A program made the translations under genes and the position numbers. Shown here one piece after another: positions 1 through 64,000 of a DNA stretch of 64,000 nucleotides (positions are counted from its first letter, which is position 1; every line of letters starts with the position of its first letter). Under the pieces are notes generated by a model. The model ran no database searches, had not been told where the DNA came from, and was given only the letters and a program-made list of their open reading frames with translations. The DNA is from Chryseobacterium scophthalmum (GTDB taxonomy: Bacteria; Bacteroidota; Bacteroidia; Flavobacteriales; Weeksellaceae), in contig NZ_FSRQ01000001.1 of assembly GCF_900143185.1 (NCBI RefSeq), positions 434,001 through 498,000 of the forward strand. The letters are read 5' to 3'.

Positions 1-4
1 AATT

Positions 5-361
5 TTGGGCATTATTTTGTCACATCAATTTCTTTTGAATTTGATTTTCGGAGGTATTATGGCATTAATTTTATTTTTCCTGATCAGGATTAGGAGTACA
101 GAGCTTGAAAATTCCGGAGGGTGTTTTATTATAAGGCAAATTCATCCACTCGCTACAAAAGGATATGTACGTCCTAAAGTTGAATTTCCTATTACATTGA
201 TCAACCAGTTTATGATTAAAGAAGGGTTAATTGCGGATCATTTGAATCTTAAAATCCATTCTCAAAATTCGCGTAAAAAGATTCATTTCAATCTCTTTTT
301 TTTCGATAGAAAACAAATAAGAATGTTGCAATCTGCAGTGCAAAGTCAGCTCTCATATTAA
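5..361 (+). CDS. Hypothetical membrane-anchored protein, 5' end probably cut by the window edge
   Basis: The reading frame is open to the left edge, and the first usable start inside the window is a TTG at position 5, so the true start may lie outside. As read it has 118 residues: one hydrophobic helix at about residues 10-28, then a polar segment with a run of basic residues. I do not recognise a family. No partner gene is visible upstream, and the next gene starts about 260 bp downstream. That the frame is coding is moderately likely from its length in AT-rich DNA; no function is offered. Confidence 0.45.
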   Translation: MGIILSHQFLLNLIFGGIMALILFFLIRIRSTELENSGGCFIIRQIHPLATKGYVRPKVEFPITLINQFMIKEGLIADHLNLKIHSQNSRKKIHFNLFFFDRKQIRMLQSAVQSQLSY

Positions 362-618
362 CGTTATTTTATTTTTTTAATTATTTGCTTAGTGTGAAAG
401 CAAATAGAACCTATGGCCAAAATTACAGTGTTTGTAGTTATTTAGTTCAATAATTATAATGTATATTCGTTATTTACTATTTCTCTGCAAATATGTAGAG
501 GAATTTATTTTAGATTAATTCTTACTGCAAATAATAAGATTTTAAATCATTATTGAATCTATAAACACTCTTTTTGTGAAAGAAATCGGCTTCTATTTGT
601 AAATGTAAATGATTAATA

Positions 619-1452
619 ATGCAGATTATTCCATCTCCCAATTTAATTCCTTATATCAAGCATTACCTTTTTTTAGATTTAATAGATATTCATAATGGTC
701 TTTTTCGGACATTTGCAGACGGCAATACAGGCATTGTTTTCAGTATAGGTTCTGGTGCCTTATATAGAGATGGAACAAAACTTCCAAAAGTATTTTGTTA
801 TGGACAAATTACGGGCTACAGAGAATTGGAGATAATAGGCTCATTAAAGTTGATCATTGCCGTTTTCAGACCTTTTGGAATGAGCAGAATACTAAATACT
901 TCTGCGGGAGAACTAAAAAACAAAATTGTTGATTTAGAATCTGTCTTAGGAAATGGCGTAAGAAATTTACATGATATTCTTTGTAATGAAGCATCCAATT
1001 TGAAGATCGCGGAAAGTTTAAATGGCTTTTTCAGTCAATTATTAAAAGATTTTGAAACCCGTTTGTATCCTATGGTAATGGCCACAACAAATTGGATAAT
1101 GGCACGTAACGGACTTTTTAAAGCTGAAGAACTTATTGATTTTGCGGGTTATAATCAACGTACAATTGAAAGGGCTTTTCATAATTTGGTGGGTATTGCG
1201 CCTAAAAAGTTAGGCAGTATTATAAGACTTCATCACTTTCTTGGTGAAATTAAAGGAACCGGTAATAAATATAACTTTACATCAAATGTTTTTGATGCGG
1301 GATATTTTGATCAGGCACATTTGATACGGGAGTTTCGAAAAATAACAGGTCTCACTCCAACGACTTACCATATAAAATCTACGCATCTTGCTGTAAATGT
1401 TATTGTATTACCTGACGAAAATGTACAATCTGAAATTACTTTGACAATCTAA
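619..1452 (+). CDS. AraC family transcriptional regulator (DUF6597-type N-terminal domain)
   Basis: The 277-residue protein has an N-terminal half resembling the DUF6597 sensor fold found in many Bacteroidetes AraC proteins (start 'MQIIPSPNLIPYIKHY'). Its C-terminal half, about residues 165-255, is an AraC-type double helix-turn-helix: 'YNQRTIERAFHNLVGIAPKK' is the first and 'GYFDQAHLIREFRKITGLTP' the second recognition unit. Such proteins bind DNA and usually control a neighbouring gene. The nitrilase-family gene starts within 20 bp downstream on the same strand, so it is the likely target or operon partner. The ligand cannot be read from the sequence. Confidence 0.85.
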   Translation: MQIIPSPNLIPYIKHYLFLDLIDIHNGLFRTFADGNTGIVFSIGSGALYRDGTKLPKVFCYGQITGYRELEIIGSLKLIIAVFRPFGMSRILNTSAGELKNKIVDLESVLGNGVRNLHDILCNEASNLKIAESLNGFFSQLLKDFETRLYPMVMATTNWIMARNGLFKAEELIDFAGYNQRTIERAFHNLVGIAPKKLGSIIRLHHFLGEIKGTGNKYNFTSNVFDAGYFDQAHLIREFRKITGLTPTTYHIKSTHLAVNVIVLPDENVQSEITLTI

Positions 1453-1469
1453 ATTTGTCAAAAAAAATA

Positions 1470-2444
1470 ATGGAAGATTTAATCATCGCAACAGCACAGT
1501 TTGAGAATAGAAGTGCCGACAAGGAGTATAATTTATCACAAATCGCGGAGCTCTCAAGTAAAGCAGCTTCTCAGGGTGCAAAAATTGTCGTTTTTCATGA
1601 ATGTTCAATTACGGGCTACACTTTTGCGAGACATTTAGACAAACAGGCTATGCTTGATATTTCAGAATATCTACCGGAAAGCCAAAGCGTAAAAGTACTT
1701 ACGGAAATTGCTCTTAAAAATCAAATTGCAGTATGCGCAGGTTTATTTGAAAAAGATGAGAATGATAATATTTTCAAAGCGTATATATGCGTTAATGAAA
1801 CCGGTATTGTGGCTAAATACAGAAAGCTTCATCCTTTCATCAATCCGCATATTAGTCCAGGTGACGCTTATTGTGTATTTAATCTTTATGGCTGGAACTT
1901 TGGTATACTTATATGTTATGACAATAATATTATTGAAAATGTAAGAGCTACTAAATTATTGGGAGCTGATGTACTCTTAATGCCACATGTCACAATGTGT
2001 ACACCTTCACCAAGACCGGGCGCAGGTTTTCTAGATAATAAGCTTTGGTATAATAGAGAACAGGAAAGTGTAGAATTGCGTAGAGAATTTAATGGTCCGA
2101 AAGGAAGAGAATGGTTAATGAAGTGGCTACCGGCGAGAGCATTTGATAATGCGATGTATTGCGTGTTTTCAAATCCTATCGGAATGGACGATGATCAACT
2201 GAAAAACGGCTGTTCAATGATTGTAGATCCTTTTGGGAATATAGCCGCTGAATGTACCGCTTTAGGTCCTGATATAGCGATTGCCACGATAACTGCTGAA
2301 TCAATTCAAACCGCTGGAGGAAGCCGATATATTAAGGCAAGAAGACCCGAATTGTATAAAAGTATTATTGGTGCAGAGCATATTTCTGAACAGAAAGTAG
2401 CATGGCTTAATACTAATAATCAACAAAATAATAATCTTATTTAA
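1470..2444 (+). CDS. Carbon-nitrogen hydrolase (nitrilase superfamily amidase)
   Basis: About 324 residues from the ATG at 1470; an in-frame TTG at 1455 would add five. The three catalytic positions of the superfamily are visible in order: Glu in 'VVFHECSITGYTF', Lys in 'KYRKLHPF' and the nucleophilic Cys in 'GILICYDNN'. Family members hydrolyse nitriles, amides or N-carbamoyl compounds in the cytoplasm. No signal peptide is present. The gene directly follows the AraC regulator with a gap of under 20 bp and is followed by a strong hairpin terminator, so the two probably form a small unit. The substrate is unknown. Confidence 0.85.
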   Translation: MEDLIIATAQFENRSADKEYNLSQIAELSSKAASQGAKIVVFHECSITGYTFARHLDKQAMLDISEYLPESQSVKVLTEIALKNQIAVCAGLFEKDENDNIFKAYICVNETGIVAKYRKLHPFINPHISPGDAYCVFNLYGWNFGILICYDNNIIENVRATKLLGADVLLMPHVTMCTPSPRPGAGFLDNKLWYNREQESVELRREFNGPKGREWLMKWLPARAFDNAMYCVFSNPIGMDDDQLKNGCSMIVDPFGNIAAECTALGPDIAIATITAESIQTAGGSRYIKARRPELYKSIIGAEHISEQKVAWLNTNNQQNNNLI

Positions 2445-2543
2445 GACTTTTCGAAATTAAATTAGAATTTATTTGAATAAATATGAAACCATAACTTACT
2501 GAAATAGGAGGTGAATAATCTTTTATTCATTAATAGTTTAAAA

Positions 2544-2590
2544 AAAGGAAGCAAATACGTGATATTGCTTCCTTTCAGTTTTTGATTATT
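2544..2590. terminator. Bidirectional intrinsic terminator between convergent genes
   Basis: An 11-bp perfect inverted repeat (AAAGGAAGCAA at 2544-2554, TTGCTTCCTTT at 2565-2575) is flanked by an A-run on the left and a T-rich stretch on the right. It can terminate transcription both ways: the nitrilase gene from the left, and the cupin/Dabb/porin group ending at 2645 from the right. Confidence 0.8.
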
Positions 2591-2644
2591 TAAAACCTTA
2601 AGTGTAAAATAACTTAAAGTTCCTATAAGAATCCTCTCAATATA

Positions 2645-3133
2645 TTATTCAGACTCTTTATCAGACACAAAAAAATCGTCTGCATTTTCTGCGATTGGAA
2701 TGTATAGTCTTTCCCAGGATTTACTTCTTACCATATCCCAACTGTGACCTTTTCCTTTCAGGTCTTCAGCTAAAAGTACGGTTCCGGGTTTGATGATAAA
2801 AGTAGAGCCATCTGTCACTTTGAATCTGATGTTTCCTTTCAAGGTAATTACGTATTGCCTTCTGGGAGCGGGATGTGCATTCTTTTCCCAATCTTCAGTT
2901 TTATTGCTTATCCAAAATGTGGTGGTATTCAGATGTTTCAAAGTAGGGATTCTTCCTTTTTCAAAAGTGCACGATCCATCAGGATTATTAAGCAGTCTCA
3001 CTGCGGGAATATAATCTTTCGATTCTTCCTTATTGACTTTGATGCTTAGATTTTTGTTTTCTTTGTCCTGTGCTTTCATTACTAATGAGCTTAGTGCTAA
3101 TACAAGGCTAATTCCTTTGATGAAATTTTTCAT
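2645..3133 (-). CDS. Secreted cupin-domain protein
   Basis: A 162-residue protein with a cleavable signal peptide (MKNFIKGISLVLALSSLVMKAQ). It has a small beta-rich domain whose segments 'RRQYVITLKGNIRFKVTDG' and 'IKPGTVLLAEDLKGKGHSWD' match the two cupin motifs in spacing (turn with His after 'GKGH'). The metal-ligand set is incomplete compared with classical cupins, so enzymatic activity is doubtful. It is the last gene of a same-strand group with the Dabb protein (16 bp gap) and the porin-like protein. A periplasmic or surface sensing or binding role is a guess. Confidence 0.65.
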   Translation of the reverse strand: MKNFIKGISLVLALSSLVMKAQDKENKNLSIKVNKEESKDYIPAVRLLNNPDGSCTFEKGRIPTLKHLNTTTFWISNKTEDWEKNAHPAPRRQYVITLKGNIRFKVTDGSTFIIKPGTVLLAEDLKGKGHSWDMVRSKSWERLYIPIAENADDFFVSDKESE

Positions 3134-3149
3134 TTTAAATATAACTTTT

Positions 3150-3569
3150 TTAATTGTAAACAGTATCGTAAACCAACATTTTTTCGAAAGAGGGTTTGTA
3201 TTTTTTAACCAAAGCTAAATGCTCAGGAAGTTGTCCGTAGGCTTCCAGATCTTCAAGGCTTTCAAATTCCATAGAGGCATTGTAAGAATAACTGCTGTCT
3301 AAAACATTTCTCGGACTTGAACCAGCTGGTTTTCCGTAGCGAAGATTTTTTTGATAGGGAAGCTTTTTAAGACCTTCAAAGAAGTTTTCAAAATCTTTGA
3401 TTTCGGCAGCAGAAAGATCTTTTCTGAGCCAGAAGAATAGATTGTGAGCGTACACTTTTTTATTTTTTTTTGGATTAAACATAGGTAAAACTGATGCGAA
3501 CATATTTCCTGAAATCAGCAACAATGCAGAAGCCTGCACCGATCGGAATAAAAATTTTCTTCTTTCCAT
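3150..3569 (-). CDS. Secreted Dabb (stress-responsive alpha/beta barrel) domain protein
   Basis: 139 residues. The N-terminus 'MERRKFLFRSVQASALLLISG' is a twin-basic leader resembling a Tat or lipid-anchored export signal. From about residue 40, 'VYAHNLFFWLRKDLSAAEIKDFENFF' opens a Dabb domain (ferredoxin-like dimeric alpha/beta barrel), with 'SYSYNASMEFESLEDLEAY' as the central strand and helix. Dabb proteins occur in stress responses and some cyclisation reactions; no catalytic residue can be assigned here. It sits 10 bp after the porin-like gene and 16 bp before the cupin gene on the same strand, so the three are probably co-transcribed. Confidence 0.75.
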   Translation of the reverse strand: MERRKFLFRSVQASALLLISGNMFASVLPMFNPKKNKKVYAHNLFFWLRKDLSAAEIKDFENFFEGLKKLPYQKNLRYGKPAGSSPRNVLDSSYSYNASMEFESLEDLEAYGQLPEHLALVKKYKPSFEKMLVYDTVYN

Positions 3570-3579
3570 TATATTTTAT

Positions 3580-4908
3580 TTAGTTAAAATCAATTCGGTA
3601 TTTTAAGACAAATTGCCATTGTCGGTCAGAAACCACCGCATTATTGCTTGGGTCTCCTGTAAAAACCGGTCTGTTTTGAGCATCGAAGGTCAATCTGGAA
3701 GACATTCCGTTCATTAGCAGAGAAATTCCGGCATCATAAATCACTGCGTTATCGTGAAGTCCTTTCAAATTTGATAACTGCATTCCGACTGCGGGCTGAA
3801 GCTGAAGATTTTTCTTCTCTTTATTAAGATAGGGTAGTGTTCCTCCCAACTGAACATAGTACGTATTTCCGGTTCCGATGACGGGCATTGCATTTCCTGC
3901 ACCATTTAAACTTGCCTGAGTAATATCTACTGAAGTTGCAGGATTATTGGTTCCTACATAACGAACATAATTGGGACCGTAATCATTGTGCATTGCCATT
4001 CCGTATGCACTTACCGAAGTTCCTTTTTCTTTGTTTAAAGGCGCATCGTAAAATAGATCTACTGCAAAGCTTTTCATATCATCATTGATGGTATTTTTAT
4101 TAATATCCTGGTGCCACATTGCATCATGAATATAGTCGAAACCTGCTCCCAGACTCAGTACATTTTTCTTCCCAACATATGTTCCCGAATTAAAGGGTGT
4201 TGAAATATTTTCTTTATCTAAAAATGCATATCTGAAATATCCTGAGAAGTCTTTATTAGGAGAATTTTTACTAAAAGAGGCTAAATTTACTTTTGGATCA
4301 GAAGTAGACATCGTGTAAGGATCTGCAACAACCAAACGGTAATCAAACTTCCCTAACTGACCTTTGATGTATGCTCCCAATTCTCTTACCGTATAATCTG
4401 TAGCGCCCGCATTGGATGTTGCATAAGCCGGTAAATCATACAATAAAGTATTCAAAGGGCCGGTTGAAAATCTTGATAAACCTCTCCAAGTAGAGCGTCC
4501 TGCACCAAAAGCAATTTTATCATTAAATGAGTATTCTGCGTAAGCATCCAAAAGATCAAAATAATTACTGGCTTTAGCATTCATATTGACATTGGTCGTT
4601 CCACCCTGCAAAACAAACATCAGTTTTTCTGTAGGTTTATAGGTCATTTTTACACGAACTCTTCGCAATGATAAGTCTGAAACTTCTGACTTCGCTTCGT
4701 TATTGATTAAACTTCCCGGATTAAGCTGTGCATATCTAGCCCATAATTCTGCGTATCCGCTGAAGGAAATGTATCGGGAATGATCGTCATTAAGGTAATG
4801 TGTAAGGACTGGATTATTAAAATCATTTTTTTTCTGCGCTTCTACTTTTGAGAACACATTCACTACTGAAACTAAAATGAATGCGACTTTCAAATATTTT
4901 TTGTTCAT
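3580..4908 (-). CDS. Outer-membrane porin-like beta-barrel protein (porin O/P type)
   Basis: A 442-residue protein with a signal peptide ('MNKKYLKVAFILVSVVNVFS...EAQ'). Many alternating aromatic/polar strands follow, and the end 'RQWQFVLKYRIDFN' is typical of an outer-membrane insertion signal. The N-terminal portion ('SLRRVRVKMTYKPTEKLMFV') resembles the OprO/OprP-like porins of Bacteroidetes. It is the first gene of a group with the Dabb and cupin genes. A two-component system starts 244 bp away in the opposite direction and is a plausible regulator. The transported solute is unknown. Confidence 0.75.
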   Translation of the reverse strand: MNKKYLKVAFILVSVVNVFSKVEAQKKNDFNNPVLTHYLNDDHSRYISFSGYAELWARYAQLNPGSLINNEAKSEVSDLSLRRVRVKMTYKPTEKLMFVLQGGTTNVNMNAKASNYFDLLDAYAEYSFNDKIAFGAGRSTWRGLSRFSTGPLNTLLYDLPAYATSNAGATDYTVRELGAYIKGQLGKFDYRLVVADPYTMSTSDPKVNLASFSKNSPNKDFSGYFRYAFLDKENISTPFNSGTYVGKKNVLSLGAGFDYIHDAMWHQDINKNTINDDMKSFAVDLFYDAPLNKEKGTSVSAYGMAMHNDYGPNYVRYVGTNNPATSVDITQASLNGAGNAMPVIGTGNTYYVQLGGTLPYLNKEKKNLQLQPAVGMQLSNLKGLHDNAVIYDAGISLLMNGMSSRLTFDAQNRPVFTGDPSNNAVVSDRQWQFVLKYRIDFN

Positions 4909-4951
4909 ACTATTTATTCTTTTCCTATTCTGTTTGTTGATTTCAACGGGA

Positions 4952-4959
4952 CAAAATTA
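4952..4959 (-). promoter_or_regulatory. Candidate Bacteroidetes -7 element for the porin group
   Basis: On the reverse strand this reads TAATTTTG, matching the Bacteroidetes sigma-A -7 consensus TAnnTTTG, 44 bp upstream of the porin start. I see no TTTG -33 box at the usual 19-21 bp spacing, so the promoter may be weak or activator-dependent. Confidence 0.4.
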
Positions 4960-5056
4960 GGCTCGAAAAACAAGGAACATCGTTAGAAAACTATTAGAAA
5001 ATCTTTAGAAATTCATTAAAAAAATGAATCATTTACCTTAAAATAAAAATATACAA

Positions 5057-5064
5057 TACCTTTG
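5057..5064 (+). promoter_or_regulatory. Candidate -7 element for the two-component operon
   Basis: TACCTTTG fits the Bacteroidetes TAnnTTTG consensus and lies 88 bp upstream of the response-regulator start. No clear TTTG -33 partner is visible. Confidence 0.4.
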
Positions 5065-5152
5065 TATAGGTTTAAAAGAACAGTTGATAGTCAATTTATT
5101 TGCTTGTCTTTTAAGCATAAAATTTTGCTTTTTATTCTAAATAATTCTTTGC

Positions 5153-5842
5153 ATGAAAATTTTAATCATAGAAGATAATCTCCGTGTTTCGAGCCTTATG
5201 AAAAGAGGATTGGAAAGTCAGGGTTATGAAATTTACATCTCTGAAGATGCAGAAGATGCCTTAGTACTTGTAGAAAGAATTGATTTTGATTTAATTATTA
5301 CTGATATTATGCTTCCGCAGATGAATGGTATTGAACTAAGCAAACTGATCAAGCAAAAACACCCAGATCTTCCCATAATTATGTTGACTGCATTGGGAAC
5401 AATCGATGAAAAGATTGAAGGTTTTGATGCGGGAGCCGATGATTATATGGTAAAACCTTTTGAAATAAGAGAATTATATGCAAGAATAAAAGCTATTTTG
5501 CTAAGGAAGCCTATTGCCCATTCGAAAAAAGAAGAATCAAATATTTTGGAATATCAGGATCTCACGATTAATAAAAATACAAATCGTGTCTTTAGAAATG
5601 GTACCGAAATAGATTTGACTCCAAAAGAATTTAAATTGCTTTCTTTCCTGATGAGCAATACAGAACGGATATTAACCCGGGAAGAAATTGCCGAAAATGT
5701 CTGGGGCAATCACTTTGATACCGGAACCAATTATATTGACGTTTATATTGCGTATCTCAGAAAAAAAATAGATAAGAATTTTGATGAAAAACTGATTCAC
5801 ACCAAATCCGGAGTAGGATTTATCTTTACAAAACTCGCATGA
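5153..5842 (+). CDS. OmpR/PhoB-family response regulator
   Basis: 229 residues. The receiver domain (1-120) has the acidic pair 'IIEDN' near the start, the phospho-acceptor Asp51 in 'DLIITDIMLPQMNG', the Thr in 'LTALG' and the Lys in 'MVKPFE'. The winged-helix DNA-binding domain (about 130-228) contains 'LTPKEFKLLSFLMSNTERI' and 'YIDVYIAYLRKKID', typical of OmpR. Its stop codon overlaps the start of the histidine kinase gene, so the two are translationally coupled. The divergent porin group is the obvious candidate target, but no binding site was identified. Confidence 0.93.
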   Translation: MKILIIEDNLRVSSLMKRGLESQGYEIYISEDAEDALVLVERIDFDLIITDIMLPQMNGIELSKLIKQKHPDLPIIMLTALGTIDEKIEGFDAGADDYMVKPFEIRELYARIKAILLRKPIAHSKKEESNILEYQDLTINKNTNRVFRNGTEIDLTPKEFKLLSFLMSNTERILTREEIAENVWGNHFDTGTNYIDVYIAYLRKKIDKNFDEKLIHTKSGVGFIFTKLA

Positions 5843-7215
5843 AAATAGTAACCAGAACTGCGCTCAGCTACGCCATCCTAACTGCAGGAATTCTATTTGT
5901 TTTTGCATATGTTTTGTATTATGTTTCTGAGAAAAACAGAGAAGATGAATTTAATGACCGTTTAGGATATAAAATCATCTGGAGATCTGAGTTTATTTTT
6001 GATGCAAAAATTGACAATGCAAAAATCAAAGAACTTCATTTACGAAATAAAAAAATCCTGAACGAAGCTGATATCAGCGTTTATAATGATAAAAAAGAAC
6101 TTCTTTTTACAGATATTTCACCGTCATCACAGAATCAAAAGTATTTAGATCAATTAATTAAGAGTAAGAAGAACAGGATTACCTGGCTGAGAAGAGACCG
6201 CCAATATATGGCGATAAAATACGAATTTGATGGTGTCAATTATTACATTATAGGAAGTGCCATAGACGTTACAGGAAGAGCTCATGTAGCTGAATTTAAA
6301 AAAGATATCATCGTTATTTACTTTATCTCGATCATTATCATCTTTATTATCGGCTTTATGTTTTCATATTATACTTTGAAGCCGTTAAAAGATATTATCA
6401 TTCAAATCCGGGATATTTCGGAACATAATCTTCATAAAAGACTCGTTATTCCTAAAGCGAAAGATGAAATTTATGAACTGACAGAAACTTTTAATTCAAC
6501 TTTCAACCGATTAGAAAAATCATTTAACAATCATAAACAGTTTGTAACCAAAATTTCCCATGAATTCAGAACACCTCTTTCAACTTTGATTGCAGAGCTC
6601 GAACTGGCGAAAGAATTAAATACAACTTTGGATGATTACAAAATTTCTGTTGATAATGCGTTGCAGGATGCTAATCACGCTTCACAGCTTTCATCGGCAC
6701 TTTTAGATTTTGCACGGGCAAGTTATGATATTTCACAAATTAGCTTTAGTGATCTTCGTTTAGATGAGGTTTTAGCCGACGCGAAAGTGGCTTTACTGCA
6801 AAAAAATTCAAAGTATAGAGTAGGAATTCATTACATGGATAACATGGCGGATCAGGATGAAAGCAACTATGATTTTCACGGAAACCCATATCTTTTACAG
6901 ATAGCTTTTCTCAATCTGATGGAAAATGCCTGTAAATATTCAGAAGATCAGCAGTGTCGTGTGGAAATTGAAATTCAGAATAAAAATATTGAAATTAGAT
7001 TTATCGATAACGGGATAGGGATTTCAGAGGCAGATCAACTGAAAATATTCGATCTCTTTTACCGTGGAAATAATAAGAGTTATAACTCAGGAAATGGTAT
7101 TGGTTTATCTATCGTTACAAGAATCATCGAAATTCATCAAGGTCTTTTGGAAGTTGAATCTAAACTTTTAGAAGGAAGCGTTTTTAAAGTGAAATTACCT
7201 ACATTGAAATCTTGA
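5839..7215 (+). CDS. Membrane sensor histidine kinase
   Basis: 458 residues. TM1 is at about 8-30, a periplasmic sensor region at about 31-155 and TM2 at about 158-180; HAMP linker ('TLKPLKDIIIQIRDISEHNL') follows. The HisKA domain carries the phospho-accepting His241 in 'ISHEFRTPLSTL'. The HATPase domain has the N box ('NLMENACKYS'), G1 ('DNGIGIS') and G2 ('GNGIGLSI'). It would phosphorylate the response regulator encoded just upstream, with which it overlaps by 4 bp. The periplasmic region is too generic to name a ligand. Confidence 0.93.
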   Translation: MKIVTRTALSYAILTAGILFVFAYVLYYVSEKNREDEFNDRLGYKIIWRSEFIFDAKIDNAKIKELHLRNKKILNEADISVYNDKKELLFTDISPSSQNQKYLDQLIKSKKNRITWLRRDRQYMAIKYEFDGVNYYIIGSAIDVTGRAHVAEFKKDIIVIYFISIIIIFIIGFMFSYYTLKPLKDIIIQIRDISEHNLHKRLVIPKAKDEIYELTETFNSTFNRLEKSFNNHKQFVTKISHEFRTPLSTLIAELELAKELNTTLDDYKISVDNALQDANHASQLSSALLDFARASYDISQISFSDLRLDEVLADAKVALLQKNSKYRVGIHYMDNMADQDESNYDFHGNPYLLQIAFLNLMENACKYSEDQQCRVEIEIQNKNIEIRFIDNGIGISEADQLKIFDLFYRGNNKSYNSGNGIGLSIVTRIIEIHQGLLEVESKLLEGSVFKVKLPTLKS

Positions 7216-7431
7216 TGACTGAAAATATAATTATCAAATAATATGTTTTTTAGATTTACATTGTTTATGTATTGTTATGAACTCATTCAGATATGCTCTT
7301 TATGAAATGTCATCTTTTTCTGTGGAACTGATTTATCACATTGCCAAAAACAAAGTAGAGGGTTCAAATATTTATCAAAACAGATCAGTATACATTAACT
7401 GAAATAAAAAATACTGTTATAAATTATAGAT

Positions 7432-7461
7432 AAAAAGAGAACTTTCGGGGCACTCTTTTTT
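7432..7461 (+). terminator. Probable terminator after the two-component operon
   Basis: AAAAAGAG and CTCTTTTT form an 8-bp stem around a 13-base loop containing CGGGGCA, followed by more T and A residues. The stem is A/U-rich, so it is only moderately convincing. It lies 217 bp after the kinase stop. Confidence 0.5.
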
Positions 7462-7719
7462 ATTAAAAGATTTTTTTTACTTCAAAAGATCTTCTGATTC
7501 CGTCGCAAGCTGATTCATTATAAATTCTTTGCAGATGATATAATTTTTTAATCCTTGTTAAAACTATATTGATTATTCATTAAGCAGGTTCTCTATTAAA
7601 TTTTTTTCATTGCGCAATCATAGGCATATGGCAGTTCAGTTCGCTTTTTTAAGGAAATTAAATTACTATAAGGTTCTTCTATTTTTAATATTCTACTTCT
7701 TTTTTTAGAAAATTTCAAC

Positions 7720-7758
7720 AAAAGGTGTTTTTCCTGTATGATAAAAGGTGTTTTTCCT
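7720..7758 (+). repeat. Tandem direct repeat, candidate operator of the eCIS operon
   Basis: The 16-mer AAAAGGTGTTTTTCCT occurs twice exactly, at 7720-7735 and 7743-7758, a 23-bp period (about two helical turns), ending 50 bp before the first eCIS start codon. I did not notice it elsewhere in the window. Position and period suggest a binding site for a dimeric activator; the protein is unknown. Confidence 0.6.
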
Positions 7759-7808
7759 CTGGTTTTATTTATTGATAATATCCAGCTTTGTTAGTACAAA
7801 TTAATACA

Positions 7809-8480
7809 ATGAAAATTACAGAAATTCTTTCTAAAATTGTTACTGCTGTAAACACTGAAATAACAGGAGTGCCTATTGTTGAGCTGGCAAATATAGCAAC
7901 TCTGAATGATGGAGATGAATTTCTGTCCTCCAAATCTTCCATTATTTTATCGATTGTAAATATAGAGGAAGATAAAATACTCAAAAACCAAACCTTATAT
8001 AAAAATTATATTCAGACAGGTGATAGTATCGAAAAATATAAAAACTCTACGCAGAATATAGTTTTATCACTCTTATTTGCCTCTTACAATATAGACCAAT
8101 CAAAATACACTGAAGGAATAGATAAACTGGAAGTAGTCATTCGATATTTTCAAAACAAGCGTGTTTTTTATTGGCAGGCACCGAATTTATTAGAAGACTT
8201 ACCGGAAAGCGGTTCTTACGACAAACTTATATTTGAAATGGTAAGTCTGAAAACAGATCAGCTCAATCAGATGTGGTCCTACCTCGGAGCAAAATATATG
8301 CCTTCGGTATTGTATCAGGTACAGATGATTTCTATTCAGGCAGAAGAAACTTCGTCAGACAAAATTATTAAAAAAGCTAAAATCCAGCTTTGGGAAAACA
8401 ATCCTAATGATTCTACCGGACATATTGAGTCGGGTACTTTCACCAAAAATGCCAATAACGAAATTATAACAACTACTTAA
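7809..8480 (+). CDS. eCIS cap/terminator protein with DUF4255 (Pvc16-type N-terminal domain)
   Basis: 223 residues from the ATG at 7809; a TTG at 7788 in frame is less likely. The pattern 'ITEILSKIVTAVNTEI...SSIILSIVNIEEDKILKN', followed by 'LSLLFASYNIDQSKYTEGIDKLEVVIRYFQN', is characteristic of DUF4255 proteins of contractile injection systems. In Pvc/Afp-like particles these cap the distal end of tube and sheath and so set the finished length. Here the gene is first in the operon, 12 bp before the sheath gene. Family assignment is confident; the cap role is from homology. Confidence 0.82.
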   Translation: MKITEILSKIVTAVNTEITGVPIVELANIATLNDGDEFLSSKSSIILSIVNIEEDKILKNQTLYKNYIQTGDSIEKYKNSTQNIVLSLLFASYNIDQSKYTEGIDKLEVVIRYFQNKRVFYWQAPNLLEDLPESGSYDKLIFEMVSLKTDQLNQMWSYLGAKYMPSVLYQVQMISIQAEETSSDKIIKKAKIQLWENNPNDSTGHIESGTFTKNANNEIITTT

Positions 8481-8492
8481 AAATTAGTAATC

Positions 8493-10424
8493 ATGAATAT
8501 TAGTGCTATTAAAACTCCCGGAGTATATATCAATGAAATTGATGCATTTCCTCCATCTATTGCTCAAGTTGCTACTGCCATTCCTGCATTTGTAGGATAC
8601 ACCCAAAAAGCAACTTCTTTGAATGTTCCTACTCGAATTTCTTCTTTAATGGAATACGAGCAGTTTTTTGGCGGAGCTCCTTCTCCTTCAAGTATTTCGG
8701 TAGATTTAGATAGTAATCTTGTTCCTTTGGATACTTCTTCTGTTACAGAAAGCCAATTCAAACTTTACAACAGTATGCGTTTGTTTTATGCCAACGGAGG
8801 TGGTGAATGCTATATTGTTTCTATCGGGCTTTACACAAGTAATCCTGCTTTTGATTCCGGAACGAGAGATGAATTTACTAAAGGAATTGATAAACTGGAA
8901 AAATATGATGAACCAACATTAATATTATTTCCAGATGCGGTTAATCTATCAGCAGCTAATTTAGGAGCAGTACAGGTACATTCGTTAATGCAGTGTCAGA
9001 AACTGATGGACAGATTCACCATTATGGACGTAAAACAAGCGGAGAACTTAATTGATGACAGTGAAAATTTCAGAGACGAAATAGGAAATCAGAACCTGAA
9101 ATACGGTGCAGCTTATTACCCTTATTTACAGGCTAATTTTCCTTATCGGTTTAGGTTTAATGATATAAACGGAATAGGTTCGGGAAAAGTAGATTTTGCT
9201 GCGATATATACAACAGATTTAAAAATAAAACCTTTGTTGGATAATTTTGATATTACCTATAAAAAAGTATATCAAAATACGGCTCCGAAAGGATTTTCTA
9301 CAGAATGGAATAGCCTGGATAAAAGCAAAAATTCTATTAATACTCTTGCCGATACTCAAGATTATGTTGACAAATTGTGGAGCTATCTGAAAGTTCTTGG
9401 ACAGACTACAACTTTAGCCAATCCGTTTAAAACGTATGTACAAAGTCTTATTCCGGTTTCTTTGAAACAATATGCTCAAAAACTGGTTGACTTTAAAGAT
9501 ATCTATGACGATTTGCAAATTGCAGGAGCTGATCCGGAAGTAGATCCACCTGTTAATTTAGCTGATTTAGATTCAAATCCTGATGCAGATTTTGATGATA
9601 CAATCTGGAGAAACGGAGCTTTTACAACTTCAGGAACAAATCCTTATGACGGAGCATTAATTACTGGCGGTTTAGCCGATACAGCAAAAATTCAGGCGGC
9701 TTTAGATAAGTTAAATTCACAAATTATTTCTGCAATAAGTTCCGCAATGAGCGCATTGGAAAATTATGTAATGGAAGAAGAAAATAATTTGATTTCTAAC
9801 ATTCCGCTTTTCTCAATTATTGTTTCAAAACTTTCTCAATCAATGAATACGGTTCCGCCTTCAGGAGCTATTGCTGGAATTTATGCCCAGACTGATGCCA
9901 CAAGAGGAGTTTGGAAAGCTCCGGCAAATGTAAGTGTAAACTCAATAATCGGATTAACGGATGATATCAATGATAATGATCAAGAGAATATGAATATCCA
10001 CGAAACAGGAAAATCCATCAATGCAATCCGAAAATTTACGGGAAGAGGAAATCTTGTCTGGGGTGCGAGAACATTAGCAGGAAATAGCAATGACTGGCGA
10101 TATGTCAACGTAAGAAGATTAGCCAATATGATCGAAGAATCTGTGAAAAAAGCTTGTATGCAGTTCGTATTTGAACCCAATGTTGCCCAAACATGGGTCA
10201 ATGTAAAAGGAATGATAGAAAACTATTTAACAACCCTTTGGAATGACGGTGCTTTGGCAGGAGCAAAACCTGAACACGCATTTTTTGTAGCAGTCGGATT
10301 AAACCAAACTATGTCTGCACAGGATATTCTTGAAGGAAGAATGATTGTAAAAATAGGGTATGCTCCTTCAAGACCTGCAGAATTTATTATTTTGGAATTC
10401 AAACAAATGCAGCAAAAATCTTAA
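8493..10424 (+). CDS. Contractile sheath protein (phage tail sheath family)
   Basis: 643 residues. The N-terminus 'IKTPGVYINEIDAFPPSIAQ' followed by 'VATAIPAFVGYT' is the signature of contractile sheath subunits. The C-terminal domain has 'GRGNLVWGARTLAGNSNDWR', 'YVNVRRLANMIEESV' and 'FVFEPNVAQTW', the handshake-forming core. Sheath subunits polymerise around the tube and contract to drive it outward. Pvc sheaths are about 350-480 residues, so this one has an extra middle part (about residues 220-470) rich in acidic and helical sequence that probably lies on the outer surface. Only one sheath gene is present, unlike the several paralogues of Pvc/Afp. Confidence 0.95.
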   Translation: MNISAIKTPGVYINEIDAFPPSIAQVATAIPAFVGYTQKATSLNVPTRISSLMEYEQFFGGAPSPSSISVDLDSNLVPLDTSSVTESQFKLYNSMRLFYANGGGECYIVSIGLYTSNPAFDSGTRDEFTKGIDKLEKYDEPTLILFPDAVNLSAANLGAVQVHSLMQCQKLMDRFTIMDVKQAENLIDDSENFRDEIGNQNLKYGAAYYPYLQANFPYRFRFNDINGIGSGKVDFAAIYTTDLKIKPLLDNFDITYKKVYQNTAPKGFSTEWNSLDKSKNSINTLADTQDYVDKLWSYLKVLGQTTTLANPFKTYVQSLIPVSLKQYAQKLVDFKDIYDDLQIAGADPEVDPPVNLADLDSNPDADFDDTIWRNGAFTTSGTNPYDGALITGGLADTAKIQAALDKLNSQIISAISSAMSALENYVMEEENNLISNIPLFSIIVSKLSQSMNTVPPSGAIAGIYAQTDATRGVWKAPANVSVNSIIGLTDDINDNDQENMNIHETGKSINAIRKFTGRGNLVWGARTLAGNSNDWRYVNVRRLANMIEESVKKACMQFVFEPNVAQTWVNVKGMIENYLTTLWNDGALAGAKPEHAFFVAVGLNQTMSAQDILEGRMIVKIGYAPSRPAEFIILEFKQMQQKS

Positions 10425-10449
10425 TTAATTAACTCTAAAACTATACATC

Positions 10450-10887
10450 ATGCCAAATACAGATTTTCCGCTACCAAAGTTTCACTTCAGTGTAGAATGG
10501 GGCGGTAGCAAAATAGCTTTTACAGAAGCTTCCGGTTTAAACAAAGAAATGGATGTTATTGAACATCGGGTGGGTTCAAGCCCGGAGTTCTTTAAAAAGA
10601 AAATGCCCGGAATGCTGAAACTCAGCAATATTACCCTCAAAAGAGGAGTGTTTGCAGGAGATAATGAGTTTTATGACTGGTACAATACAGTGGCTTTAAA
10701 TACCGTAGAACGCCGTAATATCACCATCTCTTTATTAGACGAAAACCACGAACCAAAAGTGGTTTGGAAAGTAAAAGACTGTTTTATAATTTCTTTAAAA
10801 TGTACCGATATGAAATCTGATGCGAACGAAGCAGCCATAGATACGGTAGAAATAGCCAATCACGGATTTACGATGGAACACATATAA
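10450..10887 (+). CDS. Inner tube protein (T4 gp19-like, Pvc1/Afp1 type)
   Basis: 145 residues. The sequence 'PLPKFHFSVEWGGSKIAFTE' with 'ASGLNKEMDVIEHR' and 'LKRGVFAGDNEFYDWYN' is the classic gp19/Hcp-like tube fold, and the end 'EIANHGFTMEH' is conserved in the family. Hexamers stack to form the rigid inner tube that the sheath surrounds and that holds cargo in eCIS. It lies 25 bp after the sheath gene and 11 bp before a second tube-type gene. The assignment is secure from motif content and order. Confidence 0.94.
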   Translation: MPNTDFPLPKFHFSVEWGGSKIAFTEASGLNKEMDVIEHRVGSSPEFFKKKMPGMLKLSNITLKRGVFAGDNEFYDWYNTVALNTVERRNITISLLDENHEPKVVWKVKDCFIISLKCTDMKSDANEAAIDTVEIANHGFTMEHI

Positions 10888-10898
10888 ATCTCAACATC

Positions 10899-11357
10899 AT
10901 GTCTGACAGCAATCCCATACCCAGTTTTTACTTTTCCGTAATCTTTGAATTATTACCTCAATTTAGTGTTGATACAAAATTTCAAAGCGTTAACGGACTG
11001 AAAGTTACCATGGAAACCGAATCTTATACCGAAGGCGGACAAAATAAATTCAAGCATAATTTGCCGCTACGTTCCGGTTATCAGGATTTGGTTCTGAAAA
11101 GAGGGTTAACTTCAGATGTATCTGGTTTGTCAATGTGGTGCAATCAAGCATTAGAAGATTTTGTTTTTTATCCGGCTAATCTGATTATTTCTTTATTAAA
11201 CGAAAAAGGAAACCCTTTAAAAGTCTGGTATGTATCACACGCCATTCCGTTGAGTTATGAATTTAGTGATTTTGATGCCGAACAGAATAAAATTGTCATC
11301 GAAACCATAACACTGAAATATAATTTTTTTAAAGAGCTTCCGGTTTCTAATTTTTAA
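10899..11357 (+). CDS. Second tube-type protein (Pvc5/Afp5-like tube initiator)
   Basis: 152 residues, the same family as the preceding gene ('FYFSVIFELLPQFSVDTKFQ', 'LKRGLTSDVSGLSMWCNQAL') but clearly diverged, with Asp-rich C-terminal strands ('EFSDFDAEQNKIVIETITLK'). In Pvc/Afp systems the divergent tube paralogue sits at the tube base and joins it to the baseplate hub. The gene order here (tube, diverged tube, DUF5908, LysM-like hub, spike) matches that arrangement. The initiator role is inferred from homology and order. Confidence 0.85.
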   Translation: MSDSNPIPSFYFSVIFELLPQFSVDTKFQSVNGLKVTMETESYTEGGQNKFKHNLPLRSGYQDLVLKRGLTSDVSGLSMWCNQALEDFVFYPANLIISLLNEKGNPLKVWYVSHAIPLSYEFSDFDAEQNKIVIETITLKYNFFKELPVSNF

Positions 11358-11367
11358 TAATTAAAAA

Positions 11368-11541
11368 ATGGCTATTCAGATAAAAGAATTACACATCAAA
11401 GTAAAGATTGAAGAAGAGCCGGTAAATTATTCCCGCTCTCAGCAAATAGATCCTTTAAAAATACAGGAACTAAAATCGCAGCTCGTCAAAGAGTGTACGC
11501 GTGAAGTACTAGAAAAACTTAAAGAAAGAAAAGAAAGATGA
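11368..11541 (+). CDS. Small eCIS protein, DUF5908 family (Pvc6/Afp6 position)
   Basis: A 57-residue protein starting with ATG at 11368 and beginning 'MAIQIKELHIKVKIEEEP', the pattern of the DUF5908 proteins found in Bacteroidetes eCIS loci. The C-terminal half is a charged helix ending in Lys/Arg/Glu ('EVLEKLKERKER'). Its stop overlaps the next start in an ATGA, showing tight translational coupling to the hub protein. The small size and constant position suggest a structural or chaperone role near the hub, which is not established. Confidence 0.8.
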   Translation: MAIQIKELHIKVKIEEEPVNYSRSQQIDPLKIQELKSQLVKECTREVLEKLKERKER

Positions 11542-12308
11542 TACAGGCAGCATTAGGGATTATAGATAAAATGCGGATAGAAGTATATGAAAGCAATGAC
11601 TATAAAAAGACCCCTAAAAAAACAATTTTTGTTCAGCTTAATCCCGAAAAATATAGTCTTAAACATAACGTCATGTTTTGTGAAGGGCAGCCGATGGGAG
11701 CTTCTTCTAATAATTTAAGTTTTAACAGAATAGAAGGGGAAGAAGTAACTTTTGATTTCATTTTTGACAGTTCAGGGGTTGTACCGCCTGGAAAAATAAA
11801 AGATGGAAAAGGAGAAATGTCTTTGCTGGATAAAGCCGGAGATGTTCTTGATGCTCTATCACCTGCAATTGTAAATCCTTTTGCAGAAATAAAAACGGTT
11901 GAAAAAGATGTAGAAGAATTTAAAGATCTTGTAATGGGCTATAACGGGAAAACCCATCAAACGTCTTATTTACAGATTCTTTGGGGAGGTTACAAGCTAC
12001 AGTGCCGTTTAAAAAGTATGGACATAGAATATACGCTTTTCAGGAAAGACGGAAGACCAATCAGAGCAAAAGTAAAATGTATTTTCAAAGGAACCGCAGC
12101 ATATGAAGTAATGGTTGCCAAACAAAATAAAATGTCTCCAGATCTTACTCATCTCAGAACGGTTAATATGAATGATAAGTTGGTTTTAATGGCAGAAAAC
12201 ATCTATGAAAAGCCTTCATATTACATAGATGTAGCTCAAACCAATCAACTATTAAGTTTCAGAAAAATAGAAACCGGGCAAAACATTTCGTTCCCGCCCA
12301 TTAAATAA
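11538..12308 (+). CDS. eCIS hub/tube-adaptor protein (Pvc7/Afp7-like, CIS tube N-terminal domain)
   Basis: 256 residues. 'FVQLNPEKYSLKHNV' followed by 'VTFDFIFDSSGVVPPGK' is the conserved start of the contractile-injection-system tube protein family. The C-terminal region from about 200 ('LRTVNMNDKLVLMAENIYE' and 'YYIDVAQTNQLLSFRKIETG') has the look of a LysM-like module, as in T4 gp53-related proteins. Such proteins bridge spike, tube and baseplate wedge. The start overlaps the DUF5908 stop by 4 bp, and the spike gene follows 6 bp downstream. Confidence 0.85.
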   Translation: MIQAALGIIDKMRIEVYESNDYKKTPKKTIFVQLNPEKYSLKHNVMFCEGQPMGASSNNLSFNRIEGEEVTFDFIFDSSGVVPPGKIKDGKGEMSLLDKAGDVLDALSPAIVNPFAEIKTVEKDVEEFKDLVMGYNGKTHQTSYLQILWGGYKLQCRLKSMDIEYTLFRKDGRPIRAKVKCIFKGTAAYEVMVAKQNKMSPDLTHLRTVNMNDKLVLMAENIYEKPSYYIDVAQTNQLLSFRKIETGQNISFPPIK

Positions 12309-12314
12309 AATGAT

Positions 12315-13985
12315 ATGCCTCTTCAACCTTATATATCGACGGATGACCTTTTAAAGCTGGAATTTTTAACAGATGGAAAAGATAATGGTCTTGATGCTTT
12401 ACTTAAAGAGGCACAGGTTACTTTTGAACTGAATAAAATACCTTTTTCCAAGTTTACTTTTATCGCTTCAAATCCTGATATAGATACAAAAGCAGATTTG
12501 CCGACAGATTTACTTAAAAAAGGTCAGAAAATAGAAGTAAAAGTAACGATAAATAAAAAACCTCAGACTTTATTCAAAGGGTTTATAAAATCTATCGAAA
12601 AAAGCATCACTGAAAGCTGTACTACGGTAAGAATAGAATGTAAAGATCAGATATATCAATTGACGGCACCATCTAAAGAATCGGATGACAGTACCGAAAC
12701 TTTCAAAGCAAAATTAGATGATTTTTTGACTCAGGCTAATGTTACCAATAAAATTGAATCGCAAGGAGAAAGCTGGGAAGATGAATACATTACACGCAAT
12801 CTTCATACGATTCCCTGGGATTATTTGGTCGGATTTTTAGACTCAGTCGGATTGATGGTCAATGTAAGAAATGGTGAATTCAATACTTTAAACATTTTAG
12901 AAGCAGTTCCGGAAGAAAAGTATGCAGCAGAAAACGGAATTAATGTATTCACATTTTCAGGCAGAGAAGACGAATCAAAAAAATTAAGCAAAGCTTCAAT
13001 AGAATATTGGGATCCGTCTTCTCAGTCAATGGAAAAAATAGAAGCAGAACAGGAAGCTGAAAAAAACGTAAAGACTTTGACGCTTAATGAAAGCCGTTTT
13101 CAAACTTCTACAATGACAAGAATGGCAGATACATTTCTTAAAAGAAGCAACCACGCTGTTATTCAGGGAGAACTTTCAACTTTTGGGAATCTGGAAGCCA
13201 AAGCAGGAGATTTTTTGAGTTGTAATAAAGTCAATAAAGAAATTGATAAAAAGAAATTATTAATCAGCAAAGAATACCACACTTTCGAAAATGCCTGTTG
13301 GAAAACCGAGTATACTTTGGGGGTAGAAGCAGAGCAGTCTTTTACTGAGACCAATTCGCCATCCGTTCCTGCTCAACAGGCGCAAACCGGACAAACCAAT
13401 TCGGTAAGCGGATTACAGATCGGTGTAGTTACTCAGATCGAAGAAGATCCCGATAATCAATTCAGAATAAAAGTAAGAATACCTGCACTTTCTGAAAAAG
13501 GGGAAGGAGTTTGGGCAAGATTATCCAATATATTTTCGGGAAACAAAATGGGAAGTTTTTTTATTCCCAATGTGAATGATGAGGTAATTGTAGGATGTCT
13601 GGGAAATAATCCCGATACACCCATTATTTTGGGAAGTCTTTACAGTGCAAAAAATGCGATGCCGTTTTCTATTGGAAAAAAAAATTATACGAAAGCTTTT
13701 GTAACCAAGGAAGGTACAAAAATACAGTTAGACGACGAGAAAAAATCTATCGAGCTCAGTACAAAAAAAGGCAATAAACTTCTGATTAGTGATGATGAAA
13801 AAGGCTTTGTACTCGAAGACGAAAACGGAAATAAAATAGTGATGAATGCAGACGGAATCACATTAGACAGCAGCAAAGATCTTATTCTTAAAGCAAAAAT
13901 GGATTTCAAAATGAATTCAGCAAAAGCGGCGCTTTCGGCGTCTGCAACAATGGAGGTAAAAGGATCAATCATAAAACTCAATTAA
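12315..13985 (+). CDS. VgrG-like central spike protein (Pvc8/Afp8 type)
   Basis: 556 residues in three parts. About 1-350 is a gp27/phage late-control-D hub domain with a Glu-rich segment near 240. An OB-fold gp5-like domain follows at about 367-455 ('GVVTQIEEDPDNQFRIKVRI', 'FFIPNVNDEVIVGCLGNNPD'). A C-terminal beta-helix made of short repeats ('KGNKLLISDDEKGFVLEDEN') ends at 'KGSIIKLN'. Trimers make the membrane-piercing spike on the tube axis. The PAAR gene follows immediately and would cap the beta-helix. No extra enzymatic domain is fused. Confidence 0.93.
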   Translation: MPLQPYISTDDLLKLEFLTDGKDNGLDALLKEAQVTFELNKIPFSKFTFIASNPDIDTKADLPTDLLKKGQKIEVKVTINKKPQTLFKGFIKSIEKSITESCTTVRIECKDQIYQLTAPSKESDDSTETFKAKLDDFLTQANVTNKIESQGESWEDEYITRNLHTIPWDYLVGFLDSVGLMVNVRNGEFNTLNILEAVPEEKYAAENGINVFTFSGREDESKKLSKASIEYWDPSSQSMEKIEAEQEAEKNVKTLTLNESRFQTSTMTRMADTFLKRSNHAVIQGELSTFGNLEAKAGDFLSCNKVNKEIDKKKLLISKEYHTFENACWKTEYTLGVEAEQSFTETNSPSVPAQQAQTGQTNSVSGLQIGVVTQIEEDPDNQFRIKVRIPALSEKGEGVWARLSNIFSGNKMGSFFIPNVNDEVIVGCLGNNPDTPIILGSLYSAKNAMPFSIGKKNYTKAFVTKEGTKIQLDDEKKSIELSTKKGNKLLISDDEKGFVLEDENGNKIVMNADGITLDSSKDLILKAKMDFKMNSAKAALSASATMEVKGSIIKLN

Positions 13986-13986
13986 T

Positions 13987-14277
13987 ATGCCTGCAGCAGC
14001 AAGAACTAATGACATGCACGTTTGTCCGATGGTTACGGGAACTGTACCTCATGTAGGTGGCTCTATTTTACCGGGAGGAAATTCTACAGTTTTAATCGGC
14101 GGAATGCCGGCTTCGGTAGTAGGAGACAGTTGTGTTTGTACCGGACCGCCCGATACAATTGTAAAAGGTTCAGCAACGGTACTTATTGGTGGAGTTCCTG
14201 CCGCAAGAATGGGAGATTCCACTGCACATGGAGGAACTATTGTTTTAGGTTGTCCCACGGTGATAATAGGAGGGTAA
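13987..14277 (+). CDS. PAAR-repeat spike tip protein (Pvc10/Afp10-like)
   Basis: 96 residues. 'MPAAARTNDMHVCPMVTG', 'VLIGGMPASVVGDSCVC' and 'VLIGGVPAARMGDSTAHGG' are PAAR motifs with the His and Cys residues that hold the tip metal ion. The protein sharpens the end of the VgrG-like trimer and in related systems can carry or recruit cargo; here it is a bare PAAR with no extension. It begins one base after the spike stop codon and is 12 bp from the gp25 gene. Confidence 0.93.
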   Translation: MPAAARTNDMHVCPMVTGTVPHVGGSILPGGNSTVLIGGMPASVVGDSCVCTGPPDTIVKGSATVLIGGVPAARMGDSTAHGGTIVLGCPTVIIGG

Positions 14278-14289
14278 AAACTAAAAACT

Positions 14290-14706
14290 ATGAAAACAGA
14301 CGACTTTTTAGGAAAAGGATGGGGATTTCCTCCGACTTTCAATACGGTTACTCGAACAGTTGAAACGGTTTCTGGTGAGAAAGATATTCAGGAAAGTCTT
14401 CATATTTTATTGAGTACGCAGCTCACGGAGAGGATTATGCGCTCAGACTTTGGTTGTGATCTTACGCCGCTTCTGTTTGAAAACGTTACAGTAACACTCC
14501 TCACGAAAATTAAAGGCATTATTGAACACGCTATTTTAACGTATGAACCAAGAATAGATTTAAATGATATTTATTTTGGCTCGGAAACCAATGATACACA
14601 AGGGATTATTAGAATTGAAGTTGAATACACGATTCGTGCCACCAACTCAAGATTAAACTATGTTTTCCCGTATTACTTAGAAGAAGGAACTTTTATTAAA
14701 ATCTGA
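14290..14706 (+). CDS. Baseplate wedge protein, gp25/GPW family (Pvc9/Afp9-like)
   Basis: 138 residues. 'FLGKGWGFPPTFN', 'DIQESLHILLSTQLTERIMR' and 'SDFGCDLTPLLFENVT' are the conserved elements of the gp25 family, which starts sheath assembly on the baseplate and contributes the sheath-like handshake at its base. The position between PAAR and the gp6/baseplate-J gene is normal for eCIS. The gap to the next gene is 4 bp. The assignment is secure. Confidence 0.93.
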   Translation: MKTDDFLGKGWGFPPTFNTVTRTVETVSGEKDIQESLHILLSTQLTERIMRSDFGCDLTPLLFENVTVTLLTKIKGIIEHAILTYEPRIDLNDIYFGSETNDTQGIIRIEVEYTIRATNSRLNYVFPYYLEEGTFIKI

Positions 14707-14710
14707 CATC

Positions 14711-17700
14711 ATGGAAAATTGTTCTTCAAAAATATCAATCCATCAGGGAATGGGAACAACCCAAAATGAAAGGTTTTTACCAGCCTTACAACCCGATTAT
14801 TTTCTTCTTGACGAAAGAGAAGAGATCGATTATGTTGTATTGGCTCAGAAAATGTCTACGTATCTAAAACATTTTAACGAATCAGATTCTGTTAACGAAC
14901 AAAGCGATTGGTCTCCATTTTTTGCTTGGGAATCTACTGCAATTTTGGCGCAGATTTACAAATGGAATATTCAAGATTACGAGAAAAAATATGAAAATGA
15001 CAGAAAATCTATCGCCTTAATTAATGATAATGAAGAGCAGAGAAAAATCATCAAAAGGGTTTTTGAAAAAATTCAGTATGATTTTACCAAACTTACAGAT
15101 AAAGTTGAAACTTTAGATCATACTATTTCAATAAAAGAGTTTTTATTAAGCTCAAAAGAAGCGATTGAAACTCAAGTGAATGCTATTCTTTTAAAAATCA
15201 CTAATGAAAATTCAATCATAACTTTATTGCAAAGTTATCAATTCAATAAAAATATTCAGAACCTTTTCGGATTACTTTTATATTGGAAAAACAGCACAGA
15301 AAAAGCGTTTGTACAACAGTTGGAAAATTATCCTTCGCACACACCTCATTATGCTTTGTTTCTGGCTTTTTTGAAGCTTTTAGGTATTGCAAAAAATGAT
15401 ATGAATGACTTCACCAAAAGACATCTTGATTTTTATTACAAAGATATTTTGCAGTTGCTTCCGCAAAAAGCGCAACCAGATTTTGTTCATTTATTAATCG
15501 AACCGGCTGTCAATAAAAATGCATTTCTGTTGCCGAAAAACACTGTTTTTTCAGCAGGAAAAAATTCGTTGGGAAAAAATAAATTTTATGCTTCCACTTC
15601 AGATCAGGCGATTAATTCTATTAAAATTAAATCTTTTTTAAGCCATCATATTGTTCAGAATAAATGGAAAAAAACAGATTTATTTGCTTTAAATGCTACA
15701 AACACCCCTTTTTCGGCTTTTCCTTCTTCTGAAAATACCGAAACAGCTTTGCTTTTGGCAAGTCCGTTATTTTACATGAAAGGCGGAACAAGAACCATTA
15801 CTTTGAAATTCGATCCTCAGATTTTGAATCCGAATTCATTTGATTTCTGGATTACCGGAGAAAAAAAATGGCTAGAAATTACTGATGAAAATAAAGAACT
15901 GACTCAGGATAAATACATTAAACTTACCATTCCTGCTTCCGAAAAAGCAATTGTTCCATTTAGTAAAGAAATTCATGCGGGAGAAATTATTGCAACTTCA
16001 CACCCGATTCTTAAAATAATTCCTAAAAACAATACCGAAAAGATTGATTGTAAAACCCTTGAAATCGGAATCACTGTAATTGGACTAAAAAACTTAATTG
16101 TAGCAACAGATACAGGAGTTGTAGATATCAACAAACCTTTTAAACCTTTCGGAGATTTTCCTAAAAACGGAAACGGATTTATTATCGGATGCAACGAATT
16201 TTTCTTAAAAAAAGGCGCAAATGCCAAATTTTCAATTGAAAGTAATGCGACTTCATCTTATACTTTTGCTGGAACGTTAAATTCTGCCGTCACAAATAAT
16301 GTCAACAGTTTAGTGCAAAGCAATGTCAATACTTTAGCACAAAGCAGAATATCAAATGTTCAAAATTTAAGTCTGAATACAAATTATTCGACAACAATTG
16401 ATAATCTTGCTTCTCAGGTATTTATAGGCTCAATTTATAGATATACCCGTTTGATTGATAGTTCTTTACTGTTAGAAATGAAGAACGGCAAATTTGTTGA
16501 AAGCGACACTGCAACCTTCAATTCTGTTTATGCTAACAGTCAATGGGTTAAAGAATATGCAGAAGACGTTATTCCCGATAAAGAAAGTATTTCGGGATAC
16601 ATTAGAATTCAGTTAAAAGATCCTAAATACGTAAATGAGAAGTTTTTACAGGATTATATAGAAGCAGCAAAAACGCAGTCTCCAGTTTTGCCACAAGTGC
16701 CGGTTATTCAGTCTTTCGATATGAGTTATTCGGTTGCAGAGAAATATACATTTAGTGATTCAGATAATAATCTTAATGTATTGGAATATTATCATTTGTT
16801 ACCTTTTGGATATGAAAAATTAAACCCAAAATATTCTTTATCATTAATTCCGCATTTACCAAAAAAAGGAGAGATTTATATCGGATTTGAAAATGCACAA
16901 CCCGGAAATGGATTAAGTATCCTTTTTCAAATGGCAGAAGGAACAGCCAATCCGAGAAAAGAACCCGCAAAAATATCCTGGGAATATTTATCCGGAAATC
17001 AATGGACAACAATAGATCCACACGATATCGGAGATGAAACACTCGGTTTATTGCAATCCGGAATCATCAACCTTACTGTTCCTGATTTTGATAATACACA
17101 AACTGTTATCTTACCTAAAAATCTTTTCTGGCTGAGAATTTTAGTGGATGAATTAGACAGAATTTGCCATTTTGTAGGCATTCACGAACAGGCTTTAAAG
17201 GCCGTTTTATTTGATTTTGAAAATAACGGAAGCGGTTTTCTGGAGTTTACCTCAAAAGAAACCGTTTCAAAATTATATCAGCCCAATTCTTTTATTAAAA
17301 AAGTAAAACAGCCATATCATTCTTTTGGAGGGAAAAAACCGGAAGAAGATACGCAGTTATACCAACGAAGCAGCGAAAGATTGAAACATAAACAACGAGC
17401 AATCACTTCATGGGATTACGAAAGGCTTATTTTGCAGGAATTTCCCGAAGTGTACAGAGTAAAATGTTTAAACCATTACCGATACGATTCAGGAAGTGTT
17501 TCCAATGTTTCTGCGGGTTATGTAACGTTGATTCCCATTGCAAAATCACTCAGTTCATCCACCGTTTGGGAATGGAAACCATTATTAAGTTTAAGCACGT
17601 TACAACACATCAAAAACACAATTATGAGACTGTGCTCTCCGCACGTCCGCTTATCGATAAAACCTCATGTTTTAGAAAAAATACAGATTAGCTGTAAAGT

Positions 17701-18034
17701 GAAATACAGAGAAATTTCCTTCGCAGATACGCGTTTGTATGCAGATCTTCTGAAAGAAACAATCAACCGATACATCAGTCCTTGGGCTTTTAACGATCTC
17801 GAGATTGATTTTGCCAAGAAAATAGAATTGTCCTCACTGATTCAGTTGATCGACAATCAGCCTTTTGTAGATTATATTATTGATTTTAAAGTCAATCAGC
17901 TCATTTTGGATGATGAAGAAAATACGGTCATCAAAGAAATGGCAGATGTAAAGGAAATTGTTCCACAGACAGACTACACTTTGTTTATTCCTAACGATAC
18001 CCATGAAATTGAAGAACTTAAAAACAACTGTTAA
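14711..18034 (+). CDS. Large baseplate wedge protein (baseplate J/gp6-like, Pvc11/Afp11 type)
   Basis: 1107 residues. The C-terminal third has 'HKQRAITSWDYERLILQEFP', then 'EVYRVKCLNHYRY' and 'GYVTLIPIAKS', hallmarks of the baseplate-J/gp6-like family in eCIS. The N-terminal two thirds are Bacteroidetes-type expansions with a helical start (about 30-200) and a low-complexity Asn/Ser/Val-rich stretch near 520-560 ('NNVNSLVQSNVNTLAQSRIS'). The protein forms the ring of wedges that holds the hub and triggers contraction. It sits 2 bp from the next baseplate gene. Confidence 0.88.
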   Translation: MENCSSKISIHQGMGTTQNERFLPALQPDYFLLDEREEIDYVVLAQKMSTYLKHFNESDSVNEQSDWSPFFAWESTAILAQIYKWNIQDYEKKYENDRKSIALINDNEEQRKIIKRVFEKIQYDFTKLTDKVETLDHTISIKEFLLSSKEAIETQVNAILLKITNENSIITLLQSYQFNKNIQNLFGLLLYWKNSTEKAFVQQLENYPSHTPHYALFLAFLKLLGIAKNDMNDFTKRHLDFYYKDILQLLPQKAQPDFVHLLIEPAVNKNAFLLPKNTVFSAGKNSLGKNKFYASTSDQAINSIKIKSFLSHHIVQNKWKKTDLFALNATNTPFSAFPSSENTETALLLASPLFYMKGGTRTITLKFDPQILNPNSFDFWITGEKKWLEITDENKELTQDKYIKLTIPASEKAIVPFSKEIHAGEIIATSHPILKIIPKNNTEKIDCKTLEIGITVIGLKNLIVATDTGVVDINKPFKPFGDFPKNGNGFIIGCNEFFLKKGANAKFSIESNATSSYTFAGTLNSAVTNNVNSLVQSNVNTLAQSRISNVQNLSLNTNYSTTIDNLASQVFIGSIYRYTRLIDSSLLLEMKNGKFVESDTATFNSVYANSQWVKEYAEDVIPDKESISGYIRIQLKDPKYVNEKFLQDYIEAAKTQSPVLPQVPVIQSFDMSYSVAEKYTFSDSDNNLNVLEYYHLLPFGYEKLNPKYSLSLIPHLPKKGEIYIGFENAQPGNGLSILFQMAEGTANPRKEPAKISWEYLSGNQWTTIDPHDIGDETLGLLQSGIINLTVPDFDNTQTVILPKNLFWLRILVDELDRICHFVGIHEQALKAVLFDFENNGSGFLEFTSKETVSKLYQPNSFIKKVKQPYHSFGGKKPEEDTQLYQRSSERLKHKQRAITSWDYERLILQEFPEVYRVKCLNHYRYDSGSVSNVSAGYVTLIPIAKSLSSSTVWEWKPLLSLSTLQHIKNTIMRLCSPHVRLSIKPHVLEKIQISCKVKYREISFADTRLYADLLKETINRYISPWAFNDLEIDFAKKIELSSLIQLIDNQPFVDYIIDFKVNQLILDDEENTVIKEMADVKEIVPQTDYTLFIPNDTHEIEELKNNC

Positions 18035-18036
18035 CC

Positions 18037-21000
18037 ATGAATCCCGAATATTACATACCGTCAGAAAGAATATTGAAGCCTTCGCAAGATTATGATTTTT
18101 TGCGAAAAGAAGGTTTAAAATATATCGAAAAACTGGGAAACACTTTCTGGACAGATTACAATGCGCACGATCCTGGAATTACAATCCTAGAAGCACTTTC
18201 GTATGTGATAACAGAATTGGGATACAGAACAGATTTCGACATCAAAGATCTTTTGACCACCAAAAACGGACAAATTTTGAACGGATCATTTTTTACCGCA
18301 AGAGAAATAATGACAAACGCTGCGTTGACAGAGCTCGATTACAGAAAAATTTTGATTGATATTGAGGGAATTACAAACGCCTGGTATTTAGCTACAAGAA
18401 AAGAAACCAATCAATATGATTATCATTTACCCCATCCTGCAGAACAAAAATTATATATTAATGTTTTAGAAGATACATTAAGTTTTGCACCAAAAGATAA
18501 AAACAACAAATCATTAGAACAGCTTTTCGTAAGAGGTTTAAATAAAATTATCATTGAATTGGATGAAGATGTAGTTCTTGGAGATCTCAATACAACCGGG
18601 CTTGAGTTTGCGTTTTTAGAATCTTCGCGTTGGGTACAGGTCAATATAACGTCCGAATTTTCTTCATGGAACGATCCTAAAGCGCTTCTTCTGAGCAAAA
18701 TGGACAAACCTTCCAAAATAAAAAATAAAAAAGTAGAGATTAAAGACAATACAGTAGTTATTGTTGTTGAAAGAACTATTCAAGTCAATGATACTTTAAA
18801 ATTTGTTGTAGAACCTGTTGATAAAAACGAACTGCAACTCGTGAAAAATCATTTCAGTACAGAAAAACCAATCTGTGAGATTATTTCTTTGCTGAAAGAC
18901 AAAAAAAATAAAGTGGATGGAATTTTCAGAACCGTTCAGCAAAAACTGCATCAAAACAGAAACCTTACCGAAGATTTTCTTTGTGTGGAAACCATCAAAA
19001 GTACAGAAATAAGTTTCTGCGTCGATGTAGAATTAGCTCCCGAAACCGATTCTGTAGAAACAATGGCTCAGATTCAGATGGCAATTGAAAAAATACTGAA
19101 TCCGCCCGTTCGTTTTTATACTTTATCTCAGTTGATGGAACAGGGGTTAAATTCTACCGAAATATTTTTAGGACCAAAACTAAAACATGGTTTTCTCAAT
19201 GACGATGAGCTTGAAAAAGCACAACTTCCGAACAGCATTCACGCTTCGGATATTATTGCTGCCATTATGGAAATTAAAGGAATTGTTTCTGTTGAAAATC
19301 TTCTGATGACGGCTTATAATTCTTTGGGACAGCCGATTACAGGAAGTATGAATCAAAAATGGTGTCTGCATTTATCGGGGCAAGAAAAACCTTTGTTTTC
19401 TGTTGAGAAGTCAAAAATATTGCTGTTTCAGAAAAACATTCCTTTCCTTTTATCTGAAAACAGTCAGATGTTGGTGGATCAAAAGGTTCAGCAGCTTAAA
19501 GCTCAGATAAAAAATTATAAATTATATTCAATACAAAGTGATTTGCCTGTTCCGAAAGGACAATTTTATCAGCTGGATGAATATTACAGTGTTCAGGAAG
19601 AATTTCCGGTGAATTACGGTTTAGGTTCAAATGAAGTTTCAGGCAAGGCTCCCGAAAAAAGAAAAGCCCAGGTAAAACAACTGAAAGCGTATCTGCATTT
19701 TTACGATCAATTACTGGCAGATTTTTTTAATCAGTTGTATCACGCTAAAAATATTCTGGATATCGAACCCGTAAAATATACCTATTTCCCTAATTATCTG
19801 GATAAAAACCCGAAAACAGGAAAAGATTTTTACTCAAAAGAAATTTACAGAGACGATTTTAAAAACTCATTATTAAAAGGCGAATCTGAATTTGATGTCT
19901 CTCTGGAAGAATCGCAATCTGTTTTCAATGACAGACGAAATCGGGCTTTAGATCATTTAATGGCTCGCTTCAGCGAAAGTTTTAACGATTATGTCTTTAT
20001 GATGTATAAAGTAAGTAAGGATTCCGGAGGTTTGGGAGAAATGTCTTTTCAGCCTCATGATCTGATTTACGATAAAGAAGAATTTTTAAAAAATTATGCC
20101 GAAATCAGTTCTGAAAGAGGTTTGGGAATAGATTATCTCAACACAAAAATCAACAATAATAAGTTTGATTTTCAGAATTTCTGGGAAACAGATCACAGAG
20201 GAGGTTACGAAAAAAGAACCGCAAAATTATTGGGAATCAATAACATCGGTTTGAAAGATATTGTGACAGAAGATCAGGTTCAGACTCAATGGACGCTGCC
20301 TGTAAAGATTAATAATCAATCTGTTATCTGCAAAATTGTACAATCTGCTACAGATTTAGAAGAAAAATGGAAATGGACTCAGCAAAATTTACTCAATCCA
20401 AATGTTTATTTCATTCATAAACAAGGCAATAAGTTTTTCATTTATTTAGGCGAAAGTCCTAAAAAAACAGCGACAATAGATAAAACTTTTACAAGCTATG
20501 AAAAGGCATCCGAATTTTTGTATCAACTGATTCAATTATTAAATGAAGCGTATGAAAATTTCTACTGTTTAGAACATATTTTATTAAGACCTTTTCCTCC
20601 TTTTAACAATGATAAAGATTTGTTAACGGTTTGTCTGAAAGACGATTGTAAAGATGAAGCCAATAATGATCCTTATTCTTTTAAGGCAACGATTGTTTTA
20701 CCCGGATATTTATCAAGATTTAAAAATATTACCTTCAGAAGATATGCAGAGCAGATTTTCCGTCAGGAAGCTCCCGCTCATGTTTTACTGAAAATTTGCT
20801 GGGTCGGATATGAAGATATGCAGCATTTCCAAAGTGCTTACAAAAACTGGCTGGAAAACTACAGAAATTTCAGACTTAAATATTGCAGCAAAACTTTAAC
20901 TAAAAAAGATTTTACGGTTTTTAGTCTGCATCACAAAGAGCTGATAAAGAGACTCAAGGAACTCAATACTATTTATCCGGAAGGAAATTTATACGATTGT

Positions 21001-21060
21001 CAGCTTAGCGAAACCACCAATCCGATTGTATTAGGTAACACCTCATTAGGAACACTTTAA
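18037..21060 (+). CDS. Large baseplate protein (Pvc12/Afp12-like, gp7-type)
   Basis: 1007 residues. The start contains 'GNTFWTDYNAHDPGITILEA' and 'LSYVITELGYRTDFDIKDLL', the signature of the Pvc12-like wedge protein of Bacteroidetes eCIS. The middle region is helical and charged. The C-terminal part has 'LEHILLRPFPPF' and 'EQIFRQEAPAHVLLKICWV', also typical. It works with the baseplate-J protein encoded immediately upstream. It begins 2 bp after that gene and is followed after 11 bp by another large protein. Confidence 0.85.
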   Translation: MNPEYYIPSERILKPSQDYDFLRKEGLKYIEKLGNTFWTDYNAHDPGITILEALSYVITELGYRTDFDIKDLLTTKNGQILNGSFFTAREIMTNAALTELDYRKILIDIEGITNAWYLATRKETNQYDYHLPHPAEQKLYINVLEDTLSFAPKDKNNKSLEQLFVRGLNKIIIELDEDVVLGDLNTTGLEFAFLESSRWVQVNITSEFSSWNDPKALLLSKMDKPSKIKNKKVEIKDNTVVIVVERTIQVNDTLKFVVEPVDKNELQLVKNHFSTEKPICEIISLLKDKKNKVDGIFRTVQQKLHQNRNLTEDFLCVETIKSTEISFCVDVELAPETDSVETMAQIQMAIEKILNPPVRFYTLSQLMEQGLNSTEIFLGPKLKHGFLNDDELEKAQLPNSIHASDIIAAIMEIKGIVSVENLLMTAYNSLGQPITGSMNQKWCLHLSGQEKPLFSVEKSKILLFQKNIPFLLSENSQMLVDQKVQQLKAQIKNYKLYSIQSDLPVPKGQFYQLDEYYSVQEEFPVNYGLGSNEVSGKAPEKRKAQVKQLKAYLHFYDQLLADFFNQLYHAKNILDIEPVKYTYFPNYLDKNPKTGKDFYSKEIYRDDFKNSLLKGESEFDVSLEESQSVFNDRRNRALDHLMARFSESFNDYVFMMYKVSKDSGGLGEMSFQPHDLIYDKEEFLKNYAEISSERGLGIDYLNTKINNNKFDFQNFWETDHRGGYEKRTAKLLGINNIGLKDIVTEDQVQTQWTLPVKINNQSVICKIVQSATDLEEKWKWTQQNLLNPNVYFIHKQGNKFFIYLGESPKKTATIDKTFTSYEKASEFLYQLIQLLNEAYENFYCLEHILLRPFPPFNNDKDLLTVCLKDDCKDEANNDPYSFKATIVLPGYLSRFKNITFRRYAEQIFRQEAPAHVLLKICWVGYEDMQHFQSAYKNWLENYRNFRLKYCSKTLTKKDFTVFSLHHKELIKRLKELNTIYPEGNLYDCQLSETTNPIVLGNTSLGTL

Positions 21061-21071
21061 AATTAACAACC

Positions 21072-24068
21072 ATGAAAACTCAAAATCCATCCAAATATCC
21101 TGTTTTTGAAGCCGATCAGGTTTTAAGTCAGAAACACCTGAACCGTGCCATAAGTTATCTTGAAGAGCAAGATCGGCTTACCCGTGTAGGAGGCATCGGA
21201 ATTGGCATTGTTTGTGGTTTGGAAATTTCGCATCCGCATCCGAATCAGATCACGATAAGTTGCGGTACGGCAATCACCTCATTGGGTTATCAGATCAATT
21301 GGGAAGAAAAAACGTTCAGTTATTATCATCCGATCGAATTATCTGCGGATTTTCTCGCTCCGAAATTTATCGATGGCGAATATCTGGATCTTACGTTACC
21401 TCACGCCAAAAAATATGAGCCGCTAAAAAATTCTATTGAACTTTTACCGAACAACACACTGGAAGTTGACCGAATTGCGATTCCGAATAATTTTTTCAAG
21501 GATAAAATTGTTATTCTTTTGCTTGAAACTTTGTTGATTGACGAAAAAAACTGTGTAACAACCAATTGCGACGATAAAGGTAAAAGAATTGAGTTTAAAA
21601 TAAGACCATTATTAGTTTCTATTAATGATTTAAATTCTTATCTGTTTGCAGAATATCCGAAAGCTGTGAATTTTGAAAAAATTTCGCTACCGAGATATAA
21701 TGTTCCTAATCATCAGTTGATAACAGGATTGGATGTCTTAAATGAATTTAAAAAGAACTTGTCGGATTCCATAATCAATAATATTTCAGAAAAAATAAGT
21801 CTTGCTTACAAAAGTTACAAATCAATCATCAGCAATACTGTTGATTTTAATGTATTGAATAATCCGAAAACTGCTTTGGAAACGGTAATTAATACTTATA
21901 AAAACAGTATTAATGTACAATATTTATGGGATTGGATGTCGGATATTTCCTCCGCTTACAACGAAATTATAGAATTTAATGAGCAAAATCCTTCTTTATG
22001 CTGTGTTGATGAAACGATGTTTCCTTTTCACATCGTTTTAGGAAAAGTGGATGATAATGATATTAATTACAGAACTCCGTTTTTTTCAACCCAATATAGT
22101 TCTTTAAAAAACAATCAGAAAAGAAAAGAACTGTCTTTGTTGTTTGAGAGATTGGTTCATTTGATAAAATTCTGGAAAGTGCAGAATAACGGCATCAAAG
22201 TAACGCCTTCTATTTACGGAGATGTTCCGCTTTCTAAAAAGTCGATTCCTTATTATTACGATCAGATTTTGGAATTAAACAGAAAATGGAATCCTAAGAA
22301 AACCGGAAAAAATAAAAATAACGAAATCCATTCGTATCATTCAGAAATAGCGAATTACACCAATTTGGATGTGGTGAAAAAACCTTTGCTGTATGATATT
22401 GAAAAGTTCAATTTCTTTACCATTGAAGGGCATTTAGGCAAGAAATACACAGACGTTGTTGAAGAGCTGAATATTATGAAAAACAGCTACAATCTTCCGT
22501 TTAAAATCACTGCTTTGAATGCAACTGATTTTGTAGGAAAAGTATTGGACATTTCAAAATTTCAAGGAAGATGGGACGATCTGGAGACCGATTATGATTT
22601 GGCAAGAAAAAGATTGTATAATATCACAGAATTTGTAGTTAACTGGATTACAAACAATAAAGCAACGATTGTTAACCAAAATTTACTGGGAGCGGAAAGT
22701 ATTGATAATTTAAAAAATATTTTAAGCCAGATTAAAAACTTATTGCCTAATGATTTAAAAGATTTTCTTCCAAATTTCGTTAGCTTTAATCAGGTTTTCA
22801 AACAGTTAAATCAGACTTTCCTTATTCATAGATGGTGTATTCAGTTCACAAAACCTCAGTTGACAACTACAGCCGAAGATTTGATCGACCGATTTGATGA
22901 TATTAATGAATTGTTTTTAGAAGATCCGTTTGCTGTAATTTACGAGGAAACTCAGATTCGCTGGCAAAGAATTTATAAAGATATTTTTTTCTCCACTTTT
23001 ATACAGAAGCATCCCGGAATAGAGCACAAAGCCGGAGTTACAAAAGGCGGAACTTTTATTTTGGTGTATGTAGATTCTACAATTTTTAAAACAGTAAAAC
23101 CACTTTTACCGTACACTCAGATTTTGACTTTACTTACCAATTATCAAAATAATTTCACTCAGATTCCGGTAAGTATAAAGCAGGAAATTGAAGCGAGTAT
23201 CAATTTTAAAGATTATACAACGCAAATCATCACTCCGCCGATTGAAGAGCTGGATAAATGCAAACAGGAAACTGAAAACATTAAAGCAAATATCCTGAAA
23301 CTTGCTGATTTTAATATGTCACCAACGTACACCAAAGAAATGAAATCTTATTTACTGGGAAATCTTTCTTACGCAATGCAGTTTCAGGTAAGTACAGCCA
23401 CCGATATTCCGAACCAGCAATTGGTGATTGCAGATTTTTTCCTTCCGTACTTGTGTTGTGGAGAAGGCAATACGATTGAAATTAAAATAGAAAAATCCGA
23501 ACCTTTATCTATTGCAATGAAAACGTTAAAATACTGCAATACAGATGATAAAGAATATGAAGTTGTAATAAAAGGAAAATCTGGCGGAACTTTTTCGGGA
23601 ACTGCAAAAGATGCAATTGTTCAGAAAAGTAATAAATATTTCTTAAAACCGAATCACGCATCCGTTAAAAAAGCAGGAAAATATACTTTACAATATGAAA
23701 GTGAAGGTGAATTGAGCAATACTTTAGAAATTGAGATTTCTGAACCGAAAGAAATTTCTAACTGGAGTACTGTAAGAAATTCCAGAGATATTACTGCTTT
23801 TGAATTTATCAATTCTAATCAGGAAGATACCGGTGAGTATGAGATCGATTTTGGAGATAAATCAGAAAAAATCATTACGGATAAAAAATTAGTAAGACAT
23901 GCTTTTCCATTCAACGAAAAAGTGAAATCATTTACTGTAAACATCAAACAGTTAGGCGGAATATGCCAAAATACACAGAAAATAATCGTGAAAATCGGAG
24001 ATTTTAACAATCCTGATTTTAATTCGAATGACTTTGATACTCAAAATAATAACCCTATAAAACCTTAA
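21072..24068 (+). CDS. Large eCIS-associated protein of unknown role with a C-terminal PKD-like domain
   Basis: 998 residues. The N-terminus ('FEADQVLSQKHLNRAISYLE', 'GIGIGIVCGLEI') resembles an attachment domain, with beta segments to about 120. The middle is long and helical. The last 180 residues are beta-rich, and 'YEIDFGDKSEKIITDKKLVRHAF' matches a PKD-type domain (the FGD and RHAF pattern), a fold common in surface-binding proteins. Position after the baseplate genes and before the tape measure is where tail-fibre genes sit in other systems. I recognise no named family; a peripheral baseplate or receptor-binding role is inferred from position and domain type. Confidence 0.6.
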   Translation: MKTQNPSKYPVFEADQVLSQKHLNRAISYLEEQDRLTRVGGIGIGIVCGLEISHPHPNQITISCGTAITSLGYQINWEEKTFSYYHPIELSADFLAPKFIDGEYLDLTLPHAKKYEPLKNSIELLPNNTLEVDRIAIPNNFFKDKIVILLLETLLIDEKNCVTTNCDDKGKRIEFKIRPLLVSINDLNSYLFAEYPKAVNFEKISLPRYNVPNHQLITGLDVLNEFKKNLSDSIINNISEKISLAYKSYKSIISNTVDFNVLNNPKTALETVINTYKNSINVQYLWDWMSDISSAYNEIIEFNEQNPSLCCVDETMFPFHIVLGKVDDNDINYRTPFFSTQYSSLKNNQKRKELSLLFERLVHLIKFWKVQNNGIKVTPSIYGDVPLSKKSIPYYYDQILELNRKWNPKKTGKNKNNEIHSYHSEIANYTNLDVVKKPLLYDIEKFNFFTIEGHLGKKYTDVVEELNIMKNSYNLPFKITALNATDFVGKVLDISKFQGRWDDLETDYDLARKRLYNITEFVVNWITNNKATIVNQNLLGAESIDNLKNILSQIKNLLPNDLKDFLPNFVSFNQVFKQLNQTFLIHRWCIQFTKPQLTTTAEDLIDRFDDINELFLEDPFAVIYEETQIRWQRIYKDIFFSTFIQKHPGIEHKAGVTKGGTFILVYVDSTIFKTVKPLLPYTQILTLLTNYQNNFTQIPVSIKQEIEASINFKDYTTQIITPPIEELDKCKQETENIKANILKLADFNMSPTYTKEMKSYLLGNLSYAMQFQVSTATDIPNQQLVIADFFLPYLCCGEGNTIEIKIEKSEPLSIAMKTLKYCNTDDKEYEVVIKGKSGGTFSGTAKDAIVQKSNKYFLKPNHASVKKAGKYTLQYESEGELSNTLEIEISEPKEISNWSTVRNSRDITAFEFINSNQEDTGEYEIDFGDKSEKIITDKKLVRHAFPFNEKVKSFTVNIKQLGGICQNTQKIIVKIGDFNNPDFNSNDFDTQNNNPIKP

Positions 24069-24072
24069 TATC

Positions 24073-24636
24073 ATGGCAACAAGAGATGTAATAGAGAAAA
24101 AAATAAATGAAATTAGTGACGGAGGAAACAATTCTGCAGCAGAAATGCGCGGTGTACTTACTGATTTATTAGATTATACGGAGAATACAGATACAAACGG
24201 GCAGTTACCTCTATTTGAGTTTTGGGAAGAAACACCAGTTAAAGATGATAAAAACAATGGATCATTATGGTATTCATTTCGTGGGATTGAAAAAGCATAT
24301 GCTAATTTAACCTTCAGGCTATTGATCAATGAATCAAATGCAACCAATTTCATATTTAGGCTGGATGATAAAATAATGGAGGTTTTAAGTACTTTTTTCC
24401 AGCAACCAATGAGTGAAATCCAACAGGCAATGTCTTTTGTAGTTTCTCTTACCGATACCACAGGAAAAAGAATCCCAAGAATCTGGGTATTATTTATTCA
24501 GATGGAGAAAGACAGATTAATATTGATATTGAAAAAAGACGGCACAACTAATGACAGAACGCAGCAGGGTGATGAAATTTTCACTTCTATTCAATTTCAT
24601 TGTCCACCGTTTAATTTTGATTTTGATAAAAAATAA
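24073..24636 (+). CDS. Hypothetical eCIS-locus protein
   Basis: 187 residues, starting 4 bp after the preceding large protein and ending 3 bp before the tape-measure gene, so certainly part of the operon. The N-terminus ('VIEKKINEISDGGNNSAAEM', 'RGVLTDLLDYTENTD') looks like a short helical oligomerisation or attachment segment. The rest is predicted beta-rich ('ANLTFRLLINESNATNFIFR'), with an aromatic C-terminus. No family recognised. By position and organisation it could be a small fibre or fibre-tip protein that works with the 998-residue protein. Confidence 0.55.
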   Translation: MATRDVIEKKINEISDGGNNSAAEMRGVLTDLLDYTENTDTNGQLPLFEFWEETPVKDDKNNGSLWYSFRGIEKAYANLTFRLLINESNATNFIFRLDDKIMEVLSTFFQQPMSEIQQAMSFVVSLTDTTGKRIPRIWVLFIQMEKDRLILILKKDGTTNDRTQQGDEIFTSIQFHCPPFNFDFDKK

Positions 24637-24639
24637 GCC

Positions 24640-26097
24640 ATGCATCTTCTCCAAAAACATATTGTAGATGTTCACTGCTCTTCTCAACTTTTGGGAAAAG
24701 AGATACAAAATACATTGTCTGATGTTTTGGAGAAAGATTTTTATCCTAAACTGGAACTTATTTTAGACCAGTACACAATAGAAAATTACGAATGGGAAAT
24801 AGAAAGTATTTCGCTTGATTTACCTAAAATTACTCAAAAAGACTGGAGAAAAGAGCTTGTAAATCAAACACTATTTAAAATTGAAGAATATCTGAAAGAT
24901 CATTTCCCTGTTTTAGGATTAAATAAAACCAAAGAACAATTAGAGAATTTCGGATTTGAATCACAAACAAAATTTGCGGAAAATTTGTTTTTCGATTATT
25001 TAAAAACAGGAATTATTGCAGAAAATTCATATTCGAAAAATATAGATAAAATTGTTGATACAATAGAAATTTCAGAACACTTTATTGAAAGAGTCATTGC
25101 TATTTTTGAGGAAAGCAAAACTACACTCATCAGATTTTATTTTAATTGTAAAGAATCTTTTAAAGAAAAAGTCAATACTGAGATTTCAAAATATTCAACC
25201 TCAAAACAACTGATTTCTCAAATTTTAAAAGCCTTTTTTTATTCTGAAATTAAATTTTCTTCTGTCGAAGAACTGGAAAACTGGCTCGACGATCAAAATA
25301 TCTTTTCTGATAATAAAGATGTACAGATTAAAGATAGGCAGCAAAATACTTTTAATGAAAATGATCAAAGCAGAACGTTATTTAAATTTGATAAAGATTT
25401 ATTAAATCAAGAAAATAATTCAAAAGGATCAAATGAAATTAGTACTGATGAAATTTCTCTGAATAAGGGTGAAATCACTGGAAGCAATAAAGAAAATAGT
25501 ATTAATTTTAATGGGGCCAATGAACAAAATCTGAAAAATGATAAAGAAATCAATCATGAAAATGTAAAGAAAAATGCTTCAGAATTGCAGATTTCGTCTC
25601 TTTACATAGACAATGCAGGTCTTGTCATTTTGCATCCGTTTCTTTTAAATCTATTTCAAAAACTGAATTTATGTAAAGATGAAGTTTGGGTTGATAAAAA
25701 AAGTCAGCATAAAGCTGTTTTATTAACTCAATATTTAGTTACAGGCCAGGAAATTTTCTTTGAAAATGAACTGATTTTAAATAAACTGATTTGCGGCTTT
25801 CCAATTGAGAATGTGATCAATACCAAGCAAAAAATCAGCAAAGAAGAAAAAGAAATTTGTAATGATCTTTTGCTGGTTGTTATAGAGTATTGGTCGGTGA
25901 TGAAAAATTCATCTGCAGAAGGTCTTAGGGAAACTTTTTTACAAAGAGCAGGAAAATTATCCTTGTCAGAAACTCGTTCATCAGAATTATGGGTTGAGGA
26001 AAAAGGAGTAGATGTTTTGCTGGCTAGTTTACCTTGGGGAATTAGCATGATTCAGACACCTTGGATAGATGATTTTTTACATTGCTATTGGAACTAA
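24640..26097 (+). CDS. Contractile injection system tape-measure protein (Pvc14/Afp14-like)
   Basis: 485 residues. The N-terminus ('HIVDVHCSSQLLGKEIQNTL') and the segment 'NYEWEIESISLDLPKI' belong to the Bacteroidetes CIS tape-measure family. The conserved C-terminus has 'NAGLVILHPFLLNLFQKLNL', 'AVLLTQYLVTGQEIFFENEL' and 'LASLPWGISMIQTPWIDDFL'. A polar, low-complexity linker (about 215-315, rich in Asn, Lys, Asp and Glu) lies between them. Tape measures set tube length; a short flexible linker fits a short particle. It lies between the hypothetical protein and the chitosanase-like gene. Confidence 0.88.
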   Translation: MHLLQKHIVDVHCSSQLLGKEIQNTLSDVLEKDFYPKLELILDQYTIENYEWEIESISLDLPKITQKDWRKELVNQTLFKIEEYLKDHFPVLGLNKTKEQLENFGFESQTKFAENLFFDYLKTGIIAENSYSKNIDKIVDTIEISEHFIERVIAIFEESKTTLIRFYFNCKESFKEKVNTEISKYSTSKQLISQILKAFFYSEIKFSSVEELENWLDDQNIFSDNKDVQIKDRQQNTFNENDQSRTLFKFDKDLLNQENNSKGSNEISTDEISLNKGEITGSNKENSINFNGANEQNLKNDKEINHENVKKNASELQISSLYIDNAGLVILHPFLLNLFQKLNLCKDEVWVDKKSQHKAVLLTQYLVTGQEIFFENELILNKLICGFPIENVINTKQKISKEEKEICNDLLLVVIEYWSVMKNSSAEGLRETFLQRAGKLSLSETRSSELWVEEKGVDVLLASLPWGISMIQTPWIDDFLHCYWN

Positions 26098-26111
26098 AAA
26101 ACATATTAATC

Positions 26112-26786
26112 ATGATAACAAGTCAACAAAAAACAAAAATATTACAGGTCATTAATGTTTTTGAAACAGGAACTAAAGAGGGGAAATATGATACTCTGGT
26201 GATTTATGCCGATGGTAAAAACGGAAGCCGCCAAATTACTTACGGAAGAAGCCAGACTACAGAACAAGGAAATCTGAAAGCTCTCATCCAAATGTACATT
26301 TCTCAAAACGGAATTTTTGCATCACAACTGAAAGTATTTGTCAATAAAATCGGAGAAGAAAGTTTGGTAGATAATACGGCTTTCAAAAATTTATTGAGAA
26401 AATCAGCTCGTGAAGATGTCATAATGAGAACATGTCAGGATGATTTTTTTGATATTTTATATTACAAACCGGCTTTTCAGTTTTTTCAAAGTAATCATTT
26501 TACTACTGCTTTAAGTCTGTTGGTCATTTATGACAGCTTTATACATTCCGGAGGCGTTCCTTCATTTTTAAGAGAAAGATTTGCTGAAAAAATACCTGTA
26601 AATGGAGGAGTTGAAAAGAAATGGATCACTCAGTATGTCAATACAAGAGATCTTTGGTTGGGCAACCATTCCAGAAAAATATTGCAAAAAACCATTTATA
26701 GAACAGAATGTTTTAAAAATCAAATTTCAACCAACAATTGGGATTTATCCAAAGAAATTATAGCTAATAAAGTAAAAATAAATTAG
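26112..26786 (+). CDS. GH46-type chitosanase-like glycoside hydrolase
   Basis: 224 residues from the ATG at 26112; earlier in-frame codons overlap the tape-measure end and are not needed. The start 'QQKTKILQVINVFETG' gives a candidate catalytic Glu18, and 'IYADGKNGSRQITYGRSQTT' gives Asp34, matching the Glu and Asp of GH46 chitosanases, which cut beta-1,4-linked glucosamine chains with inversion. 'LSLLVIYDSFIHSGG' also fits. No signal peptide is present, so Sec export is unlikely. In this operon it may be cargo, help particles through a cell envelope, or aid release by lysis. Confidence 0.75.
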   Translation: MITSQQKTKILQVINVFETGTKEGKYDTLVIYADGKNGSRQITYGRSQTTEQGNLKALIQMYISQNGIFASQLKVFVNKIGEESLVDNTAFKNLLRKSAREDVIMRTCQDDFFDILYYKPAFQFFQSNHFTTALSLLVIYDSFIHSGGVPSFLRERFAEKIPVNGGVEKKWITQYVNTRDLWLGNHSRKILQKTIYRTECFKNQISTNNWDLSKEIIANKVKIN

Positions 26787-26792
26787 CAAATC

Positions 26793-28526
26793 ATGGAAAC
26801 ATTAAAAGCTCAAAAAGAACAGGCTACACCATCTAAAAAGAACAACAATGGTTTTTTCAAACCAGCAGTTCAAAAGAAACTGAGTGTAGGTTCGGCTAAT
26901 GATTCTTATGAAATAGAAGCCGATCGAGTTGCTGATAAAGTGATGAAAATGTCTGAACCATCTCCACAAGTCACGCATTCGGGAGCTTTATTGCAAAGAA
27001 AATGTGCTACTTGTGAACAGGAAGAAAAACTTCAGATGAAACCTTTGGCAGAAACTATTTCTCCATTAATTCAACGTTCATCAACAGAAAACGGTGGAGT
27101 TGCACCAAATCATGTTGAAAACCAAATCACTTCGAGTAAGGGCGGCGGAAACAGCATGGATCATGAAACAAAAAACTTTATGGAAAGTCGTTTTGGAACT
27201 GATTTTTCGGCAGTGAAAATTCATACAGGAAATGAGGCCGTACAAATGAGCAGAGAATTGAATGCACAAGCTTTTGCAGTTGGAAATGATATTTATTTTA
27301 ATGAAGGAAAATATAATCCGAATTCAGATAAAGGCAAACATTTGTTAGCGCACGAATTAACGCATACGATACAGCAAAGTGGGAAAATTAATAAAAAAAT
27401 AATTCAAAAACTGGGAGATACTTCTACTATTCCTGCGGGATTATCATGTGCAGTACCTCCGAGTAATACAATGCAACAAACTGTTTATTATTTTCAGAAT
27501 GATAATTCTACCTTGACGGCTGAACAACAGGCATCGTTAAGATCTATGGCTGAAGTTTGGGTTTCTTCAGGATCGAATATTCCAGTGAGAATTGACGGTT
27601 ATGCAAGTGCAGCGGGAGAACATAATCACAATTGGACGCTTTCTTGTTTAAGGGCAGAAAGTGTGAAAAATGTATTAATTTCAAATGGTGTTTCTCAGAC
27701 AGTGATCACCGCTTACATGAATGGTGAAACAAATGATTTTGGAAACGAAGAGCAAAATCGGAGAGTTAATATTTATATGAATGTTCCAACTCATGTTCCT
27801 ACTCCTGTAGATCCTTATTATCATCCTGTTCTGGGAAATAACGAATGTGACGACCCGACGTATTGTACATCATATACAACTGCTGCAGAAATTGCCGCAG
27901 CAAAAAACTATTTGCTCACTACTTTTATACCTATTTTGGAGACAACTTTTGGTTCTGATGTCGGAGCTTTGTGGCGTTCATATCTTAGCAGAAGGCGAGG
28001 AGACAGTTTAGCGCCGAGAATATTCAGCACTTTAGGGAACAGCATTCATGATGCTTTCAGTACAAACTGGAGTATCGATAGTGAAGTAGACAGAGTTTTA
28101 GATTTAATTTCAACGAGATTAAGCAGAGGTTATGGTAATGTTACACAACCTTTAGACAACTTTATTTCAGCTTCAGAAAAACAGTTGCATACAGATTTTT
28201 CAAATCCTTTTTCAATACCTGGAAATATCGCAGGAGGAATAGGAAGCAGTGATGCGGGCGTCGATTACAGAAAGATTACTTGGGGAGATGTTTCGTTTAG
28301 TATTACCGAACTTCCTACGGGAAACAGAATTGTCACCATTGAAGCATTTGTAAATTTTGAAGTAAAAGATGCTATTGATTTTTGTCCGGGACAATGCGGT
28401 GCTATTCTTGAGCAAAGTTTAGCTACAATTAAAATGAGCAGATTAGAAGCAAGCGGCGAAGCGTATGATGTTCCTTTTATTGTACGTTTTCCGGGACCAA
28501 GAAATACAAAAACTGTTATTGTTTAG
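26793..28526 (+). CDS. DUF4157 (eCIS-core) protein with OmpA-like domain, candidate cargo
   Basis: 577 residues. A leader of about 100 residues contains 'SYEIEADRVADKVMKMSEP' and 'RKCATCEQEEKLQMK' (a CxxC site). The DUF4157 domain (about 120-195) has 'MESRFGTDFSAVKIHTGNEA' and the HExxH motif HELTH at 187-191, consistent with a metallopeptidase-like fold. An OmpA-like domain follows at about 228-335 ('IDGYASAAGEHNHNWTLSCL'). The last 230 residues are an unassigned domain with two close Cys ('FCPGQCGAIL'). DUF4157 proteins are strongly linked to eCIS and are thought to be loaded effectors. The leader is nearly identical to that of the next gene. Confidence 0.82.
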   Translation: METLKAQKEQATPSKKNNNGFFKPAVQKKLSVGSANDSYEIEADRVADKVMKMSEPSPQVTHSGALLQRKCATCEQEEKLQMKPLAETISPLIQRSSTENGGVAPNHVENQITSSKGGGNSMDHETKNFMESRFGTDFSAVKIHTGNEAVQMSRELNAQAFAVGNDIYFNEGKYNPNSDKGKHLLAHELTHTIQQSGKINKKIIQKLGDTSTIPAGLSCAVPPSNTMQQTVYYFQNDNSTLTAEQQASLRSMAEVWVSSGSNIPVRIDGYASAAGEHNHNWTLSCLRAESVKNVLISNGVSQTVITAYMNGETNDFGNEEQNRRVNIYMNVPTHVPTPVDPYYHPVLGNNECDDPTYCTSYTTAAEIAAAKNYLLTTFIPILETTFGSDVGALWRSYLSRRRGDSLAPRIFSTLGNSIHDAFSTNWSIDSEVDRVLDLISTRLSRGYGNVTQPLDNFISASEKQLHTDFSNPFSIPGNIAGGIGSSDAGVDYRKITWGDVSFSITELPTGNRIVTIEAFVNFEVKDAIDFCPGQCGAILEQSLATIKMSRLEASGEAYDVPFIVRFPGPRNTKTVIV

Positions 28527-28597
28527 AACAATAAATCATTTATAATAACAGAAAACATAAGTATAATTGAATATGTGGAATTTTAAAATATTTAAAA

Positions 28598-30241
28598 ATG
28601 AGAACACATCAATATCAAGAAAAATCTACTTTTGTCAGAAATACGGGGGTGTTTTTTTCACCTGTAATTCAGAAGAAACTTACAGTCGGTTCGTCGAATG
28701 ACTCTTACGAAAAAGAAGCCGATCGAGTTGCTGATAAAATAATGAAAATGTCTGAGCCTTCTTCACAAGTCACACATTCAGGAGCTTTATTACAAAGAAA
28801 ATGTGCCTCTTGTGAGCAGGAAGAAAAACTTCAGATGAAACCTTTGGCAGAAACCATTTCTCCATTAATTCAACGTTCATCTTCAGAAAGTGGAGGCGTT
28901 GCTCCAACTCAAGTTGAAAGTCAGATAAACTCCAGCAGAGGAGGTGGAAGCAACATGGACAACGAAACCAAAAACTTCATGGAAAGCCGTTTTGGAACTG
29001 ATTTTTCGGCAGTGAAAATTCATACAGGAAATGAGGCCGTAAAAATGAGCAGAGAATTTAATGCACAAGCTTTTGCAGTTGGAAATGATATTTATTTTAA
29101 TGAAGGAAAATACAGCCCGAATTCTGATTCTGGAAAACATTTATTGGCGCATGAGTTAACACATACGGTACAACAAAGTGGTGGAGTTGGGAAAAAAGTG
29201 CAGAAAAATGATGACAAAAGTATTCCAGATCCAGATCCAGAAACTGAAATGGGGAAAAACATCATTACTTCTTCTGCAGATGGATTAAAAATTGGTATTT
29301 ATGACCATAATGAAGGAGAAATGAAGCGTAAATCAAATGAGTGGGCATTGGCAGAAAATGCTATTGGATTTGAAGGAATAAAACCAGACGTTAAACTAAC
29401 TAATCTTGTTTTCGGAAAAGCAATTTCTGATGAAAATAACAGTGGGAAAGCCATAAATACAATTTCTACTATCGCAAAAACCTGTGTTGATAAAGCAAAT
29501 AAGCTTAGTGGAGTAACATCAGGGGATCAATATAAAATTAAAACTTTAGCTTTTTTTGCACATGGCACAGAAGGATGGTGCAGTATTACTCCTATATCAG
29601 GAAATGAAGGAAAAAAATTAGTAAAAAATGTGGCAGCATCACTAAAAAATGATGTTGACATTATTATATATGCTTGTAGCGTAGCTAATTCTCCTTCTGA
29701 GATTCATGATGATTGGGATAAAGGTACTATGGACGCAGGCGGAAAAGATTCAATGGCTGAGGGGGTTAGAGATGAACTATTTGACCAAAATATAACATCA
29801 GGTAAAGTTTGGGGGCATACAACTGTTGGGCATGTTACACGCAATTTTGCTCTCCGTTATTTTAAGTCAGATTCAAAAGATACAGAAGGATTGTCTTATG
29901 TAAGTGAATATGTTTTTACACCATATGATGAATATTTGATAAGACAGGAAGTCATAAATCAATTAACAACTGATGGGTTTGATCCTACTGCTATTGATAC
30001 TGAAAAATTAATAAGCTATCAAATTAAAAATCTTCGCAAACATTTTTATAAATGCTATGCTCAGGCAAATGATAAATTGAAATATAATCAAAGAAATTTA
30101 GCGGAAGCCGCTCCAAATCATCCATTAGAAGTTGCAAAAATCATAAACAATTATTGGGATACGGCTTATTGGCCTGAAATAAAAACTACTTATATAGCTA
30201 AGATTGTAAAGCATTTTAAATTGGTAAAAGCAAGTAAATAA
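28598..30241 (+). CDS. DUF4157 (eCIS-core) protein with a clan CD cysteine-peptidase-like tail, candidate effector
   Basis: 547 residues. The first ~195 residues parallel those of the preceding protein: same leader, CxxC site, DUF4157 domain with HELTH at 185-189. The remainder is different. At about 315-365 it has 'KTLAFFAHGTEGWCSI', then 'DVDIIIYACSVAN': a His-Gly and an Ala-Cys placed at strand ends, as in caspase-like and DUF4347-type clan CD peptidases (candidate dyad His322 and Cys360). The last 100 residues are helical. This is a polymorphic-toxin-like layout: common loading part, variable payload. Peptidase activity is inferred from the two motifs only. Confidence 0.8.
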   Translation: MRTHQYQEKSTFVRNTGVFFSPVIQKKLTVGSSNDSYEKEADRVADKIMKMSEPSSQVTHSGALLQRKCASCEQEEKLQMKPLAETISPLIQRSSSESGGVAPTQVESQINSSRGGGSNMDNETKNFMESRFGTDFSAVKIHTGNEAVKMSREFNAQAFAVGNDIYFNEGKYSPNSDSGKHLLAHELTHTVQQSGGVGKKVQKNDDKSIPDPDPETEMGKNIITSSADGLKIGIYDHNEGEMKRKSNEWALAENAIGFEGIKPDVKLTNLVFGKAISDENNSGKAINTISTIAKTCVDKANKLSGVTSGDQYKIKTLAFFAHGTEGWCSITPISGNEGKKLVKNVAASLKNDVDIIIYACSVANSPSEIHDDWDKGTMDAGGKDSMAEGVRDELFDQNITSGKVWGHTTVGHVTRNFALRYFKSDSKDTEGLSYVSEYVFTPYDEYLIRQEVINQLTTDGFDPTAIDTEKLISYQIKNLRKHFYKCYAQANDKLKYNQRNLAEAAPNHPLEVAKIINNYWDTAYWPEIKTTYIAKIVKHFKLVKASK

Positions 30242-30318
30242 TTGCAATGACAAAATAAATACTGTGCATAGGTATTTTACCAAATCATACAATTCTCCAG
30301 CTGAAACAACACATAAAA

Positions 30319-30425
30319 ATGAAAAAACCTATACTCATTTTTTCAAACCCATCATTCAAAAAAATGAGTGTAGGTTCGATTAAATATTAATATCAAATAG
30401 AATCCACCCAAATTAAGGATAAATG
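30319..30425 (+). pseudogene. Remnant of a third DUF4157 leader
   Basis: Translated in two frames, this stretch gives 'THFFKPIIQK' followed by 'KMSVGSIKY' and then a stop and 'YQIE', matching the leader of the first DUF4157 protein (FFKPAVQKKLSVGSANDSYEIE). The frame changes at a run of seven A where eight would keep the frame, and a TAA follows shortly after. The similarity stops within about 35 residues. It looks like a decayed or partly deleted extra cargo gene. Confidence 0.65.
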
Positions 30426-30443
30426 AATTTAAAAATAGTATAA

Positions 30444-31736
<1,293 letters not shown>

Positions 31737-31800
31737 TATATCAATCATTTTTAGATTAATGTGTATGTATTATTGTAAATAATTGTTAATTTGAAATAAC

Positions 31801-31812
31801 TTAAACGTATAA
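31801..31812. promoter_or_regulatory. Candidate LacI-type operator (distal)
   Basis: TTAAACGTATAA, preceded by ATAAC, is an 11-of-12 match to the perfect palindrome at 33050-33061, which has the same left flank (TTAAC). The central CG palindrome is the usual shape of LacI/GalR operators. It lies about 210 bp before the regulator gene. Confidence 0.6.
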
Positions 31813-31976
31813 CCAATGTTGTTTTTATTGTATAATGCAAATATTATAATGTTAATTTAAAATACAAATATTGAATTAAAATGCTGATTTTCAAATAATT
31901 GTATTTAATATGGTTTTTGAAATAAAAATTTGCCAAGTTACACTTTTTTCTGAATTGACGAAAAAAAAAATGACTA

Positions 31977-32007
31977 TTGTTTTTTTAATTTATTATTAAA
32001 TAATTTG
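31977..32007 (+). promoter_or_regulatory. Candidate promoter of the LacI-family regulator operon
   Basis: TTG at 31977-31979 and ATAATTTG at 32000-32007 are 20 bp apart, the Bacteroidetes -33/-7 spacing. The -7 element differs from TAnnTTTG only at its first base. The regulator's ATG is 18 bp downstream of the -7 element. Confidence 0.4.
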
Positions 32008-32024
32008 CACTGTAAATCAGAATA

Positions 32025-33032
32025 ATGAAAAAGGCATCCATTAAAGATATTGCTAGAATTGCAGGAGTTTCCGTAGCAACAGTTTCTTATGTTCTGAACA
32101 AAAAAGAAGGACAGAGAATCAGTGAAGATACCAAAAAAAAAATTTTTGAAATTGCTGAAACGATTAACTATACGCCAAACAGAATGGCAAAAAGTCTTAA
32201 AAATAACAGAACAAAATTATTAGGTCTTATAGTTGCCGATATCTCCAACGACTTTTACTCGAGCATAGCAAGAAATCTTGAAGATAAAGCCTTAAAATTA
32301 GGATACACTTTAATTATTGGAAGCTCAGATGAAAATGCCGAAAAGTTTGAAAAACTAATTGATCTTTTTTCTCAACAACAGGTAGATGGAATGATTGTCG
32401 CTCCAGTTGTAGGTTCTGAAGGTGCTCTTTCGAAGTTGATTAATAAAAATTATCCTGTAGTTACGATTGATAGATATCTGAAAGGAATAAATATTCCAGG
32501 CGTTATTTTGAATAACAAGGAAATTGCCGAAACTACAACATCCTATCTTTTAGAAAAAAATTTTGACGAAATAATTTATATAGGTTATGATACCAAATTA
32601 CCCCATCTTTTAGACAGAAAATTGGGTTTTGATACAAGTCTTGCAGATTCTGGAAAAAATATTGTTAAAAAAAATATTCTTGTAGGCCTCGAAAATATTA
32701 CAGAAGAAATTCAGACCAAACTTGAGCAAGCTTTAGGTAAAAAACCAAAGAATATTGTGCTTTATTTTTCGAGTAACAAACTTGCAGTCGCTGGTCTTGC
32801 TTACCTTGTTAGGAATAATATTAATGTTCCGGAACAGGTTTCTGTACTGGCTTTTGATGAGACAGAAGCATATAAATTATTTCCTGCAGATATTACTTAT
32901 GTACAGCAACCCTTAGAGGAAATGGCAGATGAAACAATTAAATTACTTGATTTACAAATAAATCAATATTCAACTACAGCCAAAAAAATAACACTATCAG
33001 GAAATTTAATTATTAAAAATTCAATAAAATAA
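32025..33032 (+). CDS. LacI family transcriptional regulator
   Basis: 335 residues. The N-terminal LacI helix-turn-helix is 'SIKDIARIAGVSVATVSYVL' with hinge 'NRMAKSLKNNRTKLLGLIV'. The periplasmic-binding-protein-like sensor domain fills the rest ('DISNDFYSSIARNLEDKA', 'QQQVDGMIVAP', 'VSVLAFDETEAYKLF'). It should bind a sugar or sugar phosphate and control the operon that follows. Two palindromic sites with central CG flank it, one upstream and one in the 36-bp gap before the kinase gene, suggesting autoregulation and control of the operon. Confidence 0.93.
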   Translation: MKKASIKDIARIAGVSVATVSYVLNKKEGQRISEDTKKKIFEIAETINYTPNRMAKSLKNNRTKLLGLIVADISNDFYSSIARNLEDKALKLGYTLIIGSSDENAEKFEKLIDLFSQQQVDGMIVAPVVGSEGALSKLINKNYPVVTIDRYLKGINIPGVILNNKEIAETTTSYLLEKNFDEIIYIGYDTKLPHLLDRKLGFDTSLADSGKNIVKKNILVGLENITEEIQTKLEQALGKKPKNIVLYFSSNKLAVAGLAYLVRNNINVPEQVSVLAFDETEAYKLFPADITYVQQPLEEMADETIKLLDLQINQYSTTAKKITLSGNLIIKNSIK

Positions 33033-33049
33033 TTTTTTTATCAATTAAC

Positions 33050-33061
33050 TTAAACGTTTAA
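33050..33061. promoter_or_regulatory. LacI-type operator in the regulator-kinase gap
   Basis: TTAAACGTTTAA is a perfect 12-bp palindrome with central CG, ending 7 bp before the kinase start codon. It matches the upstream site at 31801-31812 at 11 of 12 positions including a shared AAC on the left. The position would let the regulator block transcription into the kinase and transport genes or mask the leader. Confidence 0.7.
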
Positions 33062-33068
33062 TCTAAAT

Positions 33069-33980
33069 ATGAATAATAATAAATCTTACACCGTTTGTTT
33101 CGGAGAAGTTCTCTGGGATATTTTTCCAGCCGGATCTAGAGCTGGTGGTGCGCCTTTCAATGTTGCATATAATCTTGATAAAATGGGAGTAGAGGTTCGG
33201 ATGATCAGCAAGATCGGAAAAGATAAACTTGGAAATGAACTTCTGAATAAAATTAAAAGTTGGGATATCTCTACAGATTATGTTCAGATTGATGAAGAAA
33301 AACCAACTGGAACTGTCATTGCGAATTTCGATCAACACGGTGAAGCACATTATGATATCGTTGAGAATGTAGCTTGGGATTATATCCAGATTACTCCGGA
33401 GCATAAAAAGTTGATAAAGAATTCTGAAGCCTTTGTTTTTGGAAGTCTGATTGCCAGAAATGAAGAATCTAGAAACACTCTTCTAGCGTTGATAGAGTTT
33501 TCAAAATTTAGAGTGTTTGATGTGAATTTCCGTCCACCGTTCATTGATTTTGAATTAATTAAAATATTGCTTCACAAAGCACATTTAGTAAAGATGAACA
33601 AAGCAGAATTAAGAACGATAATCGAGTTTCTTGATGAAGAATATATTGACGAAGATAATAGTATTAGGCATATTCAAAATTATTTTGATCTGAATGAGAT
33701 TGTCCTTACCAAAGGGAGCAAAGGTGCAAGATATTTTGTAGGAAACGAAAACTATACTTTCTCTGCAGTTTCAATAGAAATTACAGACACTGTGGGTAGT
33801 GGAGATTCTTTTCTTGCCGGTTTTTTATCTAAGAGAATTAAAGGCAGAAGTCCTCAGGAAATAATGAAACAGGCGGTTTCTTTAGGAGCTTTTATTACTT
33901 CAAAATCAGGTGCTTGTCCGGATTATTCCTATGAAGCCTTCAAATCTTTTCGAGAAGAGCATTACAGTCAAACTATTTAA
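33069..33980 (+). CDS. PfkB-family carbohydrate kinase (fructokinase-like)
   Basis: 303 residues. PfkB signature features: 'GEVLWDIFPAGSRAGGAPFN' at the start (substrate-binding GGAP) and 'DTVGSGDSFLAGFL' with the catalytic Asp and anion-hole Gly residues at about 238-251. The GGAPFN pattern and short N-terminus favour fructokinase or a related hexokinase. In this operon it would phosphorylate the sugar imported by the neighbouring MFS protein. It lies 36 bp after the regulator with an operator between and 9 bp before the transporter. Confidence 0.88.
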   Translation: MNNNKSYTVCFGEVLWDIFPAGSRAGGAPFNVAYNLDKMGVEVRMISKIGKDKLGNELLNKIKSWDISTDYVQIDEEKPTGTVIANFDQHGEAHYDIVENVAWDYIQITPEHKKLIKNSEAFVFGSLIARNEESRNTLLALIEFSKFRVFDVNFRPPFIDFELIKILLHKAHLVKMNKAELRTIIEFLDEEYIDEDNSIRHIQNYFDLNEIVLTKGSKGARYFVGNENYTFSAVSIEITDTVGSGDSFLAGFLSKRIKGRSPQEIMKQAVSLGAFITSKSGACPDYSYEAFKSFREEHYSQTI

Positions 33981-33989
33981 ATCAATATT

Positions 33990-35234
33990 ATGAATACTGC
34001 AAAATTTACAGAAAAGAAATATGTTGTTATATTGGCATTCGTTATTTCGTTATTTTTCTTTTGGGCAATTGCTTTGACGATGGGGGATGTATTGAACAAG
34101 CATTTTCAAAATGTCCTCAATATTTCCAAATCAAAATCAGGATTGGTGCAGCTTTCCATCTTCGGAGCTTACGCATTGATGGGAATTCCTGCGGGATATT
34201 TTATGAAAAAATTTGGTTACAAAAAAGGCGTTATTTTAGGATTATCTCTTTTTGCTCTTGGCTCTTTTCTTTTTATTCCTGCTGCTAACCAAATGTCATT
34301 TAATTTTTTCCGAATTGCTCTTTTTGTTTTGGCAATGGGAATGGCCACTTTGGAAACTGTTGCCCATCCTTTTGTAGCTGCATTGGGAAATGAAAAAACA
34401 AGTGACCAAAGGGTAAATTTTGCACAATCTTTTAATGGTTTGGGCGCAATTATAGGCCCGCTTTTAGGAGGTTATTTTATCTTTGGAAAATCAGGATTAG
34501 AAGATAATTCTTTAGATTCTGTAAAAGATCTTTACACTTGGATTGGTGTTGTAATTTTAACAATAACCATTGTTTTTTCATTTATTAAAGTTCCAAGCTT
34601 GAAAGACCCTCATGCAGAAGATATTCAGGTTTTAGAAAATGAAAATGGAGTAGAATCTTCGGTTTCAGATCCTCACGCACCACTTTACAGACAGAGACAT
34701 TTTATTTTTGCTGTTGTAGCTCAGTTTTTCAACATTGCTGCACAGGGCGGAACCTGGGCGTATTTCATCAATTACGGAGTAGAAAAAATGCACCTTCCGG
34801 AGATTCAAGCGTCCTATTATTTTTCATTAAGTATGGCAATGATGATGATCGGTCGTTTTGTAGGAACTTTCCTTATGAAGTTTATCGCTCCTAATAAGCT
34901 TTTGGCAATCTTCACAGGGTGTAATATTGTACTTTGTTTGGTTATTTCCCAAAGTTTTGGCTGGGCATCTTTTATCAGTTTGATATTATTAAACCTATTC
35001 TTAAGTGTAATGTATCCGACTATTTTCAGTCTTGGGTTGAAGAGATTAGGCAACAAAGTTCCACAGGCTTCTTCATTCCTGGTAATGGCGATGTTTGGTG
35101 GTGCCGTTTTTCCTCCTTTAATGGGAAAAATTGCCGAGAAAGATATTGCACACGCTTACCTTCTTCCAATCGTTTGTTATTTTGTGATTCTGTTATTTGC
35201 TTTGAAATTTTATAAGCCAAAGACACTTAAATAA
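33990..35234 (+). CDS. Sugar MFS transporter (FucP-like)
   Basis: 414 residues with about 12 hydrophobic helices. 'FFFWAIALTMGDVLNKHFQN' in the first helix region, 'GAYALMGIPAGYFMKKFGYK' and 'QSFNGLGAIIGPLLGGYFIF' are typical of the FucP/sugar:proton symporter group of the major facilitator superfamily. It imports a hexose across the inner membrane. It follows the kinase by 9 bp; the outer-membrane protein begins 1 bp after its stop, so translation is coupled. The sugar could be fructose, fitting the kinase, but the sequence alone does not prove it. Confidence 0.88.
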   Translation: MNTAKFTEKKYVVILAFVISLFFFWAIALTMGDVLNKHFQNVLNISKSKSGLVQLSIFGAYALMGIPAGYFMKKFGYKKGVILGLSLFALGSFLFIPAANQMSFNFFRIALFVLAMGMATLETVAHPFVAALGNEKTSDQRVNFAQSFNGLGAIIGPLLGGYFIFGKSGLEDNSLDSVKDLYTWIGVVILTITIVFSFIKVPSLKDPHAEDIQVLENENGVESSVSDPHAPLYRQRHFIFAVVAQFFNIAAQGGTWAYFINYGVEKMHLPEIQASYYFSLSMAMMMIGRFVGTFLMKFIAPNKLLAIFTGCNIVLCLVISQSFGWASFISLILLNLFLSVMYPTIFSLGLKRLGNKVPQASSFLVMAMFGGAVFPPLMGKIAEKDIAHAYLLPIVCYFVILLFALKFYKPKTLK

Positions 35235-35235
35235 G

Positions 35236-36648
35236 ATGAAGAACTTTAATGTTTTTAAATGCAGCTTTTGGTTTATTTTCATCATTAGCCAGGTTTTTCA
35301 CGCACAAATTGTGATCACCAACAAAGATTTTTCATTCGGAACAACAGGAAGAATTGGAGCAGGATATTCTCCAAATGCTGATGGAAAAACAGGTAGACAA
35401 CTGAATCTTAATAATCAGGGTTCACTTGGAGGAAGAATGGATCAAGGCGATTATGTAGATTTTTTGCCCGCTTTTCATTTCACTCCCATTGTAAATGGCG
35501 ACAGTGTAAAAACTACGAAAATCGATATGCAGACGAGACTGAGTTTCTATTCTGGTGGAACTTTTCTTGGAAATGTAGATTCAAAATCAAATCAGGGAAT
35601 GATCATTGCGTTGCCTGAAGCTTTTGTGGAAGCAAGAAATATTTTGGGAAGCGATTGGGATGTTTGGGCCGGATCACGATGGCTGAGATATGACGATATT
35701 CATATTGCGGATTATTTTTACTTTGATGATCATTCTGCGACAGGATGGGGTTTGAGACATAAAAACACCAGATTCTCAATGTTTTTTCCGGCAGCGATTG
35801 ATACTGCAGCAAGTAATTCTACACCATATTCTTACACAAATGTCATTAGTGGAACAAAAAATCTGATCTACAGACAACGGGAAGTTTTTATATTGGAACA
35901 GATTATTCCATTCAAAAATAATATTCATAAACTGAAACTTCTTGCCGAATTTCATAACGTAGAAAAATCGGGTGAAAATTCTATGGAGCAATATCCGTCA
36001 GACAATGGATGGGTTGTAGGTGCAAAACTGAATACCAATTTAAAAACAAAAATTGCAGGTTCTTTTAACCAAATATCGATAAGATACGGAAACGGAATCG
36101 CCAACGGAGGTGACAGCGGAAACACCCAAACCTGGCGAACTTATGGTGCTCCGGACGAAATTACTAAAACCTACAAAGGTGCTTATTCTTTGACGGCGGT
36201 TGAGCATATTTTACTCAATATTTCCAATAAATGGTCAGCTAATGCTTATGCTGTTTTTACGATGAGTAAAGGAGGTTCGGACAGTAATAATAAAGCAATT
36301 GATTATTATAAACGAGAAATTTTCAATAAGAAATCTGAATTCAATACAGGTCTTAGAGCGACTTATTATGTTAACAACTGGTTTCATATTCTATCAGAAT
36401 TACATTTTGCTACGAGAAAAGACGGCAATCAAAACTCAGCTTCGATGACGAAATTAGTTTTGGCACCAACGATTGTTCCGACAGCAGAAAGAAGTGTTTG
36501 GGCAAGGCCGAATATTCGTTTTATTGCAGAAGTTTCAAGATATAATAATCAGGCAATGAACAGTCTGTATTCACCATTTTTACAACAATCTGGTTCTAAA
36601 AGATTCGGAACTTACCTTGGTGTGAGAACAGAATGGTGGATTTTCTAA
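35236..36648 (+). CDS. Outer-membrane beta-barrel protein of the sugar operon (porin-like)
   Basis: 470 residues with signal peptide 'CSFWFIFIISQVFHAQ'. A barrel-like alternation of aromatic and polar residues follows throughout, and the end 'FGTYLGVRTEWWIF' has an aromatic C-terminal residue suited to the Bam machinery. It resembles LamB/OprB-type carbohydrate porins of Bacteroidetes in size and in the segment 'DWDVWAGSRWLRYDDIHIAD'. Its place between sugar importer and epimerase suggests it admits the same sugar across the outer membrane. Confidence 0.75.
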   Translation: MKNFNVFKCSFWFIFIISQVFHAQIVITNKDFSFGTTGRIGAGYSPNADGKTGRQLNLNNQGSLGGRMDQGDYVDFLPAFHFTPIVNGDSVKTTKIDMQTRLSFYSGGTFLGNVDSKSNQGMIIALPEAFVEARNILGSDWDVWAGSRWLRYDDIHIADYFYFDDHSATGWGLRHKNTRFSMFFPAAIDTAASNSTPYSYTNVISGTKNLIYRQREVFILEQIIPFKNNIHKLKLLAEFHNVEKSGENSMEQYPSDNGWVVGAKLNTNLKTKIAGSFNQISIRYGNGIANGGDSGNTQTWRTYGAPDEITKTYKGAYSLTAVEHILLNISNKWSANAYAVFTMSKGGSDSNNKAIDYYKREIFNKKSEFNTGLRATYYVNNWFHILSELHFATRKDGNQNSASMTKLVLAPTIVPTAERSVWARPNIRFIAEVSRYNNQAMNSLYSPFLQQSGSKRFGTYLGVRTEWWIF

Positions 36649-36669
36649 TTAAAATTTAAAATAACAAAA

Positions 36670-37503
36670 ATGAAAGTAAAATTTGGAGCGTCACTTCTTT
36701 CCTGGATCACACCAATATGGAATCCTGAAGCCGGAAAATATGCAATAGAAAAAACGGCAAAGGCGGGTTTTGATTTAATAGAAATTTTATTGCCAAGTTC
36801 AATGGATTTTAATTCAAAAGAAGTAAAACAGCAGTTGAAAGATAATAATTTGGATGTTGTCTGTTCTTTAAACCTTCCAAAAGAAGCGCATATTCCTTTT
36901 TATCCCGAAGTTGCAGAAAAGTTGATAAAACGGGCAATTGACAAAACTTCAGAACTGGAAACTGATTTTTTAGGCGGTGTTCTTCACGGTGGAATCGGAG
37001 TTTTTTCCGGAAATCCTTTAACGGAAAATGAATCTGAAATTATTGTTGAAGTTTGGAACAAAGTAGCAGATTATGCTAAAGAAAAAGGTGTGAATATCGG
37101 AATCGAACCAATCAACCGCTATGAATCGTATGTTTGTAATACTGCGGAAAATGTTTTGGATTTAATAAAAAAAACAGACAAAGATAATTTGGTTCTTCAT
37201 CTTGATACATTTCACATGAACATTGAGGAAAATAATTTTTACGATCCAATTATTCTTGCAGGAAATAAGCTTAAGCACGTTCACATCACAGAATCTCACC
37301 GCGGAATGTTGGGTGAAGGAACGGTGAATTGGAACGAACTTTTCAGAGCTTTAAAAGAAATCGATTTTGAAGGAAATCTTGTCTTGGAGAATTTTTCATC
37401 ATCAATTCCCGGAATGCAGCAGATGGTTTCACTTTGGCAAAAATCGCCTTATGATGCCGATCAGCTGGCTGATGGAAGTTTACAATTTCTGAAAATTATG
37501 TAA
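36670..37503 (+). CDS. Sugar phosphate isomerase/epimerase (D-tagatose 3-epimerase-like TIM barrel)
   Basis: 277 residues. Metal and catalytic residues of the ketose 3-epimerase family are visible: Glu in 'NIGIEPINRYE', Asp in 'LHLDTFHMNIEE', His in 'KHVHITESHRGMLGEG' and Glu in 'GNLVLENF'. Family members interconvert ketohexoses at C3 (psicose, tagatose, fructose) with a divalent metal. In this operon it would turn a rarer ketose into one the PfkB kinase can use, so the operon may serve use of a ketose such as psicose. It is the last gene, 22 bp after the outer-membrane protein. Confidence 0.88.
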   Translation: MKVKFGASLLSWITPIWNPEAGKYAIEKTAKAGFDLIEILLPSSMDFNSKEVKQQLKDNNLDVVCSLNLPKEAHIPFYPEVAEKLIKRAIDKTSELETDFLGGVLHGGIGVFSGNPLTENESEIIVEVWNKVADYAKEKGVNIGIEPINRYESYVCNTAENVLDLIKKTDKDNLVLHLDTFHMNIEENNFYDPIILAGNKLKHVHITESHRGMLGEGTVNWNELFRALKEIDFEGNLVLENFSSSIPGMQQMVSLWQKSPYDADQLADGSLQFLKIM

Positions 37504-37548
37504 ACAATAAATATTAAAAAAAATAATGTTAATTTGTATGAAAGCTTC

Positions 37549-38055
37549 TCAATTTCCAAAATTAGTATTATTATGTACGGTTAAATAACCATTGGCCTGA
37601 TTTAATTGAAGCTGTCTGATTTCCTGATTTAGCCACCTGTATATTGCCTCATAATCAGTATCATTTTTGGCATGGGAGAATCTCAATTTAGCTTCATTAA
37701 TCAAGTACTTGCACTCAATTCTTGCCTGCTCTCTTAGTTCTTCCTTCTTCTTATATCCTTTCTGATTCAGATAAATCAGTAAAAAAGAAGAAACCAAAGG
37801 AAGAATAAAAGTTAAAATTTTGATTACAATAACAAAACTATAGCACATTGGAAGCATCTCTTTTATTCCAATTAAAATAGTTGTTAAAAACCCTGTAATT
37901 GTTATCCAGATAAAGAAAAGGTTATTGATTTTTTCATACTTATCAGATTCATCTGAATATGATAAGTAGTATTTATCATTAATGTGATTAATGAATGATT
38001 CAGTCGAAGATTTTGGATTTTCCGTCGACCAGTTATGATTATTTATTGACTCCAT
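37549..38055 (-). CDS. Two-TM SLATT-like membrane protein (third gene of the CHAT operon)
   Basis: 168 residues. Two adjacent hydrophobic helices (about 46-66 and 73-95: 'LFFIWITITGFLTTILIGIK' and 'VIKILTFILPLVSSFLLIYL') separated by a short loop are followed by a charged helix with 'KYLINEAKLRFSHAKNDTDY' and 'YRWLNQEIRQLQLNQ'. This is the layout of SLATT/DUF4231-type proteins, which in bacterial conflict systems are thought to act as membrane-disrupting effectors. It is encoded after the CHAT protease and the amidohydrolase, separated from them by a hairpin. The call rests on topology and length, not on a strong sequence signature. Confidence 0.55.
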   Translation of the reverse strand: MESINNHNWSTENPKSSTESFINHINDKYYLSYSDESDKYEKINNLFFIWITITGFLTTILIGIKEMLPMCYSFVIVIKILTFILPLVSSFLLIYLNQKGYKKKEELREQARIECKYLINEAKLRFSHAKNDTDYEAIYRWLNQEIRQLQLNQANGYLTVHNNTNFGN

Positions 38056-38075
38056 AGGATTTTTTTTATAATTAA

Positions 38076-38109
38076 AGCCTGCGATAACTTCTCAAAATTA
38101 TCACAGGCT
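38076..38109 (-). terminator. Hairpin between the amidohydrolase and SLATT-like genes
   Basis: AGCCTGTGATAA and TTATCGCAGGCT form a 12-bp stem (one G-U pair) with a 10-base loop in the reverse-strand transcript. The downstream sequence is TTTAATTAT and then an A-run, a weak U-tract. It may be a partial terminator or mRNA-processing hairpin lowering expression of the last gene. Confidence 0.5.
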
Positions 38110-38115
38110 ATAAGC

Positions 38116-39414
38116 TTATCCAAAAAGATATTTCTTAGGATTATCTACTGTCAAAAGCTCACTCAATTTTAAGGCTGAAAAATTATCATCCATAATGGTT
38201 AAAAATTCTCTTTGTTCTTTTAAAAGATCTCCTTCTTTACTGACTACCCAATAATCAGTTCCGAAAAGTGTACGTTCACGAATCTTCTTTTCTGCGGTAA
38301 GAACTTCTCTTAAGCTTTTAGATAGATCTGTCTCAATCAGATTGTAAGAAAAATCTGCAAAAACATTTTCATACTTCTCCATAAAGTCAAAAATAGTTTC
38401 TTTTCTGGCCTGTCCGTTATGGGTAACTTTAGAAGGCTTGCTCCATGTTTCATAACCTCCGAAATGAGCAAGGTTCAGTTTTAATTTTGGAAATTTTTCC
38501 AATACCAAAGTCCATCTTTTGGGATCATTTAATGAATAGCCGACTTCTGTTCTGTTCTTTTTAGAATGCGAAACTTTTTTATCGCCCTCATATATTACTA
38601 AATCATTTGTTATATCGGTAGTTATCGATTCTCCGCCACAATGAGAAAGCACGGGAATTTTATATTTTTCACAAACCTCATAAATTGGCCACAATCTGTA
38701 ATCTGAAGGATCATATCCTAATGCAGGATAGATTTTTACCCCAAAGAAGGGGCTGTCTTTAGAAAAAGCAAGATTAAAAAGAGAGTAGAGATTTTCTTTA
38801 TCAGATTCAAGATCTGCACGTCTGGGATCACATACAAAAAATGGTAAAACCGGGTGTTTATCTCTAAGTGCTTTAAGCTCAATTATCTGATCATATAAAC
38901 TTTTTTTAAGTTTTACATTCCAACCCGTTTCCAGATCCATCATCAGAGCCGTGACAATTACTTTTTTATTTTCCGTTACTTTTGATAGGGAAAAGTTTTC
39001 GAGGTAATAATCATAGACTTCTTCCATTGTTTTGAATCCCAGAAACTTTCTGGCTTTGTAGATATCAATAATCCCTTTTGTATTTTGTGTTTGCATTAAA
39101 GCGGGATTTTCTCTCAGCTTTTCTTCTAATTCATCTTCCCAGTTTTCGTCGTTCTCATCAATCTCATTATATGCTTGTTCAATAGACAGATCCGAATAGG
39201 TTTCTGAACCTGATTTCAACCCTACTAAATCTTTTAGCATTCTGATGATAAAATAGGATTTATTAATACATTTTATATCAAACAAATGGGCGTGAACATC
39301 TATACAAAAATCTCCGTTCAGGATGTCTTTTACTTTGCCTGATGCTCGGTCTAATGGATTATCGGTAAGGTGATTCAAATTAACTTTTTCTGAAAATTGT
39401 GTTTGGTAATTCAT
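38116..39414 (-). CDS. Metal-dependent amidohydrolase (second gene of the CHAT operon)
   Basis: 432 residues. The HxH metal site is 'CIDVHAHLFDI' (His41, His43); further ligand motifs are 'KIPVLSHCGG', 'LKLNLAHFGGYETW' and 'TLFGTDYWV' with the terminal Asp. This fits the amidohydrolase_2 (TIM-barrel hydrolase) family. The enzyme is longer than usual by an insert around residues 60-150 rich in acidic residues. It starts 11 bp after the CHAT gene and is clearly co-transcribed with it. The substrate is unknown; in this company it may make or destroy a signal or a cell metabolite. Confidence 0.8.
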   Translation of the reverse strand: MNYQTQFSEKVNLNHLTDNPLDRASGKVKDILNGDFCIDVHAHLFDIKCINKSYFIIRMLKDLVGLKSGSETYSDLSIEQAYNEIDENDENWEDELEEKLRENPALMQTQNTKGIIDIYKARKFLGFKTMEEVYDYYLENFSLSKVTENKKVIVTALMMDLETGWNVKLKKSLYDQIIELKALRDKHPVLPFFVCDPRRADLESDKENLYSLFNLAFSKDSPFFGVKIYPALGYDPSDYRLWPIYEVCEKYKIPVLSHCGGESITTDITNDLVIYEGDKKVSHSKKNRTEVGYSLNDPKRWTLVLEKFPKLKLNLAHFGGYETWSKPSKVTHNGQARKETIFDFMEKYENVFADFSYNLIETDLSKSLREVLTAEKKIRERTLFGTDYWVVSKEGDLLKEQREFLTIMDDNFSALKLSELLTVDNPKKYLFG

Positions 39415-39425
39415 GGTATTAGGTT

Positions 39426-40259
39426 TTAAGTTATTTTATCTGCTTTTAGAAATTTAAATGAAAAACTGTCTTCCAGCCCTTCAAAATTTATTTTTTCCAT
39501 ACTGATTTTATGGGCTTTTTCGTAAACATCACTATTTTCCAAAGAATGGTCGTTGATATATTTGAAGAAGTATTCTGTATATTGGGTTGCCGTTGTTATA
39601 TCTACTTTTGAATTGACACATACAACATTTTTCCCTGCACCGGTTATTAATTCTCCCAGTGTCAAAGATTCACAGGCGCTTAGTACGACGCATTCTGTAT
39701 ATTCGCTTCTTTTGTCGAAAAACTTAACGAATTCTGTATTAAGATATTCTTCACATTTACCTTTTTTATCCAAAAGGTGTAATCCATATTTAGTTCCATG
39801 GCAGGAAATAAATATGATTTCTGGTTTCACCTTGTCCCAATCATCAATAAAGTTTGAAATATCAGGGGTTTTTACACGTTCCAACATCATATATTTGCTG
39901 GTAAGCAGTTTCTCCAGATCAGAAAACTCATTTTCAATATTAATTCTCCCTAAATTTTCACATTCGGAACCCAGATAGAGGATATTTCTGGTCAATAATT
40001 TTTCCACTTCCTCCAAGGCTTTTTTATCATTAGAAACTAATTCCAGAAGATTTTTTAATGAGGTACGTTCTTCATCATTAATAAAGGCCTTATAAACCAA
40101 GGGATCACCTAAATCAAGTTTATTGGCTATGTCGGAAAATCCCCAGTTGTTTTTAGCTGAGTTTAAAATTTTCGGAAAGTTTCTGAGATCGTATTTATTT
40201 CCGGTTGCGGCAAGAAGTTCAGAATTTAGTTTACTGATTTGTTTTTCAATTTTTTTCAT
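39426..40259 (-). CDS. CHAT-domain (caspase-like) cysteine protease with N-terminal domain
   Basis: 277 residues. From about residue 92 the protein follows the CHAT pattern: 'NILYLGSECENLGRINIENE', the 'KPEIIFISCHGTKYGLHL' block with catalytic His154, and 'ECVVLSACESLTLGELI' with catalytic Cys196. CHAT proteases are clan CD peptidases related to caspases and separases, and many serve bacterial defence or cell-death systems. Residues 1-90 are helical and could be an effector-associated (EAD-like) adaptor domain, which I cannot assign to a subtype. It is the first gene of the operon with the amidohydrolase and the two-TM protein. Confidence 0.85.
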   Translation of the reverse strand: MKKIEKQISKLNSELLAATGNKYDLRNFPKILNSAKNNWGFSDIANKLDLGDPLVYKAFINDEERTSLKNLLELVSNDKKALEEVEKLLTRNILYLGSECENLGRINIENEFSDLEKLLTSKYMMLERVKTPDISNFIDDWDKVKPEIIFISCHGTKYGLHLLDKKGKCEEYLNTEFVKFFDKRSEYTECVVLSACESLTLGELITGAGKNVVCVNSKVDITTATQYTEYFFKYINDHSLENSDVYEKAHKISMEKINFEGLEDSFSFKFLKADKIT

Positions 40260-40598
40260 AAAAAAGGATTTAAATATCAGTTAAAATAAGTAATTAATCT
40301 ATGTAATGTACACTTTACCCTACGAGAACTTTGTAGAGGCTTATTGAGAATATAGAGTCAGAAGATTATTATGTACGCCTATATTTTATAGAGGCAAAAG
40401 TGTATTTTTTCATGTTGTTTAGTTTTGTATAAATGTAATAATTAAATTATATTCAATCTATTACTATTTTGTGTGATTTATTTAAAATTAAAATGTTTTG
40501 TTGAAGCAGATTCAAATAGAGCTAACAATAATTAAAAGCAAAGAAATTTTCTGAAAGCGAAATAAAAGCGATCAAAAACAATACTTCAATAAACATAA
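40260..40598. other. Intergenic region upstream of the CHAT operon
   Basis: This AT-rich region carries no gene I can support and should hold the CHAT operon promoter on the reverse strand, though no TAnnTTTG element was recognised. It contains two similar imperfect inverted repeats, CCTAC...GTAGAGG at 40319-40339 and CCTAT...ATAGAGG at 40378-40394, 59 bp apart, which could be operators or RNA hairpins. Confidence 0.4.
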
Positions 40599-40628
40599 AA
40601 AGGCTTAGATAATAGTATCTAAGCCTTT
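40599..40628 (-). terminator. Intrinsic terminator after the secreted-paralogue cluster
   Basis: A 13-bp perfect stem, AAAGGCTTAGATA (40599-40611) and TATCTAAGCCTTT (40616-40628), has a 4-base loop and, on the reverse strand, is followed by a run of T. It ends the three-gene reverse-strand cluster that finishes at 40648. Confidence 0.85.
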
Positions 40629-40647
40629 ACATTATAAAACAAGTTTT

Positions 40648-41286
40648 TTATGGAAGTGAGGGCGTTGGTGCGCTTCCATTACCTGCTGTGTTACCATTCA
40701 TATCAAAAGTAATTGTTGGGTTTACCGTAGTAAGCATATCTTTTCGGTAAACACTTACACTCAGTCTAATCTCTGGGTTTTGATGGAATACTCTGTTGTT
40801 ATTGGGTACAAATCGTATATGCCATGTTCCGTTAAGCTCAAAAGAACGAGCTGAATATTGAGGAATGTATGGACTTGTTGTTGAGTCTCGTGTGATTCTA
40901 ATGTTAGAATTGTCACTTACCCCTCTTACGATAAATCCACCTATAATCAAATAATATTTACTTGTTGGAATTTTTGTATCAAAATCTGCAATTCCACCGG
41001 GAGTAATGTTGGTAATATGATACACTGTACTATTAATAGCGCTATATTCTGATGTAGCCGGTACATATCTTTTAAGAGCTTTATCGCTGTTGTCTCTTAC
41101 TACTAAATAAGAATTGGTAGATGGACCTGTATACGTTCCTGGATTTTCAAAGTAAAGCTCTTCGCTTAATTTCATATTTCCTGTCACATCCAGAGTTTGT
41201 GTAGGATTGGTATTTCCTATTCCTACACCTTGTGCTTTATAGATTGCTATACTACACAGTACAGCTAAAAATAATATTTTTTTCAT
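40648..41286 (-). CDS. Secreted 'VGIGNTNP'-type protein, paralogue 3 of 3
   Basis: 212 residues: signal peptide ('MKKILFLAVLCSIAIYKAQ'), then 'GVGIGNTNPTQTLDVTGNMK', a start found in many Bacteroidetes surface and fibre-like proteins. The body is beta-rich ('YHITNITPGGIADFDTKIPT'), and the end 'ITFDMNGNTAGNGSAPTPSL' matches the other two paralogues. No enzymatic motif seen. The next paralogue begins 6 bp upstream on the same strand, so the three form an operon. A surface or extracellular structural role is likely but unproven. Confidence 0.65.
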   Translation of the reverse strand: MKKILFLAVLCSIAIYKAQGVGIGNTNPTQTLDVTGNMKLSEELYFENPGTYTGPSTNSYLVVRDNSDKALKRYVPATSEYSAINSTVYHITNITPGGIADFDTKIPTSKYYLIIGGFIVRGVSDNSNIRITRDSTTSPYIPQYSARSFELNGTWHIRFVPNNNRVFHQNPEIRLSVSVYRKDMLTTVNPTITFDMNGNTAGNGSAPTPSLP

Positions 41287-41292
41287 AGCTTT

Positions 41293-41916
41293 TTATATTC
41301 CTGTAGGAGCCGAAGGTGCGGTCCCTGAGTTACTACCATTTAGATTATATGTTATCTCACCCAGATTTTTGAAGAATCTCTTTGAATATAAAATCACATC
41401 AAATTTATAAATATATCTATCATCTGTACTTTGAGTGTTCAATGTAGGGTAGCCTATTTTTACGTGCCAAGTTGTTCCAGATTGGAAAGCATTAAAAACA
41501 AAATGTCCTTTATTACTGTTGCTTGTATAAATGCCATTATTTCCTGGACTGGGAATTGCTTCAAAATTAGCAATTGTAATAAAATATTTGTCTGTTGGGA
41601 TATTAAGATTCAGATCATTAATATCATCTCTATATACATTATTTATAGTATAAGGCTGAATGGTAAGAGGAGTGTAAAGGGTTTCTACAGCCACAATTTT
41701 ACCGTTAACGGTTGCAGATTGTGGATCAGTACCCATTATGGTAAAACCTGAAGGATTGTTGACGTAATCTATTGGATCTATTGTAACAGATGTACCTATA
41801 GCAGCTGCACCTACCACTTCCAATTTTTCTGTTGGAGTAGTAGTTCCTATCCCAACTTGACCTATAGCTTTTGTTGCAAAACAAAAAATGCTCATTAATA
41901 TTAACTTTTTCATCAT
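41293..41916 (-). CDS. Secreted 'VGIGTTTP'-type protein, paralogue 2 of 3
   Basis: 207 residues with signal peptide ('LILMSIFCFATKAIGQ') and 'VGIGTTTPTEKLEVVGAAAI' directly after it. The middle contains 'NLNIPTDKYFITIANFEAIP', equivalent to 'FDTKIPTSKYYLIIGGF' in paralogue 3, and the end 'ITYNLNGSNSGTAPSAPTGI' has the shared N-x-G/S and A-x-P pattern. It therefore shares the same domain order as its neighbours despite low identity. It lies 6 bp from paralogue 3 and 4 bp from paralogue 1. Confidence 0.65.
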   Translation of the reverse strand: MMKKLILMSIFCFATKAIGQVGIGTTTPTEKLEVVGAAAIGTSVTIDPIDYVNNPSGFTIMGTDPQSATVNGKIVAVETLYTPLTIQPYTINNVYRDDINDLNLNIPTDKYFITIANFEAIPSPGNNGIYTSNSNKGHFVFNAFQSGTTWHVKIGYPTLNTQSTDDRYIYKFDVILYSKRFFKNLGEITYNLNGSNSGTAPSAPTGI

Positions 41917-41920
41917 TTTT

Positions 41921-42523
41921 TTATTGAAGGATTGGGTTAGCGTCAGCTCCGGAAGAAGTTGAATTTACATCAAAAGGCCCGCGTTCAGGAAAAATCTTCA
42001 CGTAAGTCTTTGGGTAAATGGCGCAAACGAAAGTCCATGTTCCATTACTGGATGCTGCAACTTCAGAATAATCGGCATACAATATCCATTCGTTGTTAAC
42101 GCTCTTTACGCCGTAAGATGGGATAGCAGTCTCAGCACCAAATACATCTTTGTCAAAATAAGCAGATAATACCATTACAGAATAATCATTTGAATTAATT
42201 TTGGTATTAAACTTTTCAACCCAGTCTAGATATACATTAGTAAGCTTATAAGTGATAATACTTGCAAGACCTGGTGAAGAAGGTTGTGTAGGATCAATCT
42301 TTCTTACGCGGTTATCTACTGTACTTTGATTAAGCAGCAGATAGCGGTCTTTTTCGGTTGATGTGATTTGCGGAACACTTCCGGTGATCAGTTTAGATGA
42401 TTTGTACGAACCGTTTACATCCAGTTTAACTCGGGGTGTCACGGTGTTAATCCCTACCTTGCCTGCTTGGGAAAATAAGAAATTGCCCAGCAATATGCCG
42501 GAACCAATAAATAGCTTTTTCAT
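41921..42523 (-). CDS. Secreted 'VGINTVTP'-type protein, paralogue 1 of 3
   Basis: 200 residues: signal peptide ('KLFIGSGILLGNFLFSQAG'), then 'KVGINTVTPRVKLDVNGSYK', then 'YLLLNQSTVDNRVRKIDPTQ' comparable to the Asn-rich joint of paralogue 3. The core 'YKLTNVYLDWVEKFNTKINS' and the end 'FDVNSTSSGADANPILQ' match the pattern of the other two. First gene of the cluster, with a -7-like element 48 bp upstream. As for the others, only an extracellular or fibre-like role can be suggested. Confidence 0.65.
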   Translation of the reverse strand: MKKLFIGSGILLGNFLFSQAGKVGINTVTPRVKLDVNGSYKSSKLITGSVPQITSTEKDRYLLLNQSTVDNRVRKIDPTQPSSPGLASIITYKLTNVYLDWVEKFNTKINSNDYSVMVLSAYFDKDVFGAETAIPSYGVKSVNNEWILYADYSEVAASSNGTWTFVCAIYPKTYVKIFPERGPFDVNSTSSGADANPILQ

Positions 42524-42862
42524 TCGTTTTCAGTTTTCAGCAGTACATAGAAATACCGCTCTAGGAGGCACAAAATTAGATATTTTCAAAAAAACACACA
42601 CACAACCATGATATTTATCATTGTTAAATTTTACCCCAATATGTTAAAGAATATTAATTTATTTTTCTGAAAATCCTCTTATTGCTTGTTTAATAGTTAA
42701 TTAGGTAGGGAATGGGATTTTTTTTATATTTTATCAAATAAATACTAAATTTTCTCCCATTCACATGAATGTGATTCAGTTTTACCGCTCAAATATTAAT
42801 TTTTAATAACACGAAGGCTCATTTTCTTTGATGAAAATTATTTTTAAACAAGAAAATAAGTT
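42524..42862. other. Intergenic region between secreted cluster and AraC gene
   Basis: An AT-rich region of 339 bp with no gene I can support. The right-hand side is the end of the reverse-strand AraC gene, the left-hand side the promoter region of the secreted cluster. Apart from the -7-like element at 42571-42578 I see no strong hairpin or repeat. Confidence 0.5.
42571..42578 (-). promoter_or_regulatory. Candidate -7 element for the secreted-paralogue cluster
   Basis: On the reverse strand it reads TAATTTTG, matching TAnnTTTG, 48 bp upstream of the first paralogue. No TTTG at 19-21 bp spacing is clear; the nearest TTG is 24 bp away. Confidence 0.4.
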
Positions 42863-43798
42863 TTATATATCGTTATATGAACCATTCGTTTTCAGCAATC
42901 TATATTCATTAGGGGAATATTTTGTTGCTGACTTAAAGTATTTTCCGAAGTGAGAATTATCGTTAAATCCCAACTCGTAAGAGATTTCAATAATAGAAAG
43001 AGAAGTGTGCATCAATAATCTTTGAGCCTCAAGTATAACCCGGTTTTTAATCATCTGACCTGCAGAAATGTCCAGATTTTTTTTAATTAATACATTGAGA
43101 TAGTTTGGACTAACATTTAGTTTTTCTGCGTATTTTGAAGTTGTTTTTAATTCTTTATAATATTGATTGACCAAATGACCAAACTTTTCTACAATCTCTT
43201 TTTTATGATTAAGAGAACGATCAATCCGGTTTTTTTTATTTGAATTTCGAATATATTTGAGCACAAAAACCTTTAGCAAAAGACATATAATTTCTTTTCG
43301 CAGCAATTTATTTTTAAGATATTCCTGTCTCAGTTCTTCAAAGGTTTGAGAAAGATCTATTGTACTTTCTTCAGACAGCAAAAGGTAAGGCGCAACATCA
43401 TTAAGTGCCGTATCACTTTTAATCATTTTATTGCCGGTATAGACATAATTATAAAATGATTTGGTAAACATAAGAACGTCTCCTAAGCCTGATTTAAATT
43501 CCTTAAACTGATAAACCTGATTATAATTAATGAAAAAAAACTTTAAGGGTTTCAGATCAAACTCCTGATGATCTATGATGATAGAACCTTCTGCATCTTT
43601 GAAAAGAAAAACAGCAAAGAATTTATTTTTAAAATGTGAATCTGAATCAGACTGTATTTTTTTGGTAAATTCATCAAACGGCATAATAACAAACTCATTT
43701 CTTGTCGCAGAATGATTTTTAAGTTTGCTTAAGGTAAAAGATTGAATTTTATGATTCAAGATTGTAAGTTTTCTGAGTAAATATAACAATAATACCAC
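42863..43798 (-). CDS. AraC family transcriptional regulator
   Basis: Up to 311 residues, starting with a GTG at 43798; a TTG at 43759 (giving 'MNHKIQSFTLSKLKNH') or the ATG at 43684 is also possible. The N-terminal half is a cupin-like sensor region ('DHQEFDLKPLKFFFINYNQV'). The C-terminal AraC helix-turn-helix pair is 'TSKYAEKLNVSPNYLNVLIK' and 'SIIEISYELGFNDNSHFGKY'. It lies 36 bp downstream of the racemase gene on the same strand and may control the racemase-GNAT-Usp set. Confidence 0.85.
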   Translation of the reverse strand: MVLLLYLLRKLTILNHKIQSFTLSKLKNHSATRNEFVIMPFDEFTKKIQSDSDSHFKNKFFAVFLFKDAEGSIIIDHQEFDLKPLKFFFINYNQVYQFKEFKSGLGDVLMFTKSFYNYVYTGNKMIKSDTALNDVAPYLLLSEESTIDLSQTFEELRQEYLKNKLLRKEIICLLLKVFVLKYIRNSNKKNRIDRSLNHKKEIVEKFGHLVNQYYKELKTTSKYAEKLNVSPNYLNVLIKKNLDISAGQMIKNRVILEAQRLLMHTSLSIIEISYELGFNDNSHFGKYFKSATKYSPNEYRLLKTNGSYNDI

Positions 43799-43834
43799 AA
43801 CGGTTAGTGTGGTATTTATTATATTGTAAAAAGG

Positions 43835-44950
43835 TTAATTGATGTATTCTAATATTTTATAATGATAAGCATTTATTTTATTATCTACTACTTTATCGAC
43901 ATATTCAGAGCTCATTGCACGTAAGACAGCCATGTAATTCATACTGAAATCTACCGTGTCTCCCACATGATAATCATTATTGTTATCTCCGAGCTCAAGA
44001 ATCATCATATCGGAACTCGCTCCTATAATTTCAATTCCTGGAGATAGAGGTTTTATATTTTTAGGGTCAATATCAAGAACTCCTATATCAACAATCGCTC
44101 TCACAGAGGTTTTACCAATGTTTTTTTCATCATGAATTGGAGTTTCACCTGTTAAATTTGTTCCTGCATCTCCCGCCGGAATCATTGGCTTTTCGGCAAT
44201 CTCTATAATTTCTGCAGTGAGATGAAAGACATTCTGATGCATCCCTTTGATGATGGAATCATTATAAACATCTGTACCAAAAAATAACGTTTCTCCTACT
44301 CTGAAATGATTGATTCCTGAAGGGATTTCATTTTTGAGAATCAAAGGAATGGTAACAGAAGAACCGGCCGATATAAAAGGGATTGTAGTGTGATAGGATT
44401 CTTCAACAATTTCTTTAAACCGATTCAGTTTAACCAGTTTTTTCTCATCAGGAAGTATTCCGTTGAGACAATTGAGGTTGGTACCAATTCCTACAATTTC
44501 GATGTTTGGTATCTGTAAAACTTCACCATAAAATTGAGATAGATTTTTCACCATAATACCTTCTCTGAGTTCTCCCATTTCTACCATAATTACAATTTTA
44601 TGTATTTTATTTTGCTTTATGGCTTCATCAGAAAGTGCTTTAATCGTATCCAATTCTGTATTAAAACTAACGTCTGCATATTTCACGATGCTTCGGGCTA
44701 ATCTTTTTGCTGGTGGCTTAATGTAAACCGTCTGTGTTTTTGGTGACAGCTCTTTAATGTGGCGCAAATTCGTTAAACGCGAATCGCAGATTTCTTTGTC
44801 GGAAATTTCCAAAAGAGATTTTAGAAACTTTTCATTTCCGCAGAGCAATTTTGCTACTACAGCCCATTCGATATGGTTTTCTTCAAAAATTTGGTTTAAA
44901 TAATGATAGTTGTGAAGTAATTTATTGGTATTTAAGGTAATGTGTGACAT
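43835..44950 (-). CDS. Alanine/ornithine racemase family PLP-dependent enzyme
   Basis: 371 residues. 'HIEWAVVAKLLCGNEKFLKS' places the PLP-binding Lys near residue 33 as in type III fold racemases. 'AGSSVTIPLIL' and 'INHFRVGETLFFGTDVYN' are phosphate-site and domain features of the ornithine/alanine racemase-like group (YhfX and Orr relatives). The protein is similar in size to Orr (about 350). It overlaps the GNAT gene by 29 bp, which suggests the two act on the same D- or L-amino acid. Substrate is inferred only as ornithine-like. Confidence 0.75.
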   Translation of the reverse strand: MSHITLNTNKLLHNYHYLNQIFEENHIEWAVVAKLLCGNEKFLKSLLEISDKEICDSRLTNLRHIKELSPKTQTVYIKPPAKRLARSIVKYADVSFNTELDTIKALSDEAIKQNKIHKIVIMVEMGELREGIMVKNLSQFYGEVLQIPNIEIVGIGTNLNCLNGILPDEKKLVKLNRFKEIVEESYHTTIPFISAGSSVTIPLILKNEIPSGINHFRVGETLFFGTDVYNDSIIKGMHQNVFHLTAEIIEIAEKPMIPAGDAGTNLTGETPIHDEKNIGKTSVRAIVDIGVLDIDPKNIKPLSPGIEIIGASSDMMILELGDNNNDYHVGDTVDFSMNYMAVLRAMSSEYVDKVVDNKINAYHYKILEYIN

Positions 44951-45395
44951 TTTGTTTTTTTAATCGCATTTCAAGATACTTGCTGGTAAATCCCAGTTTC
45001 TTGTATAAGTGTAATGCCGGATTTTCCGGTTCACAATGGAGTGCGATGTCTCCCTGTGAAGAATCAATAGCTTCCTGCATAAGGTTTTTTCCTATTCCTT
45101 TGCCACGTAGATTTTTGTCGGTAGCAATATATACGAGTATATTTTCAGGAATGTAACCGCCCATTCCGGTTTTATTGACGACGACAGCGCCAACCAAATC
45201 ATTTTTTTCATCTCTTGCTGTAATAACAAGACCTCCCGGTTTATTTCCAAATCCTAACGCGTAGTTAATAGCATCAGAAATATCTGTTTCCGGATCACCG
45301 TATTGTTCCAAATGTTTAAAAAGAAACTGAACGATTTCCTGTTTTTGGTTTTCATTAGCTTTGTTTTCATCTGAATATTTTTGTATTGTTATCAT
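44922..45395 (-). CDS. GNAT family N-acetyltransferase
   Basis: 157 residues from the ATG at 45395, which is chosen because longer frames run into the preceding gene. The acetyl-CoA site is 'YIATDKNLRGKGIGKNLMQE', with the R/Q-x-x-G-x-G/A pattern, and the C-terminal 'ALHLYKKLGFTSKYLEMRLK' is typical of GNAT proteins. It acetylates an amine with acetyl-CoA in the cytoplasm. Its 3' end overlaps the racemase gene by 29 bp, so it may act on the racemase product or substrate, which remains inference. Confidence 0.85.
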   Translation of the reverse strand: MITIQKYSDENKANENQKQEIVQFLFKHLEQYGDPETDISDAINYALGFGNKPGGLVITARDEKNDLVGAVVVNKTGMGGYIPENILVYIATDKNLRGKGIGKNLMQEAIDSSQGDIALHCEPENPALHLYKKLGFTSKYLEMRLKKQNVTHYLKYQ

Positions 45396-45405
45396 AAATT
45401 TTGTT

Positions 45406-46314
45406 TTATCCCGGACAGGGAAGGGTAATATCAAAAGCGGCATTATCACTTAAATCGCTCTTGATTTTCACTTTATTATTCTTCAAGAATAAAAGAGGAA
45501 TATCCGTGTGGTTAATAATTTGTTTGAAAAAATTTTCTAAGAAAAATGACTTCCAGCTGTCTTCATCTTTGTAATTAAGAATAATAATATCTGCATTGTC
45601 TTCCTGCGAAAATTTTGAAATTTGCGTTGCCTTGTCACGGGTCAGTAAAAACTGCGAATCATATTCCTGCGACCGTATGGCAAGGTTTGTTTTTGCTCTT
45701 TGGTAAGCGTCTCTAATTTTTAGTATATCATCTTCATTGCTTATTCCAAGCAGGCTTATAATGCCTTTATTTTTCTTGGCGATTGCGACAGAAAGCTCAA
45801 TTTTGTCGGTTAAATCTTCTAAAACTCTTACAGGAACAAGTATTTTATCAAACGAATATTTACTACACTTTTCTGGTACTAATAAAACAGAGCAATCTAC
45901 TTCCGTTAAAATCTGATAAGATAATGAGCCCAAAAATAGTTGTGCTAAATTCTGTTGTCCCGAGCTTCCGCATATCACAAGATCTACTGATTCAAAATCA
46001 ATTACTTGATTGATTCCAGATACTAAACCGCTATTCTTGATAATTGTTTTAAAATCGAGATCAGGATATTGAGATTTTAAAGATAATTCCAGCTCCTTTA
46101 ATGCGTACTCTGTTTTTTTGTAAATCTCATCGATTGTTTCTGAACCGATAACCTGTTTTCCGGTTCTGTCGATAATGTTATGATTCGTAATATTGTGAAA
46201 TAATATAACTCTTGCTTCATGACGAGCGGCAATATGCACAGCCATTTTGACTGCATTATTTGATTTCTCGGTGAAATCGACCGCCACTAAAAGTGTATTG
46301 ATTAAATTTTGCAT
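45406..46314 (-). CDS. Universal stress protein with two UspA domains
   Basis: 302 residues. Domain 1 begins 'INTLLVAVDFTEKSNNAVKM' and contains 'DLVICGSSGQQNLAQLFLGS', close to the UspA ATP-binding Gly pattern. Domain 2 starts near 150 ('FDKILVPVRVLEDLTDKIEL') and is shorter, lacking the second Gly motif, so it may not bind nucleotide. Such tandem Usp proteins respond to stress or low energy. It precedes the GNAT gene by 10 bp, so it heads the Usp-GNAT-racemase group. Confidence 0.85.
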   Translation of the reverse strand: MQNLINTLLVAVDFTEKSNNAVKMAVHIAARHEARVILFHNITNHNIIDRTGKQVIGSETIDEIYKKTEYALKELELSLKSQYPDLDFKTIIKNSGLVSGINQVIDFESVDLVICGSSGQQNLAQLFLGSLSYQILTEVDCSVLLVPEKCSKYSFDKILVPVRVLEDLTDKIELSVAIAKKNKGIISLLGISNEDDILKIRDAYQRAKTNLAIRSQEYDSQFLLTRDKATQISKFSQEDNADIIILNYKDEDSWKSFFLENFFKQIINHTDIPLLFLKNNKVKIKSDLSDNAAFDITLPCPG

Positions 46315-46350
46315 GATAGTTTATGAAATATTAGTTCAAAAATTAGGATA

Positions 46351-46358
46351 CAAAATTA
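46351..46358 (-). promoter_or_regulatory. Candidate -7 element for the Usp-GNAT-racemase group
   Basis: It reads TAATTTTG on the reverse strand, 37 bp upstream of the Usp start, matching TAnnTTTG. The nearest TTG upstream is only 14 bp away, so the -33 element is not convincing. Confidence 0.4.
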
Positions 46359-46541
46359 CGCAGTATCATTTTCAATTCATGTGAAGAATGAATGCGGTTA
46401 TGGTATATTTTATCTTTTTAAAATATTTAAATATTCAAAAAAAGAAACTGATATAAATTAAATTTAGGTTTATTATTAAATAAAACGGTAAGATTAAATA
46501 TGGTATTATTTGTTTGAAAAGAAGTGGAATGTAATTATATT

Positions 46542-48383
46542 TTACGAAGAATAATCTTTCAAGAGCTGTCTGTAACTTGTAAGTATAGCTGATTTTGAGA
46601 TAAAACCGATAAACTTGTTTTCATCGTCAATAACTGGAAGATGCCATGTGTCGGTATCATCAAACATCTGAATAATGTTTACAAGCTGATCGTTTAAATG
46701 AACAACTGCTTCAGGAACTTTAACCAATTTAGAAATATTCAGTTCTTGGTTTTCATTAAATAAATAAGGGCGAATATCATCTAAGCTAAGAATTCCTTTA
46801 AGTTTATTCTCGTCATCTACAACGGCAAAATTATTCTTTCTTCCATTGCTGATGAGGTTATAAAGCTTCTGTAAAGATGAGTTTTCATTAATGATCTGAG
46901 AGTGAAAATCGATAAAATCTTTAGTTTGCAATGAAGACAAAAGATTGTTATCATGCTTATGCGTAAATATTTTCCCTTGATCTGCCAGATTTTTTAATTC
47001 AGGAGAAATAGGAGCAAACCATTTAGCAATAAGATAAGACATCACGGCAACGATCATCAGCGGAATAAACAGATCGTATCCAAAACTAGATTCTGCAATC
47101 AGGAAAATAGCCGTAAGAGGAGCGTACAATACACCGCTCATTGCACCCGCCATTCCTACCAAAATAAGATTGGTAACAGGAACATTAGAAAATCCTAATG
47201 TTTGACAGATAAAAGCAAATAAAAATCCTACAGATCCGCCTGCAAATAGGGAAGGAGCAAAGTTTCCACCATTTCCACCACTAAAAATAGTAAATGAAGT
47301 TGCAAAAGCTTTTAAAAGACAAACTAAAACAAGAAATACAATAACCGTCCATTCTTTTATTTCAAAATATCTGAAAAGACTGTTGTCGATCACTGAGTTG
47401 ATATTACCATTTGTAAAATCTTTTACCGTATCGTAACCTTCACCAAATAATGGCGGAAAAAGTACACAAAGTAAAGAAAGTACAGCACCTCCAAACATTG
47501 CTTTTCTAAGGCGTGAAAGCTGTAAACCGTGGATGAAATGTTCTACTTTTTGAGAGACAACAACAAAATATCTTGCATAAAGACCTGTTAGAAGCCCAAG
47601 AATTAAATAATAAGGAACATTATAATAATTAAATGGTTCACGGGTATAAAATCTGAATAAAATATCTTCCTGAAGTAATATTCTGGATAATAAACTTCCG
47701 CAAACTGCTGCTACAACAAGAGGAATAAAATCAGTAAATACAACTCCGGTAAGCAAAATTTCGAATGCAAACATAATTCCGGCAATCGGAGCATTGAATG
47801 CAGAAGCAATTCCCGCAGTAGCACCTGCAGCCAAAAGAAGCGTTCGTTCTTTGTAGCTTAGTCTGTACGTTCTTGCATAATTTGAACCAATGGCTGCACC
47901 GGTAACTGCAATAGGACTTTCGATTCCGGCAGAACCACCAAGACCAACAGTAACCGCACTTTGTATAACCTGTGAATACATTTTCACATTAGATACAATA
48001 CTAGAGTTTTGTGCAATTTCGTATAAAATAGCTCCAATTCCTTTTTTGTCTTGTCCTTTAAATAAAGCAATGACAATAGCTGCCGTTAAGACAATCCCAA
48101 GAAACGGAAAAACAATATAGAAGATAATCTGATATTCAAAATGCACCTCATGTGTAATGAAATGATGAATATTATGTACAAATGTTTTTAGAATAACTCC
48201 TGCCAAACCCGCGGTACATCCTACCAGAATACCTGAAAGGATGAGAAACTGATTTCTGCTTAGATGTTTCTTTAGCCAATGAAGAATAATCTCATAGCTG
48301 CGCGCTTTTTTGAGACCATATTGCTGAAAATCTCGTCTAAACTTAAGAAAACTTACGAATTTTTTTTTGTTGTGGAAATTCAC
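46542..48383 (-). CDS. ClC family chloride channel/transporter with CBS domains
   Basis: 613 residues. The ClC core (about 50-460) has 'GLGGSAGIESPIAVTGAAIG', which includes the gating-type Glu, and 'FSGGNGGNFAPSLFAGGSVG', the GxFxP motif. The C-terminal part (about 500-613) has two CBS domains ('FAVVDDENKLKGILSLDDIR', 'WHLPVIDDENKFIGFISKSA'), which sense adenine nucleotides. The protein moves Cl- or exchanges Cl- and H+ across the inner membrane. It stands alone on the reverse strand with a TACCTTTG element upstream. Confidence 0.92.
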   Translation of the reverse strand: MNFHNKKKFVSFLKFRRDFQQYGLKKARSYEIILHWLKKHLSRNQFLILSGILVGCTAGLAGVILKTFVHNIHHFITHEVHFEYQIIFYIVFPFLGIVLTAAIVIALFKGQDKKGIGAILYEIAQNSSIVSNVKMYSQVIQSAVTVGLGGSAGIESPIAVTGAAIGSNYARTYRLSYKERTLLLAAGATAGIASAFNAPIAGIMFAFEILLTGVVFTDFIPLVVAAVCGSLLSRILLQEDILFRFYTREPFNYYNVPYYLILGLLTGLYARYFVVVSQKVEHFIHGLQLSRLRKAMFGGAVLSLLCVLFPPLFGEGYDTVKDFTNGNINSVIDNSLFRYFEIKEWTVIVFLVLVCLLKAFATSFTIFSGGNGGNFAPSLFAGGSVGFLFAFICQTLGFSNVPVTNLILVGMAGAMSGVLYAPLTAIFLIAESSFGYDLFIPLMIVAVMSYLIAKWFAPISPELKNLADQGKIFTHKHDNNLLSSLQTKDFIDFHSQIINENSSLQKLYNLISNGRKNNFAVVDDENKLKGILSLDDIRPYLFNENQELNISKLVKVPEAVVHLNDQLVNIIQMFDDTDTWHLPVIDDENKFIGFISKSAILTSYRQLLKDYSS

Positions 48384-48423
48384 GTTGAAATAAAAATGAA
48401 GTAATTATTAATATACTTACCTG

Positions 48424-48431
48424 CAAAGGTA
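48424..48431 (-). promoter_or_regulatory. Candidate -7 element for the ClC gene
   Basis: TACCTTTG on the reverse strand, 41 bp upstream of the ClC start codon, fits the Bacteroidetes -7 consensus. A TTG lies 14 bp further upstream, closer than usual. Confidence 0.4.
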
Positions 48432-48512
48432 TTAAAATGAATCGACAACTCTTAAGTGATATAAGTCGGATATCTCTAACCCGTTTTCAAACCAGCAGAA
48501 AGCTTTATAATT

Positions 48513-49607
48513 TTACTCTGTTTTATACATTTTAATTCCATCTGCATTGGCATTTAGCAACATCCCATTTCTAATGATATAATTTTCCCATGCGCCGTTT
48601 CCATTATTCTGATCAAAGTTTAAGGTCTTGATTACTTTTCCTTTGTTATCGACGAGAGCATATTTCATTTCTTTTGTTTTAGCATCTTCAATAATCATCC
48701 ATGAAGACTCACCCTGATTATAGGTATCAAAATGCATTTCGCTCCAACCTAATTTTTCATAAGGAATAGATGTAGAAGTGATGGCGTTGGTTGCCAAATC
48801 GAGGTAATAATATTTTAAATAAGTTCGTTTGTCTCCGTATTCACCGGGAAAAGTACAGACTACAGTCAATATGTTTTTATTGATATAACTGTCAAGAAAA
48901 TATTCTGTTTTAGGTGATTTTAAAGAAATTTCAGAGTACTTTCCATTTTTGTACGCCATAATATTTGGCTGATCGGGATGGATGTAATTTCCGAATAAAA
49001 ATAGATTAGATTTATCAACTGCAATTTTCTTTGGTGTTGCCAAATATTGTGTGCTTGTATGTCTTACAAACTTTTTTGTATCTAAATTATAATTGATAAT
49101 TTCATTCTTAAAATCAGCGGAGTAGGTGGTGCCGTTAGAAATTCTATAGCCGAAAATCAGATTCGAGCTATTGATTACGATATTTGATGGACTGTTGAAA
49201 GTGCGTCCAAAATTCACTTTATCTTCAATCTTACCATCAAGATTAATGGTGAACAATTTCATAAAAACATCTTCATCTGCTCCTTTTGTTTTTCCCTGAA
49301 TAACTAATGCATAAATTTTGTCTTTATGCCTTTTTACAGCAAAAATTTTATTGGTATGTTCATCACCTATTTTCAGTGTCCATTTAGGTTTTAGATTGGT
49401 ATCATAATGTATCAGATAAGCGTCACAAGCATTTCCATCATTGATTACGGTTTTAAAACTGAATCCGGCACAGTAAATATCCTCATCAACCCAATCTACA
49501 TCTTCCACATATTCTACCATGTCAAAAGTCGCTTTGGTCACCAATTGCTGACCAAAAGCGATAGAGGTAAAAGACATCATAGCAAAGAATAAAGCTCTTA
49601 TTTTCAT
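48513..49607 (-). CDS. Secreted protein of unknown function
   Basis: 364 residues with signal peptide ('MKIRALFFAMMSFTSIAFGQ'). The rest is a chain of beta strands with repeated aromatic/polar blocks ('DIYCAGFSFKTVINDGNACD', 'LKPKWTLKIGDEHTNKIFAV', 'LFGNYIHPDQPNIMAYKNGK') that could be a beta-propeller. No catalytic motif recognised. A good promoter lies just upstream, and the next gene on the strand is about 105 bp away, so it is probably transcribed alone. The likely location is periplasm or surface. Confidence 0.65.
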   Translation of the reverse strand: MKIRALFFAMMSFTSIAFGQQLVTKATFDMVEYVEDVDWVDEDIYCAGFSFKTVINDGNACDAYLIHYDTNLKPKWTLKIGDEHTNKIFAVKRHKDKIYALVIQGKTKGADEDVFMKLFTINLDGKIEDKVNFGRTFNSPSNIVINSSNLIFGYRISNGTTYSADFKNEIINYNLDTKKFVRHTSTQYLATPKKIAVDKSNLFLFGNYIHPDQPNIMAYKNGKYSEISLKSPKTEYFLDSYINKNILTVVCTFPGEYGDKRTYLKYYYLDLATNAITSTSIPYEKLGWSEMHFDTYNQGESSWMIIEDAKTKEMKYALVDNKGKVIKTLNFDQNNGNGAWENYIIRNGMLLNANADGIKMYKTE

Positions 49608-49633
49608 ATCAATACTATTTAAGATTATTTCTA

Positions 49634-49663
49634 CAAAAATAATGAGTTAAGACATACTTCAAA
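49634..49663 (-). promoter_or_regulatory. Bacteroidetes-type promoter of the secreted-protein gene
   Basis: On the reverse strand a TTTG -33 element (49660-49663) and TATTTTTG (-7, 49634-49641) are 18 bp apart, matching the Bacteroidetes TTTG / TAnnTTTG pattern. The start codon is 27 bp downstream of the -7 element. Confidence 0.6.
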
Positions 49664-49712
49664 GATTTAACTTAATAATATCTCTCAGTTTTTTTTAATG
49701 CTGTTTAAATGA

Positions 49713-50198
49713 TTATTTTTTTGGAGTCAAAGAAAAATTATCCACATAAACTGCTTGATGCACTCCATTTAAGACAACTTTTACTCCCAAGTTTGAATCT
49801 TTCTGTAGAGAAACATCAAAAGTTTTTTTAGTTCCTGTAATTTTTGAAGATTTAGCAATTGAAACATAAGATTTAGGATCAGATGCATTGTTGATTGAGA
49901 ACAATTCCATTGTAGTTTCTCCACCGTTGTCAGACGCATCAAGAGTCAATGTATATTTTCCAGCTTTAATTTTTGGAGTTATCAGATACATGTTTTCTCT
50001 TGGGCTGTTCATCGAATAAAACACGATTTTTTTATCACTGCTGTAAAGCATTGCTTTTCCTGGTTGAGCGATCCAACATTTATTCATTTCTTTCCAGGTA
50101 TCAAAATTTTCTGTAAGTGATGATACAGTTTTGCACTGTGCGTTTACAGTTGCAAATCCTCCCAAAGCTACCAATCCTGCAAATACGATTTTTCTCAT
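49713..50198 (-). CDS. Small secreted protein, carbohydrate-binding-like beta fold
   Basis: 161 residues: signal peptide ('KIVFAGLVALGGFATVNAQ') followed by 'VSSLTENFDTWKEMNKCWIA' and 'YLITPKIKAGKYTLTLDASD', then 'AVYVDNFSLTPKK' at the end. That pattern is common in jelly-roll domains of Bacteroidetes secreted proteins (choice-of-anchor or carbohydrate-binding type). No enzyme motif. It is probably transcribed alone. The ligand is unknown, and a structural or binding role is an inference. Confidence 0.65.
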   Translation of the reverse strand: MRKIVFAGLVALGGFATVNAQCKTVSSLTENFDTWKEMNKCWIAQPGKAMLYSSDKKIVFYSMNSPRENMYLITPKIKAGKYTLTLDASDNGGETTMELFSINNASDPKSYVSIAKSSKITGTKKTFDVSLQKDSNLGVKVVLNGVHQAVYVDNFSLTPKK

Positions 50199-50368
50199 AA
50201 GTTATTTATATATTTTTGAAGTAAAAATACTTAAAAATGCTTGTATCAGGAAGTCCTTATTTAATGATTTACGTTAGCTTTTTGATCTTTTTTTGCAGAA
50301 AATTTTATTAAAAAAAGAGAATATTTTTGATTTGATGAAACATTTTGAATGTTCAGAAAATCCTTTCA

Positions 50369-51154
50369 TTAAATTGAAATAAAACCTTCCATGTACAACA
50401 CTGCATTTCCGCCTAGTTCAACTCTGTCGTTGAGAAGTCTGCAATTTAATTTCCCGCTTCTGCTTGAAGATTGAAATGCCGTCAATTCAGTTTTATCTAA
50501 TGTTTTTGCCCAATACGGAGTAAGTGTTGTGTGAGCAGAACCACAAACCGGATCTTCGTTTATCCCAACTCCGGGAGCGAAAAATCTCGATACAAAATCA
50601 CTGTTTGTACCTTTTGCTGTCACTATAAGTCCTCTTGCATCTAATTTTGAAATGACCTCTAAATTGGGGAGTATTGAAATAATATCTTTTTCATTGTCAA
50701 ATACCAACATAAAATCTGTTTTTCCTTTGAAAGCTGCTTTTGGTGTTTTATTGGTCGCATTCAATAGATCTTCCGTGATCTCTGTTTCAGAATAATGATC
50801 TGCAGGAAAATTAAGTAAAAACTGATCTTCTTTAATTTCTACACTTAACTTTCCACTGTAAACCGTTTGAAAATTGATCAGGTTTCCTTTAAATCCTTCT
50901 AAATGATGCAAAACATAAGCACTTGCTAAAGTAGCGTGTCCACATAAAGCGACTTCAACGGTTGGCGTAAACCATCTGATTTCAAAACCATCTTCTTTGG
51001 GGACATAAAATGCAGTTTCGGCAAGATTGTTTTCTGCTGCAATTTTCTGTAAAGTTTCTTCCGGCAGCCATTCTTCGAGAGGGCAAACTGCAGCAGGATT
51101 TCCTTTAAATACTTCATCGGTAAACGCATCAACCTGATATATTTTTAATTTCAT
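50369..51154 (-). CDS. PhzF family isomerase-like protein
   Basis: 261 residues. PhzF features are clear: 'QVDAFTDEVFKGNPAAVCPL' at the start, 'NNLAETAFYV' with the catalytic Glu, 'VALCGHATLASAYVL' and 'GINEDPVCGSAHTTLTPYW'. PhzF proteins catalyse isomerisation or epimerisation of small molecules; the substrate is open here. A MocR-type regulator is encoded just upstream on the same strand, and a direct-repeat site at 51203-51233 lies in the gap, so the gene is probably controlled by that protein. Confidence 0.9.
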   Translation of the reverse strand: MKLKIYQVDAFTDEVFKGNPAAVCPLEEWLPEETLQKIAAENNLAETAFYVPKEDGFEIRWFTPTVEVALCGHATLASAYVLHHLEGFKGNLINFQTVYSGKLSVEIKEDQFLLNFPADHYSETEITEDLLNATNKTPKAAFKGKTDFMLVFDNEKDIISILPNLEVISKLDARGLIVTAKGTNSDFVSRFFAPGVGINEDPVCGSAHTTLTPYWAKTLDKTELTAFQSSSRSGKLNCRLLNDRVELGGNAVLYMEGFISI

Positions 51155-51171
51155 TGTTTTTGATTTTAAGT

Positions 51172-51233
51172 CAAAGTTCAGAAATAAATTTCATCAATTA
51201 CAGATACAGAAATGTGTAATTTGATGGATACAG
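51172..51233 (-). promoter_or_regulatory. MocR-type operator and -7 element upstream of the PhzF gene
   Basis: GATACAG occurs at 51203-51209 and 51227-51233, a 24-bp direct repeat (two helical turns plus). A GAACTTTG near-match to the -7 consensus lies at 51172-51179 on the reverse strand. The arrangement is duplicated at 53170-53231 with exactly the same spacing. MocR proteins bind direct repeats, and the regulator is encoded next door. Confidence 0.7.
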
Positions 51234-51234
51234 T

Positions 51235-52650
51235 TTAGAGTGCGTTTTTAACAATTGTTCCTAATCTTTTCAGATCATTCTCAAGACCTTCGTCCCATTT
51301 TAAAGCAAAATTCAGTCTCATGCAATTATTAAACTGATCGTGTTGCGTAAACATTCTGCCGGGTGCAAAACTTATATTTTGTTTTACAGCAACATCGTAG
51401 AGTTGTGCCGTATCAATTCTATTGTCTAATTCCAGCCAAAGCACAAATCCGCCTTGTGGCTGAGAAATTTTAGTATTTTCAGGGAAATATTCTTCAACAG
51501 CTCTTTGATATTTCAAACAATTCGTATGAAGCTTTTGTCTAAATCCTCTTAAATGGTGATCGTACCTTCCGTTTTCCAAAAAATCGGCAATCACTTCCTG
51601 ATAAAGAGGTGGTGTAGAAATCGTCTGAATAAGTTTTTGCCTCAAAATTTTCTCCTTATACTTTCCGGGCGCTACCCAACCCACTCTGTAACCAGGCGCC
51701 AAAGTTTTGGAAACAGAACCGCACCACATAACGATTCCTGCTTCGTCAAAGGCTTTGCAGGGTTTTGGCCTGCTTGTACCAAAGTAAAGATTACCATAAA
51801 GGTCATCTTCTATTAACGGAATATTGTGGTACGTAAGCAATTGTACCAGTTCTTTTTTTGTTTCTTCAGGCATCAAAGAGCCTAAAGGATTGCTGAAATT
51901 ACTGATAAAACAGCATGCATTAATCTTGTGAATGACTTTTTTTAAAGCTTCAATATCAACTCCTGTAACTGGATGCGTGGGCAATTCGATCACGTTCAGC
52001 CCCATTGCTTTTGCAATCTGAATAATTCCAAAATAAACAGGGCTTTCAATCGCAAGTGTATCGCCTCTTTTGGTAACTGCCATCAGACAATTAAAGATAG
52101 CATTCATCGCACCTGAGGTCGTTATTAGATCGTCTTCAGTAATTTTTCCTTCTAAAACGAGAGACCATTTTGCTATATTTCTTCTTAGATTCAGGCTTCC
52201 TTCCAAAGGTTCGTAAGCAGTTCCGCTACCTTCTAAGTTTCTTATTGTTTTAATGACTCCCTTATTTAATTTTGCAATAGGCAGGAAACTGGGATCTGGA
52301 ACTCCCAAAGAAAACTGTCGTATATCTTTGTAGTGAAGTGTGTCGAATACTTTACTGATGAGGTCTTCCGGATCAGACTCATTCTGGCAAGTTTCAGGTT
52401 TGCTTATTGATGGAAGAGCGCATTTTCTCTGTGATGTTTTGCTTACGTAGTACCCCGACTTTGGTCTCGATTCAATAAGAGATTTGCTTTCTAATTCTAA
52501 AAAAGCCAGTTTTACGGTATTGAGACTTACATCATATATTTTCTGAACAGAGCGTATCGACGGCAATTTATCTCCAATTCTTAAAGTTTCAGACAGGATT
52601 TGATCTTCTAAAATTTTTGCAATTTTTACATAAAGGATTTCCTTCGTCAT
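51235..52650 (-). CDS. MocR-type regulator (GntR DNA-binding domain fused to aminotransferase-like domain)
   Basis: 471 residues from the ATG at 52650; an earlier ATG at 52704 only adds 18 unconserved residues. The winged helix 'TLRIGDKLPSIRSVQKIYDV' and 'SLNTVKLAFLELESKSLIE' occupy the first 70 residues. The fold-I aminotransferase part has 'WCGSVSKTLAPGYRVGWVAP' with the PLP Lys. MocR proteins sense vitamin B6 or an amino-acid signal. Two GATACAG direct repeats near its neighbours PhzF and a small gene suggest it regulates both. Confidence 0.9.
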   Translation of the reverse strand: MTKEILYVKIAKILEDQILSETLRIGDKLPSIRSVQKIYDVSLNTVKLAFLELESKSLIESRPKSGYYVSKTSQRKCALPSISKPETCQNESDPEDLISKVFDTLHYKDIRQFSLGVPDPSFLPIAKLNKGVIKTIRNLEGSGTAYEPLEGSLNLRRNIAKWSLVLEGKITEDDLITTSGAMNAIFNCLMAVTKRGDTLAIESPVYFGIIQIAKAMGLNVIELPTHPVTGVDIEALKKVIHKINACCFISNFSNPLGSLMPEETKKELVQLLTYHNIPLIEDDLYGNLYFGTSRPKPCKAFDEAGIVMWCGSVSKTLAPGYRVGWVAPGKYKEKILRQKLIQTISTPPLYQEVIADFLENGRYDHHLRGFRQKLHTNCLKYQRAVEEYFPENTKISQPQGGFVLWLELDNRIDTAQLYDVAVKQNISFAPGRMFTQHDQFNNCMRLNFALKWDEGLENDLKRLGTIVKNAL

Positions 52651-52757
52651 TATCGTATGTTCTGTTTTGAGTAAATTTATTAAAATTATGCTTCTAAATA
52701 TCAAATAATAATTTGTAGAAATTTAGAAAATTGTAATCACAATCATTAAATCTAAGA

Positions 52758-53150
52758 TTAACTAGACCAGTTCAGCCAATCTACCATTCTTGTGATTGAA
52801 TTCTTCATTCCTTTATGGTCTAATTCTTTTTTAGATAAATACTTCTGCTTTGATTGATTAATGAATCTACTTTCCAAATCTCCAAAAGAATATTCAGGAT
52901 TAATGATTGCATTGAAAACAATCTCTTCAGAACTATTAACCGTAAAATATGAATACCCGATAATTAGATCTCCTTTAACCAGCTTATAGATAGGGAATCC
53001 AAATTCTTTCGTCAGTTCAGGTTGATTAAAATGTTCACTTTGGTTCTCAATTTCTGTTTGGGAAAAATATAGATCTGTTATTTTAGTTAAATCGGAAAGA
53101 TGTACAGGTTCAAATTTTAAAGCTGTTTCCTCTTTTATTGTTGTGGGCAT
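52758..53150 (-). CDS. Hypothetical protein in the MocR regulon
   Basis: 130 residues, no signal peptide or TM. The start 'KFEPVHLSDLTKITDLYFSQ' and 'YSYFTVNSSEEIVFNAIIN' loosely recall a GNAT-type fold, but the acetyl-CoA motif is absent, so no family is claimed. Upstream, at the same distance as for the PhzF gene, lie a -7 element and the direct repeat GATACAG with a 24-bp period, so it is likely controlled by the adjacent MocR regulator. Confidence 0.6.
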   Translation of the reverse strand: MPTTIKEETALKFEPVHLSDLTKITDLYFSQTEIENQSEHFNQPELTKEFGFPIYKLVKGDLIIGYSYFTVNSSEEIVFNAIINPEYSFGDLESRFINQSKQKYLSKKELDHKGMKNSITRMVDWLNWSS

Positions 53151-53169
53151 ATTGTTTTTATTATGTAAA

Positions 53170-53231
53170 CAAATTTATTTACATCAACCCAATAATTACA
53201 GATACAGAAATGAGTTATTTAATGGATACAG
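53170..53231 (-). promoter_or_regulatory. MocR-type operator and -7 element upstream of the small gene
   Basis: TAAATTTG (53170-53177 on the reverse strand) is a full -7 match. GATACAG is at 53201-53207 and 53225-53231. Distance from -7 to first repeat is 24 bp, the same as at the PhzF site. No -33 TTTG is present, which would fit an activator replacing it. Confidence 0.7.
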
Positions 53232-53333
53232 TTTTGTGTTCAAAATAATTTTTATTGTTTAAATTTATACTATTCATGAAGGTTTCGAAGTTGCCAATGT
53301 TGAAAATGACAGTTGCTATTTACAGAGAATGTC

Positions 53334-54503
53334 TTAAATGTCTTTGTGAGAATTAAAGAAATCAAGCATGGTTGTTAAAGCATTTTCACTGTGCATTCTT
53401 TCTCCGTTTTCAAGTGATTCCTGTGCTATTTTTGATGCTCTTTTAAACATATTCTTTTCATACTCAGAAATAGCGTTTTCTATTGTGTCAAATTGAGAAG
53501 AAGTTAGAGTTTCGCTTAATTCTAAAGCATCAAGCATTGCCATATTTACACCTTCACCTGCAAATGGCGGCATTAAATGGGCTGCATCACCAATAATGGT
53601 AAGGTTTTTTGCTGTTTTCCAGGTTTGGTCTAAAGGCATACAATAAATTGGGCGCGGAATAAAAGGAGTAGAAGTGTTTTCGAATAATTCATACCAAATA
53701 GGACTCCAATCTGGGTATTCTTTTTGAAACCATTTTAATACTTCAGATTTATTATAAAAATCTAAACCGGACGCAACTGCCCAATTTTCATCAGCTTTAA
53801 AACTTGTGTAAAAACCAATTTCACCATTTGCTTTTTGTCCCATTAAAATATTTTGCTCGTTCCCGAAAGCCATAATTTTTCCACCACGAAGTATTTCAGA
53901 AATATTTGGAACTCTTTTTTCGGCATCATAAATATTGCCTTCAAGCATTGTAATACCAGAATAAAATGGTTTGATGTCTGTAAGATAAGGCCGTATTTTT
54001 GAATTTGCGCCATCGGAACCGATTACAATATCTGCATATACGCTTTCCTTGTTTTTGAAATGTAGCATCCAGCCTTCATCTTGCTGTGTCATTGAAAGAA
54101 AATGACTGTCCCAAACAATGGTTTCAGGAGCTAAAGATTCAAGCAGAATTTTTCGTAAAACACCTCGGTCTATTTCCGGACGGAAATGTTCGTCTCCAAA
54201 ATTTTCATCATGCTTTTCTCCGTGATCGCTGAAGAATATTTCTGCTTTATGGTTTGTAATGGTCGATTGATCTGCACCGACCATAAAATTGTTTTTAAAA
54301 TCTTCCAAAAGACCCGCTTTTCGCAATGCCGCCAAACCAGATTCATCATGTAGATCAAGAGGGGAGCCTTGTACGCGTGCATTTTTATTTAAATCTCTTT
54401 CATACACTTTTACGTCAACACCTTTTAGTTGTAAAAGTTTTGCCAACGTCAATCCACCCGGACCTCCTCCTACAATGGCTACTTTTTTATTTTGTAATAA
54501 CAT
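53334..54503 (-). CDS. Tet(X)-like FAD-dependent monooxygenase
   Basis: 389 residues. The dinucleotide motif is 'KVAIVGGGPGGLTLAKLLQL' at the start. 'VKVYERDLNKNARVQGSPLD' and 'LHDESGLAALRKAGLL' are very close to the corresponding parts of Tet(X), and 'ITIIGDAAHLMPPFAGEGVN'-type ('LTIIGDAAHLMPPFAGEGVN') is the second FAD motif. Tet(X) hydroxylates tetracyclines, and related chromosomal flavoproteins act on other aromatic substrates. The length and almost all motif spacings match Tet(X). It is encoded 25 bp after an AraC regulator on the same strand. Antibiotic activity cannot be concluded from this alone. Confidence 0.85.
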   Translation of the reverse strand: MLLQNKKVAIVGGGPGGLTLAKLLQLKGVDVKVYERDLNKNARVQGSPLDLHDESGLAALRKAGLLEDFKNNFMVGADQSTITNHKAEIFFSDHGEKHDENFGDEHFRPEIDRGVLRKILLESLAPETIVWDSHFLSMTQQDEGWMLHFKNKESVYADIVIGSDGANSKIRPYLTDIKPFYSGITMLEGNIYDAEKRVPNISEILRGGKIMAFGNEQNILMGQKANGEIGFYTSFKADENWAVASGLDFYNKSEVLKWFQKEYPDWSPIWYELFENTSTPFIPRPIYCMPLDQTWKTAKNLTIIGDAAHLMPPFAGEGVNMAMLDALELSETLTSSQFDTIENAISEYEKNMFKRASKIAQESLENGERMHSENALTTMLDFFNSHKDI

Positions 54504-54528
54504 TATTTTTAAATTTTATAATGCAAAA

Positions 54529-55278
54529 TTACTTTTGGCTGTAGACTAAAAATTGTAAAAATCGGTCGTTTTCGTTTTTGTGTAATTCTTTTGGTGAAAC
54601 ACCAGAGAGTTGTTTTATTTCTTTGATGAAATGCGATTGGTCTGTAAAATTAAGTTGCGGATAAAGTTCTCCATTTTTAATATGGTCAAGTGACACCTGA
54701 AAACGAAGAATTTTACAATATGCTTTTAAAGAAAGCCCAAATTGCTGGTTAAAATAACGGTTGATTTGTCGTGGACTCCACAAAATTTTTTCAGAAAGTT
54801 CTTTGATCGGGATCTCGCCGTTTGATTCAAAAATTAACTGGAATAATCTACGTTTTCTTTCATCTGTTTTTTCAGGTAATAAGTTTGAAATTTTTTGTGT
54901 GATTTTTTCGCAAAATTGATCAAAGTCATTCAAATCATCAAGATTAAAGCCCCAAAAGTCATTCTGCAGTATCTTTCCGGAATTTAAAATGTCAGCAATA
55001 GATTCTTTAAAAATATATTCAATCGCAAAAGGATGAAAACTTACGGAAAAGAAATTTGAAATTTCAGGAGTAGTATATTTTGGTTTGGTTTCTAAACCCA
55101 ACAATGCAACGATAAGCGTTTGGTCATTTGTCTTTGAAAATATAAGATCAACTTTCCCATTAGGAATAATTACAGCATTTTGCTGTTGCGAAATATTCTG
55201 TAATGAAGAAAAACAATAGACAAGATCTGCTAAAGATTGATTTGGCTCAACAAGTTTAAAATTTAGCTTTTTTTCCAT
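54529..55278 (-). CDS. AraC family regulator next to the Tet(X)-like gene
   Basis: 249 residues. The N-terminus ('NFKLVEPNQSLADLVYCFSS') belongs to the DUF6597-like sensor group; the AraC pair of helix-turn-helices is 'KELSEKILWSPRQINRYFNQ' and 'LNFTDQSHFIKEIKQLSGVS'. It is transcribed in the same direction as the flavin monooxygenase, 25 bp apart, so the two likely form an operon and the regulator may control it. A TACATTTG element lies upstream. Confidence 0.85.
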   Translation of the reverse strand: MEKKLNFKLVEPNQSLADLVYCFSSLQNISQQQNAVIIPNGKVDLIFSKTNDQTLIVALLGLETKPKYTTPEISNFFSVSFHPFAIEYIFKESIADILNSGKILQNDFWGFNLDDLNDFDQFCEKITQKISNLLPEKTDERKRRLFQLIFESNGEIPIKELSEKILWSPRQINRYFNQQFGLSLKAYCKILRFQVSLDHIKNGELYPQLNFTDQSHFIKEIKQLSGVSPKELHKNENDRFLQFLVYSQK

Positions 55279-55360
55279 TACTTTTTAGGATGTTGTCTCT
55301 TTCAATTATAGATAAGAATTCGGTCTTATTTAAATATTACACCTTTTATATTGCTAATTA

Positions 55361-55368
55361 CAAATGTA
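55361..55368 (-). promoter_or_regulatory. Candidate -7 element for the AraC/Tet(X)-like operon
   Basis: TACATTTG on the reverse strand, 83 bp upstream of the AraC start codon, matches TAnnTTTG. No TTTG -33 element at normal spacing. Confidence 0.4.
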
Positions 55369-55407
55369 GTAAACTTAGAAGAAGAAAAGTTGTAGAATGA
55401 AAAAAAT

Positions 55408-55436
55408 AGCCATGGTTTGATGATTAAACCATGGCT
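55408..55436. terminator. Intrinsic terminator after the TonB-type receptor gene
   Basis: An 11-bp perfect stem (AGCCATGGTTT and AAACCATGGCT, 7-base loop) is followed on the reverse strand by a T-run (TATTTTTTTC). It terminates the receptor gene ending at 55460; the T-rich stretch on the other side would also allow termination from the left. Confidence 0.85.
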
Positions 55437-55459
55437 GTAATTATTTTTTATAAATGTGA

Positions 55460-57550
55460 TTAGAAGGTTGTTGCAGGAGCGGTATCATTATTCAGTTTAC
55501 GATTAACTTCATTCTTTTTACCTTTGGCAAAATCGTAACCGATTCCCAGAATAAACATATTTCTATTGTTGTAAATATTGGTTGTTCCCATATAGTTTAC
55601 CAAACTTGCATCAAGTGTTTTTGTTTTATATCTTGATGGCATTCCCAACCAGTACATTCCGGTCGTGAACGTCCAGTCTTTCATTTTGTAATTGGCAAAA
55701 ATGTGGTTTTGATTTTCATTGGTACTTAAAAAAGCTCCACTTAATGTATAAACAGGAATATTAAACATATAGGTAAGGCTCAAATTTTTATATTCAGAAG
55801 AAATAGTAAAATTATTTCCTAAATAATTATTTTTAAGCAAAGCACCTGAGTTTGTTTTTACACGTTGCATTGTAGGATAAATATTGGCTTTTATAACCAA
55901 TAATCTATTTCCAAAAGGTTTTACCGATCCTGTAAACTGCACTCCTGTTCGTGAACTAAACTGTGCATTTTCGTAGGTTAATGCGTATTGAGTATTGTTA
56001 TTATACAAAACATACATACTGTTAATCGCATTGTCTACATAGTTGTAGAAGAGATTCGCATTAAAATCAAAGAATTTATTATTGTAAGAATAATTCAAAT
56101 TATTATTCCACGCTTTTTGTATGTTAAGATAAGGGTTTCCTGTAGACACAATATTAGGAACAACCTGATTGATGTTCGGGCTCAATGATGCACTTCCAGG
56201 GCTGTAAGGTGTATAGCTGCTTGTGAATCGCAGACTTTGATTTTTTTTGAGCTCGTATCCCAAAATTATTTTAGGCGTGATAGTCCAGTCGTCATCTGTG
56301 GTTGCAGCCGTTTTATTGTGAATATTGGTTAAACCTAAACCAATACGATACATCAGTTTTTTGCTTTTACCTGCAAATTCAGAATATAAATATTGAGTTA
56401 AATAATTAACAGAATAATCGAAATTTCCTGCTAAGTTTTCAAGCATATTATCAACGTTATTATTATCAATTCTATACCCGGTACTTAGTTTCCCTGCTTT
56501 GAAATCATGAGTGTAAGCAACTTCTCCTACAATGCTGTTTTGTTTGGCCTTTAGGTTCATATCATTATCAAAAACAATATTTCCGGAGCCAATAATCCAT
56601 TCTTTATCTAATTGAAAACTTTCGCTGGTGTAGGATGATCCTACAATATTAAAACTGATTTCGTCTTTTTTGCTTAATTTTTTAGAAAAATATAGATCAA
56701 GCTTTGGAGGATTGTAACTTTCTCCGCTGTATTGCGATGTTCCGTGCAGTTCTGAGCTATTATCTTTGGTGAAAATACTTTGCCCATTTCCTTTAGAGAA
56801 ATAATTGTAAATATTCATCGAAAATTTTGCCTGAAAAACATAATTATCTATCAAAGAATTGGTATATCTTAAAGCAATATCCTGATAAGTATATCCGAAA
56901 TGATCTATTTTATTTTCATTGGTATTGTAATGAGAATTTTGCAAAGTATAATTGTAGACTCTGTTTACAGCACGATTGTCGTAATCTCTGAAATTAATTG
57001 AATATTCAAGTCCTAAATTATTCCTTCCGTTTGTATAATTCGCATAAGCTTGTCCGTTTACAAAACCAGTTGTTAATGCCGAGCTCACAGAACTACCTGC
57101 TGCAAAACCAAGTTCCGGATTTCTTGTGATAATATTAACCACAGTATCGGCTCTTGTCGCCCATCGGGTAGGTGGATTGTCATAATATTCAACTCGTACT
57201 ACATTTTCAGGTCTTATACCTCGAGCTTGTAATTCTGTAGATTCAACACCATTAATTAAAAGTAAAAATTTACCTCCTTTAATACTGGTGATACTGCTGG
57301 AAATAGGATCAAACTGAAGTTCGGGCAAAGTCTGTAATAAATCATTGGCGTATCTGGCTTTTTTTAAAGCTTCTTCATCAAAACTGTAAACTGCCTTATC
57401 TACAAATTGTTTTTTACGTTGCGATTTTATCAGAACCTCCTGAATATCTTTTGTATTTTGAACCGAATCTTTAACTGTTGAAGTATTGTTTTCCTGTGCA
57501 AAAGCTAAGCTGCCTATTATTAAGAAGGCTAAACTTATTTGTTTTTTCAT
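55460..57550 (-). CDS. TonB-dependent receptor-like outer-membrane beta-barrel protein
   Basis: 696 residues with signal peptide ('KKQISLAFLIIGSLAFAQ'). A plug-like domain follows ('LLQTLPELQFDPISSSITSI', 'VVRVEYYDNPPTRWATRADT', 'VVNIITRNPELGFAAG'), then a long barrel of alternating aromatic strands. The carboxypeptidase-D-like N-terminal domain common in SusC is absent, so it is of the shorter outer-membrane receptor type. It takes up an unknown ligand with TonB energy. A good promoter is visible upstream and a terminator follows. Confidence 0.85.
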   Translation of the reverse strand: MKKQISLAFLIIGSLAFAQENNTSTVKDSVQNTKDIQEVLIKSQRKKQFVDKAVYSFDEEALKKARYANDLLQTLPELQFDPISSSITSIKGGKFLLLINGVESTELQARGIRPENVVRVEYYDNPPTRWATRADTVVNIITRNPELGFAAGSSVSSALTTGFVNGQAYANYTNGRNNLGLEYSINFRDYDNRAVNRVYNYTLQNSHYNTNENKIDHFGYTYQDIALRYTNSLIDNYVFQAKFSMNIYNYFSKGNGQSIFTKDNSSELHGTSQYSGESYNPPKLDLYFSKKLSKKDEISFNIVGSSYTSESFQLDKEWIIGSGNIVFDNDMNLKAKQNSIVGEVAYTHDFKAGKLSTGYRIDNNNVDNMLENLAGNFDYSVNYLTQYLYSEFAGKSKKLMYRIGLGLTNIHNKTAATTDDDWTITPKIILGYELKKNQSLRFTSSYTPYSPGSASLSPNINQVVPNIVSTGNPYLNIQKAWNNNLNYSYNNKFFDFNANLFYNYVDNAINSMYVLYNNNTQYALTYENAQFSSRTGVQFTGSVKPFGNRLLVIKANIYPTMQRVKTNSGALLKNNYLGNNFTISSEYKNLSLTYMFNIPVYTLSGAFLSTNENQNHIFANYKMKDWTFTTGMYWLGMPSRYKTKTLDASLVNYMGTTNIYNNRNMFILGIGYDFAKGKKNEVNRKLNNDTAPATTF

Positions 57551-57578
57551 GTAGTTTTCTTGGAAATATTATCGGCCT

Positions 57579-57609
57579 CAAATTTAGAACAATCGATTGT
57601 CTTATCAAA
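57579..57609 (-). promoter_or_regulatory. Bacteroidetes-type promoter of the receptor gene
   Basis: On the reverse strand TTTG (57606-57609) and TAAATTTG (57579-57586) are separated by 19 bp, the consensus spacing for the Bacteroidetes primary sigma factor. The start codon is 29 bp downstream of the -7 element. Confidence 0.7.
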
Positions 57610-57741
57610 AGAAATTTCACGTTAATTGGAATAATTTAATTGTATTTCTTTATAAAATTTTATAAAATATAGAAACAAGTAATACATTTTTAATTTATTA
57701 CTGTGAAAAAGTCTCTGGAATTTGATTTTCGTTATGAGCTA

Positions 57742-58029
57742 TTAATTATTGGGATATTCTTTTTTCAAATTTTTATCTAAAATAAAAGGTACAAAAGGCA
57801 ACACAGATCCTACAAGATATATGATAATTCTTTTAATGCTCCATTTGTATTTCAGAGAAGCAGCAATGAGAATGACCATGTAAATAAGAAATAAAACCCC
57901 GTGAATCCAGCCAAAATATTTTACAGGCTCAGCAATATCAAGTATATATTTAATGGGCATTGCAATAAAAAGTAAAATTAAATAGGAGATACCTTCGATG
58001 ATTGCAGTTTTACGGTATAGATTGATCAT
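57742..58029 (-). CDS. Small DUF3817 integral membrane protein
   Basis: 95 residues with three hydrophobic helices ('AIIEGISYLILLFIAMPIKY', 'FGWIHGVLFLIYMVILIAAS', 'IIIYLVGSVLPFVPFILDKN'). 'GISYLILLFIAMPIKY' and 'GWIHGVLF' are the conserved pieces of DUF3817. Function is unknown; such proteins are common in bacteria and sit in the inner membrane. It lies alone, with the divergent efflux operon starting about 240 bp away. Confidence 0.8.
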   Translation of the reverse strand: MINLYRKTAIIEGISYLILLFIAMPIKYILDIAEPVKYFGWIHGVLFLIYMVILIAASLKYKWSIKRIIIYLVGSVLPFVPFILDKNLKKEYPNN

Positions 58030-58270
58030 AAAATTAGAATGGTTTAGACTGTTGATTTTTCAATATTTTTTTTTGAATGTCAATAATAAATCAAAAAACA
58101 GATAAAATTGATGCTCTTTTCTTATCGGGTATAAAAATGCAACAAATTATTCTATATTAAATCGAATTTTAGTGATTTTTTAATTAAATTTATACCACTA
58201 TAAATCATGTGAACTGTCGTACGGGAAAATTCTAAACGGTAAAATAGTTTAAATAGAAAATTTTAAAAGT

Positions 58271-59701
58271 ATGAGATTCAGGAAAATTCTGCTTACTTCT
58301 TTTCTGGTGATTTCCTCGCAAACATTTTGTCAGCAACTGACACTGAAACAATGTATAGAAAAAGGGAAACAAAATAATGTCATTATAAAACTGGCAGAGC
58401 AATCTCTGGAAACCCGGGAAAAACTTCTGCAATCCAACAAAAACAACAGTCTTCCGAAAGTAGATTTTCTTGGCGGCTACAATTATATCGGTGAGCCTTT
58501 AAAAGTTAATCTGCAACAGGTAAAAGACGGAATTGTGGAAGGTTCGGCAAATCAAAGTGTGTATTCTGCCAATGCAGCGTATCAACAGATTACGGGAAAC
58601 CAGCTTTCACAACAGGTTCAGGATGTTATTTACCAAACCTCTAAAGATATTATCAGTGCAGTTTATCCCAACTATAATCCTGCAATTACAAAACAAAGTT
58701 ATTTTTTAGCAGGAATTTTGGTGCGTCAACCTATTTATTTAGGTGGAAAATTAAATGCAACAAAAGAGCTTTCAAAACAGCAGGTAGAAAGCGGAAAAGC
58801 AAACTTAGAGTCTTCTCAGGATCTTACAGCTTATAATATTTCTTTAAATTACATTCAGGTAATGTATCTGAATTCGATGATCAAAAAACAAGAGAAGATT
58901 GTAGAATCTCTTGAAAACAATGAAAAATATGCGCAAAGCCTTCTGAAAGCCGAGATTATTCCACCTTACCTGAAAAACTGGTCAAATATTACAAAACTTC
59001 AAGGCGAAACTAATCTTAAAAACCTTAAACTTGAAAAAGAAAATGCGCTGTTAACGTTGAAAGACTTGATGGGAATTTCTCTTGATGAATCATTGGATAT
59101 TAATGAAGAGCTGAATGAGGATATTGACGTACCTAATTTTTCTTCGTCTGAAAATAATGCAGATTTAAAATTATTATTAAGCAAAAAGAAAGAAGCTGAA
59201 ACTACTCACAATATTACAAAATCGCTTTCAAGACCTAACATTTTTGCCATTGGAAACTATCAGTTTTTCAGAAACGATTTACCGCTAATTACTCCACCTT
59301 GGTTGGTTGGGATAGAAATGCAATGGACGCTTTTTGACCCTGAAAGAAAATCCAGAAATCTGGCTTCGCAATCTTTAATAAAAGAAGCCGATCTTTTGAT
59401 CAATCAAAAGCAAAAATCAGTGAATTTGGCAACCAAAATTTCTGAAAATAAATTAATAAGCTTTAAAGAGCAGAACGAAACATTCGATGCTGCAAGAAAA
59501 CAGACGTATACTACGACTGAAATGGTAAGGAAAAGAATGGAAAACAGTTTGTCTTCTGTAAAAGATGTGAACGATGCTTTGCAGCTTCAGTACGAAGCCG
59601 AAAAACTATATTATACGTCTTTAGTTGCCTATCAAACGGTGATTGCGACTTATTTTTACATTACCGGAAACGTCGAAAATATAACCAATTACATTCCTTA
59701 A
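58271..59701 (+). CDS. TolC family outer-membrane efflux protein
   Basis: 476 residues: signal peptide ('KILLTSFLVISSQTFCQ'), then TolC-type pseudo-repeats of coiled coil and strand ('QLTLKQCIEKGKQNNVIIKL', 'DFLGGYNYIGEPLKVNL', 'LAGILVRQPIYLGGKLNATK' and 'LVGIEMQWTLFDPERKSRNL'). It forms the outer-membrane exit duct and a periplasmic tunnel. The membrane-fusion protein starts 11 bp downstream and two ABC-2 permeases follow, so this is the first gene of a four-gene export operon. Confidence 0.9.
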   Translation: MRFRKILLTSFLVISSQTFCQQLTLKQCIEKGKQNNVIIKLAEQSLETREKLLQSNKNNSLPKVDFLGGYNYIGEPLKVNLQQVKDGIVEGSANQSVYSANAAYQQITGNQLSQQVQDVIYQTSKDIISAVYPNYNPAITKQSYFLAGILVRQPIYLGGKLNATKELSKQQVESGKANLESSQDLTAYNISLNYIQVMYLNSMIKKQEKIVESLENNEKYAQSLLKAEIIPPYLKNWSNITKLQGETNLKNLKLEKENALLTLKDLMGISLDESLDINEELNEDIDVPNFSSSENNADLKLLLSKKKEAETTHNITKSLSRPNIFAIGNYQFFRNDLPLITPPWLVGIEMQWTLFDPERKSRNLASQSLIKEADLLINQKQKSVNLATKISENKLISFKEQNETFDAARKQTYTTTEMVRKRMENSLSSVKDVNDALQLQYEAEKLYYTSLVAYQTVIATYFYITGNVENITNYIP

Positions 59702-59712
59702 ACTGATAAAAA

Positions 59713-60708
59713 ATGAAAAACTTTATAAAAAATTACTGGGCGGTTTTCATTCCAATTATTGTATTGGTTATTGCTCTGGTTTACCTTTTTCAAAATAAAT
59801 CTCCAGAAAAGAATAAAGAGAGCGTAATAGGAATGGTAGATGCCGAATTTGTGGATGTTTCTGCTTCGTTGCCCGGAAGAGTGATTGAATTATTGGTGAA
59901 AGAAGGAGACGAGGTAAAAGAAGGACAGGTTGTAGCTCAAATGAAAACTTCTGAAATTGAGACGATTCAGGCGCAGGTTTCAGAAGCGGTGACGGTTGCT
60001 CAAAATCAACTGGATAAAATCAATCGTGGAGTAGAACCTGAAGTTTTAAAATCTGCAGAAAATCTTCAACAGATTGCAAAACAACAAATGGATCTGATGA
60101 ATAAAACCTACACCCGTTTTCAGAATCTTTATTCGGAAGGTGTAATTTCAGGACAGGAAAGAGATGTTATTTATTTCAAATATAAAGCGGCACAAAAAGA
60201 ACTGGAAACAGCTAATCTTAATGTTCAACTTCTACAACGCGGAAATAATCAGGAATTAAAAAATTCGGCTCAGGCAATTTTAAATCAGGCGAAAGGTGCC
60301 GATCAGCTTGCTCAGGAAATAAAAGATAATGCTTCTATAAAAGCGCCTGCTTCAGGGAAAATTTCTACAATGATTTCCAATAAAGGAGAAATGGTAAATG
60401 CGGGTTATCCCATGATGACAATTCAGAAGGACAATTCTTTTTTTGTGAAATTTAATCTCCGTCAAAATCAAATGACCAAAATTGATAAAGGCAGTACCGT
60501 AAAAATGAAAATCCCAGGTTGTTTGCCGGAAGAAATAAAAGGAACTGTTGTAGAGCTAGCTCCGGCTTTAGGATATGCAGATTGGGTTCCCGAAAAGCAG
60601 AATGGTGAATTTGAACTGAGAACATTCCAGATTAAGGTAAAACCTGAAAATATCAATTCCATAAAAGGACTTCGCTCAGGAATGACTGCACAGCTTGTTT
60701 TTGATTAA
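59713..60708 (+). CDS. HlyD-family membrane fusion protein
   Basis: 331 residues. One N-terminal membrane helix ('YWAVFIPIIVLVIALVYLF') is followed by the biotinyl-lipoyl-like halves 'VIELLVKEGDEVKEGQVVAQ' and 'SIKAPASGKISTMISNKGEM' flanking a coiled-coil hairpin (about 95-195). The C-terminal beta barrel has 'DKGSTVKMKIPGCLPEEIKG'. It links the inner-membrane permeases with TolC. The permease gene follows after about 30 bp. Confidence 0.9.
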   Translation: MKNFIKNYWAVFIPIIVLVIALVYLFQNKSPEKNKESVIGMVDAEFVDVSASLPGRVIELLVKEGDEVKEGQVVAQMKTSEIETIQAQVSEAVTVAQNQLDKINRGVEPEVLKSAENLQQIAKQQMDLMNKTYTRFQNLYSEGVISGQERDVIYFKYKAAQKELETANLNVQLLQRGNNQELKNSAQAILNQAKGADQLAQEIKDNASIKAPASGKISTMISNKGEMVNAGYPMMTIQKDNSFFVKFNLRQNQMTKIDKGSTVKMKIPGCLPEEIKGTVVELAPALGYADWVPEKQNGEFELRTFQIKVKPENINSIKGLRSGMTAQLVFD

Positions 60709-60741
60709 AAACATTCTCTTAATTCAGAAAAATTAAAACTA

Positions 60742-61908
60742 TTGAAAACCATCAGCCAAATCATGATCCGGGAATGGAAACGAATTTTTTCGATTCCTAA
60801 TTTCTACGTGATCCTGTTAGTCATTCCGCCGATTATTTTTCTTTTTTACGGATTTATTTATCAGAAACAATTTGCAAAAGAGCTTCCAATGGCGGTTTGG
60901 GATGAAGATCAATCTTCTGTTTCGCGAACGTTGATCGATATGATGGAACATAATGAGTATATTCACTTTACTCAAACGGTTTACAGCAATGCAGAAATTG
61001 AGAAATTAATGCGGGAAGGAAAGATCTTCGGAGCGGTACATTTTCCAAAAAATATGGAGTCTGATGTCAAAAAAAATCATCAGTCGAATATAACGCTTTA
61101 TACCAACGGTGCTTATCTGGTTCCTGCAAAAATGATTTACAAAGGCGCAGCTGGAGTTATTATCAAAGGTGGTCTTGCGGTTGTTCTTCAAAAAGCCGAA
61201 AAACAAGGAATGCCTGCTGAAAAAGCAAATACTTTGGTACAGCCCATTAAACTCAATACAACAACATTATACAATCCAGATTTCAATTATCAGATGTATC
61301 TTACTCCGGGATTGATAACGGTTGGTCTTCAAATGGCGCTGATTGTTGCAGCAGTTTTAATTTTAAATCTTGAGTTTAAACGAAACACCATTGATGAACT
61401 TTTACAGATTTCGACATCATCTTCGCAGATTGTGATCGGAAAAATGCTGGCTCATCTTTGTATTTCGTGGATTCTATTTTTATTGGTTGCTTACGTTGTT
61501 TTTCCTGTTTATGAATTGGGAAAACCCGAAACTGATTTTAATTTTTTCCTGATTTATACATTGATGTCTTTAGCGTGTATCGGAATTGGAATGATGCTTT
61601 CTGCAATCTCTAATAATCTGCTTTTTGTAACGGATGTTGCCTTATTTTTTACTTCACCTGCATTTGTTTTTAGTGGCTTTACATTTCCGAGATGGGCAAT
61701 GCCTTGGTACGACCAGTTTTATGCAGACATCATGCCTTATACTCACTTTTTAGACGGATTTATTAAGCTTTATTTTATGGAGCTTCCATTGTCTTATGCT
61801 ACTCCTGAAATTGTAAAATTGCTGGTTTTTATTGGAGTCACATTTCCTTTGAGCGTTGTATTTTTTCAGAAAAAAATCAATCAATATCTTAAAGAAAATC
61901 AGGCATGA
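60742..61908 (+). CDS. ABC-2 type permease, first of two
   Basis: 388 residues starting with TTG at 60742; an ATG at 60763 is an alternative. One N-terminal helix ('FYVILLVIPPIIFLFYGFIY'), a large periplasmic part, then five helices from about 190 ('LTPGLITVGLQMALIVAAVL', 'HLCISWILFLLVAYVVF', 'FLIYTLMSLACIGIGMMLSA'), as in YhhJ/YbhR-like ABC-2 permeases. It overlaps the next gene by 4 bp (ATGA). No nucleotide-binding domain is present in it or nearby. Confidence 0.85.
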   Translation: MKTISQIMIREWKRIFSIPNFYVILLVIPPIIFLFYGFIYQKQFAKELPMAVWDEDQSSVSRTLIDMMEHNEYIHFTQTVYSNAEIEKLMREGKIFGAVHFPKNMESDVKKNHQSNITLYTNGAYLVPAKMIYKGAAGVIIKGGLAVVLQKAEKQGMPAEKANTLVQPIKLNTTTLYNPDFNYQMYLTPGLITVGLQMALIVAAVLILNLEFKRNTIDELLQISTSSSQIVIGKMLAHLCISWILFLLVAYVVFPVYELGKPETDFNFFLIYTLMSLACIGIGMMLSAISNNLLFVTDVALFFTSPAFVFSGFTFPRWAMPWYDQFYADIMPYTHFLDGFIKLYFMELPLSYATPEIVKLLVFIGVTFPLSVVFFQKKINQYLKENQA

Positions 61909-63050
61909 AAGAGGTTTTAGAAATACTGAAAAGAGAAATTAGAAACGTTTCAAAAGATTCGAGTCTGTTTCTGATTTTGCTTTTGGCGCCGATTCTTTAT
62001 GCATTTATGTATGGAAGTATTTACCTGAATAAAGGTGAAGAAAAAGTAAGATTGGCGTTGATTGATAACGATGGAACTGCAATTTCCAGAACATTAACAC
62101 AACAATTAAACTCGACTCCGATGATAGAAATTGTGCCGAGTTCAAATATTTCTGAAGCTCAGGAAATGATGTTTCAGGGAGAAGTCCAGGGCTATTTTTA
62201 TATTCAGTCAGGTTTTGAAAAGAATATTTTTTCGTTGAAACAGACGAATGTGAATTTAGTTTTGAATGCTTCACGATTTTTACCCTCAAGCGATTTGCTG
62301 AGTACCGCTACAAAAGTCTGTCTTACCGTTGGAGCAGGCGTAAGAAAAACATATTTTAATAAGCAGGGAATGGGGGAGGACGAGGCGATGAAAATGACCA
62401 ATCCTATTAATATGGATTATCGACCGTTGTATAATTCCAGCATGACTTACGGTGCGTTTCTTTTGCCCGGTTTATTAGCGATTATTTTACAACAAACCCT
62501 TTTGATTGGTGTTGCAGCAGCTTTTACATCAGAAAGAGAAGAGAAGAAATTATTAAATCTTTATCAAATTTCAAAGCAAAGCATTTCTAAAATGATTTTT
62601 GGAAAAAGTCTGCTTTATTTTGTTGTATTTATGATTTTCGGGCTCTTCTTTTCAGTAGTGAATTTTTCAGTTTTTGATGTTGAGGTCAGAGGAAATTACT
62701 TCGACCTTGCTGTTGTTTCTGCATTATTTATTGCAACGATCATTGTCTTTGGAATGCTGATTGGCAGTTTCTTTAAAACTAAACTTTTTGCATTTCAGGT
62801 TTTGGTATTTTCGTCTTATCCTATTTTTTTAATTACGGGATATTCTATGCCTTATCAAGCATTGCCAAGATTTGTTCAGATTTTGTCTGATATGTTGCCA
62901 ACTTCTCCGTTTCTCAAAACTTATATTTCGATTGTACAAGCAGGAGGTTCGCTTTCTGAGAATCTAAGTTCCATAATTCATTTGATTGTTTTATGGATTG
63001 TTTTTGAACTTCTTTTAATTCTTAGAATAAAATATTTAGTTAAAATATAA
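61905..63050 (+). CDS. ABC-2 type permease, second of two
   Basis: 381 residues with the same layout as the first permease: N-terminal helix ('SLFLILLLAPILYAFMYGSI'), periplasmic domain with 'KVRLALIDNDGTAISRTLTQ', and a C-terminal helix bundle with 'GAFLLPGLLAIILQQTLLIG'. The two form a likely heterodimeric transmembrane unit for the HlyD/TolC pair. The stop is only 6 bp from the end of the convergent sdhB gene. The ATPase partner must be encoded elsewhere. Confidence 0.85.
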   Translation: MKEVLEILKREIRNVSKDSSLFLILLLAPILYAFMYGSIYLNKGEEKVRLALIDNDGTAISRTLTQQLNSTPMIEIVPSSNISEAQEMMFQGEVQGYFYIQSGFEKNIFSLKQTNVNLVLNASRFLPSSDLLSTATKVCLTVGAGVRKTYFNKQGMGEDEAMKMTNPINMDYRPLYNSSMTYGAFLLPGLLAIILQQTLLIGVAAAFTSEREEKKLLNLYQISKQSISKMIFGKSLLYFVVFMIFGLFFSVVNFSVFDVEVRGNYFDLAVVSALFIATIIVFGMLIGSFFKTKLFAFQVLVFSSYPIFLITGYSMPYQALPRFVQILSDMLPTSPFLKTYISIVQAGGSLSENLSSIIHLIVLWIVFELLLILRIKYLVKI

Positions 63051-63056
63051 AGGTTT

Positions 63057-63806
63057 TTATTTCTTCCTAAAAAACAAAGCCCGACTGTATTCATAATTCA
63101 TTCTGGCAATATTTAAAACAGAAATTCCTTGTGGGCATTCCACTTCGCAAGCTTCGGTGTTGGAACAGTGCCCAAAATGCTCAGCATCCATTTGTTTTAC
63201 CATATTTAAAACACGATTACTTCGTTCTTCTTTTCCTTGTGGGAGCAATACCATATGCGTAATTTTTGCTGAAGTAAATAGAGCTGCACTTGCATTTTTA
63301 CAGGTTGCAACACAGGCTCCACAACCAATACAAGCAGCAGAATCAAAAGCTTCTTCGGCGGTTTGATGTGTAACAGCAATTGCAGTTGCATCAGGAGCTT
63401 GACCAGTATTAATGGAAACAAATCCACCGGAAGAAATAATTCTGTCGAAGGCAGAACGGTCAACTTTTAAATCTTTTTTTACCGGAAAAGCATCCGCTCG
63501 GAAAGGCTCAATCAAAACGGTTTCGCCATCTTTAAAAGAACGTAAATGAAGCTGACAGGTTGTTGTATTTTTTAACGGTCCGTGAGCCAAACCATTAATC
63601 ATCATTCCGCATTGTCCGCAGATCCCTTCTCGACAATCATGGTCAAATTCTACGGGTTCCTCGCCTTCAACGATTAGCTTTTCATTTAAAGTGTCCAACA
63701 TTTCAAGGAAAGACATATGAGGATTCAGCTCTTTTAAATCATAATTTACCAGTTTTCCTTCGCTCTTATTATTTTTCTGTCTCCATATTTTAAGGTGTAA
63801 ATCCAT
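63057..63806 (-). CDS. sdhB: Succinate dehydrogenase/fumarate reductase iron-sulfur subunit
   Basis: 249 residues. The [2Fe-2S] ligand region is 'CREGICGQCGMMINGLAHGP' and then 'TTCQLHLRSF'; the [4Fe-4S]/[3Fe-4S] ligands are 'CIGCGACVATCKNAS' and 'CSNTEACEVECPQGISVLNI'. This is the electron-carrying subunit between the flavoprotein and the membrane anchor of complex II. The 3' end of the flavoprotein gene lies upstream on the same strand, which matches the Bacteroidetes order sdhC-A-B. Confidence 0.95.
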   Translation of the reverse strand: MDLHLKIWRQKNNKSEGKLVNYDLKELNPHMSFLEMLDTLNEKLIVEGEEPVEFDHDCREGICGQCGMMINGLAHGPLKNTTTCQLHLRSFKDGETVLIEPFRADAFPVKKDLKVDRSAFDRIISSGGFVSINTGQAPDATAIAVTHQTAEEAFDSAACIGCGACVATCKNASAALFTSAKITHMVLLPQGKEERSNRVLNMVKQMDAEHFGHCSNTEACEVECPQGISVLNIARMNYEYSRALFFRKK

Positions 63807-63922
63807 AATTTCTGTGTTTTTTGTAATCTTTAATTGTGATTAAGTTTTATATCAATGGCTTCTTTTCAATATCTTCACTTCAACCACTTGGCTCTTTTAA
63901 CTTTTACTTTTTTACTTCAATA

Positions 63923-64000
63923 TTATTTATAACTTCTTACAGTCGGTTGTATTTCTTCGAAAATTAAAGGCTCTTTAATCAATTCAGGCTCGTTATTTTC
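63923..64000 (-). CDS. sdhA: Succinate dehydrogenase flavoprotein subunit, C-terminal end only
   Basis: The last 25 codons plus stop run from the window edge on the reverse strand and read '...EEIQPTVRSYK', the usual end of Bacteroidetes SdhA. The body of the gene lies beyond position 64000. The gap to sdhB is 116 bp, consistent with co-transcription. Confidence 0.8.
   Translation of the reverse strand, partial: ENNEPELIKEPLIFEEIQPTVRSYK

Follow-up and report, generated by a model that had tools for sequence, protein, structure and literature searches.

A conserved CHAT protease–amidohydrolase gene pair in Chryseobacterium scophthalmum and its relatives: a candidate two-gene effector module

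The EAD-coupled NTP-dependent conflict systems are among the described systems closest to the genes analysed here (Kaur et al. 2020, 2021; PMC7159879, PMC8195603). As set out in the text of these papers, caspase-like and trypsin-like proteases interchange, and the protease is coupled to another hydrolase, an alpha/beta-hydrolase or a NucA nuclease. In the VMAP systems, according to the same text, a caspase-superfamily domain is always found with a neighbouring alpha/beta-hydrolase gene (PMC7159879). The CARD-NLR anti-phage systems and LypABC (PMC13236601; Wein et al. 2025 as cited there) are described as combining a helical adaptor and trypsin-like protease with an NLR-like NTPase and an exchangeable death effector; gasdermins, phospholipases and endonucleases are the effectors named in the text, and gasdermin is activated by proteolysis (PMC13236601). 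A check of the main texts of PMC7159879, PMC8195603 and PMC13236601 for the word ‘amidohydrolase’ gave 0 hits.

The locus studied here lies on the reverse strand of a 64,000-nucleotide stretch of Chryseobacterium scophthalmum DNA, referred to as the window. A first-pass annotation made from the letters alone had noted three genes on this strand, encoding a CHAT protease, an amidohydrolase and a small protein with two transmembrane (TM) helices, and this observation was confirmed. The CHAT (caspase-like) protease has 277 residues (39426..40259). It is followed by an amidohydrolase of family PF04909, a predicted TIM-barrel metal-dependent hydrolase of 432 residues (38116..39414). The gene for the two-TM, SLATT-like protein of 168 residues, a loosely associated neighbour (37549..38055), begins 60 bp past the amidohydrolase gene. 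The proteins of the window gave no match in PADLOC.

The catalytic residues of the protease, His-154 and Cys-196, are present in 21/21 aligned CHAT sequences, and the predicted structure has a caspase-like fold. Against Pfam PF12770 the window protein reaches 17.1 bits, below the gathering score of 24; 18/21 family members match this model at E ≤ 0.1, and the CHATs of three related loci (L004, L008, L009) exceed its cut-off. The nearest solved fold is that of the type III CRISPR SAVED-CHAT (PDB 8tl0), from which the window protein differs in having no Pfam match to SAVED, in carrying only about 88 residues ahead of the protease domain, and in its partner. Compared with the Craspase TPR-CHAT (Csx29), it leaves no room for a TPR region, and the structural match is much weaker than that to SAVED-CHAT. 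The N-terminal residues are helical and have no EAD11 match, nor was a match to any other EAD obtained in Pfam; the only hit, to APAF1_C, is at chance level (E 0.12). As regards a possible CARD fold, residues 31–60 are modelled at a pLDDT of about 50. The N-terminal domain occurs in 2/395 genomes of the phylum (own genome counted), both times on a CHAT gene. A second copy on a sensor was considered and rejected, both matches being the CHAT gene itself. The window genome holds one copy each of this CHAT family and this hydrolase family.

The amidohydrolase matches PF04909 (Amidohydro_2) with 60.2 bits at a cut-off of 26.4, and His-41, His-43, Lys-227, His-258, His-317 and Asp-387 are invariant in 32/32 aligned sequences. 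A profile search of the PDB found one weak relative under E 0.05, the uncharacterised protein 3irs (E 0.0053); two further matches at chance level (E about 0.1) were disregarded. PF04909 membership by itself does not fix a substrate.

The first-pass annotation had suggested searching for the three genes as a conserved neighbourhood. For this search we took the best 80 of 126 hydrolase relatives, obtained by a hydrolase alignment scan with one genome per species. Open reading frames were called around all 80 loci, and the neighbours were clustered and searched with HMMs, the trypsin HMM being built from four members. At each locus the search took in at most five genes upstream and six downstream of the hydrolase; at seven of the 80 loci the available DNA holds no upstream gene. 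Besides the window, a CHAT homologue stands directly upstream of the hydrolase at seven loci (L002–L006, L008 and L009), and at three others (L011, L012, L014) this position is taken by an EAD11-trypsin. In Lutibacter citreus (L013) an EAD11-trypsin is fused to the hydrolase in a single protein of 814 residues. At L010 the trypsin gene lies on the opposite strand, two genes downstream of the hydrolase; between them is a degenerate-looking protein with a weak match to the trypsin HMM. Altogether a CHAT, trypsin or EAD match was obtained near the hydrolase at 13/80 loci, the thirteenth being L023, which is cut off upstream. The pair, or its trypsin form, was found in Flavobacteriaceae, Weeksellaceae, Chitinophagaceae, Saprospiraceae and one Bdellovibrionota metagenome-assembled genome (MAG). 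The search recovered the protease–hydrolase part of the proposed trio, with CHAT or trypsin as the protease, but not the trio itself: none of the neighbours called at the 12 other protease-linked loci is a homologue of the two-TM protein.

A maximum-likelihood tree of the hydrolases (72 rows, L023 not included) places the window and the seven CHAT-linked sequences, together with L007 and L010, in a group of 10 rows (support 100/98). The four trypsin-linked hydrolases form a separate group (100/99). The two groups are joined, together with L017, at a modest 82/65. At hydrolase loci outside both groups, none of the genes examined matches the CHAT or trypsin HMM, and an EAD match was found at L023 only. 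Where the upstream genes scanned there gave a match, it was to unrelated families (NYN-LOTUS, diphthamide synthase, OmdA and others). L007 is an unexplained exception: on its 3.3-kb contig a FAD/lactone-oxidase-type protein, not a protease, stands upstream of the hydrolase, and we count this against our main reading. An additional proxy for linkage, which is not proof of it, was the contig size. For 7/13 CHAT homologues from the database, the longest contig equals in size that of a hydrolase homologue. This comparison covered 120 listed of 319 hydrolase homologues, the first 60 by script and the other 60 by eye; the second 60 yielded no further match. Taken together, these sequence comparisons support the view that CHAT protease and amidohydrolase form a conserved, recurring two-gene pair, and that the protease of the pair can be swapped between CHAT and trypsin. 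In the literature covered (main texts; figures, supplements, most subscription papers and bioRxiv preprints lie outside this coverage) we recognised no published description of a CHAT/trypsin–amidohydrolase pair, which does not prove the pair to be new.

Several relatives of the pair stand in a context known from EAD-coupled systems (PMC7159879, PMC8195603, as far as described in their text): EAD11 is carried by the protease, by other proteins and, at L009, by a STAND-type protein. Matches above cut-off were obtained for the CHATs of L005, L008 and L009 and for all four trypsins (L011–L014). Near the EAD11-bearing protease, L005, L008, L009, L011, L012 and L014 have at least one more EAD11 match; further copies at L008, L009, L011 and L014 are sub-threshold. 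When the 12 EAD11 matches outside the CHATs were scored singly with Pfam, five fell below the cut-off, which counts against our main reading. EADs of one locus are stated to be more alike than those of different loci (published EAD rule, as given in the text on EAD-coupled conflict systems). In our set the EAD11 copies are hardly closer: the similarity is 0.54 BLOSUM per column within a locus versus 0.44 between loci (6 and 49 pairs).

STAND-type genes with a P-loop motif are found at L005, L009, L012, L013 and L014, the Pfam match at L013 being sub-threshold. At L009 the order is a RAMP-like protein (sub-threshold), an EAD11-STAND-pentapeptide protein of 909 residues, a weak-EAD11 protein, the EAD11-CHAT and then the hydrolase; after this comes a predicted TM protein whose NARF match falls just short of the cut-off. 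L005 has a NACHT-pentapeptide protein, an EAD11 protein with a sub-threshold NARF match, the EAD11-CHAT and the hydrolase. At L012 and L014, EAD11-trypsin and hydrolase are accompanied by a protein that matches EAD11 and by an ATPase of the STAND type, and the L014 set also includes a 248-residue protein; the gene set of L013 is akin to this, except that its 350-residue protein has no Pfam EAD11 match. Near the hydrolase of L023 is an EAD11 protein that also matches iSTAND, below the cut-off; an FGE-type protein lies nearby as well, and so does an AAA ATPase with a match to Midasin. Midasin is a member of the MoxR clade. The L023 gene set resembles the published MoxR-vWA-iSTAND ternary layout as described in the text of PMC7159879 and PMC8195603, with the difference that no vWA domain was found there. 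With the exception of the L023 ATPase, the Pfam-scanned neighbour proteins gave no match to MoxR, vWA or VMAP. PADLOC reported SAVED_CHAT on L008 and RT-Protease_XI on L013 and L014; these matches were taken as shared protease domains only.

The EAD and STAND link is seen in the more distant members and not in the window locus or its nearest relatives. In the nearest CHAT loci (L002, L003, L004, L006), the CHAT carries no EAD11, there is no EAD HMM match nearby, and no typical P-loop gene was seen (L003 has one loose motif match, and at L006 there is one upstream gene only). The L002 neighbours scanned are a transposase, a beta-propeller protein and a TonB receptor. The window genome has no EAD11 at E ≤ 0.001, which we also count against our main reading. 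No STAND gene stands beside the window locus; among the long frames of the window, only two have a P-loop-like motif, those starting at 30444 and 33981, and the frame at 33981–35231 is a transporter-like ORF. By the same search of long frames for P-loop motifs, an NLR-like STAND NTPase is absent near the locus, and the locus does not qualify as CARD-NLR. In the rest of the window genome there is no clear STAND partner either: three NACHT matches are all below the cut-off, with a model that also matches 14/14 control genomes. The locus differs from EAD-coupled systems in that the constant partner is a PF04909 enzyme and the window protease has no recognised EAD. It differs from CARD-NLR systems and LypABC in that its protease is a CHAT and an NLR next to it is lacking, and an amidohydrolase is not among the effectors named in the text for them (PMC13236601).

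We favour a hydrolase effector gated by a protease, in view of the fusion, of the different proteases that related hydrolases are paired with, and of the STAND/EAD genes at the loci of some relatives. On balance we lean towards a two-gene effector module, in which the CHAT protease, probably co-expressed with the amidohydrolase, would most likely control it by limited cleavage or by complex formation. Given the docking and sensor genes beside some relatives, the pair probably belongs to a variant of the bacterial cell-suicide immunity systems. The basis for this reading is the genes themselves, their intact active-site residues, the conserved pairing, the replacement of the protease, the one fusion, and the EAD11/STAND context in relatives; from it we infer cleavage of the hydrolase, an effect on a small molecule and an anti-phage role. 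The protease had at first been taken for the sensor itself. This idea was not supported, as the likely sensor in relatives is a separate STAND NTPase, and the window's variant would use a trans-encoded or unrecognised one.

In such a pathway, the STAND/NACHT NTPases of some relatives would oligomerise on sensing an invader, and the assembled sensor would engage an adaptor by homotypic contact, possibly through the EAD11 domains. This contact would activate the protease, which in turn would switch on the amidohydrolase; a small metabolite would then be lost or produced, and the infected cell would stop growing or die. We put forward only tentatively the fuller picture of an inflammasome-like pathway, in which a metal-dependent amidohydrolase is the executioner. 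Either a caspase-like or a trypsin-like protease would unlock it, the two being interchangeable, and it would act by destroying or making a small metabolite and not by pores or nucleases; the window would be a streamlined, sensor-less form of this pathway. If this reading is right, swappable death-pathway proteases have gained a constant partner from one part of a common enzyme superfamily, which would be a new effector chemistry for bacterial caspase/NLR-like immunity. Thanks to the minimal pair and the natural fusion at L013, whether the protease activates the hydrolase can be tested directly on two purified proteins.

Alternatively, the genes may serve ordinary metabolism or a stress response and have no immune role, with a catabolic enzyme as the hydrolase and a regulator as the protease. 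The varied neighbours of the hydrolase family outside the protease-linked groups would fit this, as would the absence of EAD11 and STAND genes from the loci nearest the window. The flanks of the window would fit it too, since inspection by eye suggests genes of sugar catabolism and membrane genes there. However, the distribution is sporadic: the CHAT gene was found in 1/197 relatives and the two-TM gene in 1/173 genomes of the genus (the window's own genome in both cases), and the hydrolase, at E ≤ 1e-40, in 3/395 genomes of the class (own counted). Together with the swapping of proteases and the EAD11 and STAND partners in relatives, this makes a purely metabolic role rather unlikely.

We also consider it improbable that the amidohydrolase is a guard, which restrains the protease or removes an activating small molecule, while the toxic effector is CHAT, either alone or together with the two-TM protein. 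Protease and hydrolase are tightly coupled, at L013 by fusion, and this suits a permanent complex as well as a protease–substrate pair; the active site of the hydrolase is also intact. Yet unrelated proteases are linked to related hydrolases, which is easier to understand if the hydrolase is the constant output, and a specific inhibitor would need to fit two different folds.

The two-TM gene had been placed with the pair in one operon, as the third part of a single conflict or defence system. The conserved pair and the conflict-system context of its relatives sustain part of this proposal; the exact trio is not sustained, the two-TM gene following the hydrolase only in close relatives of the window (P0001 with P0134, the window included; P0002 with P0136; and P0146). 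P0002 and P0136 share an equal contig size of 2279820, a second Chryseobacterium record that probably carries both hydrolase and two-TM protein, and P0146 is a single gene call that spans the C-terminus of the hydrolase and continues into the two-TM protein. At the 12 other protease-linked loci none of the neighbours is a two-TM homologue; of these loci, L005 and L009 extend only 0.3 and 1.0 kb past the hydrolase. At L009 it is the different, NARF-matching TM protein that follows. Only 2/14 two-TM homologues match a listed hydrolase homologue by equal contig size, versus 7/13 for the CHATs. An intrinsic-terminator-like hairpin on the reverse strand between the amidohydrolase and two-TM genes (38076..38109) speaks against the trio. 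Its stem has 15 pairs (−21.1 kcal/mol, z −5.66), and an impure T-tract, TTAATTATAA, comes after it; the hairpin scan of the region found three such sites versus 1.4 expected. Ahead of the two-TM gene lies, on the same strand, a weak promoter candidate, TTTG-N20-TAATTTTG (38093..38124), a pattern which we take to be the Bacteroidota promoter consensus. Only its position is suggestive, because the five matches in the window do not exceed the 6.5 expected by chance and are not significant window-wide.

The two-TM protein itself has 19-residue hydropathy windows peaking at residues 46–64 and 76–94, in agreement with two TM helices, and its predicted structure consists of four long helices, among them 14–67 and 72–99. 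As regards SLATT, it scores 16.4 bits against SLATT_1 (NF033634), far below the cut-off of 41. Its relatives match SLATT_1 weakly in 13/13 cases (best E 8.6e-5), but some unrelated membrane families match them at similar E-values (DUF2207_C in 10/13, best 8.7e-5). Pfam 8xMP is matched by 11/13 (best 6.8e-5), with the window protein far below the cut-off. The trio as a conserved unit was set aside because of the missing homologue at the 12 loci and the hairpin. For these reasons, and in spite of the common strand, the 60-bp spacing, the faint SLATT_1 signal, the second Chryseobacterium record, P0146 and the other TM protein of L009, a true three-part system of protease, hydrolase and SLATT pore-former is unlikely. 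The two-TM gene is best regarded as associated with the module, its membership being uncertain; its product may be an extra membrane effector in the lineage of the window, by a weak link.

We also looked for the hydrolase on mobile elements. Carriage by phages was rejected, as none of 59 pattern matches in viral contigs is a hydrolase relative, and so was carriage by plasmids, where four distant matches (23–26% identity) include none that spans 80% of the query. The hydrolase of L005, the Bdellovibrionota MAG, is 56% identical to that of the window; provided that the binning is correct, this would fit horizontal transfer.

Near the window's CHAT protease and amidohydrolase genes lie two further groups of genes. 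Upstream of the CHAT gene is a tandem array of three proteins of about 200 residues each (40648-42523), which are alike by eye and have signal-like N-termini; a terminator-like hairpin (40628-40599) lies by this array. On the other side, the genes at 32025-37503, assigned by eye to a LacI-type regulator, a sugar kinase, a transporter, an outer-membrane-like protein and a TIM-barrel isomerase, are convergent with the locus. The location beside the isomerase is not conserved in the relative G003 (L090), as the isomerase is followed there by a different gene, an Era-type GTPase by eye.

Among loci around relatives of the amidohydrolase, L007 (219-3127) carries a gene for a FAD-binding/lactone-oxidase-type protein about 11 bp upstream of the hydrolase, in the place of the protease. 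This hydrolase belongs to the CHAT-linked group of the tree, and the contig is just 3.3 kb long.

Sub-threshold NARF (Rossmannoid) matches were found close to the protease-amidohydrolase pair in L009 (9345-10145), behind predicted TM segments, and in L005 (2349-3050), behind the adaptor domain EAD11. One run of genes in L009 (2349-6431) encodes a RAMP-like protein (PF03787 match below threshold) and, immediately after it, an EAD11-STAND-pentapeptide protein.

The neighbourhood of a truncated hydrolase relative (L023, 1312-6364) encodes a FGE-type protein, an AAA ATPase that matches Midasin, and an EAD11 protein whose iSTAND match lies below threshold. This set is similar to a ternary system of the MoxR-vWA-iSTAND kind, although the neighbourhood showed no vWA. 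In Lutibacter citreus (L013, 6840-9284), EAD11, trypsin and amidohydrolase are joined in one 814-residue protein, with a 244-residue protein, a 350-residue protein and a STAND-type ATPase encoded downstream.
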